Below, in pieces: positions 1 to 41,008 of a stretch of 41,008 bases of DNA; the stretch's first letter is position 1; every line of letters starts with the position of its first letter. A program made the position numbers and the translations under genes. The DNA is from an uncultured Caulobacterales bacterium (GTDB lineage Bacteria > Pseudomonadota > Alphaproteobacteria > Caulobacterales > Maricaulaceae): contig CALHXF010000029.1 of the NCBI GenBank assembly GCA_938040095.1, positions 66,646 to 107,653 of the forward strand, given 5' to 3'. The notes beneath the pieces are model-generated. The model was given only the letters and a program-made list of their open reading frames with translations, searched no databases and had not been told where the DNA came from.

Positions 1-559
1 GATGACAATTGGAGTTTAGGCGTTGGCCTTACTGAACCTCGGAACCAATTCAGCTCCTGTATCTCTTAGTATTTGGTGTTGGAAAAATGGGATGTTCGCG
101 TGGGTAGTCAGGCTCGGGCGGAAACCCCATAAAATAGTAGTTTTCGAGCCTTCCCACTGTTTCCATTGCGAAAACCCCACGCGACGACGCCTTTTTCCCG
201 GTGCAATTCTGTTTATTTAGAATCGAAAATTGGGCGAAGGCTACCCATTTTCCGATAGTCTTGATTTGTGTGAAAACAGAAATGCACGAGTCGGCCATAC
301 TAAGCAGTCTCGGCTCAAATAGCTCTCAATCAGCCACCCAGATCAGCAAGCGTTACCAAGCTTTTCACAATGACAAGCGTCGCTTCACACCGAACAAGCC
401 AATGTACGCTTGGTCGCCCGTCGTGAGAAGACACCTTAAAATGACACAGGTTTCGACACCGAGGACGCATCTCTTGAAAGAAAATTTAGAGCCCTGATTT
501 CAAATGATTATTTTCTCAAAATATCGAGAATAAACGCGCATCCTTATTTCAAAACGCCT
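1..559. other. Left-edge stretch without a supported gene
   Basis: Only short open frames under 100 codons occur here on both strands. None has a recognisable domain, signal peptide or good ribosome binding site. The 82-codon minus-strand frame at 50-298 is the most compact, but I do not recognise it. The stretch lies downstream of the DUF3604 gene, so it should hold that gene's 3' end signals. I see no strong GC hairpin followed by a T run, only a weak inverted pair of TTCTC and GAGAA near 513-530. No tRNA or repeat was seen. Confidence 0.6.
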
Positions 560-2452
560 TTATTGCACCCAAATTGGGGAGCTCCATGCGCGATCTTGCA
601 GGATGGCGTCCATGGATGGATTAGGAGGCGTACCATTGCGGACCGCATCCCATGTGCTCCAACGACATTTTGGGTTCTCGAGGACACGCACATAATAACT
701 CGCCGCCTGTCCCGCTTTCCAATCGGGGTCTTGCCAGATTGTTTTTAACTCGCTCGCGCCAGTACCCGATGTTTGACATGTTGAGACGTCGACACGTGCG
801 CCATTGTCACTGCATCGACGGGTCGCGGTGTCAGGCGTTGAGCCGTCAGAGCAAACCGCGTCGTAAACCATTTCGCCTTCCGCCGTCACTTTGACAATCT
901 GTGCGCGTTGCAGCGGTGCGCCATCACCGTCCTGCATTGCCCAAACTAGAAATTCCGGCGACTTATCCGCGATCGGTAAAACGCCGCCCATTGGGACGCC
1001 CGCGTCATAGGCCCATTCAACCATGTTCGGAACGTCCAACGTTTTTGGAAGGAACCCATCGGCGCCGAAAAACCTAACTCGAATACGGGGGCCAGATGTT
1101 GCAAAGACCTCTTTTGATTTCATCGAGTTAAACAAGTCTTCTCGTGTATTGGATTCCGCCCAGACCCCAGCCAATCCTGCGGCCGCATATTGCGACGAAG
1201 CGGTAACGACATCTTCGACTTGACTGGCCGCGTTCCACGTCTTTGCGCCATTGAGCGGGATGGACTTGCGGCTTTCAAGATCAAGGTCAGAGGAGAATTT
1301 TCCGAAGAAACTTTCCTCTTGAAGCGACGACGCGCTGAGATGGGTGTCCGTCGAGCCGATGAGGCCAAATTGGTAAGGGTTGGCACCGATATCCTCGGCC
1401 ATTTTCAACCCGACGCCTAATGTTGGGCGCACAAAACTTCCCGACACAACTTTAGACTTAAACGGTGTCCCCACGAGTACACTATAAAGCTCATGCCCTG
1501 CCCATTCATCATTTGGCGAGAGCAGAGGATGTGTTTCGGACGTACCTTTGACCTGACTGATTTCAACAATCGGTTCGTTTAACAAACGATTGGTCGCATA
1601 TTCGCGCGTAATCTCGCTGCCATCTTTCTGGCGGATATCAAACATCTGACCGTTGGACCCATTAGAGTTATGTGGAATCGCCAAGACATCTAAGCCATCT
1701 TCGCGTTGGTCATTCATCCAATCCCATAGGTCCTCTGGATTCGGTGAATCGAGTGTCGTGAACAGGCGCGAAGGGGCTTTATCTGCGAAGATGACATTTC
1801 GATGCAGGTTGAGCGCCCCAGAATTATTCACGGCGTCGCCGACGATCGCCATCGCCGTGAATTCATAGGCGGCGAAGGTCGTGAATTTGCCGGGTTGATT
1901 ATGCCGCTCCGCTGCCGCGACATTCTCGGCCCAGGCGCTGTCGATGAAATCTCGATCATAAATGTCATCAATTTCGTCACCCGTGACAATCGTGGTGCCA
2001 ATATTGATGAAAGCCTCGCGCCGCGCATCCATGCCGCCCGCCATTAAGCCAAATATTGACTTTGCCGTATCCGTTTTGGAGATTGGGTTATCCTTGTCTC
2101 GCATCGCCGCGACCACGCCCATATATTCCCCGTGATCAGACACGCCGTAAAAATCGAGCGGTACACCCGAGAGTTGGATGTCTTTCCCTGCCCCATTGTC
2201 AATCGTCTCGCCTTGCGCGAAGCGATATGCGTCATCAGCGGTTGTGCGTGTGCCCACGATAAAGGCATCGAATGAGTTTTTTGTGTGAATATGTAGATCA
2301 CCAAAATAAGCGTTTTTTGTTGGTGTGCGTTCAACTGTTGCGAGGGCAGCTTTGACGATTTTCACATCTTCTTTGGCAGGGGTTTTATCCCCACAGCTTG
2401 CAAGTGCGAATACACTGATGGCGGCGCTGCCTAAAAATACATGTTTGATCAT
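560..2452 (-). CDS. DUF3604 domain lipoprotein
   Basis: Exported protein of about 630 residues filled almost entirely by a DUF3604 domain. Reading from the ATG at 2452, the N-terminus is a lipoprotein signal with a lipobox ending LASC (Cys20). A PHP-like metal motif DLHIHT follows at residues 52-57, and the conserved GSTDTH segment comes later. The open frame extends 26 codons further upstream, but that stretch is not signal-like, and the 2452 ATG is preceded by GGGGAA, so the shorter start is preferred. DUF3604 proteins have a PHP/amidohydrolase-like fold and no settled reaction; in many bacteria they lie near sulfatases. The next gene, divergent, is an FGE-like protein, which fits that association. 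The family call is firm; the substrate is unknown. Likely anchored in the outer membrane facing the periplasm. Confidence 0.9.
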   Translation of the reverse strand: MIKHVFLGSAAISVFALASCGDKTPAKEDVKIVKAALATVERTPTKNAYFGDLHIHTKNSFDAFIVGTRTTADDAYRFAQGETIDNGAGKDIQLSGVPLDFYGVSDHGEYMGVVAAMRDKDNPISKTDTAKSIFGLMAGGMDARREAFINIGTTIVTGDEIDDIYDRDFIDSAWAENVAAAERHNQPGKFTTFAAYEFTAMAIVGDAVNNSGALNLHRNVIFADKAPSRLFTTLDSPNPEDLWDWMNDQREDGLDVLAIPHNSNGSNGQMFDIRQKDGSEITREYATNRLLNEPIVEISQVKGTSETHPLLSPNDEWAGHELYSVLVGTPFKSKVVSGSFVRPTLGVGLKMAEDIGANPYQFGLIGSTDTHLSASSLQEESFFGKFSSDLDLESRKSIPLNGAKTWNAASQVEDVVTASSQYAAAGLAGVWAESNTREDLFNSMKSKEVFATSGPRIRVRFFGADGFLPKTLDVPNMVEWAYDAGVPMGGVLPIADKSPEFLVWAMQDGDGAPLQRAQIVKVTAEGEMVYDAVCSDGSTPDTATRRCSDNGARVDVSTCQTSGTGASELKTIWQDPDWKAGQAASYYVRVLENPKCRWSTWDAVRNGTPPNPSMDAILQDRAWSSPIWVQ

Positions 2453-2613
2453 AATTTCCCCAATTCCGGTATACCCGTCGTTTTTAAAAGTGTGCACCGA
2501 AACGGGTAAGGTTTTCAAGATATCAGCCAAATAATCTTCGCGAGGCTTGGCAACGATGTCTCAGAATCAATGTCCATTCTTGCGTTGAGGCGTGCTTTCA
2601 ATAAACAGCCGTC

Positions 2614-3528
2614 ATGTTTCTAACGCGCAAACTTACACATTCTGCGGCCTTGGGTGCTGTGTCCCTTTGGATTTCAGGGTGCAATCCCGTCAAAACGGTG
2701 AGTGCTCCAGCCTGTCCAACCATCCCCTATGCGACACAACTCATCACAAGCGCGACATTCACAATGGGTGCGACCCGAACCTATCCTGAGGAAGCCGAGC
2801 GTGTCGGACGGGTTGGCAATTATGATATCGACGCTCACGAGGTCACAAATGCCCAATTTGCGGCTTTCATAGACGCAACGGGTTATATCACGACAGCCGA
2901 AAAGCCGCAGGTTGGATTTGACGTTGAGGGCGCAGCTGTATTCATGCCCCCTAACGCGGATAACCCTAATTGGTGGCGTTTTGTCCCTGGTGCAACATGG
3001 CACCAACCTGAAGGACCCGGCAGTTCAATCAAAGGGCAAGGCACCTACCCCGTTGTTCAAGTGTCCTATGAAGACGCCCTCGCCTATGCCGCATGGTCCA
3101 AACGAGATTTGCCCACAGAGGCTGAGTGGGAATATGCTGCGGGCGCAGGGGCGGCCTCTCAATATGTTTGGGGCGATGAGCGTACACCGTCAGGAAAAGA
3201 AATGGCCAATACTTGGCAAGGCACCTTTCCGCTCGAGAACACCCAAAACGACGGTTTCGACCTGAGAGCACCCGTAGGATGTTTTCCCGCGAATACGCAC
3301 GGTCTCTACGATATGATAGGGAATGTTTGGGAATGGACCAAGAGCGACACGCCGAGTTCATCAGCGGCCCCGACTTATGTCATTAAAGGCGGCTCCTACC
3401 TCTGCGCCGAGAATTACTGCGCGCGTTACCGGAGTGCGGCTAGGCAGTTCCAAGAAGCCGATTTACCAACGAACCACATCGGCTTTCGGACAGTCTCTCG
3501 ACAGGACCCAGACGATACTCGGAAGTAA
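2614..3528 (+). CDS. Formylglycine-generating-enzyme-like lipoprotein (SUMF1 family)
   Basis: SUMF1/FGE-sulfatase fold protein of 304 residues. The N-terminus carries a signal with lipobox WISGC (Cys23), so it is probably a periplasm-facing lipoprotein. Family marks include EVTNAQFAAF near residue 78, PTEAEWEYAA near 167, GNVWEWT near 238 and a C-terminal segment GGSYLCAENYC ARYRSAAR. The two cysteines of that segment, Cys264 and Cys269, have the spacing of the catalytic copper-binding pair of true FGEs (human C336/C341). Most SUMF1-domain proteins lack the pair. A true FGE oxidises Cys in CxPxR of type I sulfatases to formylglycine. No sulfatase and no CxPxR substrate is visible in the window, so the target must be elsewhere if the activity is real. 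The start codon lacks a good Shine-Dalgarno, but a stop four codons upstream leaves no other choice. Confidence 0.88.
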   Translation: MFLTRKLTHSAALGAVSLWISGCNPVKTVSAPACPTIPYATQLITSATFTMGATRTYPEEAERVGRVGNYDIDAHEVTNAQFAAFIDATGYITTAEKPQVGFDVEGAAVFMPPNADNPNWWRFVPGATWHQPEGPGSSIKGQGTYPVVQVSYEDALAYAAWSKRDLPTEAEWEYAAGAGAASQYVWGDERTPSGKEMANTWQGTFPLENTQNDGFDLRAPVGCFPANTHGLYDMIGNVWEWTKSDTPSSSAAPTYVIKGGSYLCAENYCARYRSAARQFQEADLPTNHIGFRTVSRQDPDDTRK

Positions 3529-3543
3529 GCAACTATGGGCGTC

Positions 3544-3579
3544 GTTAGGTCCTCATGCAAAACATGAACAGGACCTAAC
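3544..3579. terminator. Long perfect hairpin between FGE-like and DM13 genes
   Basis: Arms of 10 bases (GTTAGGTCCT at 3544-3553 and its complement at 3570-3579) are perfect. An inner CATG/CATG pair closes a CAAAA loop, leaving a three-base bulge on one side. It begins 16 bases after the FGE-like stop codon. The following bases, AATCTTTG, are only a weak T run, so an intrinsic terminator is likely but not certain. The sequence could also be a 3'-end stabiliser or a protein-binding site. It was not seen elsewhere in the window. Confidence 0.5.
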
Positions 3580-3650
3580 AATCTTTGACACATCAGACAT
3601 CTCACGCGCGTGTGACTTGCAGGGTGGCTGAAAGCGGGTAGTTTGATCGC

Positions 3651-4055
3651 ATGTTGAAACATATTGCCATTCTTACTTGCTTAATCGCGGTACCCCTTAC
3701 GAGCTTTGCACAAGTTCAAAGTGAGGCCTCAAGTGAGAAGGCCTTCGTCAAGAAACGCTACACGATCCACGGGTCGGCCAAGATTGACAAAGTCGATGGT
3801 GAAACACGTCTCGTGTTTTCTGAGGACTTTAAAACAAAGAGCGGCCCTGATCTGAAACTCTACCTCAGCAAGACGCCAATCTCGACATTATCAGCACAGG
3901 ACATCGATGCTAGTGCGGTTCGGCTATCGGTCTTGAAGTCTCATCGCGGCGCACAGAGCTATGTTATTCCTGCCGATATTGATATTTCAGACTATCAAAG
4001 CGTCGTGATTCAATGCGAGGCCTACACGGTTCTCTGGGGCGGATTTGACCTGTAG
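3651..4055 (+). CDS. DM13 domain protein, exported
   Basis: Small exported protein of 134 residues. Residues 1-20 form a signal peptide with an AQ cleavage region, and about residues 34-134 form a single DM13 domain. Domain marks are the GSAKI start, DLKLYLS, SYVIPADIDISDYQSVVI and the terminal single-cysteine segment CEAYTVLWGGFDL. DM13 domains have a conserved cysteine and a beta-sandwich fold and have been proposed to act in electron transfer or redox chemistry at the cell surface. No experiment fixes the role of this branch. The gene lies 122 bases after the FGE-like gene, past a hairpin, and 23 bases before the GDPD gene. It may be transcribed with the latter. Confidence 0.87.
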   Translation: MLKHIAILTCLIAVPLTSFAQVQSEASSEKAFVKKRYTIHGSAKIDKVDGETRLVFSEDFKTKSGPDLKLYLSKTPISTLSAQDIDASAVRLSVLKSHRGAQSYVIPADIDISDYQSVVIQCEAYTVLWGGFDL

Positions 4056-4078
4056 GAGAATTTGACTAAGCGTTACCT

Positions 4079-4882
4079 ATGGTCGCTTTATCTCAACTTG
4101 TATCTCACCGCTTTCGCGGCTTTTCTGACCACGAAAATACGATCCAAGGTTTGTTGAAGACCCTTGATTTCGGCGTTTCGCAAGTGGAATTTGATATTCG
4201 CGTGACGCGATGCGGCACCCCTCTGATTTATCATGATGAAGCCGCGAAAGACCAGTTCGGGCAAACCCACCGCATTTGTGACATCATGGCCGCAGATCGT
4301 GACCGCATGGGCGGAAAGTTTGGCTATATGCCAACGGCAGACGCCCTATTTGGGAATGCAGCCCGTCATCCTAACAAAGCCAAATTACTTATCGATATGA
4401 AAGACGCTGGGTTTGAGGACATGCTCATCGCCCTCGCACACGCTCACGGTATTGTTGATCGTATTGTTTGGGTCAGTTGGCTTCCCGAAACGCTCTATGC
4501 TGTGCGGGAACAATTACCTGACGCGGAAATTACGCTGTCGCATTTGTGTCAAAACCCGAACGTGCTGATACGATCCGTTCACACGGTTTACGAGGCTGTG
4601 GACGGTGAAATCGCGCGTCCAGACCGCCGATATGCTCACGGCGAACGCTCGGGTTGGTTTGTTGATGGCGCGCTGTCGGGAGAAATCCGAGCACTTGTCG
4701 ACAATGTCTGTGTCCCAGCGGATATGGTGACTCGCGCGTTGGTGGAAGATTATCAGCGTGACAATATTGGTGTTTCAGCCTTTTCCTATGTGACACGATA
4801 CAGTTTAGAAAATGCAGATAAGGCCCTCGGATTAAACGATTATTTTATTGATGCTAAAACTGTCTTCGACAGTTATAGGTAA
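4079..4882 (+). CDS. Glycerophosphodiester phosphodiesterase family protein
   Basis: GDPD-fold protein of 267 residues. The first part carries the family's metal and catalytic pattern: SHRFRGF, DHENT, VEFDIRVTRCG and LIYHDE, giving the expected His, Glu-Asn-Thr, Glu-x-Asp and His-Asp groups. These enzymes split glycerophosphodiesters into an alcohol and glycerol 3-phosphate. There is no signal peptide, so it is probably cytoplasmic. The HRG motif is altered by an extra residue (HRFRG), so substrate preference may differ from UgpQ-type enzymes. The upstream TAA in frame at 4067 makes 4079 the only ATG. An AGGAG lies too far upstream to serve it well, which suggests weak initiation. Its 3' end overlaps the convergent yacG end by 10 bases. 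Confidence 0.85.
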   Translation: MVALSQLVSHRFRGFSDHENTIQGLLKTLDFGVSQVEFDIRVTRCGTPLIYHDEAAKDQFGQTHRICDIMAADRDRMGGKFGYMPTADALFGNAARHPNKAKLLIDMKDAGFEDMLIALAHAHGIVDRIVWVSWLPETLYAVREQLPDAEITLSHLCQNPNVLIRSVHTVYEAVDGEIARPDRRYAHGERSGWFVDGALSGEIRALVDNVCVPADMVTRALVEDYQRDNIGVSAFSYVTRYSLENADKALGLNDYFIDAKTVFDSYR

Positions 4883-5070
4883 TCATTCGCGGGTGTGTAC
4901 GGATCAGACTCATCTGGATCATCATGCGAACTTGGTGCAGGTTCATGCGTCGGAATTGCGTATCCGCCCATAAGCCACTGCCCTAAATCAAGATCAGAGC
5001 ACCGTTTCGAACAAAACGGCTTAAACGCCTCAACGACAGCCGCGCGTTTGCAATAGGTGCATTTGCTCAT
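4873..5070 (-). CDS. yacG: DNA gyrase inhibitor YacG
   Basis: Zinc-binding protein of 65 residues. Cys4, Cys7, Cys20 and Cys24 form the four-cysteine site, followed by DLGQWL, the usual YacG signature. E. coli YacG binds GyrB and blocks DNA binding by gyrase. Here the first pair is CTYC rather than the usual CPxC. The C-terminal third is acidic and proline-rich and likely disordered. The start codon overlaps the stop of the preceding RNase gene as ATGA, indicating translational coupling. The order maf-RNase E/G-yacG is common in alphaproteobacteria. Confidence 0.92.
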   Translation of the reverse strand: MSKCTYCKRAAVVEAFKPFCSKRCSDLDLGQWLMGGYAIPTHEPAPSSHDDPDESDPYTPANDYL

Positions 5071-6080
5071 CTGTCAGCTTTAACGTCAATCGCAGTCCCC
5101 GTAACCACGGTAAACCTTGCGCCGATGCGGTCTGTCACCTCTGCACGCCAATCAAAGGGCGCAGCGTCCAACCAGCTCATCACAGAAGCGGGAACACTAA
5201 GTTCCAATTGGGCACCTGCTGAAACTGCAGCTTCACGTGTCAGGCGACGTATCGCCCGCAGACCTAATGTTTCAACCGTAGGCTCGCCAAAGCGATCATT
5301 CAAAATTTCATCGAGAGACAAGTCAGGCTTGGCCCGAGTCATCTCAATGACGCCGAAACGAGAGAGACTGTTGAATTTCGCCATATTGGGATCGACGTCA
5401 AAGGCCTCCTCCAAAGTTCGCTCAAGTGTTTTGCGTTGCTTAGGCTGTCGCAAATTTGGAAAATCAATAATGACCAGTCCGCCCAGCGCGCGTAGTCGTA
5501 ACTGGGAGGCGATCAACTTTGCGGCTTCATTCGCAGCATTCGCCGCAGAAATCGCAGCCCCTTTATCAACATCAATCGCCAAGAGAGCTTGGGTTTGTTC
5601 AACCGTAATTGAACCGCCACCTGGCAATGCCACGGAGGTGTCACAGGCGTCATCGATGGCATTTACAGCCGCCACATCAAAGGTAATATTTTCGAAACGC
5701 TCACTCAAACGCTCCCGCAACGTTAGCTTTTTGAGCAATCCCGTCGGCTTTTCCGTTTCACCGATATAGCGAACCGTTGCACCTTTTTTACCGATTTGAG
5801 AGCGGAGTACGGCAACTTCAACAGATTGCCCTTCTTCCAAACGCGGCATACCGCGTTGCGCAGCGAAAGGCAGTAAGGCTGGCGCGGTATCTTTTGCAAT
5901 CTCAACCCACGCCCCCGCAACGGACGCGTCGATAGAGGTCACACGTGCGCTATAGAGGTCGCCTGTGCGCGGAGTATTCTGCCACGGACGGTCAACATGA
6001 AGTTCGACCATGCGGCGACCTTCATAAACAAGTGCGCGACATTCGCCAACGGCGTCTTCAATTACTGCTCTACGTTTCAT
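5067..6080 (-). CDS. Short RNase E/G family ribonuclease
   Basis: 337-residue member of the RNase E/G family. The N-terminal part holds an S1-like fold (VELHVDR near 28, then GDLYSARVTSIDASVAGAWVEI split over the strands). The second half has the catalytic-core blocks LLAIDVDKGA and GGLVIIDF, whose Asp residues correspond to the two metal-binding aspartates of RNase E/G, followed by VIEMTRAKP. No CxxC zinc-link is present, only two isolated cysteines. The protein is well below the roughly 490 residues of RNase G. Such short forms are usual in this position of alphaproteobacterial genomes. I use the ATG at 6080, which overlaps the maf stop as ATGA; a TTG two codons upstream is less likely. Probable role: RNA processing in the cytoplasm. 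Exact substrates are unknown. Confidence 0.88.
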   Translation of the reverse strand: MKRRAVIEDAVGECRALVYEGRRMVELHVDRPWQNTPRTGDLYSARVTSIDASVAGAWVEIAKDTAPALLPFAAQRGMPRLEEGQSVEVAVLRSQIGKKGATVRYIGETEKPTGLLKKLTLRERLSERFENITFDVAAVNAIDDACDTSVALPGGGSITVEQTQALLAIDVDKGAAISAANAANEAAKLIASQLRLRALGGLVIIDFPNLRQPKQRKTLERTLEEAFDVDPNMAKFNSLSRFGVIEMTRAKPDLSLDEILNDRFGEPTVETLGLRAIRRLTREAAVSAGAQLELSVPASVMSWLDAAPFDWRAEVTDRIGARFTVVTGTAIDVKADR

Positions 6081-6643
6081 GAACAAGCCGCCAATAAGAG
6101 GTTTCGGGTTTCATAGACAGGCAAGCCCATGACACCGCTGTAAGAGCCTGAAAGATGATGGATGAAAGCACCAGCACGGCCTTGGATGCCGTAACCGCCC
6201 GCTTTGCCATCCCATTCTTCACTCTCGAGATATTCTGTAATTTCAATTTCGCTTAAACGCTTCATCTTCAATCGAGTCTCGGAAACCCGTGAGCGTAAAA
6301 CACCAGAGGCGTCGATAACGGCCACACCCGTATAAACGCGATGACTGCGTCCAGAGAGCAACCGCAAGCAGTCTTCTGCCGTTTTTACGTCTTCTGATTT
6401 GGGTAAGATACGTCGTCCGACAGCCACAACCGTGTCCGAGGCCAAAACGACCTCACCCTGATGCTCGAATGAGACCTTTTGCGCTTTCTCACAGGCTAAA
6501 CGCAAAGCGTGCCCACGCGGAAGTTCACCCTCAATGGGGTCTTCATTAATGTCGGCGGGGATAATGCGATGAGGTGTCATGCCGATTTGACCCAAAAGGT
6601 CACGCCGGCGCGGACTGGCACTCGCCAGGATGAAAGGCTTCAT
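6077..6643 (-). CDS. maf: Maf-family nucleotide pyrophosphatase
   Basis: 188-residue Maf/HAM1-like protein. It has the N-terminal substrate loop ILASASPRRRDLL, the conserved ASDTVV block near residue 68, the SGRSHRVYTGV block, and KAGGYGIQG close to the C-terminus. Maf enzymes hydrolyse non-canonical nucleoside triphosphates (dTTP/UTP or modified pyrimidines such as m5UTP, depending on subgroup) and have been linked to septum control. The subgroup cannot be settled by eye. The start lies 11 bases after infA, with AGGG directly against the ATG, so translation is probably coupled to infA. The 3' end overlaps the RNase start. Confidence 0.92.
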   Translation of the reverse strand: MKPFILASASPRRRDLLGQIGMTPHRIIPADINEDPIEGELPRGHALRLACEKAQKVSFEHQGEVVLASDTVVAVGRRILPKSEDVKTAEDCLRLLSGRSHRVYTGVAVIDASGVLRSRVSETRLKMKRLSEIEITEYLESEEWDGKAGGYGIQGRAGAFIHHLSGSYSGVMGLPVYETRNLLLAACS

Positions 6644-6654
6644 CCCTGCGCGCG

Positions 6655-6873
6655 CTATTTGAATCGGTAGGTGATCCGACCTTTGGTCAAATCATAGGGC
6701 GTCATTTCGACAGTGACGCGGTCACCGGCAAGAACCCGAATACGGTTCTTGCGCATGCGGCCAGCGGTATGGGCAATGATCTCATGATCGTTCACGAGTT
6801 TCACACGGAATGTCGCATTCGGCAGAAGTTCTACGACTTCGCCTTCGAATTCCAAAAGTTCTTCTTTGGCCAA
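6655..6873 (-). CDS. infA: Translation initiation factor IF-1
   Basis: 72-residue IF-1, the standard length, made of one S1/OB fold. Hallmarks are the opening [39 protein letters not shown] and the ending [15 protein letters not shown]-1 occupies the ribosomal A site during initiation. The start codon is TTG at 6871-6873, preceded by AAAGGA at a spacing of six bases; no ATG is present at the expected N-terminus. This is the first gene of the infA-maf-RNase-yacG run and has its own plausible promoter just upstream. Confidence 0.97.
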
Positions 6874-6906
6874 ACTAGTTCCTTTTTTCGGCTGTAATAT
6901 GAGCGC

Positions 6907-6934
6907 TATATAGGTGGATTTTGTCGGTTTTAAA
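6907..6934 (-). promoter_or_regulatory. Candidate promoter of infA
   Basis: Read on the minus strand, TTTAAA (plus coordinates 6929-6934) and TATATA (6907-6912) are separated by 16 bases, a sigma-70-like arrangement. The hexamers end 33 bases before the infA TTG. The gap between the phosphatase stop region and infA is otherwise empty. The call rests on pattern only; alphaproteobacterial promoters are often weakly conserved. Confidence 0.4.
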
Positions 6935-6948
6935 GGCTTTTATGCCGT

Positions 6949-7356
6949 TTATCGGAAGGCACGACCCAAACGGGCATCAATATTCGTTCGGATAGCGCGA
7001 TAATTGTTCAGCAAAGCCCGTACATCTAGTGACCCTTCGCCGGGATCAGGCACAGCCCAAAGCTCGATTTCCACATCTGTGTCCTCAAACGCGGTCTGCG
7101 CAGACGCTTGCGCCGAGGCGGTAAACGCGATCACGCGATCGAATGTCTCATCTTGTAAATCCGCCAAAGCCAGTGGCTCGTGCTCGGCCATATCAATTCC
7201 AACTTCGCGCATAACACTCACCATGAAATCATTCGGGTCTATGGGGGTTAAACCGCAACTCTGTACATCAACCCGATCCCCTAAACGTTTTCGCAGCAAG
7301 CCTTCGGCCATTGGGGACCGCACGGAATTTAGCTGACAAATGAAGAGGACTTTCAT
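6949..7356 (-). CDS. Low-molecular-weight protein tyrosine phosphatase family
   Basis: 135-residue LMW-PTP/ArsC-like fold protein. The phosphate-binding loop is at the N-terminus: Cys7-x5-Arg13 within ICQLNSVRSPMAEG. The acidic loop is WAVPDPGEG near residues 100-108, with the DP pair that supplies the general acid. It could dephosphorylate protein tyrosine or arginine, or reduce arsenate; the genome position next to infA is typical of the alphaproteobacterial phosphatase branch. Start ATG overlaps the UPF0262 stop as ATGA, so the two are co-translated. Cytoplasmic. Confidence 0.9.
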   Translation of the reverse strand: MKVLFICQLNSVRSPMAEGLLRKRLGDRVDVQSCGLTPIDPNDFMVSVMREVGIDMAEHEPLALADLQDETFDRVIAFTASAQASAQTAFEDTDVEIELWAVPDPGEGSLDVRALLNNYRAIRTNIDARLGRAFR

Positions 7357-7841
7357 TGAACCGTCCGTCGGTGAAGGGCGCAGATTAGAGTAAACAGGCG
7401 ACGCGATGTATTGAATTCAATCTCGGCTTGATTGCGCAAAGCATCTGTCAACATACGCGATCCTTCATTATGCAAACCCCGTCGACCCATATCAATCGCT
7501 TCGATTTGTGCAGATGTGGCCGTACGAATAGCGTTGTGATAGCTCTCGCAGATCATGAAGTAATCTTTGATAACACGTCGAAACGGAACAAGTGAGATAT
7601 TATAGGTTCCGCGCGGAGACCCATTTGTTCGCGACACATCCAGGACCAATCTGCGGCCATCTTGGAGACTCAGGTTCAAGATGTAAGGCCCTCGTTCACT
7701 GTCCAACGGACGAAACATATTCTCTTCTAGAAGGTCAAACGTCGCCACACGCCTTTCATGCTGCATCTCAATCGAGGTCGCAGGCAAGCTATCCTCATCG
7801 ATATGCAATTCAGCAATATAGTGGTTTTCGTTATCCGTCAT
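7353..7841 (-). CDS. UPF0262 family protein
   Basis: 162-residue conserved alphaproteobacterial protein of unknown function. It is recognised by the blocks ERRVATFDLLEEN, GPYILNLSLQDGRRLVLD, RRVIKDYFMICESY, the AIDMGRRGLHNEGS segment and a C-terminal TSRRLFTLICALHRR. There is no signal peptide or membrane segment, and no catalytic motif is evident. Its start overlaps the end of the DUF2948 gene by 11 bases, and its stop overlaps the phosphatase start. In many relatives hisD separates DUF2948 from UPF0262; here it is absent. Confidence 0.9.
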   Translation of the reverse strand: MTDNENHYIAELHIDEDSLPATSIEMQHERRVATFDLLEENMFRPLDSERGPYILNLSLQDGRRLVLDVSRTNGSPRGTYNISLVPFRRVIKDYFMICESYHNAIRTATSAQIEAIDMGRRGLHNEGSRMLTDALRNQAEIEFNTSRRLFTLICALHRRTVQ

Positions 7842-8247
7842 GCGTTGGGATTTTTTTGGTTTTGCGAGGCTCGCCCATGTCCGCGAGCGTCACGTCAATC
7901 GCTTCGACGTCGAGTTGAATCACGCCCCCACCTGCGAGTGTTAAATTGATATGACCTGCGGGTGCGTCCGTTTCTTCGAATTCCAGGCCAAGAACGACAG
8001 CATAAGCGTCTGCTTTATCTTGCGCGACGCCTTGAGCGCGAACTTTTCCAACACCATCAAAACGCAGGCCTGATTCGATCCGCTGAGCTGACGCATTTTC
8101 GTGCATGTAACGGGATAAGCGCAGCGTAAAACTGCGGGCGTCTGCATCAAATCGCGATTGACCAATTTGAAAAATGCCATCCTGAATCGCCGAAGCCATG
8201 ACCTCAAGGTCGGATGTCTTTGTCGCGAGTAATCTCAGATTAGTCAT
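7831..8247 (-). CDS. DUF2948 family protein
   Basis: 138-residue cytoplasmic protein of unknown function. The DUF2948 pattern starts at [19 protein letters not shown], continues through FTLRLSRYM and [14 protein letters not shown], and ends with a [15 protein letters not shown] segment. The ATG at 8247 is chosen over upstream starts because it matches the family N-terminus, lies behind an AGG, and overlaps the murA stop by eight bases. It is sandwiched between murA and UPF0262, as in other alphaproteobacteria. No motif suggests an activity. Confidence 0.88.
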
Positions 8248-9505
8248 CTTTTTGCCTCGAAATTCTTGCGCCACATTGCTGTAGTTTGACTTCGATTTTT
8301 TCGAAGCCGCGGTCAAGGTGATACACGCGACTGATATGCGTTTCACCGCGTGCGGCCAATCCTGCATTGATGAGGCATGCAGAAGCACGCAAATCCGTCG
8401 CCATCACAGGCGCGCCGCGATATTCCTTCACACCGCGCACAATCGCTTCGCGACCTCTGACCGTAATATCAGCCCCCATGCGGATAAGTTCAGGGCAATG
8501 CATGAATCGATTTTCAAAGATGTTTTCACGAATAATCGACGTACCATCGGCCAGACACATGAAAGACATGAATTGCGCCTGCAGGTCGGTCGGGAACCCC
8601 GGATAGGCCATTGTGTCAACATCAACGGGTTTCGGTCGCCCGCCCCCGCGTTCAATCAGGACACTGGTTTCATCAAGCGACACTTTTGCGCCAGCTTGCG
8701 CGATCAGCGGCCAAAGCGACCCCAGATGATCTGAGCGAATATTTGTGAGGCGCACAGACCCGCCCGCCGTAGCGGCGGCCAAAGCATATGTTCCCGCTTC
8801 GATTCGATCTGGAACAACGGCATATTTTACGCCCGATAAGCGTTCCACGCCTTGAATGCGTATTTCTGATCGTCCAGCACCCATAATTTTGGCGCCCATG
8901 GCATTCAGGCAATTTGCTAAGTCCGCAATCTCAGGCTCACGCGCAGCATTGTTCAGAACCGTTTCACCGTCCGCCAGTACCGCGGCCAACATGGCATGTT
9001 CCGTCGCACCCACGCTGACGAAAGGAAATGTGATGTTTCCACCTTTGAGGCCGTCTTTCGCAGACGCGATAACATAGCCCTCATCCAGCTCGATTTCAGC
9101 GCCTAGTGCTTCAAGGGCTTTCAAATGCAAATCGACAGGTCTCGCGCCGATGGCACAGCCACCGGGCAATGAAACTTTAGCTTTGCGTTCTCTGGCAAGA
9201 ATCGGTCCCAGCACATTGAAACTCGCCCGCATTTTCCGCACGAGTTCATAAGGTGCAGTGAGGTCCGTCAGTTTCGGCGCATGAAGCTTCATCACGTCGC
9301 CTTCGCCCTCATCCACCTCAACACCCAAGTGTCGCAGAAGTCCCGCCATAGAGCGGGTATCGCGCAGACGCGGCATATTGGTGAGGGTCACAGGCTCATC
9401 TGTCAGCAAGCAAACCGCCATCAATTTAATGGCCGAATTTTTGGCTCCACTAATGCTGATTTCACCATTGAGCGGGTAGCCGCCCTCTATGACAATCTTA
9501 TCCAT
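8240..9505 (-). CDS. murA: UDP-N-acetylglucosamine 1-carboxyvinyltransferase MurA
   Basis: 421-residue EPSP-synthase-fold enzyme that transfers enolpyruvate from PEP to UDP-GlcNAc, the first committed step of peptidoglycan synthesis in the cytoplasm. The N-terminus [20 protein letters not shown] carries the substrate lysine and asparagine region. The active-site loop [16 protein letters not shown] contains Cys117, the residue attacked by fosfomycin; its presence predicts a fosfomycin-sensitive enzyme. The C-terminal half has [12 protein letters not shown] and [10 protein letters not shown]. Length is normal. It starts the minus-strand housekeeping run and overlaps the next gene. Confidence 0.97.
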
Positions 9506-9596
9506 GATCTTCTATCCGTCGCGGTGTTGAGATCGCGTGTTATGCGGGGCGGCAGGCGATTTCAAGGCGTAGCCTCGGCGAGAATAAGGCAGATAT

Positions 9597-9737
9597 TCAT
9601 TCACCTTTGGGAGGGAGGTCAACTGCCGCAGATTTTGTCTTGCGAGCGGCTTGCTTTCGGCGACGAAGATTCGCACGCAATTGCTCCGCGAGACGCTCTT
9701 CGCGTGATTGTTTAGAGGTTTGACCTTTTTCCGACAT
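9597..9737 (-). CDS. Small basic conserved protein upstream of murA
   Basis: 46-codon frame starting at an ATG (9735-9737) and ending in TGA. It encodes a highly charged, helix-prone peptide beginning MSEKGQTSKQSREERLAEQL and continuing with an NLRRRKQAARK stretch. Small proteins of this style (SREERLA...LRANLRRRKAQAR) commonly sit directly before murA in alphaproteobacteria; that recollection supports the call, but I cannot search. The arginine-rich helix could bind RNA or act as an assembly factor; no function is known to me. It lies 91 bases upstream of murA and downstream of tRNA-Thr. A longer overlapping frame (9512-9766) reads as poor protein and is not annotated. Confidence 0.7.
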   Translation of the reverse strand: MSEKGQTSKQSREERLAEQLRANLRRRKQAARKTKSAAVDLPPKGE

Positions 9738-9816
9738 GAGCGAGGTTTACCCCCTGTGGGCGCCATTTCAAGGCGTAAGCATGCAGGAGTGAGGTTAGAT
9801 TAGGAAGAAAGAAAGC

Positions 9817-9891
9817 TGGTGCCGCGAGGGAGAATTGAACTCCCGACCTCATCATTACCAATGATGCGCTCTACCACTGAGCTACCGCGGC
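9817..9891 (-). tRNA. tRNA-Thr (anticodon GGT)
   Basis: The minus strand folds as a complete cloverleaf with encoded CCA. The acceptor arm is GCCGCGG paired with TCGCGGC (one G-U); the D arm is around GCTCAGTGGTAGAGC; the anticodon stem ATCAT/ATGAT encloses TTGGTAA with anticodon GGT, reading ACC. The T arm GGGAG/CTCCC encloses TTCAATT. Discriminator A is at 9820 and CCA at 9817-9819. All stems are intact. Confidence 0.96.
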
Positions 9892-10028
9892 GGTCTGGGC
9901 TGAAACCCCAAAGAGACCATCGAATGAAATACGCCCGTTGATCTGCGCGGCGTCTACATGAAATTGCAGGTGGGGTGCAAGCCCGAATTAGTGCGCATCT
10001 GCGAGTTTTGCCACCCTCATATTTGGCA

Positions 10029-11783
10029 TCAAGCGCGACGTGATCCAGCGACGACCATCAACAAGCTGACACAACCAATGATGATCGCGAGGGCGGCTAT
10101 GGCGAGCCTGCCTTCTGCGGGGTTTGGAATGATCAACATTGCGCCGATGAAGGCTGCGATAGCTAATCCAAATCGGCCAATGACTTTTAGCTGAGCGAGA
10201 TCATTGCCCTTCCCGACTTCAGTTTCAAAGTCGATGGGTGTTTTCATCGTTGAGATAAATGTGTCGACCATATTGCGATGCGCGGAGCCTTTGGGTGGGG
10301 CGAAGGGTATGGAGGCCAAGAAGCCCAAAGACCCCGCAACCAAAACACCGAAGAATTTAAACTGGAACGTCCATTCGGTTCCTTCCGCAAACCCAAAGTG
10401 TGAGAGTGGTACATCCAAGAACGCCAGAATCGAAACGGTTAAACCACACCCAATGGACAGAAGGGCCGCCCATGATGGCGTCCTGCGAATGAAGAGCCCC
10501 CACATGAGTGGAATCTGAATAGGACTCATGAGGAGCGCGCCGACATCCAGCATAATCTCGAAAATGCCTTTGCCTTTTTGCTGGGCGAGATAGAGGGCCA
10601 AAAGGATAATTACGACCCCCATGAGCAAGGTATAGATACGGCCATAGCGCAGAAGTTCTGTTTCCTTTTTTGGTTTCCACTTAAATTTTTGAGACAGCTT
10701 CGGGTAAATATCCTTGATCAATATCGCCACATTCGTGTTGAGACCTGTATCCATCGAACTCATCGTCGCCGTGAGGATCGCCACAACGATCAGGCCAACC
10801 AAACCCGCAGGCAGGAGTTTGATACTGGCAATCGCATAGGCGGCTTCGGCAGGTTTGCTAATCGCGAGTGCCATGACTTCCTCAGAGTAGAGAAGTCGCG
10901 CTGTGATAGGCGGCAGGAACCAGACCAAACCACCCACCAGAAACAGAACGGAAGCCAATATGGCGGCCTTCCGTGCCTCTCGGCCATCCTTGACGGAGAA
11001 ATATCGCGGCCCCGCATACATGGAGTTGAAGACCAAAAACCCTTTTGTGACCATCGCGCTTGCCCAGCCCCACGTGTAGGCACCGCCAAACAGGGTAGCC
11101 GAGTTGACCATTTTAAAGTCTTCCGTCAGACCCTGCGCTTCTATCTCCTCAAACATACCATTGAGACCGCCCAGTTCACGCAGGCAAAGCCACGCGATTA
11201 TGAGCGTCAGGGGTATCAGAATTAAACCTTGCAAAAAATCCGTTGCCATCACCGCCCAGCGTCCACCCGTTGCCGAATAGAAAAGCACCACGACGCCGCA
11301 AACGAGGACAACCTGATAGATGTTATATCCAAAAACTGCCGAACAAAAAATTCCTAAACCATAGAGCGCCATCGCCGAATATAAGATCCGAATAGGCACT
11401 TCATATAGCGCGTAGAAAATGCGCGTTCTCTCTCCGAAGCGCTTAGAGATCGCCTCGGGGAATGTCGTCACCCGCATTTGACGCAGCCAAGGCCCCAAAA
11501 ACAGGAAGTTTAGAAAGAACCCAAAGGCATTCCCTAGAAAAATAATCATCACGGAGAAGCCAGATTCGTAAGCGACCCCCGCCGCCCCCGTAAAGGTCCA
11601 CGCACTGAACGCGCTCATAAATGCGCTACTGCCAACAAGCCACCAGCTCCCTTTAGATCCGCTTTTAAAGTAATCGTCCGTATTAGAAGAGAATGTCCTG
11701 AAAACGATACCGACCAAAGCAATCAAAACGAGGTAGCCGATAATCACGAGATATTCGATATTCGAAATTTCTATTTGAGACAT
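10029..11783 (-). CDS. Sodium:solute symporter (SSS family)
   Basis: 584-residue inner-membrane transporter of the SSS (SLC5-like) family with many hydrophobic segments spread from residue 10 to the end. Family-like pieces are TDDYFKSGSKGSWWLVGSS near 35, FSAWTFTGAAGVAYESG near 60, TFPEAISKRFG near 107, and TATMSSMDTGLNTNVAILI, the segment around the fifth helix of the second repeat that usually lines the sodium site. It likely couples sodium entry to uptake of a sugar or sugar acid. The substrate is inferred from the neighbours: an oxidoreductase just upstream in the same direction and a mannonate dehydratase opposite, which suggests a hexuronate or aldonate. The gene follows the oxidoreductase by 39 bases and is probably co-transcribed. 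Confidence 0.9.
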   Translation of the reverse strand: MSQIEISNIEYLVIIGYLVLIALVGIVFRTFSSNTDDYFKSGSKGSWWLVGSSAFMSAFSAWTFTGAAGVAYESGFSVMIIFLGNAFGFFLNFLFLGPWLRQMRVTTFPEAISKRFGERTRIFYALYEVPIRILYSAMALYGLGIFCSAVFGYNIYQVVLVCGVVVLFYSATGGRWAVMATDFLQGLILIPLTLIIAWLCLRELGGLNGMFEEIEAQGLTEDFKMVNSATLFGGAYTWGWASAMVTKGFLVFNSMYAGPRYFSVKDGREARKAAILASVLFLVGGLVWFLPPITARLLYSEEVMALAISKPAEAAYAIASIKLLPAGLVGLIVVAILTATMSSMDTGLNTNVAILIKDIYPKLSQKFKWKPKKETELLRYGRIYTLLMGVVIILLALYLAQQKGKGIFEIMLDVGALLMSPIQIPLMWGLFIRRTPSWAALLSIGCGLTVSILAFLDVPLSHFGFAEGTEWTFQFKFFGVLVAGSLGFLASIPFAPPKGSAHRNMVDTFISTMKTPIDFETEVGKGNDLAQLKVIGRFGLAIAAFIGAMLIIPNPAEGRLAIAALAIIIGCVSLLMVVAGSRRA

Positions 11784-11822
11784 GGTTCAGCTCTCGATGG
11801 GACCGTTTGAGATGTGAGGGTT

Positions 11823-12962
11823 TTATTGTAGATGCGAGACATCCACCCAATTGTCGTTTCTCCGAATAATATCGATCAGCTGTTGATAATGACTGCCCTC
11901 TTTAAAGGTTTGATACGGCCTGAAGGGGGCGCCCTGAATGTCTTTGACAAACTCCCGAACTAAGTACTGCCAATTGCGTTCGGTATCCCCCTCAACGTCT
12001 GGAACATCTGCGGCTATGTCAGCGGGGAGGTTTACCTCGTCCCATGTTTTGCTCTCACCGTATAGATAGAGCGGCCCACTGCCGTAATGACCCTTAATAT
12101 AAATTGCGCCTTTGCTACCATAAAAGGCAATATAATCTTCATGAAAGCGCGGGTGCAGTCCGCCATGTTTAAAGAGAACCGAGACAGGTTTTGCCGCAAA
12201 TGGACTCTCTAACTTCGCGGTGACATTGTAGGACCATTCAACATTTGAATCGCCCCATTCTAAGGACGGATCATTCAAATCATCTGGGATGTGGTCGCGT
12301 CGTGTTTTAAAATTATGGACACCTTTGACGATCGGTGCTTTGCCCATATCGTTGCGGACTTCTCCCATAACTGAGAGTATTTTTTCGCCAATTACGGATG
12401 TGACGATTGATAATTTATGCGTAAAATTATTATTTAGCCGGCCGCCACCATCTTCTTTGCGGTGTGACCAGCCAAAGGGAATATCGCGCTCCAAATTAAA
12501 ATGCGACACACATTCAACCTCCAACGGCTCACCGATAAATCCGTTTTTAACCAGTCGCTTGGCATGGATAACCTCAGGCATATATCTGAAACTCGCAGCA
12601 AAGGCTGTCTTCACGCCTTTGTCTGTCGCGAGCTGATAAAGCGCTTTGGCTGTATCACCATCCGCAGTCAGAGGCTTATCGCAAAACACATGACATCCTG
12701 CCTCGATAGCTTGCTTGATGGGTTCAAAATGAGCGCCGCCGGGTGTTGCGATAGATACAATATCGGGCTGACACTCCGCGAGCGCCTTCGCCCAATCAGT
12801 GCCAGCGTAAGAAATATTCATCTCTTTCGAAACGTCCTGAACAACGCTTTCGGTTCGTCCGACAATCCCGACAACCTCAACCCCTGCTTCACGAAACGCC
12901 TCTGCGTGGCCTTGTCCGGCAAAACCTGTGCCGTGGACTAACACCTTTATTGACTTGCTCAT
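11823..12962 (-). CDS. Gfo/Idh/MocA family oxidoreductase
   Basis: 379-residue NAD(P)-dependent oxidoreductase. The Rossmann start is VLVHGTGFAGQGHAEAFREA (residues 7-26), followed by the dinucleotide segment ATPGGAHFEPI and the family's hallmark CDKPLT near residue 95 with its catalytic-region lysine and proline. A C-terminal alpha/beta dimerisation domain follows. No signal peptide, so cytoplasmic. These enzymes oxidise or reduce sugars, inositols or sugar acids. Here it may convert a uronate or aldonate related to mannonate; no uxuB-type fructuronate reductase is seen in the locus, so this protein could fill that role, which is speculation. It starts 87 bases from the divergent mannonate dehydratase and leads the transporter operon. 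Confidence 0.9.
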   Translation of the reverse strand: MSKSIKVLVHGTGFAGQGHAEAFREAGVEVVGIVGRTESVVQDVSKEMNISYAGTDWAKALAECQPDIVSIATPGGAHFEPIKQAIEAGCHVFCDKPLTADGDTAKALYQLATDKGVKTAFAASFRYMPEVIHAKRLVKNGFIGEPLEVECVSHFNLERDIPFGWSHRKEDGGGRLNNNFTHKLSIVTSVIGEKILSVMGEVRNDMGKAPIVKGVHNFKTRRDHIPDDLNDPSLEWGDSNVEWSYNVTAKLESPFAAKPVSVLFKHGGLHPRFHEDYIAFYGSKGAIYIKGHYGSGPLYLYGESKTWDEVNLPADIAADVPDVEGDTERNWQYLVREFVKDIQGAPFRPYQTFKEGSHYQQLIDIIRRNDNWVDVSHLQ

Positions 12963-12996
12963 TGATCGCCCCCTACATCTTTAACCAAATGCCTAG

Positions 12997-13034
12997 ACCA
13001 ATACTTACCCCGTGTTAATACCAATATTTATTGG
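12997..13034. promoter_or_regulatory. Candidate operator between oxidoreductase and manD
   Basis: The 87-base divergent gap contains a perfect inverted repeat CCAATA-TT-TATTGG at 13021-13034. It also has a direct repeat of ACCAATA at 12997 and 13020, 23 bases apart, about two helical turns. ACCAAT/ATTGGT half-sites are those of the GntR-type hexuronate repressors ExuR/UxuR in enterobacteria, which suits a mannonate locus, but the half-site order differs. The match is by eye and no regulator gene is in the window. Confidence 0.4.
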
Positions 13035-13049
13035 CGTTGGAGATAGATC

Positions 13050-14270
13050 ATGAAAATTACAAGCGCAGAAGTCTTTGTCGGCGGGCCAGGTAAAAATTAC
13101 GTCACATTGAAAATTATGACCGATTCAGGTATTTACGGCATTGGCGATGGAACGCTGAACACCCGTGAAACGCTGCCAGCAGAGTTCCTCAAAACCTATA
13201 TCATCCCGTGCCTCATTGGGATTGACCCTCGAAGAAGCGAGGACATCTGGCAGTATCTTTACAGAGGTGCCTATTTTCGTCGTGGCCCCGTGGCAATGGC
13301 CGCCATTGGCGCGGTTGATATGGCGCTTTGGGACATTAAAGGCAAAATCGCGGGGCTTCCTTGTTATGACCTATTTGGCGGGAAAAGCCGTGACGGCGCG
13401 ATGGTCTACGCCCATGCTGTGGGGACAGATTTAGATGTGTTGCTCGACTCTGTCGCGCATTACGAATCATTAGGATATAAAGCGATCCGTTTGCAATGCG
13501 GTATCCCTGGCATGCCTGAGGGTGGGTATGCGACAGGCAAAGGCGGTGATTCAAAACACTTCATTACGGAGTATGGAACGCTTCCTGATCAAGAAATTTG
13601 GGATACAGAAAAATACCTAAAATACATGCCGACAGTCTTTGAAAAAGTCAGAGAACGGTTCGGTTCTGACTTGAAAATCCTACACGATGTTCATCACAGA
13701 TTACGCCCGCGAGAAGCGGCTGCCTTTGGCAAAGAAGTCGAAAAATACAACCTGTTCTGGATGGAAGACCCTACCCCAGCAGATGATCAATCCGTCCTGA
13801 GACTTATCCGGCAACATACGACCGTGCCTATTGCGATCGGAGAAGTCTTCAATTCAATATGGGATTGCAAAGATATGATTGAAGAAGAGCTCCTCGATTT
13901 CATCCGTGTCTCCGTCACATATGCTGGCGGTATCACACATGTCAGACGGGTCGTAGAGTTGGCAGGATTGCACAATGTTAGAACGGGGTTTCACGGCGCA
14001 CCTAGCCATTCCCCAATCTCCATGGCAGCTCAAGCGCATTTGAATGCGTGGGCGCCTAACTTTGGCATTCAGGAATATTTGGTTCTAGGCACAGAGGAAT
14101 GCGATGCACTATTCCCATCTGACCACTATCTCGAAAACGGATTGTTCTATGTGAGTGACGCCCCCGGCCTAGGCGTCGACTTCGACGAAAGCGAGGCAAA
14201 ACGCTATAGCTTTGACCGTCGCTATCACCCCATTGTACGTCTGGAAGACGGGACAATGTGGAATTATTGA
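13050..14270 (+). CDS. manD: D-mannonate dehydratase (enolase superfamily, ManD)
   Basis: 406-residue enolase-superfamily enzyme, matching ManD in length and blocks. It should dehydrate D-mannonate to 2-keto-3-deoxy-D-gluconate with magnesium. The motif HDVHHRLRP gives metal ligand Asp213 and catalytic His215, and WMEDPTP gives metal ligand Glu239. The IAIGEVFNS segment supplies the third acidic ligand. These correspond, with an offset of three, to D210, H212 and E236 of characterised ManD. The ending is the typical DGTMWNY. Some family members are low-activity or use gluconate, so efficiency is uncertain. ATG at 13050 follows GGAGA. It is divergent from the oxidoreductase and symporter genes, probably under the same regulator. 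Confidence 0.92.
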   Translation: MKITSAEVFVGGPGKNYVTLKIMTDSGIYGIGDGTLNTRETLPAEFLKTYIIPCLIGIDPRRSEDIWQYLYRGAYFRRGPVAMAAIGAVDMALWDIKGKIAGLPCYDLFGGKSRDGAMVYAHAVGTDLDVLLDSVAHYESLGYKAIRLQCGIPGMPEGGYATGKGGDSKHFITEYGTLPDQEIWDTEKYLKYMPTVFEKVRERFGSDLKILHDVHHRLRPREAAAFGKEVEKYNLFWMEDPTPADDQSVLRLIRQHTTVPIAIGEVFNSIWDCKDMIEEELLDFIRVSVTYAGGITHVRRVVELAGLHNVRTGFHGAPSHSPISMAAQAHLNAWAPNFGIQEYLVLGTEECDALFPSDHYLENGLFYVSDAPGLGVDFDESEAKRYSFDRRYHPIVRLEDGTMWNY

Positions 14271-14394
14271 AGCCCCGCGCAACCCAAAATCCGTACTCCC
14301 AAACAAGATGGTCTATAAAAACACACCCTATTTAACCAGATTTTCGTTTTTCTCTGTTTAGCTAATTTTGGACACATAGAATTAGGGCTTACAC

Positions 14395-16437
14395 GTGACA
14401 TTAGAGACGCCAAATACAGTTGCTGAACCTCATGTTCCGCTGTCATCTTTGCAGGGCTTGCAATTTGCATGGCTCTCACGCTTGAGCCGTTTGAGTGGAA
14501 CAGCAACGCTCGTTGTCGATTCTGATTTCAAAATCATATTCTACGACAAAAGCATCCTTGAGACCCTGGAACTCGATACAACGAAAAATATGACGGGAAT
14601 CTGCATGTTGTCTCTGGCGGGTGAATTGGCCGCACGTGGGGACTTCGGCCCCGGTGCCCCAGAAGACTTTATAAAACTTGTGAAGGCAGGGGTTTCTAAA
14701 CCGGTATCTGAACATGAGAATAAGCCACGATCGATAAATTTTCTCACCCCCTTAGGACGTCGCGTTCGCTTTAGGCAAGACCTTGAGATGGACGGGTATT
14801 ACATGTTGAGCTGTCGGGATGTGACACAGACTTACATCGAAAAACATGCATTACGTGTGGCGCTGGATAGTAGCAATTCTGGTTATCTGATTTTTGATTT
14901 GGATACGAAATCATTCCTATCTCACAATAAAAATGGAAGCCAAGATAGACGTGACGGTATTGCAAACCGGTTCATGAACCACACAATCAAAGACCTCGTT
15001 CACCCGGATGATTTTTCCAAACTTAAGCGAAAATGGTATGCGGCGCATAAGGCTCGCGAACCTTGGTCTGGCACATTTCGAATGATAAACAAAAATGCGG
15101 ATACGGTCTGGGTTAAAACTCAAGCCACGCCACAGATTGCAGAATCAGGCAGGATCACGGGATACATACTTTTTTACACAGAAGTCACCTCACAGCTTCG
15201 CATTCAGGACGATTTACGTAAGGCAATTGAACACTCCGAACGCGCACTTAGCGCAAAGAATGCTTTCTTAGGCCGTCTATCCCATGAAATCCGAACCCCT
15301 ATGAATGCTGTCGTCGGAATTGCTGACGCACTTGTACATCACAACGGCGACCCTGTTTTGACCCCTAAGTTGGAACTCATTCAATCCTCGGCAGAGAAAA
15401 TCATTCGCATTGTCGATGAGAGCCTTGAGCACACCAAATTAGCAGAGTCTAAAATTCAGCTTGACCCCCACTCCGCGTCGCCCAAAGATTCCATCGAGTC
15501 TGTCTGCGCATTATGGGAACAAAAAGCCGTTGAAAACAATATTGATCTAAACTGTCGCGTTGACGAGAGTGTCCCAGCGGCAATCGTTTTTGATAATCAT
15601 CGCTACGAACAATGTTTGAACAACCTGATTTCGAACGCGGTTAAATTTTCACCCTCGGGGAAAATTCAGGTCTTTATGACAACGCTCGAGAAAGCAGGAC
15701 AGAACAACCTCGTCACTGTTATCAAGGACAGCGGTATCGGCATGAATGAAGCCCAACTCTCAAACCTATTTGAAGCCTATGCACAAGCTGACGCAACAAT
15801 ATCGGGTCGTTTTGGTGGCACGGGCCTCGGCATGAACATAACCAAACAACTCATTGAATTGATGGGTGGAAAAATCTCAGTTAAGTCCTCTCTCGGATCA
15901 GGAACGGTGATCGCCCTAACCCTGCCCATCAAAGCCGACCGGCGCGCAGATGACCGCCGTAAAGAAACAAGCGGCAGCCTTGTAGACAAGATATTAGAGG
16001 ATGCCACACCGCCAGCTTCCGATTATGAACGCCTCAATATCCTCGTTGTCGATGATAATACGACCAACCATATGGTCGTCACATCACTGCTGGAAACGAT
16101 GGTGTCCAATATTGATGTCGCTGAAAATGGCGTCGAAGCGATCCAAGCCCTAGACGTTGCGGCAGCAAAGGATGCACAATATGATGTCGTTCTGATGGAT
16201 ATTCACATGCCCGTCATGGACGGCATCGAAGCGACACTCGCCATTCGCAGTTCAAAAAAATCGTACACGAATATCCCTATCGTCGCATTGACCGCTGACC
16301 CACAATATCAGCAACGTCGGTTATGTAAGAATATCGGGATGGATGACGCGCTCGCTAAACCCGTTAAACTGACAGATGTCCTAGGGGCTTTGGACAGAGT
16401 TTTTGAAGGCCACAACACGTCAGACCTTGCAGCGTAA
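14395..16437 (+). CDS. Soluble PAS-containing hybrid histidine kinase
   Basis: 680-residue sensor kinase with no membrane segment, so probably a cytoplasmic sensor. Order: a PAS-like domain (about 30-150), a second PAS domain with PAC-like end (about 158-275), HisKA with H-box RLSHEIRTPMNAV (phospho-acceptor His297), a HATPase with N-box NNLISNAVKF, DSGIGMN and GGTGLGM, and a C-terminal receiver with VVDDN and phospho-acceptor Asp602 in MDIHMPVMDG. The start is GTG at 14395, with AGGG eight bases upstream. No response regulator or HPt gene is adjacent, so the output is unknown; phosphate could pass from the receiver to a separate HPt. It follows manD in the same direction after 124 bases, and a link with sugar-acid use is possible but not shown. 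Confidence 0.92.
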   Translation: MTLETPNTVAEPHVPLSSLQGLQFAWLSRLSRLSGTATLVVDSDFKIIFYDKSILETLELDTTKNMTGICMLSLAGELAARGDFGPGAPEDFIKLVKAGVSKPVSEHENKPRSINFLTPLGRRVRFRQDLEMDGYYMLSCRDVTQTYIEKHALRVALDSSNSGYLIFDLDTKSFLSHNKNGSQDRRDGIANRFMNHTIKDLVHPDDFSKLKRKWYAAHKAREPWSGTFRMINKNADTVWVKTQATPQIAESGRITGYILFYTEVTSQLRIQDDLRKAIEHSERALSAKNAFLGRLSHEIRTPMNAVVGIADALVHHNGDPVLTPKLELIQSSAEKIIRIVDESLEHTKLAESKIQLDPHSASPKDSIESVCALWEQKAVENNIDLNCRVDESVPAAIVFDNHRYEQCLNNLISNAVKFSPSGKIQVFMTTLEKAGQNNLVTVIKDSGIGMNEAQLSNLFEAYAQADATISGRFGGTGLGMNITKQLIELMGGKISVKSSLGSGTVIALTLPIKADRRADDRRKETSGSLVDKILEDATPPASDYERLNILVVDDNTTNHMVVTSLLETMVSNIDVAENGVEAIQALDVAAAKDAQYDVVLMDIHMPVMDGIEATLAIRSSKKSYTNIPIVALTADPQYQQRRLCKNIGMDDALAKPVKLTDVLGALDRVFEGHNTSDLAA

Positions 16438-16479
16438 GACAAAAATGCCCCATATAAAACCTCCGGAAAGAAGGTTGTT

Positions 16480-18207
16480 ATGGATTCGTATAAATTAGCT
16501 CTGATGTCACTTGTGTCTGTGGGAGCGCTTTTAGGCTGTCAGCCTACTAACAACCACGCCGACGACACCGCCGCAGGCAACTTTGCCAGGGCGTGGTGTA
16601 TTTCTGGTGGCCCAATCTACACGGCCAATGACGAAACCCCGACAGTTGAAGCCGTAGCGATACGCAAGGGTGTCATCACATATGCGGGTGCTGATACTGG
16701 AAATTGGTGCGCCGATTCAGCGGGCGGAAATTCTAAAAATATAGACCTTAAGAATGCCGTGGCCCTGCCAGGGCTTACAGATGCACATGGGCATCTTCTC
16801 GGTATTGGCCTACGTGAAATGACCTTGAATTTAGAAGGTACGAATTCCGTCACCGACTTACAGTCCAGACTGAGAGACGTTGTTGAAAACACCCCAGACG
16901 GCCAGACAATATACGGCAGAGGCTGGATTGAAACACATTGGCCAGAAGATCGTTTCCCGACACGTCAAGACCTTGACGCCATTACAACCAATCATCCTGT
17001 CATACTGGAACGCGCCGACGGGCACGCCAGTGTTGTAAACAGCTTGGCTTTGGAAATGGCGAAGATCACAGCTGAAACAGAGAACCCATTTGGCGGATCC
17101 ATTAACCGCGACGCAGATGGACAAGCGACAGGAATGTTGATCGACAATGCAGCAGGCCTCATCCAACCTCTCATGCCGGAGCTAACGGTTGAGCGGAAAA
17201 TAGAAGCTTACATCAAGGGCGCAGAGCTTTACGCTTCTCGAGGGTGGGCAAATATCCACTCAATGTCGGTCGATCCCGCAGATATTCCAATGCTCAACAC
17301 ATTGGCCCGAAACGGCAAGCTGAAAATCCGCGTCTATAATTCCATTGACCTGTTCCCTGCGAAGACAAGCCAAACCTTGGCCAGCCTGAGACAGATGCGG
17401 GACGAAGATAATCCGTTGGTCACAACACGCGCCATCAAACTCTATGCCGATGGAGCCCTTGGGTCACGCGGTGCCGCTTTGCTTGCGCCCTACTCCGATG
17501 ATGAGAAAAATTCAGGCTTAATGCTGATGAAGCAAGATCAAGCTGAAGCCATTTTCGATGCGGCCCTACGCGATGGCACACAAGTCAATACGCATGCCAT
17601 TGGCGATCGTGCAAACCGAATGGTACTGGATTGGTACGAAGCTGCCTTTAAGCGTGTGCCCGCCTCCCAACGGCAGGAAAAGAATCCACGCTGGCGTATT
17701 GAACATTCTCAAATCATCGAACCCAGTGACATTCCACGCTTCGTGGAGCTTGGGGTCATTCCTTCTATGCAGCCTAGTCACGCCATTGGAGATTTGCATT
17801 TTGCACCAGATCGTTTGGGCTCAGACCGCTTAGAAGGGGCTTATGCTTGGCGAGCCTTGATTGATAGCGGCGCAAAAATCGCTGGCGGTACAGACGCGCC
17901 CGTAGAAGTCGGAGACCCACGGATCGAATTCTACGCAGCAACGCAGCGCAAAGACCTAAAAGGCTTCAACAATGAAGATTGGAATGAAGCGCAAAAAGTT
18001 ACGCCTCAAGAAGCCTTGAAAATGTTTACGATCTGGCCGGCTCACGCCGCCTTTCAGGAGACACAAACTGGATCCATTGAAGTTGGTAAAAAAGCAGACA
18101 TAACCATCTTCGACACAGACATCATGACCGCGTCAGGACCAAATATCCTGAACGCGAAACCGTTGATGACAATGGTCGATGGACGCCTAGCATTTGACGG
18201 ACGCTAA
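16480..18207 (+). CDS. Amidohydrolase family lipoprotein (YtcJ-like)
   Basis: 575-residue metal-dependent hydrolase of the amidohydrolase-3/YtcJ group. Lipoprotein signal with lipobox ALLGC (Cys20). The first metal pair is His103-x-His105 in DAHGHL. Later blocks are KLYADGALGSRGAAL, THAIGDRANRM, WRIEHSQII and GGTDAPVE, which supply the remaining metal and catalytic positions of the barrel. Residues near the C-terminus return to the small beta domain (KKADITIFD). These enzymes hydrolyse amides or related C-N bonds; YtcJ-like members are rarely characterised. Location is periplasmic or outer-membrane anchored. The 3' end overlaps the convergent YajQ gene by four bases. Confidence 0.9.
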   Translation: MDSYKLALMSLVSVGALLGCQPTNNHADDTAAGNFARAWCISGGPIYTANDETPTVEAVAIRKGVITYAGADTGNWCADSAGGNSKNIDLKNAVALPGLTDAHGHLLGIGLREMTLNLEGTNSVTDLQSRLRDVVENTPDGQTIYGRGWIETHWPEDRFPTRQDLDAITTNHPVILERADGHASVVNSLALEMAKITAETENPFGGSINRDADGQATGMLIDNAAGLIQPLMPELTVERKIEAYIKGAELYASRGWANIHSMSVDPADIPMLNTLARNGKLKIRVYNSIDLFPAKTSQTLASLRQMRDEDNPLVTTRAIKLYADGALGSRGAALLAPYSDDEKNSGLMLMKQDQAEAIFDAALRDGTQVNTHAIGDRANRMVLDWYEAAFKRVPASQRQEKNPRWRIEHSQIIEPSDIPRFVELGVIPSMQPSHAIGDLHFAPDRLGSDRLEGAYAWRALIDSGAKIAGGTDAPVEVGDPRIEFYAATQRKDLKGFNNEDWNEAQKVTPQEALKMFTIWPAHAAFQETQTGSIEVGKKADITIFDTDIMTASGPNILNAKPLMTMVDGRLAFDGR

Positions 18208-18689
18208 TCGCGGAAGTTCTTAAATTGGACGGGCTGATCGAGGCCCATATCTTTTACGAATTGCATCGCGGCTTGTAGATCATCGCGTTTCTTTCCGGAA
18301 ACGCGAAGTTCTTCGCCTTGTATCGCAACTTGCACCTTTAGTTTGTCAGCCTTGATCGCTTTTACGACTTTTTTGGCTGTCTCTTTATCGATGCCTTCTT
18401 TAACCGTTATGCGTTGACGAACAGACATGCCTGTCGCTTTTTCTTCTTTGCCATAGTCTAACTGACCAGGTTCAATACCGCGTTTTGATAGGTTCCCGCG
18501 TAGGATTTCTTGGACTTGTTTAAGCTTCAACTCATCATCAGCTAAAACGGTCAGACCTTCATCTTTGACCTCAACGCTCGAATTTGAGCCTTTGAAATCA
18601 TAGCGTGTTGAAATTTCGCGCGTGACGTTCTGAACAGCGTTTTCGACTTCGGCCATATTGACCTCTGAGACGATATCGAATGAAGGCAT
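18204..18689 (-). CDS. yajQ: YajQ family nucleotide-binding protein
   Basis: 161-residue YajQ protein, full length. It begins MPSFDIVSEVNMAEVENAV and contains STRYDFKGS, VLADDELKLKQ, the GIEPGQLDYG block and the terminal LRVSGKKRDDLQAAMQ. The fold is two tandem ferredoxin-like units. In Xanthomonas a homologue binds cyclic di-GMP and affects virulence genes; other work suggests general nucleotide or tRNA binding. I use the ATG at 18689, which has GGAG upstream and matches the family N-terminus, rather than one five codons earlier. It sits 23 bases after the MFS/spermidine-synthase-like gene and is probably in its transcript. Confidence 0.94.
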   Translation of the reverse strand: MPSFDIVSEVNMAEVENAVQNVTREISTRYDFKGSNSSVEVKDEGLTVLADDELKLKQVQEILRGNLSKRGIEPGQLDYGKEEKATGMSVRQRITVKEGIDKETAKKVVKAIKADKLKVQVAIQGEELRVSGKKRDDLQAAMQFVKDMGLDQPVQFKNFRD

Positions 18690-18712
18690 TTTAAAGCTCC
18701 GCAAGTGATGGA

Positions 18713-21040
18713 TTACGGCTGCGGTATGGCCTCCGCCTTCCCATCTTTCAAGCTTTGAGCCATCAAGGTGCCAAGGATTGAACTGTAATCATCAGTCCAG
18801 ACGTTCACATGACGACTCGGCGTCCATGTCTGGTACTTTGAATCACCGGACGTCGCGCGTTGCATCGCCGCATCTGGCCCCATCAACACACCCGTAGAGC
18901 GCGCACCCATATCGGCATATGGATTTCCTGGAAAGTCCTCAATATCGATATAACGTGCGGTAAGGCCCGCATCATCAGCCAAGAGACTAACGACAGATGT
19001 CACATCCAAGAGCTTATTTGAGGTATGGAAAAAGACAAAACCCTCAGGCCTCAGACGCGATTGATAAAGAGCTAAGGCTTCGCGTGTCACCAAATGCGCA
19101 GGAATTGAGTCTGAGCTAAAGGCGTCGATAACAATCATATCCATCGAGCCCGCTGGGACATCTTTGAGTTTCTGCCTTGCATCTCCCGTCCGAATGTCCG
19201 CGTCTGGTGCACAGGTTTCAATATAGCTGAAATACTCGGTGTTCCGCGCAAGATCGACGACCGCTGGATCAATTTCGAAATAGACCCAATTCTCATTTGG
19301 TTGCTCGTAACAGACCATTGCACCAGCCCCGAGCCCGACAACGGCGATATCGAATCCATCTACACTGGAGGCCCGCGCAGACATGACAGCGCTATGGATC
19401 GAACCCCCTTCGATATAATAAGACGTTGGAACATGTTGGAGGTCCGGCGCGCGAAGTTGGAAATTATGGAAAGTGTCACCATGAACAAATTTATGGACCT
19501 TCCCATGCGGGCTATCATCCACCTTCACGGCCAACAATGAATAGAAAGAACGGTCTTTGTAAATCGACCCCGACCCGAATATATTCAAGCCAAAAGCTGC
19601 CACCACGATCCCCATAAACATTGCGGTTTTCACCCAACGTCCGAGATCGAACCGAATAGTCGAAAGCGCCAAAATTGCGATCGTCATGAAAAGAACGAAC
19701 TTCGTTTCAACGCCAACCGACAATAGCATAAGAGCATTCACGCCAGCGGCGACAACCCCAATGATGAATAGTGACCAAGGCTTTTCACCTGCTTGAGGTA
19801 GAACCAATCCTTCGGGTCTAAGGAACAAGACGAGCGCCAACACGATGGCAAACTCATAAACGCCATTGAAAATCACTGGTGCAATCAAGGCATTGAATAT
19901 TCCACCCAATACGCCGCCAATAGACATCAAAATATAGAACCCTGTCAGTCCCGAAACATCTGGACGCCGTTCGACAAGTATTCCGTGACAAAACAAAGAG
20001 ATCAAAAAGTAGACACCCAATAAGAGTGGTATTTTTACAATCGACGGAGGTGACGTGTTGATCGACAATCCAAGAATATTAAAACTCTGGTTTGGGGCGA
20101 TCAACGCAAATCCAACGATTACAACCCCCGGGAACAACTTCCCTAAGCCTCGAGCTGAAACAATCGGCTTGCGCGCAAAAACGATGACAAAAGTCAAAAG
20201 GTAAAGTGCCAAAGGCATTATCCAGAGGAAGGGTGCTGAGGCGATATTATTTGTCATATATGACGTCACACCTAACATCAGGCTGGAAGGCAAAAACGCT
20301 AAGAAAACCCAAAAAGCTTTTTCTTTCCATACTGTTGATGGCGTTTTCGCAACAAGGTTCACCCCTTGATCACTGACGGGTGCCAAACGCCGCAGAAGTG
20401 CGACAGCCGTGAAAAGTATCATGGCCAGTAACGCACCATAGCCCATTGCCCAAGTAGAGGTTTGCAGGCCAAGCCGTAGATTAGGCTCGATTAGGAATGG
20501 GTAGGCACAGAGAATGATCAAACTCGCAGCATTGCTCGCAGAATACAAAAAATATGGGTCTTGGGCATCTTTATGATCAGTCAAACTAAACCAACGCTGC
20601 AACAATGGAGCATTAGCGGATAAGGCAAAAAACGGGAGCCCTACGGTCGCGCCAAAGAGACCTAAAAGCCAAAATGTCGGCATTCCACTTTCTGGTAAAA
20701 CAACATTGGAAGAGACGACGAGCGGCAAGAAAAACAAACCCAAAACTGTGACGACAACATGGACACATATCTGAATTTTCAGTGGGAGGTATTTCGTGAC
20801 TAAATGTGCATAGACATATCCACCCAATAACATGGCCTGAAAGAACACCATTGCCGTGTTCCAGACATTGGACGCCCCGCCCAGTAAGGGAAGGATGAGT
20901 TTCGTGAACATCGGTTGAACCGAGAACAGCAATGTGGCGGAAAGGAATATGGTTGCAGTAAATATTGCCGCAAGACCTAAGAAACGCCTTGCGGGATCCC
21001 CCGAGGCTTCAGTGGTCGTGTTAGTCTTGACAAGTGTCAT
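18713..21040 (-). CDS. Fused MFS-like membrane/spermidine-synthase-like protein
   Basis: 775-residue two-part protein. Residues 20 to about 490 carry a long series of hydrophobic segments starting with LGLAAIFTATIFLSATLLF. The C-terminal 250 residues are a class I methyltransferase fold of the spermidine synthase type, with VVGLGAGAMVCYE, FEIDPAVVDLA, IRTGDARQKL and VIDAFSSDSIPAHL. Known in databases as fused MFS/spermidine synthase. The aminopropyltransferase signature D-x-x-D-P is replaced by DAFSSDSIP, so polyamine synthesis is doubtful and its true substrate is unknown. The 5' leader has a strong hairpin ending four bases from the ATG. Confidence 0.9.
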   Translation of the reverse strand: MTLVKTNTTTEASGDPARRFLGLAAIFTATIFLSATLLFSVQPMFTKLILPLLGGASNVWNTAMVFFQAMLLGGYVYAHLVTKYLPLKIQICVHVVVTVLGLFFLPLVVSSNVVLPESGMPTFWLLGLFGATVGLPFFALSANAPLLQRWFSLTDHKDAQDPYFLYSASNAASLIILCAYPFLIEPNLRLGLQTSTWAMGYGALLAMILFTAVALLRRLAPVSDQGVNLVAKTPSTVWKEKAFWVFLAFLPSSLMLGVTSYMTNNIASAPFLWIMPLALYLLTFVIVFARKPIVSARGLGKLFPGVVIVGFALIAPNQSFNILGLSINTSPPSIVKIPLLLGVYFLISLFCHGILVERRPDVSGLTGFYILMSIGGVLGGIFNALIAPVIFNGVYEFAIVLALVLFLRPEGLVLPQAGEKPWSLFIIGVVAAGVNALMLLSVGVETKFVLFMTIAILALSTIRFDLGRWVKTAMFMGIVVAAFGLNIFGSGSIYKDRSFYSLLAVKVDDSPHGKVHKFVHGDTFHNFQLRAPDLQHVPTSYYIEGGSIHSAVMSARASSVDGFDIAVVGLGAGAMVCYEQPNENWVYFEIDPAVVDLARNTEYFSYIETCAPDADIRTGDARQKLKDVPAGSMDMIVIDAFSSDSIPAHLVTREALALYQSRLRPEGFVFFHTSNKLLDVTSVVSLLADDAGLTARYIDIEDFPGNPYADMGARSTGVLMGPDAAMQRATSGDSKYQTWTPSRHVNVWTDDYSSILGTLMAQSLKDGKAEAIPQP

Positions 21041-21044
21041 AATA

Positions 21045-21072
21045 GGGTCCCACGCGTATGAACGTGGGACCC
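21045..21072 (-). promoter_or_regulatory. Strong hairpin immediately upstream of the MFS/spermidine-synthase-like gene
   Basis: Perfect 10-bp arms (GGGTCCCACG at 21045-21054 and its complement at 21063-21072) enclose an eight-base loop. In the minus-strand transcript, the hairpin ends only four bases before the ATG at 21040, and the only Shine-Dalgarno-like bases (GGGA) lie inside the stem. It also lies 32 bases after the ACAD stop, so it could act as the terminator of the upstream operon, but the T run that should follow is short (TATT). Either a terminator or a translation-control hairpin. Confidence 0.55.
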
Positions 21073-21104
21073 CGATAGTCTGTTAGGTTGAAAATCTAGT
21101 TAAA

Positions 21105-22367
21105 TCAGACCTTTTGATTTGTGTAAGAACGCAGTTCTTTACGTGCCACCTGCATACGGTGAACCGCATCTGGGCCATCAGCAAAGCGAAGCGTGCGCAT
21201 TTGCGCATACATACCGGCTAGCGGCGTATCTTGGCTGATACCTGTACCGCCAAACATTTGCATGGCTTCATCTATGACTTTTAGCGCCATATTAGGCGCT
21301 GCAACTTTGATCTGCGAGATCAGTGGTGCCGCGGCACGCGCATCTCCCTGATCCATCATCCACGCAGCCTTAAGACAAAGCAAACGAGCTTGTTCAATAG
21401 CGATACGGCACTCGGCAATTATGTCGTAATTCGCGCCTAGCTTGGACAATGGACGGCCAAAGGCTGTACGAGACACAGCGCGCTGACACATCAATTCCAT
21501 CGCGCGTTCGGCTTGACCGACAGCACGCATACAATGATGGATACGCCCAGGTCCAAGACGGCCTTGGCTAACTTCAAATCCTCGGCCTTCACCGATCAAA
21601 AGCGCATCTGCGGGCACACGAACATTTTCAAATTTCATATGAAGGTGACCATGTGGGGCATCATCTTGTCCGAAGACTGTCATCGCACGAATTTTCGTGA
21701 TGCCAGGTGTATCCGCAGGCACAACAAACATGGAATGCTGTTGGTGACGACCAACTTCTCCATCACGTGGCGCAGTACGTGCCATTAGGATATAGACGTT
21801 GCAACGACTGTCGCCTGCGCCCGACGACCAATATTTCTCACCATTGAAGACCCACTCATCGCCCTCTTTTACAGCTGAAAAGTCAAGGTTTGTTGCATCG
21901 GACGACGCCACGTCTGGTTCCGTCATCAAGTAAGCTGAACGAACGGTACCTTCTAGCATTGGCTTCAACCAACGCTCCTTATGCTCTTCAGTCCCGTATT
22001 TCTCGAAGACTTCCATGTTACCGGTATCAGGAGCGGAGCAGTTGAAAACTTCTGGCCCAAGGTGAGACCAGCCCATTTCTTCAGCGAGGTAAGCATATTC
22101 AACGGTCGAGAGGCCGTAGCCTTTATCAGATGCCGTTAAGCCTGTTTTTGTGAGCCAAAAATTCCAAAGGTCTTGCTTACGAGCTTTGGCTTTCCAACCA
22201 TTCAAAAGCTCCATCTGACGTGGCGTATGTGTCCAACGATCCGCCGCGTTATTTGTTTCCGCATGCCATTCATTTTCCATTGGCATAACATCGTTTCGTA
22301 CGATTTCACGTACGGCGTCACATAACTTCTCAACGCGGGCCGTTCGGCCTAGATCCATATTACTCAT
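21105..22367 (-). CDS. Acyl-CoA dehydrogenase, ACAD10/11-like
   Basis: 420-residue flavin-dependent acyl-CoA dehydrogenase. Characteristic blocks are NCSAPDTGNMEV near 108, YLMTEPDVASSDATN near 146, WSSGAGDSRC, FGQDDAPHGH, GRGFEVSQGRLGPGRIHHC and QMFGGTGISQDTPL. These match the ACAD10/ACAD11/LvaC-type branch rather than straight-chain enzymes. In that branch the enzyme acts on 4-phospho-acyl-CoA made by an APH-type kinase, removing phosphate to give an enoyl-CoA. The adjacent kinase gene overlaps it by one base (TAATG), which supports coupled function. An AGGAG precedes the ATG. Last gene of a four-gene minus-strand operon. Cytoplasmic. Confidence 0.92.
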   Translation of the reverse strand: MSNMDLGRTARVEKLCDAVREIVRNDVMPMENEWHAETNNAADRWTHTPRQMELLNGWKAKARKQDLWNFWLTKTGLTASDKGYGLSTVEYAYLAEEMGWSHLGPEVFNCSAPDTGNMEVFEKYGTEEHKERWLKPMLEGTVRSAYLMTEPDVASSDATNLDFSAVKEGDEWVFNGEKYWSSGAGDSRCNVYILMARTAPRDGEVGRHQQHSMFVVPADTPGITKIRAMTVFGQDDAPHGHLHMKFENVRVPADALLIGEGRGFEVSQGRLGPGRIHHCMRAVGQAERAMELMCQRAVSRTAFGRPLSKLGANYDIIAECRIAIEQARLLCLKAAWMMDQGDARAAAPLISQIKVAAPNMALKVIDEAMQMFGGTGISQDTPLAGMYAQMRTLRFADGPDAVHRMQVARKELRSYTNQKV

Positions 22368-23431
22368 TAGACATCTCCTGTTTTTATTTTTTCTCTGGCG
22401 GTCTCGGCTAACGCCATGACCATTTGTCCGTAGTTTTTAAATCGCTGATCTTGTGTCGCACCGCTCACATAGCGGAAGTATATTTGCTGGATAATGACAC
22501 TCAGACGCCAAATCCCGTACACATAGTAGTAGGTCATATCAGACACATCGAAACCCGTGCGCTCGGCATAGAATTCCAAGACCTCTTTACGGGTCATCAT
22601 GCCAGGGTTCATGCAGGGCTGGCGCACGGTGAGTTGCATATGCGGTGGATCGTCAGCTTGAACCCAATAGGCAAGCGTATTACCCAAATCCATGAGCGGA
22701 TCACCAAGGGCCGAAATTTCCCAATCAATAATTGCAGAAATTTGCGTCGGGTCTTTTGGGTCAAGGATACAATTATCAATGCGATAATCGCCATGTAGAA
22801 CGCCAACCTTACCGGAGTCCGCAGGCATCTTTTCTTCTAGCCATTGCTGGATATCTTCATAGTGCGGGACATCATCTGTCAGCACACGGTTCCAGCGGCG
22901 GTTCCAGCCTTTGATTTGACGTTCAACATAACCATCAGGTTTGCCGAAGTCTGATAGCCCAGCCGCATCAACATCTAGGGTATGCAGATCACAAAGTTTG
23001 GAGAAAAAATTCTCACAAAGCTGACGGTTTTCCACCTCAGTCCACCCCCAATCTTTCGGGATACGATGCAAAATATGGCCCTCGACGCGTTCCATGACGT
23101 AGAACTCTTTGCCGATATGGCTTTCGTCTTCCGTGTAATAAAGAACAGGTGGGACAGCCCCGAACACAGGTTTCAAATCGCGCATGATCCGATATTCTCG
23201 GAACATGTCATGTCCACCTTTTGGAATTTTCCCGAACGGCGGACGACGCAAAACAAGTTTGCGATCTGGATAATCAACGGCATATGTCAAATTAGACGCA
23301 CCGCTTGGATATTGTGTGACTTTGGCTTCACCTGAAAGGCCCGAAATTGCAGCTTTCAAAAGCGGGTCAATGACGGACATGTCGAGACCTTCGCCGTCTC
23401 TCACTTCAATTGTGGGGTTAGTATCAGCCAT
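22367..23431 (-). CDS. APH-type phosphotransferase (ACAD10/LvaA-like kinase)
   Basis: 354-residue kinase of the aminoglycoside-phosphotransferase fold. The N-lobe has QYPSGASNLTYAV and the KLVLRRPPFG strand, typical of the fatty-acyl branch. The catalytic loop is LHGDYRIDNCIL with Asp and Asn, and the metal site is IIDWEISALGDPLMDLG. Proteins of this type phosphorylate the 4-hydroxyl of hydroxyacyl-CoA (LvaA with LvaB in Pseudomonas putida; the kinase domains of human ACAD10/11), not antibiotics. Starts two bases after the SDR stop and overlaps the acyl-CoA dehydrogenase start. No lvaB-like partner is visible. Confidence 0.9.
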   Translation of the reverse strand: MADTNPTIEVRDGEGLDMSVIDPLLKAAISGLSGEAKVTQYPSGASNLTYAVDYPDRKLVLRRPPFGKIPKGGHDMFREYRIMRDLKPVFGAVPPVLYYTEDESHIGKEFYVMERVEGHILHRIPKDWGWTEVENRQLCENFFSKLCDLHTLDVDAAGLSDFGKPDGYVERQIKGWNRRWNRVLTDDVPHYEDIQQWLEEKMPADSGKVGVLHGDYRIDNCILDPKDPTQISAIIDWEISALGDPLMDLGNTLAYWVQADDPPHMQLTVRQPCMNPGMMTRKEVLEFYAERTGFDVSDMTYYYVYGIWRLSVIIQQIYFRYVSGATQDQRFKNYGQMVMALAETAREKIKTGDV

Positions 23432-23433
23432 AA

Positions 23434-24195
23434 TTACAAAATTGCCCCAGCATCAACGACCATACCCTGCCCTGTGAAGTAACTACTTTCATCGCTGACC
23501 ATATAGAGGACTGCGCCAACCATTTCTTCGGGTTGCGCCATGCGGGAAATCGCTAGGTTTTCATCCATAAATCCCTGAATTCCAGGAGCAGCTTTCAGCG
23601 CAGAAGCCAGCTTCGTATCCGTTAGCCCTGGCAGAAGCGCATTTACGCGAATGCCGTGATTTCCATATTCTTTTGCCATTCCCTTCGTCATCGAAATAAC
23701 GGCGGCTTTCGTCATGGCATATATCACTCGCCCTTTTCCCGGCTGAATGCCATCGATGGACGCCACATTCACAATCGCGCCCTTGCCGTTTTTCAGCATA
23801 AGTGGAATCGCCGTTGAAGACAGGAAATATGGCCCCTTAACATTGACGTCGAATGTCTTGTCATAGGCAGATTCAGGGGCTTCATGGGCTGGCCCCATAT
23901 AAGGGTTCGTCGCACCATTATTGATCAATATATCAAGTCGTCCGTATTTCTCGGCTATCATATCCACGACTTTACCGTGATCAGAAAGTTCACCTAAGTG
24001 AAGCTCCGCACTGATCGCGTCTCCACCGGCTTCGCGAATGGCCTCAGCAACCTTCTCACAATCACCTTGCTTTCGGCTGGAACATACCACGGTGGCTCCG
24101 TGCTGTGCGAGGCCATGAGCAACGGCTTCTCCAATTCCACGGGACGCACCTGCAACAAGCGCGACACGCCCAGACAAATCAAAACGTTGGCTCAT
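23434..24195 (-). CDS. SDR family oxidoreductase
   Basis: 253-residue classical short-chain dehydrogenase. Nucleotide motif GASRGIGEAVA near residue 14, structural motif INNGATNP in place of the usual NNAG, catalytic Ser in VNVASIDG, and YAMTK (Tyr-x3-Lys). The C-terminal VVDAGAIL is typical. It probably oxidises or reduces a hydroxyacyl or ketoacyl intermediate. I use the ATG at 24195 because it lies four bases after the preceding SDR stop and matches the expected N-terminus; the longer frame from 24216 would overlap that gene. Third from the end in transcription order: SDR, this SDR, kinase, ACAD. Confidence 0.9.
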   Translation of the reverse strand: MSQRFDLSGRVALVAGASRGIGEAVAHGLAQHGATVVCSSRKQGDCEKVAEAIREAGGDAISAELHLGELSDHGKVVDMIAEKYGRLDILINNGATNPYMGPAHEAPESAYDKTFDVNVKGPYFLSSTAIPLMLKNGKGAIVNVASIDGIQPGKGRVIYAMTKAAVISMTKGMAKEYGNHGIRVNALLPGLTDTKLASALKAAPGIQGFMDENLAISRMAQPEEMVGAVLYMVSDESSYFTGQGMVVDAGAIL

Positions 24196-24199
24196 ATCC

Positions 24200-24979
24200 C
24201 TACCCTTTTTTAGCAAAAGCCTGACCGACTTTCGCTTTCAACTTTCGCATCCCCGACAAATAAGCGTCAGGATACATGGCGCGATTTATGAAGTATTTTT
24301 GGACAACAGGATGGGGAAACACAAAGAACTCATCCGCAACGATTGCGGCCTTAAGCGCATTGGCAACGTCTTTTGGCTCCAGAAGACCATCTTGAGAGCC
24401 TTCAGCCATCGGCATGCCTTTGGTCATGTTCGTCCGCACATATTGTGGACATATACAATGTGATTTCACGCCATCATCGGCATGCTCAATTGCGATACTC
24501 TCAGCAAAGCTAACAGCAGCATGTTTCGTTGAGGAATAAGAGGCACTACCTATTTGGTTCAGCAATCCCGCTGCGGAAGCCGTGATTACAAAACGACCCG
24601 TTTTTCGCTCGACCCAGCTCGGCATTAATTCGCGGGCAGCATAGACGGACCCCATGACGTTGACCTGCCATGCCAATTCCCAACTCTCATTGCTCGCAGC
24701 CGCGACGTAGCGGCCATTTCCTGAGCCAACGCCTGCATTTGATATGTAGGTGTCGATTGGACCCAATTTGGCTTCAACATCTGTAATGAAGGCTTTGACA
24801 GACGCTTCGTCGGAAACGTCACACACAAAGGGGGTTGCTCCAATTTCAGACGCGACCTGATCTGGTAGGGACAGATCACTTATCGCAACCGTTGCGCCCT
24901 CAGCGATGAACATTTCAGCGATACCGCGGCCAATGCCACCAGATGCGCCCGTAACTGCAATGATTTGATTTTTAAACAT
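24200..24979 (-). CDS. SDR family oxidoreductase
   Basis: 259-residue classical SDR, first gene of the acyl-CoA operon. Nucleotide motif VTGASGGIGRGIAE at residues 8-21, SNAGVG near 87, catalytic Ser in TASAAGLLN and Tyr-x3-Lys in SYSSTKHAAVSF. The rest of the fold shows a longer C-terminus with a basic helix (RKLKAKVGQAFAKKG). I start at the ATG at 24979, which places the Rossmann strand normally; the open frame reaches back to a TTG at 25021. No clear Shine-Dalgarno precedes this ATG, so the start is less certain than the family. Confidence 0.87.
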   Translation of the reverse strand: MFKNQIIAVTGASGGIGRGIAEMFIAEGATVAISDLSLPDQVASEIGATPFVCDVSDEASVKAFITDVEAKLGPIDTYISNAGVGSGNGRYVAAASNESWELAWQVNVMGSVYAARELMPSWVERKTGRFVITASAAGLLNQIGSASYSSTKHAAVSFAESIAIEHADDGVKSHCICPQYVRTNMTKGMPMAEGSQDGLLEPKDVANALKAAIVADEFFVFPHPVVQKYFINRAMYPDAYLSGMRKLKAKVGQAFAKKG

Positions 24980-25037
24980 GAGTGAATGTTTAACGGGGTA
25001 ATCCCTCGGTTCAAGATACAAAATTGAATGTTCTCTT

Positions 25038-25065
25038 ATGACGAGTGATGTGACATCTTAGTCAT
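25038..25065. promoter_or_regulatory. Nested palindrome upstream of the DUF3667 gene
   Basis: ATGAC (25038-25042) and GTCAT (25061-25065) flank an inner GATGT-G-ACATC (25047-25057). It ends 14 bases before the GTG start and lies in the 100-base gap between the divergent SDR operon and the DUF3667 gene. It could be an operator or a leader hairpin; short arms make chance possible. Confidence 0.3.
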
Positions 25066-25079
25066 GTAAGGGGAAAAAC

Positions 25080-26624
25080 GTGACAACATCAGGATTAGGT
25101 TTAGGTGGCAGCTTAGGAGACGGTGAGGCTGCGGCATTGCTCGCAGGCGAGGATTTACTGCGCGTCGACTCTATTCCAGATGAAAATCAAAAAGTGACGT
25201 GTTTTTCCTGTGACCAACAGATGCTTGGAATTCATTGCCATGCATGCGGTCAAAAGAATGACGATTATCGTCGGTCCATTTTTGCACTTGTGTCGGAAAC
25301 CTTTGCATCGATCTTTTCCATTGAAAATCGAATTTGGCGGACATGGTTAACGTTGATCATAAAACCAGGTCGAGTCGCTCGAGAGTTTTCGGATGGAAAG
25401 CGCACGATTTGGACCTCCCCCGTCCGAATCTATCTTGCAATGTCGATTATCTTGTTCGGGTACATCAGTGTAACAGAGACGCGTATTTTCAGCGTCAGGA
25501 CAGACATAGTCGCGAAGTCAGGAATTACTGGAGACGCACAAACACTTGATGATCAATCCGTGAAGTTGAAACCCGTGATAGGTTTTTTCAAACGACAGGC
25601 TGAATTAGACCGCTTGAATGAAGATCTCGATTTTGATCGCGTTACACGTCTATTGGAAGGCACGCCTAAACAAGTCTTCATTTATAATAACAATCCAGCC
25701 CTTCTTGGTATCCCGTTAGACGACGGCAATTTGAAGAGATTGGGGGTTTGGCCAGATTCGAAGGCGAGCACAGACGTAAATCAAAATATAGAGCCTGACG
25801 AGGCCGACAAGACAGAAGAATCGAAAATCGCAGCGGCAAGGATTGAGGCGCTCTCTTCTTACAATGAAAACGTGGAGGAAGCCGTTGACCTCTATAATAG
25901 TATATTAGGGCTTACACTCGCACCTGAAACAATAATCAGCAAAATACGGGAAGTTGAAACGAACGACACTCAATTCAATCTATTGGCAGAACTCAACCCT
26001 TCCCTTGACGAAAAAGGTAAAGCCTCCACACTGGAGTCTATAGAAATACTGGATGCGCAGTTAGACGAGTTGGGGCTTTCCAGAAACCGTCTTCACGCAC
26101 TACCCGATGAAATACGCCGCGGTTATACCTTCAATATAAACGCTGCCAATATGAATGGCGTCAGCGTTTCGAAGTCCGATGTTCAACGTGTTTTTATGCA
26201 AATTTTGAAAAACCCCGCCGTTCTAAATGAAGGTGTATCGAAATACCTTCCACGTCTGATGTTCCTGATGATGCCGTTCGCTGCCCTCATTGGTATGATC
26301 TTCATAAGGGGGCGCAAAAACGCCCTCCTCTATGATCATCTCGTTCACGCCGCATATATTCACGCGGTGACTTTCGGATTTCTGCTCATCCTAATTTTGC
26401 TTTACCAATGGACGCCTATCAACGCGTCCATCGGCGTGTTCTTAACCGGAATTATCATTTACCTCCCAATTAGTACAAAGCGAATGTTCCAACGCGGATG
26501 GTTCAAAACAATTTTCGCAAGTTATAGTATCGCACTTAATTATGGTTTTGTCCTAGCAGTTGTGGTGATTTTTCTAACAGTTAACTCCGTCATCGACCAA
26601 GCAGACCTCATACAGCAGCTTTAA
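25080..26624 (+). CDS. DUF3667 family zinc-ribbon membrane protein, long form
   Basis: 514-residue membrane protein. A zinc ribbon at Cys41, Cys44, Cys53 and Cys56 (CFSC...CHACGQK) is followed by the DUF3667 block RIWRTWLTLIIKPGRVAREF and DGKRTIWTSPVRIYL. The first hydrophobic segment is near 113-131. About 255 soluble residues follow, rich in Asp, Glu and Leu, before three to four membrane segments from residue 393 to the end. The long insertion makes it larger than the family members I know. GTG start with AAGGGG upstream. Function of DUF3667 is unknown; the inner-membrane location is inferred. The 3' end lies two bases from the convergent holin-like gene. Confidence 0.85.
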   Translation: MTTSGLGLGGSLGDGEAAALLAGEDLLRVDSIPDENQKVTCFSCDQQMLGIHCHACGQKNDDYRRSIFALVSETFASIFSIENRIWRTWLTLIIKPGRVAREFSDGKRTIWTSPVRIYLAMSIILFGYISVTETRIFSVRTDIVAKSGITGDAQTLDDQSVKLKPVIGFFKRQAELDRLNEDLDFDRVTRLLEGTPKQVFIYNNNPALLGIPLDDGNLKRLGVWPDSKASTDVNQNIEPDEADKTEESKIAAARIEALSSYNENVEEAVDLYNSILGLTLAPETIISKIREVETNDTQFNLLAELNPSLDEKGKASTLESIEILDAQLDELGLSRNRLHALPDEIRRGYTFNINAANMNGVSVSKSDVQRVFMQILKNPAVLNEGVSKYLPRLMFLMMPFAALIGMIFIRGRKNALLYDHLVHAAYIHAVTFGFLLILILLYQWTPINASIGVFLTGIIIYLPISTKRMFQRGWFKTIFASYSIALNYGFVLAVVVIFLTVNSVIDQADLIQQL

Positions 26625-26626
26625 CT

Positions 26627-27088
26627 TTACGCCGCCTTTGCGGGCTTAGGGGCGCGATCTCCGAACCACCACAGCGTCGCAGCCGTCGCAGCGAAGACTG
26701 CCGCCTCTGCGATAGCTTCATTTTGCGTGCGAAGAAAAATCCAAGCTGTAATGCCCCAAAGTAGAAGTGTGAGCGCGGGACGAACAAGCCGTAAAATATT
26801 CACAACCCATTGGCTGGCCTTTCCAATGCCGGCATCAGCCTTGATTGAAGCCTCAAGCCCCGCCCACGATCCAGATTGCGCCACGAGTGCAAGTTCCATT
26901 TCCGTTTCTTGAGACCGAGCCTGCATATTTAGTTCATGCAATTTATACTCATGACCCCACCGCGCCTGTTCTTGACTGTGGGTTTGCCGTCTTTCAAAAA
27001 AGCCAGCTACGCGTCCAAGTGCTGTCCCAAAAATGCCGAATAGGCCACCAGACGCCGCTTCAAATCCAAGTGCCATTACATCTGCCAT
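26627..27088 (-). CDS. Holin-like membrane protein (GTA/phage 3TM type)
   Basis: 153 residues from the ATG at 27088, which has CGAGG seven bases upstream; a longer frame to 27118 is possible. A hydrophobic glycine-rich stretch opens the protein (LFGIFGTALGRVAGFF), a charged coiled segment with many Glu/Gln/Arg follows, and two membrane segments lie near the C-terminus (LVRPALTLLLWGITAWIF and the AAVFAATAATLWWFG segment). This layout, ending WWFGDRAPK, matches the three-TM holins for gene-transfer-agent or phage release. It overlaps the preceding M15 peptidase gene by 13 bases, the usual lysin-holin pairing. No capsid, portal or tail gene is near. Confidence 0.7.
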   Translation of the reverse strand: MADVMALGFEAASGGLFGIFGTALGRVAGFFERRQTHSQEQARWGHEYKLHELNMQARSQETEMELALVAQSGSWAGLEASIKADAGIGKASQWVVNILRLVRPALTLLLWGITAWIFLRTQNEAIAEAAVFAATAATLWWFGDRAPKPAKAA

Positions 27089-27468
27089 AAGTGCCTCGCA
27101 GTTTGGGTCGACCACCATTCACGGGGGCGACCAAGATCAATGTGTAGAAAAGTTTGGTAATATCCGAAGCCAGTGAAACCAGCCTGTTTACACGCACCGA
27201 GTAGATCAGAACACGTGTGTTCGTGGGCGGAAATATCCACAGCTAACGTAAGGTGTTGAGAAAGCGGCGCACCACCGACCCTTGCATTGTGCAAAGCGCA
27301 GCGATGTCCAGATAAGATATGAAAGCGCCGTCCCACAGTTGAGCGCGCCTGCTGCAATCGATCTAAAAAATCTGCGTGAAAATATGTTTGCCCGCAATGC
27401 CTGCAGGCGAACTCATGCGGCCTAAAGTTTGGCCATCGCCATCGTTCAATGTCTTGTTCTGTTTTCAT
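27076..27468 (-). CDS. M15-family peptidase, probable endolysin
   Basis: 130-residue D-Ala-D-Ala-carboxypeptidase-like metallopeptidase, the size of phage-type lysins. SGHRCALHN, then PLSQHLTLAVDIS with zinc ligands His72 and Asp78, and FLHIDLG with His109, form the expected site. The His-to-Asp spacing is one residue shorter than the common SxHxxGxAxD, and the Gly is absent. An N-terminal CRHCGQ is present. No signal peptide, so export would depend on the overlapping holin-like protein. It should cut the peptide part of peptidoglycan. Start ATG at 27468 directly follows a palindrome and lacks a Shine-Dalgarno, suggesting a leaderless message. Confidence 0.82.
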   Translation of the reverse strand: MKTEQDIERWRWPNFRPHEFACRHCGQTYFHADFLDRLQQARSTVGRRFHILSGHRCALHNARVGGAPLSQHLTLAVDISAHEHTCSDLLGACKQAGFTGFGYYQTFLHIDLGRPREWWSTQTARHLWQM

Positions 27469-27484
27469 GGTGTAAAATTACACC
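27469..27484 (-). promoter_or_regulatory. Palindrome abutting the endolysin start codon
   Basis: GGTGTAA-AA-TTACACC, a perfect 7-bp inverted repeat, ends one base before the ATG of the M15 gene. On the minus strand it contains TGTAAT, a good -10 element, with TTGCCT about 19 bases upstream. The transcription start would then fall at or next to the ATG. A repressor bound here would cover the -10 box. The arrangement is inferred from sequence alone. Confidence 0.45.
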
Positions 27485-27505
27485 CTGCTTCGACGCCGTG
27501 GAGGC

Positions 27506-27537
27506 AAAAAAAAAGCCCGCCATAAAGACGGGCTTTT
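27506..27537 (-). terminator. Intrinsic terminator of the OmpA/DUF2853 operon
   Basis: Stem AAAAGCCCG (27511-27519) and CGGGCTTTT (27529-27537) with a nine-base loop, followed on the minus strand by a run of nine T. It starts 25 bases after the DUF2853-fusion stop codon. It separates that operon from the lysis cassette downstream. Confidence 0.9.
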
Positions 27538-27561
27538 CAAAAGTTTTAAACGAGGATCGGT

Positions 27562-28863
27562 CTAAGTGAACTGACCCAACTTGCGCGCTTTTTTCGCTGC
27601 AAGGTAATAGAACGTTACGCGAGACTTAAAGCGTTCGCCCTTCATGTCCTGACAAACCTCTTTCACGAGGTCCATTTGTCCTTCTGTCCTACCAAGTTTT
27701 TTCGTCACGAAACCGTCTGCAACAGTCTGTAACTCAGCTTCATCTGAACACGCCACAAGTTGTCCGTCACGTGTGCGCAGTGCGATACCGCAATGCTTTA
27801 CGATGCCTTGAACAACTGGCTTACGCGCTTTCGGGTGATACTTCTGTACATTGGCGAAGTACTTATCAAATGCAGCATCAGCTTCGCTTGCTTTCGCTGT
27901 ATCACGCGTAGAACCAGCCTTTGGTCCAGGCTTCTGACGAGGCTTACCTGCGGCTGTCAAGTTGCCACGTTTCGTTCCAGGTTTCGGTCCAGGCTTTTTA
28001 CGAGACTTAGTAGTGGCCGCTCCAGATTTCGCGAAACCTTTTGCTTGTGGAACCCAAGAGTCGCGTTCGATGCGACCTGGGATCGAGTCGATAATACCTT
28101 CGACCATCGTCACATCTTTCTTCTTCCACGCTGCGATTTGGCGGAAATAGTAGATGCCTTTAGAATTCAGGTCTTTCTCAAACTTCGGCCCGATGCCTTT
28201 AATCAATTTAAGATCATCTGGCGTGCCGTCAGTCGGACCGTCAGTATAAAGAACCTTCGGTTTCGGAGCCGCTTTCGCTTTCGGCTTTGCAGCAGCCTTA
28301 GGCTTCGGTGCCGCCTTGGCTTTGGGTTTTGCCGCGGCTTTCGTTTTAACTTTAGCTTTTGGCTTTGCGGCTACAGCAGCAGCAGCTCCGACCAACGCTG
28401 CCGCACCAACAGCTTTAGCGGCTTTTGCTTTCTTCTTAGGCGCGGCTTTCTTAGCAGCAGGCTTAGGCGCTTCTGCGATTTGGCTTTCAAGATACTTCAC
28501 GCGAGCTGCGAGATAGCGGTTACGCCATTCAAGAGCATATGTGTCATCATCAGCACCATCATCGGCCTTTGAAGCGGCTGTCGCTGCAAGAGCGGTAGCT
28601 GCAACGGCGCCGGCTGCGCCTGCAGCAAGTTTACCTTTTAGACCTGAAATTTCAGTATCGCGTGTGGACACGTTACCTTCAAGTTCCTGAACACGTCCAC
28701 GCAAGCTGTCCGCTTCTGCACGAAGAGCGCCTTCGCCTTCGATTGACAGGTCACCATCAATTTTCTTTCCACGAAAGAAAAGCCAGCCCAATAAAAGGCC
28801 TAAGAGAGCAGCAGCAATGAGCCACAACCAGTTACAGAGAATAAATGCGATTGAGTTAGACAT
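27562..28863 (-). CDS. Membrane-anchored Lys/Ala-rich HhH-DUF2853 fusion protein
   Basis: 433-residue multi-part protein. A single membrane segment (5-30) is followed by RGKK, so the rest should be cytoplasmic. A coiled-coil-like region (about 44-78) and an Ala-rich stretch (81-99) follow, then a Lys/Ala/Pro-rich histone-H1-like tail (132-203) with a 14-residue tandem repeat. Next is a helix-hairpin-helix domain (215-270; LKLIKGIGPKFEKDL, then GRIERDSWVPQAK) of the kind found in the NuoE/L21-associated H3TH group. Two AT-hook-like segments (KKPGPKPGTKRG, KPRQKPGPKAG) follow. The C-terminal 105 residues form a DUF2853 domain (YHPKARKPVVQGIVKHCGI to TFYYLAAKKARKLG), normally a stand-alone protein of about 100 residues. 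DNA or RNA binding at the membrane is inferred. It follows the OmpA/BON gene by 13 bases and ends in a terminator. Confidence 0.88.
   Translation of the reverse strand: MSNSIAFILCNWLWLIAAALLGLLLGWLFFRGKKIDGDLSIEGEGALRAEADSLRGRVQELEGNVSTRDTEISGLKGKLAAGAAGAVAATALAATAASKADDGADDDTYALEWRNRYLAARVKYLESQIAEAPKPAAKKAAPKKKAKAAKAVGAAALVGAAAAVAAKPKAKVKTKAAAKPKAKAAPKPKAAAKPKAKAAPKPKVLYTDGPTDGTPDDLKLIKGIGPKFEKDLNSKGIYYFRQIAAWKKKDVTMVEGIIDSIPGRIERDSWVPQAKGFAKSGAATTKSRKKPGPKPGTKRGNLTAAGKPRQKPGPKAGSTRDTAKASEADAAFDKYFANVQKYHPKARKPVVQGIVKHCGIALRTRDGQLVACSDEAELQTVADGFVTKKLGRTEGQMDLVKEVCQDMKGERFKSRVTFYYLAAKKARKLGQFT
28252..28335 (-). repeat. Tandem 14-residue Lys/Ala/Pro repeat in the DUF2853 fusion
   Basis: Residues 177-190 and 191-204 repeat AAKPKAKAAPKPK with one change at the last position (Ala, Val). 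The DNA copies differ at many third-codon bases, so the repeat is old or held by protein selection rather than recent slippage. The whole Lys/Ala-rich stretch runs about from residue 132 to 203. Confidence 0.85.
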
Positions 28864-28876
28864 GGGTTTGGTACTC

Positions 28877-29962
28877 CTATTGGCCGCGTGTCACGGTGAA
28901 GTCGATACGGCGGTTCAGGGCACGTCCTTCTTCGTTATCATTTGATGCACGGGGCTTTTCTTCCCCATATCCTTTAGCTGTCATACGATCAGCTTCTACC
29001 TGTTGATCAGCCAGATAATTTTTAACAGTCTCCGCACGTGCCTCAGATAACCATTGGTTATAAGTGGCTTCGCCAACACTATCGGTGTGTCCGTCGACTT
29101 GAACGCGAAAGGCTGAACATTGGTTCGCCGCAGACGCCAATTTATTCAAGAAGTCGAAACTTCCCGCACCTTTGATATTTGCTTTACCCGTTTCAAACTG
29201 AATACGTGTTTGACTTTTTAAGTCATCGAAAAGCGTTTGACAGGCAGACTCTGAATTTACGACGCCCACATTTACGGCGGCTGTCTCGGGAACTACGATG
29301 TTCGCCGCAAAACCAGCGCCATACTTTCCAGGAAGGGTTTGGCCGACACCGTTAATTGCGTTGCGAACACTCGCGTCAGTCGATGTACCACTGATTAACC
29401 CGTCAAAACCTTCTTGAGAGAAGCGGCCTTTATCAAGGCGCGATAATTCTGTCATATAAGTTTCAGTGACATCAAGGAAGCGCTCATCAGGAGCGCCATT
29501 CGCAACCTGAATTTTGCGATCAATTGGTTTGGTATTGAAGATACGGTTGGCTGCAAGCAAAACGTCAGCCTTGGCTGTTTCTGATGGAACGTAACCAGAT
29601 AAGGTGACATTGCCATTTGCGTCTTTGACAGCATTAAATGTGTAAGGAGTCTGGGATGGCAACGCATCGAAGGACATTTCGTCCTCAACTGTGTGCCAGC
29701 GACGCTTTCCCTTACAAGAGGAACAATCGGCATTCGTCGCGATGTCCAAAGCAGCAGCTTTCTGAGCTGCGCTTGTGGCCTTACCTGACAGGACGGCTTT
29801 GTTGCCATCCATGTTAACTTGAATGTTTTGGTGACCGTTGCTGTCCAAAGCCGAGCGAATATCATTCTGCATACTTGGAATTTTTAGAAAGCTGAGGATC
29901 GCTGAAAGTACGAGACACACAAGAGCGACCAACACACCTGCGCCTAACCATTTCGATATCAT
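28877..29962 (-). CDS. OmpA family protein with BON domains (ArfA-like)
   Basis: 361-residue envelope protein. An N-terminal membrane anchor (about 5-26) is followed by two BON-like units (about 33-75 and 105-152; KAVLSGKATSAAQK and VTLSGYVPSETAKAD) and a middle part of unclear fold. A C-terminal OmpA-like peptidoglycan-binding domain runs about 245-361 (IQFETGKANIKG, VDGHTDSVGEATYN, TAKGYGEEKP, LNRRIDFTV), including the Asp and Arg that hold diaminopimelate in this family. A CSSC pair lies near residue 80. The layout resembles mycobacterial ArfA and alphaproteobacterial OmpA/BON proteins. Likely inner-membrane anchored with the domain in the periplasm, gripping peptidoglycan. It is the first gene of a two-gene operon with the DUF2853 fusion. 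Confidence 0.88.
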   Translation of the reverse strand: MISKWLGAGVLVALVCLVLSAILSFLKIPSMQNDIRSALDSNGHQNIQVNMDGNKAVLSGKATSAAQKAAALDIATNADCSSCKGKRRWHTVEDEMSFDALPSQTPYTFNAVKDANGNVTLSGYVPSETAKADVLLAANRIFNTKPIDRKIQVANGAPDERFLDVTETYMTELSRLDKGRFSQEGFDGLISGTSTDASVRNAINGVGQTLPGKYGAGFAANIVVPETAAVNVGVVNSESACQTLFDDLKSQTRIQFETGKANIKGAGSFDFLNKLASAANQCSAFRVQVDGHTDSVGEATYNQWLSEARAETVKNYLADQQVEADRMTAKGYGEEKPRASNDNEEGRALNRRIDFTVTRGQ

Positions 29963-30020
29963 AGTCTTACTCCGTTACCCATTCGACCCGCATCAACGAC
30001 TCGTAATTAATCCCGCCCTT

Positions 30021-30052
30021 AAAGTAAGAAAGGGCGGCATGCAACGCCGCCC
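30021..30052 (-). terminator. Intrinsic terminator of the nitronate-monooxygenase-like gene
   Basis: Arms GGGCGGC (30032-30038) and GCCGCCC (30046-30052) are perfect with a seven-base loop. On the minus strand they are followed by TTTCTTACTTT. A second GCCCTT/AAGGGC pair (30013-30035) overlaps the first. It lies 55 bases after the gene's stop codon and before the OmpA/BON start. Confidence 0.75.
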
Positions 30053-30106
30053 ATGAACTATTTAATTATGTATGGTTAAAACAAACGCTGTGCATTCATT
30101 TTCCAT

Positions 30107-31075
30107 TCACCCCAATTGCGAAGACAATTTCTCACACGCTTCGATGTATTCAGATTTCAATTCGGCAATTACATCTCCAACAGGAGGTGAATTATGGACG
30201 GAACCAACTCCTTGCCCCGCACCCCAAATATCTTTCCACGCTTTCGCTTCAGTGTTCCCGCCTGAGCCAAAGTTCATCGAAGATTTATCCGCTTCCGGAA
30301 GGTTATTTGGGTCAAGACCCGCCTTCTCAATTGAGCCTTTGAGATAATTACCATGAACACCCGTGAATAACGAAGACAGCACAATGTCCTCGCCTGAACT
30401 TTCGACGATCTCATCTTTATACCCTTCATCAGCGTTGGCTTCTGCGGTGGCGATAAAACGTGTCCCAATGTAAGCCATATCAGCACCCATCGCGAGCGAA
30501 GCTGCAATGGCACCGCCTGTCGCAATCGAACCTGACAGTAGAAGCGGCCCATCAAAGAACTGACGAATTTCAGGGATAAGTGCGAAAGGTGACAAACGAC
30601 CTGCATGACCACCTGCCCCAGCACAAACTGCGATTAATCCGTCTGCACCCATAGAGAGCGCTTTTTTGGAGTGACGAATGTTCGTGACATCATGAAGAAT
30701 GATACCACCATATGAATGTGTCGCATCATAAACCATTTGATTGGCCTGAAGAGATGTAATGATGATTGGCACTTCATGCTTCACACAAACTTCCATATCT
30801 TCTTGAAGGCGATTATTTGAAGGATGACAAATTTGGTTCACGCCAAAAGGTGCAACCTTGATGTCAGGGTTGGCTTTTTGATACGCGTCGAGTTCCAACT
30901 TAATCCGCACAATCCATTTTTCTAACGTCCCTGACGGACGAGCATTAAGCGCGGGGAATGTCCCAACAATACCGGCCTTACACTGGGCAATAACAAGTTC
31001 AGGACCTGAGACGATAAACATAGGTGACCCAATAACGGGAAGCGGTAAGTTTTGGAGAATAGGAGGCAAAGACAT
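30107..31075 (-). CDS. Nitronate monooxygenase-like flavoenzyme (NMO/2-NPD family)
   Basis: 322-residue FMN-dependent TIM-barrel protein. The N-terminus LPLPVIGSPMFIVSGPEL is the usual nitronate-monooxygenase opening. GADGLIAVCAGAGGHAG near residue 145 is the conserved phosphate/catalytic block (with the His-Ala-Gly element), and SGSIATGGAIAASLAMGAD with GTRFIATAEA forms the FMN phosphate site. The enzymes oxidise alkyl nitronates, though class members also act as enoyl-ACP or NADH:quinone reductases; the substrate here is unknown. No signal peptide; cytoplasmic. It follows the M28 peptidase gene by ten bases in the same direction, but that is a secreted lipoprotein, so a functional link is not evident. 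Confidence 0.88.
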   Translation of the reverse strand: MSLPPILQNLPLPVIGSPMFIVSGPELVIAQCKAGIVGTFPALNARPSGTLEKWIVRIKLELDAYQKANPDIKVAPFGVNQICHPSNNRLQEDMEVCVKHEVPIIITSLQANQMVYDATHSYGGIILHDVTNIRHSKKALSMGADGLIAVCAGAGGHAGRLSPFALIPEIRQFFDGPLLLSGSIATGGAIAASLAMGADMAYIGTRFIATAEANADEGYKDEIVESSGEDIVLSSLFTGVHGNYLKGSIEKAGLDPNNLPEADKSSMNFGSGGNTEAKAWKDIWGAGQGVGSVHNSPPVGDVIAELKSEYIEACEKLSSQLG

Positions 31076-31085
31076 TTATTATTCC

Positions 31086-32507
31086 TTATTTGTCACGATA
31101 ATTAGAAGTAGAGTTAGCTGTTATCCAGGCCATAGCAGCAAAACCTGCTGTGTTCTTGGCCATTTCATCAGGGTCGATCTTATCGAATGTATCATCTGGT
31201 GTATGATGCAAATCGAAATAGTCGGTTCCGTCTTGTTGCAGACGCATAGCAGGTACACCCATCGCCTTTATAGGGCCAATATCAGGCCCGCCCGACGTAT
31301 CTTTCTCAATCAATGGAATTTCGAGTAAATCGGCGAGGCGTTGCATGTCTGCACGTCCAGCCGCACTATTATAATGGACCTCATAAGGCGCACCCGCACC
31401 AAAATCAGATTCGGTTGCCATCACGTGATTGCCCAAACTAGCCTCATGTTGGTCGCGATAAGCAAAACCACCCAAAAGTCCGATCTCTTCTGCACCATAA
31501 GCGATAACACGAATGGTTCTCTTAGGTTTCATTCCCGCGTCGATAATAACTTTTGCCGCTCCCGCAGAAATCCCGATGCCCGCACCATCATCTATAGCAC
31601 CTGTTCCGAGGTCCCAACTGTCTAAATGACCACCGATTACAACAATCTCTTCTGGGCTTTCTGACCCGACGATTTCTCCAATGACATTTCCTGACGGACG
31701 ATCGCCAGTATTGATGGGGGATAGCGTCATTTTGACTGTCACGGTTTCACCGCGCTGAAAAACACGCTCCATCTGATCGGCATCTGGCCCTGACATGGCG
31801 GCAATCGGAATTTTTGGAGCACCAGGGGCATAACGCATACCACCCGTATGCGCAAAACGATGACTACTTGTGCCAACGGAGCGGATAAGAACTGCAACCG
31901 CACCATGCTTGGCCGCTTCTGAAGCCCCGATCCGCCGCTTCATGCCCGCAGGACCATATCCTGCTCCATCAGGCGCCTTTTCCATCAAACCTGAGATGAA
32001 GACGATCTTACCCGTCAAATCTTGGGTCGTTGCCTGTAGAGCCGCAAGCTCTGGAAAATAGACAACCTCGGCTTCAATTCCACCTGCAGGCGTCGCAACG
32101 GAATAACCTAGCGAAGTAATGACCAAGTCTTGCGGAAAGGGAGATACGATTGAAGCCGTTTCAACACCACGTTCCCATCCGGGAATCGTAAAGGGTTCAA
32201 CCCTGACGTTTTCCAGTCCAATTTCTTTGAACTTCGCGACGGCCCAAACTCGTGCACGCGCTTCGGCCTCTGTACCCGCCATACGTTGCCCGACTTCGGT
32301 CGTCAGGCTTTCCGTTATGTCATAGCCTTGTTTGCCTTTTAGAGCCGCTTTAATGAGTCTCTGTGCTTGTTGGCTGCTCAAATCCTGTTTGACGGATTGC
32401 GACTCGGTTGATTCAACTGGCGCTGTCGGGGTTGGGATGGATGAATCCGTGCTTGCTGAACAGGCCGTGATGGAAATTGCGGCGGCAAGAATGAAAATCT
32501 GGCGCAT
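31086..32507 (-). CDS. M28 family metallopeptidase lipoprotein
   Basis: 473-residue zinc peptidase. Start chosen at the ATG at 32507: it gives a lipoprotein signal (lipobox ITAC, Cys16) and has AGAGGA six bases upstream; the open frame runs 44 codons further. A PA-like domain (about 150-260) sits inside an M28 core: GGHLDSWDLG (zinc His and Asp), AIDDGAG, YGAEEIGLLG (general-base Glu pair) and a C-terminal HHTPDDTFDKIDP. This resembles carboxypeptidase Q/aminopeptidase forms. Periplasmic or outer-membrane anchored. The divergent neighbour is another M28 lipoprotein of a different branch. Confidence 0.9.
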   Translation of the reverse strand: MRQIFILAAAISITACSASTDSSIPTPTAPVESTESQSVKQDLSSQQAQRLIKAALKGKQGYDITESLTTEVGQRMAGTEAEARARVWAVAKFKEIGLENVRVEPFTIPGWERGVETASIVSPFPQDLVITSLGYSVATPAGGIEAEVVYFPELAALQATTQDLTGKIVFISGLMEKAPDGAGYGPAGMKRRIGASEAAKHGAVAVLIRSVGTSSHRFAHTGGMRYAPGAPKIPIAAMSGPDADQMERVFQRGETVTVKMTLSPINTGDRPSGNVIGEIVGSESPEEIVVIGGHLDSWDLGTGAIDDGAGIGISAGAAKVIIDAGMKPKRTIRVIAYGAEEIGLLGGFAYRDQHEASLGNHVMATESDFGAGAPYEVHYNSAAGRADMQRLADLLEIPLIEKDTSGGPDIGPIKAMGVPAMRLQQDGTDYFDLHHTPDDTFDKIDPDEMAKNTAGFAAMAWITANSTSNYRDK

Positions 32508-32621
32508 AGAAGTCCTCTTAAGTGTGCTTTTCATACGTCGGCTTGAACAGTAGCGATTGCACCATTGCAATATCCAATTATGAATGGGAACAATTACATC
32601 CCATTTTGCGGAGCGAGATAC

Positions 32622-34304
32622 ATGTCTTATTTGAAACACACGGCGCGTCTAGCCGTCCTCCTGACCTCAACAGCCCTACTCACGGCTTGCACAGGCGGCA
32701 GTGACCCCGTTCCATCATCAAACCCAGATGCGACCTCATCGGCATCAGACCTCAGCCGTCGTATCGAACGTCTGGCCAGTGATGAATTCGAAGGTCGCGC
32801 GCCCTCCACACCCGGTGGACAAGCTGCCTCCCAATATATTGCCGACGAAATGGAGAAAGCTGGTTTGGCTCCAATGGGTGAAAACGGCACCTATTTTCAA
32901 TCTGTGGAATTATCTGCAGCAACGGTCCTTCCAACGTCTCTCATGGCTATTCGCAAAGGAGACACCGTTTTGGTCGACGCTGACCAAAAAACGAATGGTG
33001 TGTTCTGGACAAAGCGAACAGATTCGGAATTGACGGTCGACAACACTGATATAGTGTTCGTTGGGTACGGCGTTAATGCTCCAGAATATAATTGGAATGA
33101 CTACGAAGGTATTGATGTCAAAGGCAAAACCGTTGTGATGCTCGTCAATGACCCTGGCTTCGCGACAAAAGATGACGCGCTCTTTAAAGGTAATGCCATG
33201 ACGTATTATGGTCGCTGGACCTATAAATACGAAGAAGCAGGCCGCCAGGGCGCGGCGGCTGTACTCGTCATCCACGACACAGCACCCGCAAGTTATGGCT
33301 GGGACGTTGTTTCAGGCAGCTGGACCGGTGAGCAATATGACCTCGTTCGCCCGGATGGCGGCGCATCACGTGCGTCCCTCGAAGGCTGGTTACACCTTGA
33401 TACAGCGACTGAAGTTTTTGAAGCAGCTGGTTTGAATCTGATGGATCAGATGACCGCTGCAGCCTCAAAAGGCTTCAAGCCCGTTCAACTCAACGGATTA
33501 AAGCTGGATGCCGAAATCAATCAAGATGTTAAAACAACGACCTCTCGTAATGTCGCAGGCGTCCTGAAAGGAAGTGAAACTCCTGATGAATATGTACTTT
33601 ATATGGCGCACTGGGATCACCTCGGCACCAGCGAAGACGTTAATGGCGACGACAAAATTTTCAACGGTGCTGTGGATAACGCAACTGGAACTGCTGCCAT
33701 AATCGAAGCGGCGGAAACAATGGTTGAGCGCGGGACACCAAAACGCTCTGTGCTATTTGTCGCAGTAACAGCCGAAGAATCTGGCTTACTTGGCTCAGCC
33801 TATTACGGCGCCAAACCTCTTGTTCCCCTGGCTCAAACCGTCGGTGGAATTAACATAGATGCGATGCTTCCAGTTGGTGAAACAAAGGACATGAAGGTCA
33901 TCGGATTTGGGTCCAGTGAACTTGAAGACTTACTCAAAAAGCAACTCGATAAGCGCGGCATGTATGTTGTGCCCGACGACAAGCCTGAAGCGGGTTATTT
34001 TTATCGCTCAGATCATATCAGCCTCGCCAAACTAGGCGTGCCGATGCTTTATGCAGATCCAGGCAACAATCATGTGACCAACGGCCTGACCTATGGCGAG
34101 AAATTCGCAAAAGAATACACCAATGAACGTTATCACAAACCTGGCGATGAATATGACACAAGCTGGGACATGAGCGGGATCGTTCAAGCGACTGATATTA
34201 TGATAGATATGGGCTACGACCTCGCCAATTCTGACCAGTGGCCAAATTGGTATGATGGAACAGAATTCCGTGGTTTGCGCGATGATATGCTGGCCAAAAA
34301 ATAG
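32622..34304 (+). CDS. M28 family metallopeptidase lipoprotein
   Basis: 560-residue zinc aminopeptidase-like lipoprotein. Start at the ATG at 32622 behind GGAG gives a signal with lipobox LTAC (Cys23); the longer frame from 32565 has no signal-like start. A region near 140-290 resembles a PA domain (VKGKTVVMLVNDPGF, RQGAAAVLVIHD). The M28 core has MAHWDHLG, NGAVDNATGTAAI, VAVTAEESGLLGS and DHISLAKLGVPMLY. The ending EYDTSWDMSGIVQ is typical of the M20/M28 peptidases with a loose C-terminal cap. Located in the envelope. It shares the 114-base divergent promoter region with the other M28 gene. Confidence 0.9.
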   Translation: MSYLKHTARLAVLLTSTALLTACTGGSDPVPSSNPDATSSASDLSRRIERLASDEFEGRAPSTPGGQAASQYIADEMEKAGLAPMGENGTYFQSVELSAATVLPTSLMAIRKGDTVLVDADQKTNGVFWTKRTDSELTVDNTDIVFVGYGVNAPEYNWNDYEGIDVKGKTVVMLVNDPGFATKDDALFKGNAMTYYGRWTYKYEEAGRQGAAAVLVIHDTAPASYGWDVVSGSWTGEQYDLVRPDGGASRASLEGWLHLDTATEVFEAAGLNLMDQMTAAASKGFKPVQLNGLKLDAEINQDVKTTTSRNVAGVLKGSETPDEYVLYMAHWDHLGTSEDVNGDDKIFNGAVDNATGTAAIIEAAETMVERGTPKRSVLFVAVTAEESGLLGSAYYGAKPLVPLAQTVGGINIDAMLPVGETKDMKVIGFGSSELEDLLKKQLDKRGMYVVPDDKPEAGYFYRSDHISLAKLGVPMLYADPGNNHVTNGLTYGEKFAKEYTNERYHKPGDEYDTSWDMSGIVQATDIMIDMGYDLANSDQWPNWYDGTEFRGLRDDMLAKK

Positions 34305-34315
34305 GCTCAAACAAA

Positions 34316-35044
34316 GTGCAAACGGTTATCTGTATGAAATGGGGCACGCGCTACGGCGCGGACTTTGTCAATCGGCTTCATGCTGCGATATTGCGCAATA
34401 CGCTGCGGCCAACGCAGCTTGTTTGCCTCACAGATGATCCAACAGGTATAAACCCAAATATACGCTGTGAGCCAATCCCTGAAATCAACTTACCTGATGA
34501 TCTTGTCGTCACACCTTGGCGGAAACTTGTTCTGTGGAAAGACAGCATTGCAGGCCTGTCTGGCGACGTTCTTTTTCTGGACCTTGACCTCGTCATTACG
34601 GGAAATCTTGATCAAATGTTTGATTTTCAACCGGGACGATTCTGCGTCATCGAAAATTGGACCCAACCCGGCAAAGGAATTGGCAACACCTCCTGCTTCC
34701 GTTGGCCCGTCGGGAAACATAGTCACATCTTTGACAACCTCACGACACAGAGAGATCGTATTTTGTCGTCCTATCGCATCGAACAAGTCTATCTCTCGCG
34801 CGAGGTCGACGACATGGTGTTCTGGCCCCGCCTGTGGTGCGCGAGTTTCAAGCACACATTGCTTCCGCGCTGGCCCCTAAATTTTTTCAAAGCACCAGAG
34901 TTGCCTCGCGATACAAAAATCGTCGCTTTCACAGGTAAACCTGACCAAGATGAAGCCGCCATTGGGAAATGGCCTGTCTCCGCTGCGTGGAAAAAACTCT
35001 ACAAGCACGTGCGGCCAACAGCTTGGATTACTGAACATTGGTGA
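34316..35044 (+). CDS. Glycosyltransferase-like protein (DxD motif)
   Basis: 242-residue protein resembling GT-A glycosyltransferases. It opens QTVICMKWGTRYGADFVNRL, then has a PWRKLVLWKD segment and FLDLDLVITGNLD, in which Asp89-x-Asp91 is a metal/nucleotide-sugar DxD motif. The C-terminus is Trp- and Lys-rich. Proteins of this form are common in alphaproteobacteria beside surface-polysaccharide genes; donor and acceptor are unknown. The GTG start at 34316, 11 bases after the M28 stop, matches the family N-terminus better than the next ATG. No signal peptide, cytoplasmic. Its stop overlaps the next gene's GTG. Confidence 0.78.
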   Translation: MQTVICMKWGTRYGADFVNRLHAAILRNTLRPTQLVCLTDDPTGINPNIRCEPIPEINLPDDLVVTPWRKLVLWKDSIAGLSGDVLFLDLDLVITGNLDQMFDFQPGRFCVIENWTQPGKGIGNTSCFRWPVGKHSHIFDNLTTQRDRILSSYRIEQVYLSREVDDMVFWPRLWCASFKHTLLPRWPLNFFKAPELPRDTKIVAFTGKPDQDEAAIGKWPVSAAWKKLYKHVRPTAWITEHW

Positions 35045-36138
35045 GGCACATAAAGTTTCTGAGCAAGACGCCTTTGGACAAAATGGCACCGCTTTGGGAA
35101 TCCCTCATTCCAAATGATGGCATGGACAATGTTACTTTCACATTTGACCCGGAGGATCGGGAATATGACTTCCTCGTTGTCTACGAGGACTTACCGCCAC
35201 GCATCGGCGAACGCCAAATTCTTCGGTCTGAGACGCTAGCTTGCCCCAAACGAAACACGCTTCTGATCACCCCAGAGCCGAGTTCTATTCGCATTGATGG
35301 GTTGAATTATCTCGCGCAATTTGGAAGCGTTTGGACAAGTCGCTCCTTTGACTCGAACGCAAAGTCTCAACTAAAGGCCAGAGGCTGCACAATCCACGAT
35401 CTCTCATCAAGTCATCCGCCACCCCTGCGTTGGTTCTATGGTCGAGATATGGAGAACACGAACCATCTCTCTTTCGAACAAATCGCCAACGAGACCCCCA
35501 TAAAAACGCGTGACCTTTCGACAGTGACCTCGAACAAGGCGATGAAACATACGGTTCATGCGAAACGCCTAGAATTCGTAAGCGCTCTCAAAGCCCGTTT
35601 AAGCGATAATCTATCCCTATATGGTCGGGGGTTTCACGAGGTCCGAGATAAGCGTGAAGCCATGTCAAAATACCGATATCACATTGCCATCGAAAACCAC
35701 GTTCAATCTGGGCATATCACAGAAAAACTGACGGACTGTTTTTTAGCTTTGAGCCTTCCCTTCTATTTTGGCGCGCCGGATTACGACACATTTTATCCGC
35801 GCGACGCCGTCATACCGATTGATATTCTTGATATCGATAAGAGTGAAAAAATCATTCGAGAGGCCATAGCAACGAACCAATATGAGATACGCCTACCCGA
35901 GCTATCTAAAGCGAAAACCATCGCGATGTCCGACTCAAACCCTCTAATGAGAGCCCAACATTGGGTCCAAAAATTTGATCTAAATAATGAATCGAATTGC
36001 ATAGCCTCATCGCGTGACACCGCAATCATTCACGGGCGTCATGTATTTCGTCGCGCGCACCCAATCCAAGCCATTGAAGATGCTATTTACCGCTCACGCA
36101 TGAAGCGACACCCCTCCTCGGCAGCCACTCAATATTAA
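35041..36138 (+). CDS. Glycosyltransferase family 10 (fucosyltransferase-like)
   Basis: 365-residue protein with the GT10 C-terminal block YHIAIENH, then HITEKLTDCFLALSLPFYFG and DYDTFYPRDAVI. These match the conserved donor-binding (GDP-sugar) region of alpha-1,3-fucosyltransferases, including the ENxxxxxxxTEKL motif. GTG at 35041 overlaps the preceding stop as GTGA, so the two glycosyltransferases are co-translated. The N-terminal half is divergent, and the acceptor is unknown. The donor need not be GDP-fucose; no fucose synthesis gene is in the window. Cytoplasmic face of the inner membrane, likely building a surface glycan. Confidence 0.85.
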   Translation: MRHIKFLSKTPLDKMAPLWESLIPNDGMDNVTFTFDPEDREYDFLVVYEDLPPRIGERQILRSETLACPKRNTLLITPEPSSIRIDGLNYLAQFGSVWTSRSFDSNAKSQLKARGCTIHDLSSSHPPPLRWFYGRDMENTNHLSFEQIANETPIKTRDLSTVTSNKAMKHTVHAKRLEFVSALKARLSDNLSLYGRGFHEVRDKREAMSKYRYHIAIENHVQSGHITEKLTDCFLALSLPFYFGAPDYDTFYPRDAVIPIDILDIDKSEKIIREAIATNQYEIRLPELSKAKTIAMSDSNPLMRAQHWVQKFDLNNESNCIASSRDTAIIHGRHVFRRAHPIQAIEDAIYRSRMKRHPSSAATQY

Positions 36139-36247
36139 GAAAGACGAAGTGGGATAGATTTTTCGCCCTTTACAAGAATTTAGTATGATTATGTCACCCG
36201 CTAGAGATACAGATAGATTGACAAACTTAAAAATTCGGGAGCCCCTC

Positions 36248-38872
36248 ATGGCCGGCATAATCAACGCACTTAAATTCGCTAGCGTGACCACAGTTGGCGC
36301 ACTTGCGACTCTTGCGATTGGCACGCACGCGTTCGCGAAGGACGGCACAAACGCCGACGGTCCTGCAGGTTCAACGGGTGATGCAGTCGCGAAGTTCCGC
36401 CAACTCGATCACATTTTACCGTCTCCGAATATTTACCGTAGTGCGTCTGGAGCGCCTGGACCTGGCTATTGGCAGCAACGCGCCAACCACACGATGGACA
36501 TTCGCCTAGACGAAGAAAAGCGTCGCATTTTCGCCGAAAGCGATATCGCTTACACAAATAACTCCCCTGACACATTGAACTACATCTGGCTTGCGCTTGA
36601 CCAAAACCGTTTCAAGGATGGCTCACTCGAACGTCGCTCTGCCACGGCATCTGCCGCAGGTTCACGTCGCGGTGATGGCGCAGGTGGATCAGATAGCTAT
36701 TCCTTCTTTGCTCTACGCAAAGAACAAGCGTTTGAAGATCGTCAGTATGGTTTCGAGTTCCAAGCCATCATGGATGAGGACGGCAAAACGTTGCCTTACG
36801 TTATCAACGACTCGATGATGCGGATAGATTTACCCGAGCCATTGGAGTCTGGCGAGAGCATCATAATCCAAGTCGATTGGGAACATAATATTCTCGACGA
36901 AGTCTCTATTGGTGGCCGTGGTGGCTATGAGTATTTCGAAGAAGACGACAATTACATCTTTGGTATGGCGCAGTGGTTTCCACGTCTTGCCGCCTATACC
37001 GACTACACGGGTTGGCAGAACAAGCAGTTCTTAGGTCGCGGTGAATTCACACTCGAATTCGGCGATTATGACGTCAATCTCACAGTCCCAAGCGATCACA
37101 TCGTTTCCGCAACAGGCGAACTGACCAATCCACGTGATGTGTTGACAGCAAAGCAACGCAAGCGCTTGGCTGACGCGGGTACCGATAAGCCGTCCTACAT
37201 TGTGACACCTGACGAAGCCGCAGAGAACGAAAAGTCAAAAGCCCGTGGCTCTAAAACGTGGAAATTCAGCGCCGACAATGTGCGCGATTTTGCATGGTCA
37301 TCCTCTCGTAAATATATCTGGGACGCGATGAAATTCGAACAAGACGATGCCGATGTTCCGGAAGTCTTGGCTATGTCTTTCTTCCCGAAAGAAGCCGACC
37401 CCGTCTGGTCTCAATATTCAACACAAGCCGTGGTTCACACCATGGACGTTTATAATAAATTCGCTTTCAACTACCCATATCCCACCGCGCAATCCGTGAA
37501 CACATGGGAACGCGGCGGCATGGAATACCCGATGATCACCTTTAACGGATATCGTCCGTCTGAAGATGAAAAATCAGGTGAGACCGTTTACTCACGAAAT
37601 ATAAAATATGGCCTCATCGGCGTGATCATTCACGAAGTCGGACATATCTACTTCCCAATGGTCGTGAACAGCGATGAACGCCGCTACACATGGATGGACG
37701 AAGGCCTAAACTCCTTCCTCGAATATATGGCGGAATATGAGTGGGAGGAAAATTTCCCTATTAGCCGTGGTGTACAAAATCCACTCGACGTGATCCCGCG
37801 TTACATGACCAGTTCCAATCAGGTGCCGATCATGACGCAATACGATAGTGTTTTGCAGTTCGGCCCTAACGCCTATTCCAAACCTGCGGCCTCACTTATC
37901 GTGTTGCGCGAAACCGTTATGGGTCGCGAATTATTCGACTTTGCGTTCCGCGAATATGCGAACCGTTGGAAGTTCAAACGTCCGACCCCAGCTGACTTCT
38001 TCCGCACAATGGAAGATGCCTCAGCCGTCGATCTCGATTGGTTCTGGCGCGGTTGGTATTATGGCACCGACCATGTCGACATGGCTGTCACGGGTGTTCG
38101 CGAATATCAGATTTCGACGAACGATCCAGACGTCGAGAAAGACATCGAGCGGGAAGAAAATGCGCTCAACCGTCCAGAAAATATCACACAACGTCGTAAT
38201 CGTGAGGAAGGCATCACCCCTCGCCTGAAACGTTTTTCTGATCTCGAAGATTTCTACAATGAGAATGACAAGTTCACCGTTACAAATGCGGATCGAAACA
38301 AGTTCAAGAAGTTCTACGACGGACTGAAGGATTGGGAACGTAAAGCCTATGACCGCGCGATGGATGATGGAAAATATCTCTATTTCGTCGACTTCGAAAA
38401 CCTCGGTGGTTTGATTTCACCTCTGCCTGTGACGATCAACTTCGAGAACGGCACATCTGAGGAGCATAAGATCCCAGCAGAGATTTGGCGTCGTAATGCG
38501 AAAAACGTGACCAAGCTTTTCGTCTTGGACAATCGCGCAGCAGGGTTTGAACTCGATAATGCGCATCAAACTGCCGATGCAGATTTCTCGAATAATGCCT
38601 ATCCGCAGCGTATTTCGCAGAGCCGCATTGATTTGTATAAGTCGAGTAGTTCCTCCTCTTCTATGATGGCGGATATGTTGCGTGAGCTACATTCGGAAGA
38701 ATCAGACGCCGCAGATTCTGACGAGAAATCCGTCCCAATGGGCGACGCTAAATCCGAAGATGACTCGAAGAAAACGACGACAAAGAAAACCGACGAAAAA
38801 GCAGACGATGACGCGAAGGACGATAAGAAATCCACCCTTCGTAAAACCCTCGAACGCATGTTGGAACGCTAA
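36248..38872 (+). CDS. M1 family metallopeptidase with charged C-terminal tail
   Basis: 874-residue exported gluzincin. A signal peptide (1-31, ending THAFA) follows the ATG at 36248, preceded by GGGAG; the open frame starts 21 codons earlier without signal features. An N-terminal beta domain leads to GGMEYPMITFNG (the exopeptidase GxMEN motif in altered form) and the zinc site HEVGH (His462, Glu463, His466) with Glu485 in DEGLN, the exact HExxH-x18-E spacing. The last 75 residues are serine-rich, then acidic and Lys-rich, ending TLRKTLERMLER, which is unusual. Probably a periplasmic or surface aminopeptidase. A DUF6702 gene follows after three bases, as in other bacteria, suggesting a working pair. 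Confidence 0.9.
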   Translation: MAGIINALKFASVTTVGALATLAIGTHAFAKDGTNADGPAGSTGDAVAKFRQLDHILPSPNIYRSASGAPGPGYWQQRANHTMDIRLDEEKRRIFAESDIAYTNNSPDTLNYIWLALDQNRFKDGSLERRSATASAAGSRRGDGAGGSDSYSFFALRKEQAFEDRQYGFEFQAIMDEDGKTLPYVINDSMMRIDLPEPLESGESIIIQVDWEHNILDEVSIGGRGGYEYFEEDDNYIFGMAQWFPRLAAYTDYTGWQNKQFLGRGEFTLEFGDYDVNLTVPSDHIVSATGELTNPRDVLTAKQRKRLADAGTDKPSYIVTPDEAAENEKSKARGSKTWKFSADNVRDFAWSSSRKYIWDAMKFEQDDADVPEVLAMSFFPKEADPVWSQYSTQAVVHTMDVYNKFAFNYPYPTAQSVNTWERGGMEYPMITFNGYRPSEDEKSGETVYSRNIKYGLIGVIIHEVGHIYFPMVVNSDERRYTWMDEGLNSFLEYMAEYEWEENFPISRGVQNPLDVIPRYMTSSNQVPIMTQYDSVLQFGPNAYSKPAASLIVLRETVMGRELFDFAFREYANRWKFKRPTPADFFRTMEDASAVDLDWFWRGWYYGTDHVDMAVTGVREYQISTNDPDVEKDIEREENALNRPENITQRRNREEGITPRLKRFSDLEDFYNENDKFTVTNADRNKFKKFYDGLKDWERKAYDRAMDDGKYLYFVDFENLGGLISPLPVTINFENGTSEEHKIPAEIWRRNAKNVTKLFVLDNRAAGFELDNAHQTADADFSNNAYPQRISQSRIDLYKSSSSSSSMMADMLRELHSEESDAADSDEKSVPMGDAKSEDDSKKTTTKKTDEKADDDAKDDKKSTLRKTLERMLER

Positions 38873-38875
38873 TAC

Positions 38876-39391
38876 ATGTCGACACGCCGAGCCATTATCA
38901 TAGCTAGTTTTTTAGTCGGCACGGCCTGTCTAACCTTTGCAATTGCGCCGCCCGTTGCGGCGCATGACGCTCCGCGTGTTGAAACGGAAGTCACGCATCG
39001 CGCTGATGGTAAGTTGGAAGTCGTTCACGTCCTCCAACTCTCTGCTGCGCAACGATTACTCCACAAAGCTGGAGTTATCGCGTCGAATGACGTTTCTGGC
39101 CTAAAAGCCCGCGCTCAAGTCGCGCTCTACAGCGCAAAGCGATTTGAGTTAATCGCCGACGACACCCCCGTAACCCTGAACATTCTGGGCGCAGAAATCG
39201 GGGGCGGTCATCTCTATGTTTATCAGACAGGGCAGCTCGTCGCTCTCCCTAAGACATGGTCAGCCCGCAATGCGATATTGCGAGACCTCAGCCCGCGCTT
39301 CGACAATGTAATCAATGTTCCGACCTTAGACGGCATTCGATCTATCGTGTTCAGTGGCAGCGATATGGACGCTATAAACTCCACGAATTAA
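38876..39391 (+). CDS. DUF6702 family exported protein
   Basis: 171-residue protein with a signal peptide (1-29, ending VAAH) and a DUF6702-like body. It has VETEVTHRADGKLEVVHVL, typical of the family's opening strand, an LKARAQVALYSAKRF middle and a C-terminal NVINVPTLDGIRSIVF. DUF6702 proteins are often next to M1-family peptidases, and the three-base gap to the M1 gene agrees with this. Periplasmic. Reaction unknown; it may assist folding or localisation of the peptidase, which is conjecture. Confidence 0.8.
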   Translation: MSTRRAIIIASFLVGTACLTFAIAPPVAAHDAPRVETEVTHRADGKLEVVHVLQLSAAQRLLHKAGVIASNDVSGLKARAQVALYSAKRFELIADDTPVTLNILGAEIGGGHLYVYQTGQLVALPKTWSARNAILRDLSPRFDNVINVPTLDGIRSIVFSGSDMDAINSTN

Positions 39392-39460
39392 TCGTCTTTA
39401 TAGCTTGGCCGTTCAAAATTTATCCTTGCGCAACATCGCTCTGGGTTGCATCACAATCCC

Positions 39461-40090
39461 ATGATTATCGTACACCATCTCAACAATTCCCGCTCTCAAC
39501 GCATTCTTTGGTTACTCGAAGAACTCGGCGTTCCCTATGAAATCAAACATTATGCCCGCGACCCCGATACAAATCGCGCGCCGGCAGAATTGAAAGCTGT
39601 TCATCAACTCGGCAAAAGCCCTCTAATCGAAGATGATGGTTTGATTGTCGCCGAAACGGGCGCGATTATTGTCTACCTGCTTGATAAATATGCCGATAAC
39701 AATTTGCGGCCTGAAAAAGGGTCTCAGGAATATGTCGATTATGTTCATTTCCTACATTTTGCCGAAGGCTCGGCCATGTTGCCTATGCTTTTGGCGCTCT
39801 ACACAGGCTATCTCGGGGACGCCGCGGCCCCGTTGCAGCCCATGATTATGGCGGAAATCAAAGGCATTCTCGATTATTGCGAATATCACCTTATTAGCAA
39901 AAAATGGTTCGCAGGCGATCACATGACGGGTGCAGATATTCAGATGATCTTCCCACTCGAAGCCATGAAAGCGCGTGGACGCCTGAAGGGCTATGATGCG
40001 TGCAATGAATATGTCGAACGGATTCACGCCATGCCTGCCTATCAACGCGCCTTAGAAAAAGGCGGCGAATACGCTTACGGGCCGAAGTAG
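39461..40090 (+). CDS. Glutathione S-transferase family protein
   Basis: 209-residue GST. The thioredoxin-fold N-terminus has HHLNNSRSQRILWLLEELG (the Ser of SRSQR in the glutathione-activating position), HQLGKSPLIED with the cis-proline loop and VAETGAII with the glutathione-holding Glu-Thr. An all-helical C-domain follows from about residue 85. I use the ATG at 39461; the open frame includes five codons from a TTG. Likely a cytoplasmic detoxification or isomerase-type GST; the substrate is open. The stop codon shares its last base with the GTG of the small gene that follows. Confidence 0.9.
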   Translation: MIIVHHLNNSRSQRILWLLEELGVPYEIKHYARDPDTNRAPAELKAVHQLGKSPLIEDDGLIVAETGAIIVYLLDKYADNNLRPEKGSQEYVDYVHFLHFAEGSAMLPMLLALYTGYLGDAAAPLQPMIMAEIKGILDYCEYHLISKKWFAGDHMTGADIQMIFPLEAMKARGRLKGYDACNEYVERIHAMPAYQRALEKGGEYAYGPK

Positions 40091-40266
40091 TGCGTTTATC
40101 TATTCAGGTACTTGGCTTTTTACTTCTTATTCAAGTCGCATTACATTTTGTCATTTATAGTCTCAATGGTTTCTCGGATGGACTGAGTGGCCTCGGCGCC
40201 ATATTTGATGCAGACATGGTCAGGCTGACGGTTGGATTAATCGCCATTTACGTGACGCGAAAATAA
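40090..40266 (+). CDS. Small membrane protein between GST and VOC genes
   Basis: 58-codon frame starting GTG at 40090 within TAGTG (sharing a base with the GST stop) and ending TAA at 40264-40266 within TAATG (sharing a base with the VOC start). The product has two hydrophobic stretches (about 3-24, VLGFLLLIQVALHFVIYSL, and 44-55, RLTVGLIAIYV) and ends TRK, consistent with a two-TM inner-membrane protein. I do not recognise a family. The exact fit between two genes with one-base overlaps on both sides supports a real coupled gene. Confidence 0.75.
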   Translation: MRLSIQVLGFLLLIQVALHFVIYSLNGFSDGLSGLGAIFDADMVRLTVGLIAIYVTRK

Positions 40267-40685
40267 TGAAAGCCAAAGTTTTTCATCTCGCGGCCCCTGT
40301 CCTCGACAAGGAAACAACGCGGACGTTTTACGGCGACCTCCTCGGCTGTACGCAAGGTCGCGAAGCCGAGCGCTGGATCGATTTCAATTTCTTTGGTCAT
40401 CAACTCAGTTTCCATGTCGCAGAAATAGGTGATCATACCGAACCCACGAATAACGTGGACGGAAAACAAGTGCCCGTCCGTCATTTCGGCGCAATCCTTG
40501 ACTGGGACGACTGGGAAGCGCTCGCGGAAAAGCTCTGCGCCGCGGGGACTGATTTCATTATCGAGCCCTATATCCGTTTCAAAGGCGATATAGGCGAGCA
40601 AGCCACAATGTTCTTTAAGGACCCCAGCGGCAACGCGTTGGAGTTCAAGAGCTTCAAGGATGAAAGCCAGATTTTCGCAACATAG
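40266..40685 (+). CDS. VOC family protein (glyoxalase-like)
   Basis: 139-residue vicinal-oxygen-chelate protein with the two beta-alpha-beta-beta-beta units. FHLAAPVLDKETTRTFY opens the first, with its metal His; FFKDPSGNALEFKSF closes the second, with its metal Glu. HFGAILDWDDWEALAEKL is the midpoint His block. The enzyme type (glyoxalase, dioxygenase, resistance) cannot be told. ATG overlaps the upstream small gene's TAA. Cytoplasmic. Similar proteins are often annotated glyoxalase-like and linked to GSTs. Confidence 0.9.
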   Translation: MKAKVFHLAAPVLDKETTRTFYGDLLGCTQGREAERWIDFNFFGHQLSFHVAEIGDHTEPTNNVDGKQVPVRHFGAILDWDDWEALAEKLCAAGTDFIIEPYIRFKGDIGEQATMFFKDPSGNALEFKSFKDESQIFAT

Positions 40686-40694
40686 GTTTACCTG

Positions 40695-41008
40695 CTAGAT
40701 CTTCGGCTTGTCCACGCTGACCAACCCAAAATCCAACACCGCAGTCGTCGCTTTCGCAAAATCCACGACCGTATTCACAACGCCGTCACCCTTCCAATCA
40801 TTGCGTTTCATTGGGCGAGTCACCATAAAATTCTTCATGCGGAGCGCCCAAGCCAATTCATGATCGACATGTTCTGTGAAACCACGCGGCATATTCGTGA
40901 GGCTGCTTTCGGTTCCGAATTCTAAACCGTGATCGGCGAGGTTTTCGACCAAGCTGTTAAACCCATCTGGATCCTCCAAGATATGGTCACGGATCGGCCC
41001 CATACGTT
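40695..41008 (-). CDS. DUF2461 family protein, cut by the right edge
   Basis: The last 104 codons of a gene that continues past the window. The visible part matches the DUF2461/TIGR02453 C-terminal half: IRDHILEDPDGF, then MPRGF...ELAWALRMKNFMVTRP and the terminal VDFAKATTAVLDFGL. The first Met (41001-41003) is internal and the reading frame stays open to the edge, so it is not the real start. Function of the family is unknown; proteins are about 210-230 residues. It converges on the VOC gene with a nine-base gap. Confidence 0.85.
   Translation of the reverse strand, partial: RMGPIRDHILEDPDGFNSLVENLADHGLEFGTESSLTNMPRGFTEHVDHELAWALRMKNFMVTRPMKRNDWKGDGVVNTVVDFAKATTAVLDFGLVSVDKPKI

Follow-up and report, generated by a model that had tools for sequence, protein, structure and literature searches.

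What task could call for a protein with a peptidoglycan-binding type of domain to be encoded directly beside a membrane protein that carries a helix-hairpin-helix (HhH) domain and a DUF2853 domain in its C-terminal part? The question is raised by two genes in the window, by which we mean the whole stretch of 41,008 nucleotides analysed here. Both lie on the minus strand, the OmpA/BON gene upstream and the gene of its partner, the membrane fusion protein, downstream of it after a gap of 13 bases (28864-28876). The original prediction had described two adjacent genes at this distance, and both open reading frames are indeed found at these positions (Table 1). The pair occurs a second time in the assembly that contains the window (214 contigs, completeness 78.6%): a 6-kb contig, C123, carries a copy whose fusion protein is 79-81% identical and which perhaps comes from a related strain or is a duplicate. 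The relatives that bear a genus name are Litorimonas, Hellea, Algimonas and Robiginitomaculum, beside many further assemblies labelled just Caulobacterales, Hyphomonadaceae or wider.

Table 1. Positions in the window of the two genes and of the parts of the fusion protein.
Feature	Position	Strand	Description
OmpA/BON gene	28877..29962	-	361 aa: N-terminal membrane helix, three BON-like units, C-terminal OmpA-like domain with GHTD...LSxxR motif
Membrane fusion gene	27562..28863	-	433 aa: N-terminal helix, coiled coil, YALEWRNRYLAARVKYLE segment, Lys/Ala/Pro linker, HhH, KPGPK linker, DUF2853
N-terminal helix of the fusion, residues 2-29	28777..28860	-	RGKK follows; G26 is invariant and G22 almost so
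Segment TYALEWRNRYLAARVKYLE, residues 108-126	28486..28542	-	Y109-L125 invariant in 19 rows except R114
HhH domain, about residues 205-281	28021..28251	-	Module shared with the C-termini of NuoE, L21 and Dinoroseobacter shibae protein-O
Second linker, about residues 285-322	27898..28011	-	Two KPGPK repeats, no canonical AT-hooks
DUF2853 domain, residues 334-429	27577..27864	-	Pfam

Domain architecture of the two proteins

In the first protein, the BON units and the OmpA-like domain that were originally proposed to follow an anchor were confirmed by Pfam matches above the cut-offs, namely OmpA-like PF00691 at residues 256-351 (8.1e-19, 68.2 bits against a curated cut-off of 27.2) and BON PF04972 in two stretches (1.5e-11, 44.8 bits against 27). 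The AlphaFold2 model (mean pLDDT 86.8) agrees, with a single long N-terminal helix (residues 3-41), three alpha/beta units (48-98, 108-153 and 162-223) that we read as BON-like, and an OmpA fold at residues 238-359. In OmpA-like domains, the Asp of the TD motif and the Arg that follows it bind diaminopimelate. The window's domain carries GHTDSVG and LSEAR, and the motif Asp is kept in 65 of the 71 proteins that span BON and OmpA (Ser in 3, Arg in 1, and 2 unmatched by the pattern). To judge from its sequence, the OmpA/BON protein would bind peptidoglycan.

In the fusion, DUF2853 (PF11015) was recognized by Pfam with 87.5 bits against a cut-off of 25 (1e-24), and HHH_5 (PF14520) stayed below its cut-off at residues 217-257 (0.01, 16.7 bits against 27). 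The assignment of an HhH domain is nevertheless well supported, because the region matches the solved chains 9wqv_a (7.6e-20) and 8yy9_O (1.3e-15); it also fits the module pattern DDLKxIxGxGPxxE...GRIxRDxWVxQA, with 14 invariant columns in a 10-row alignment. A Pfam match to LapA_dom (PF06305; 0.0017, 18.7 bits against 28) was rejected. The layout first suggested for this protein held for the helix, the RGKK, the linker, the HhH and DUF2853, but its 'AT-hook-like' segments are the KPGPK repeats. The AT-hook core is RGRP; we rejected the AT-hook reading of these repeats, which are poorly conserved and gave no match to Pfam AT_hook up to E 0.1 in a search whose filters can drop short motifs. The N-terminal helix and the RGKK that follows it predict a cytosolic C-terminal part. 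The structure model of the fusion has a mean pLDDT of 59.5 and is good solely for the N-terminal helix and DUF2853; with the latter, Foldseek retrieved PDB 2pyq of Jannaschia (4.0e-5) and no further fold relative at E < 0.001.

Conservation of the gene pair

The OmpA/BON gene adjoins the gene of the DUF2853 membrane protein in all 19 loci of a first set, fetched by the DUF2853 membrane protein (a 20th locus, L020, held a different HhH protein), and the adjacency is therefore no chance. A second set of 54 named loci was found by YALEW[RQ]NR or YLAARVKY; several of its genomes also occur among the unnamed ones, and the locus sets are therefore not independent. Here the OmpA/BON gene lies directly upstream of the partner in 47, which answers in the negative the earlier question of whether the fusion is commonly found without an OmpA gene. 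Partners with both HhH and DUF2853 were paired in 36 of 37 named loci, those with DUF2853 alone in 7 of 12, those with HhH alone in 2 of 2, and those with neither domain in 2 of 3, some of these three being cut by contig ends. Synteny around the pair is mostly kept in the 54 loci, with a nitronate-monooxygenase-like gene (47/54), an SDR gene (44/54) and an M28 peptidase gene (42/54) nearby.

Counting from the other gene gave a similar picture. One of the 71 BON-OmpA proteins in the loci examined ends at its contig (L094), and 61 of the 70 loci left as assessable, in four families of the order, adjoin a membrane HhH protein or an N-terminal homologue of the partner: 14/14 in f1, the window's family, 17/18 in f2, 24/27 in f4 and 6/11 in f5. 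A script found 60 of these partners and inspection added one in an overlapping frame (L100); the count becomes 58/67 without three loci fetched for their adjacency (L118-L120), and one genome that holds two pairs (G050) was counted twice. A sample of 95 genomes from across the class contained nine other HhH-bearing ones outside the order; in three of these (L162, L163, L164) an OmpA-type gene stands just before a membrane HhH protein.

The adjacency, whose constancy the original prediction had asked to test, is thus usual without being obligate. At nine assessable loci, five of them in f5, the OmpA/BON gene has no partner; in three of the f5 cases it lies ~250 bases before a lyase-like gene read as purB. 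Conversely, six genomes keep the partner alone: searching them whole, which covered six of the seven named unpaired loci (L074 being the seventh), revealed no full-length OmpA/BON protein elsewhere, and the same search did find one in both control genomes. Since four of these six genomes are labelled Robiginitomaculum, the loss of the OmpA/BON gene may represent few events. The HhH is also missing in five of the six, but HhH loss as a cause of OmpA loss stays suggestive only, because more than half of the DUF2853-only partners keep the OmpA gene.

These unpaired loci bear on the possibility that the OmpA/BON protein does the work, as an envelope-integrity factor similar to Rv0899 of Mycobacterium tuberculosis, the best fold match of its model (5.8e-13), whereas the partner would be an assembly or stability factor with accessory tails. 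Such a role would fit the nine loci where the OmpA/BON gene stands alone and the great differences of the cytosolic tails among clades. However, a partner that served assembly alone should have been lost from the six genomes devoid of the OmpA/BON gene, and within the window's clade many DUF2853 positions do not vary. We regard this explanation as rather unlikely.

Variation of the partner protein

The partner itself differs more between families than the pairing does. In the window's clade (19 rows), most invariant columns fall in the N-terminal helix, the YALEWRNRYLAARVKYLE segment and DUF2853; the HhH is missing in 4 of the 19 orthologues and the KPGPK repeats in 5, and 12 of the 49 named loci with a DUF2853-bearing partner have no HhH. 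The f4 partners have the segment repeated and an HhH without DUF2853, and half of the six f5 partners have both domains and the other half HhH alone. An N-terminal partner profile matched 10 of 17 f2 partners and none of the six from f5, and the WRxRYL segment pattern matched 36 of 62 partner frames, so that a single conserved N-terminal core in all families was rejected; the partners missed by the profile were recognized by their HhH, itself a mobile module. When two flanking genes are controlled for, the distances of the OmpA protein still correlate with those of the N-terminal part of the partner (33 loci, partial r 0.34, p 0.001). This is no test of contact, because the correlation of the OmpA gene with either flanking gene is just as strong (0.34 and 0.44). 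For the partner's DUF2853 end the partial r with the OmpA protein is 0.003.

The electric charge of these tails is relevant to the original proposal of a wall-membrane-nucleoid link. In the form weighed here, the HhH, the basic linkers and DUF2853 would bind DNA non-specifically, and through them the pair would join the chromosome to the inner membrane and to peptidoglycan. DUF2853-bearing members of the window's clade have tails with a net charge of +25 to +63; the HhH carries +2 or +3 in seven of the eight HhH-bearing f1 partners (-2 in the eighth), and the linkers are basic in 7/8. Other proteins offer parallels: PhaF of Pseudomonas putida is reported to bind DNA non-specifically through a basic AAKP tail and to fix granules to the nucleoid (PMC5658603), and Halomonas PhaC2 proteins match H1-like or COG3743 (H3TH), which the authors of that study read as a sign of DNA binding (PMC8686332). 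However, of 43 partners from f2, f4 and f5, 39 have an HhH with a net negative charge (3 have zero, 1 positive), the f2 linkers range from -2 to -113 per 160 residues, and those of f4 and f5 are mixed (-20 to +19, with noise added by stop-to-stop frames). Of 54 frames that match the HhH, 36 show a GxGP hairpin; among the f4 partners, 15 of 20 have lost it. The absence of the HhH from a quarter of the DUF2853-bearing named loci, the KPGPK repeats, neither canonical AT-hooks nor conserved, and the HhH of NuoE and of protein-O in RC-LH1, which have no evident need of DNA, also argue against a tether. Thus, the conserved pair, the peptidoglycan-binding type of domain and the HhH/DUF2853 tail of the original proposal stand; DNA binding as a general function is not supported. 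On account of the HhH and linker charges and of the hairpin loss in other families, a tether conserved across families appears unlikely; one specific to the window's clade is possible, and the persistence of basic charge there makes DNA or RNA binding in that clade a serious rival. Taken as a whole, the tether is rather unlikely.

The same tails on ribosomal and respiratory proteins

Both C-terminal domains of the fusion recur on other proteins. In a set of 30 genomes, L15 bears DUF2853 in 15 of 28 cases, an HhH in 5 and no tail in 8; S2 bears an HhH in 8 of 28, DUF2853 in 5 and no tail in 15 (one S2, that of G000, being known by a contig fragment alone); and NuoE bears an HhH in 18 of 27 and no tail in 9. 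The two tails were never found together on one L15, S2 or NuoE in these genomes. Among 22 f1 genomes with a DUF2853-bearing partner, a tail is present on 20 of the 21 L15, 13 of the 21 S2 and 16 of the 19 NuoE proteins found. The remaining eight genomes have tailless L15 and S2 proteins (7/7 found each), and their NuoE bears the HhH in 2/8, both from f2. All three proteins are tailless in the four f5 genomes examined despite the presence of the pair, and so is the NuoE found in the one f4 genome examined. Pfam confirmed examples of L15 and S2 with DUF2853 and, for examples with an HhH tail, that the bodies are those of L15, S2, L21 and NuoE. Three class-wide genomes yielded one HhH match each, on a protein read as L21 and confirmed by Pfam in one case. 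A 264-aa protein (L108) with DUF2853, the only domain that Pfam names in it, looks phasin-like.

The fusion HhH also matches the NCBIfam tails of NuoE, L21, S2 and PhaH (PRK12373, PRK12278, PRK12311 and PhaH) with 1.1e-26 to 1.6e-13; these matches cover the linker-plus-HhH part alone and none exceeds the whole-protein cut-off. A basic linker precedes the HhH on NuoE and L15 and DUF2853 on L15, and basic linker tails are therefore not special to a wall-nucleoid tether. A distant relationship between HhH and DUF2853 was rejected with an hhalign probability of 0.1, a weak comparison given the small profiles (Neff about 2.3). Since two unrelated domains occupy one place on the same proteins, we infer that HhH and DUF2853 do equivalent jobs on their shared carriers, as this exchange suggests. 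The replacement of one by the other on the same ribosomal proteins yields a testable statement about DUF2853.

Three ribosomal proteins, L15, S2 and L21, bear such tails in different genomes, and the tails are basic in the window's clade. Both facts would suit RNA binding by HhH and DUF2853, with the membrane protein keeping ribosomes or mRNA at the wall-anchored membrane. Nevertheless, the HhH also occurs on NuoE and protein-O, and both HhH and linkers are acidic in other families; we consider this explanation very improbable.

A wall-anchored platform as a tentative model

The reading that we favour, although with well under even confidence, is that the pair forms a wall-anchored membrane platform with tag-like cytosolic tails. 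The OmpA/BON protein would be held in the inner membrane by its single helix, cross the periplasm via its BON-like units and hold peptidoglycan. Its partner would sit in the same membrane by its N-terminal helix, with the remainder in the cytosol, and the helix and juxtamembrane part might contact the OmpA/BON anchor. On their flexible linker, the HhH and/or DUF2853 would serve as interchangeable interaction tags, and the pair, as a docking point, might keep tagged assemblies or their common ligand at the membrane. Candidates for such assemblies are those containing L15 and S2 (L21 elsewhere), NuoE of complex I and perhaps a phasin.

We favour this platform because the pair is kept in four families (61/70 and 47/54 loci), because HhH and DUF2853 tails swap on L15 and S2 and the HhH is borne by NuoE, because protein-O joins a membrane N-terminus to the same C-terminal domain, and because the motif Asp is kept in nearly all BON-OmpA proteins. 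It is weakened by the tails that exist without the pair (L21 in the three class-wide genomes), by the six genomes with the partner alone and the nine loci with the OmpA/BON gene alone, by the tailless L15, S2 and NuoE of the four f5 genomes having the pair, and by the N-terminal part of the partner, which is not one conserved core. In a bolder version, which we hold to be unlikely, HhH and DUF2853 would work as interchangeable addresses: ribosomes (L15, S2, L21) and complex I (NuoE), possibly granules too, and a peptidoglycan-anchored receptor would all carry them, and the tagged assemblies would gather at wall-anchored sites.

If the platform were real, it would offer a handle on how Alphaproteobacteria might keep ribosomes, respiratory complexes or granules at the membrane, and a clue to the meaning of HhH tails; address tags, if they exist, would amount to a tag-and-dock system ordering the bacterial cytoplasm. 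The individual parts of the pair are known. Neither the pair nor the HhH/DUF2853 exchange was found described in the titles and abstract openings searched, a weak negative result since it covers open-licence literature only.

Comparison with known systems

The closest counterpart of the OmpA/BON protein is Rv0899 (OmpATb/ArfA; PDB 2l26), the top Foldseek match of its model. Rv0899 has an N-terminal anchor, and, according to the model and Foldseek, the two proteins have in common a BON-like region and then an OmpA domain behind one N-terminal membrane helix, with a sequence match (1.6e-14) spanning residues 114-357 of the OmpA/BON protein; however, identity in the Foldseek match is just 23%. 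The gene neighbours of Rv0899 are ArfB and ArfC, and no partner with an HhH or DUF2853 is known to us in its vicinity.

Several systems resemble the fusion in part. DUF2853 proteins elsewhere are often small (about 52 of 82 frames in 120 genomes of the order measure 110-165 aa), whereas the DUF2853 of the window ends a membrane protein. PhaF, unlike the fusion, is a granule protein and, to our knowledge, has no membrane helix, HhH or DUF2853. What it shares with the fusion is a basic Ala/Lys/Pro tail, in PhaF behind a leucine zipper (PMC5658603). HhH-tailed NuoE, L21, S2 and PhaH end in the same linker-plus-HhH module as the fusion but have as bodies complex I, ribosomal or granule proteins. 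The likeness extends to the membrane in protein-O of D. shibae, which is found in RC-LH1 and reported to be a membrane protein that has a flexible loop and, at its C-terminus, an HhH-type domain; its authors point out this domain on NuoE too and term the function of such tails obscure (PMC12079452). Protein-O (PDB 8yy9) differs from the fusion in its N-terminal two-helix hairpin with a disulphide, and resembles it in the membrane N-terminus, the long flexible loop and the C-terminal HhH module (1.3e-15).

Copies and losses of the gene pair

The window's assembly contains a second copy of the pair formed by the OmpA/BON gene and the membrane HhH-DUF2853 fusion gene, located on a 6-kb contig (C123, locus L117). 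We did not find a full-length OmpA/BON gene in the genomes of loci L049, L056, L057, L061, L066, and L070, which have kept the DUF2853 membrane partner; in five of these six genomes, the HhH domain is missing as well. Beyond the Caulobacterales, locus L162 holds the final part of an OmpA-type gene and, after it, a gene for a membrane protein that has two HhH domains.

The HhH and DUF2853 domains also replace one another as C-terminal tails of the ribosomal proteins L15 and S2 (L105, L106, L107, L112, L115, L116, and L174), and none of the examples examined carried both on one and the same L15 or S2.

Conserved residues of the OmpA/BON protein

The first BON unit contains a CxxC motif (C80, C83) that is near-invariant within the clade; in the OmpA domain, C241 and C282 never vary. 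These cysteines may form disulphides. Five of 19 OmpA/BON proteins (L008, L012, L017, L018, and L019) have Ser instead of the motif Asp (GYTSS), suggesting that their peptidoglycan binding may be altered.

Neighbouring overlapping genes

Features of the window discussed here
Feature	Position	Strand	Match
OmpA/BON gene	28877-29962	(-)	
Membrane HhH-DUF2853 fusion gene	27562-28863	(-)	
Small protein with hydrophobic stretches and M15 peptidase, overlapping genes	26627-27118 and 27076-27468	(-)	PHROG endolysin, 1.1e-22 (peptidase)

Since relatives of the small protein and of the M15 peptidase each occur in 36 of the 54 loci of the membrane partner, the two overlapping genes are perhaps a domesticated lysis cassette, whose peptidase resembles phage endolysins.
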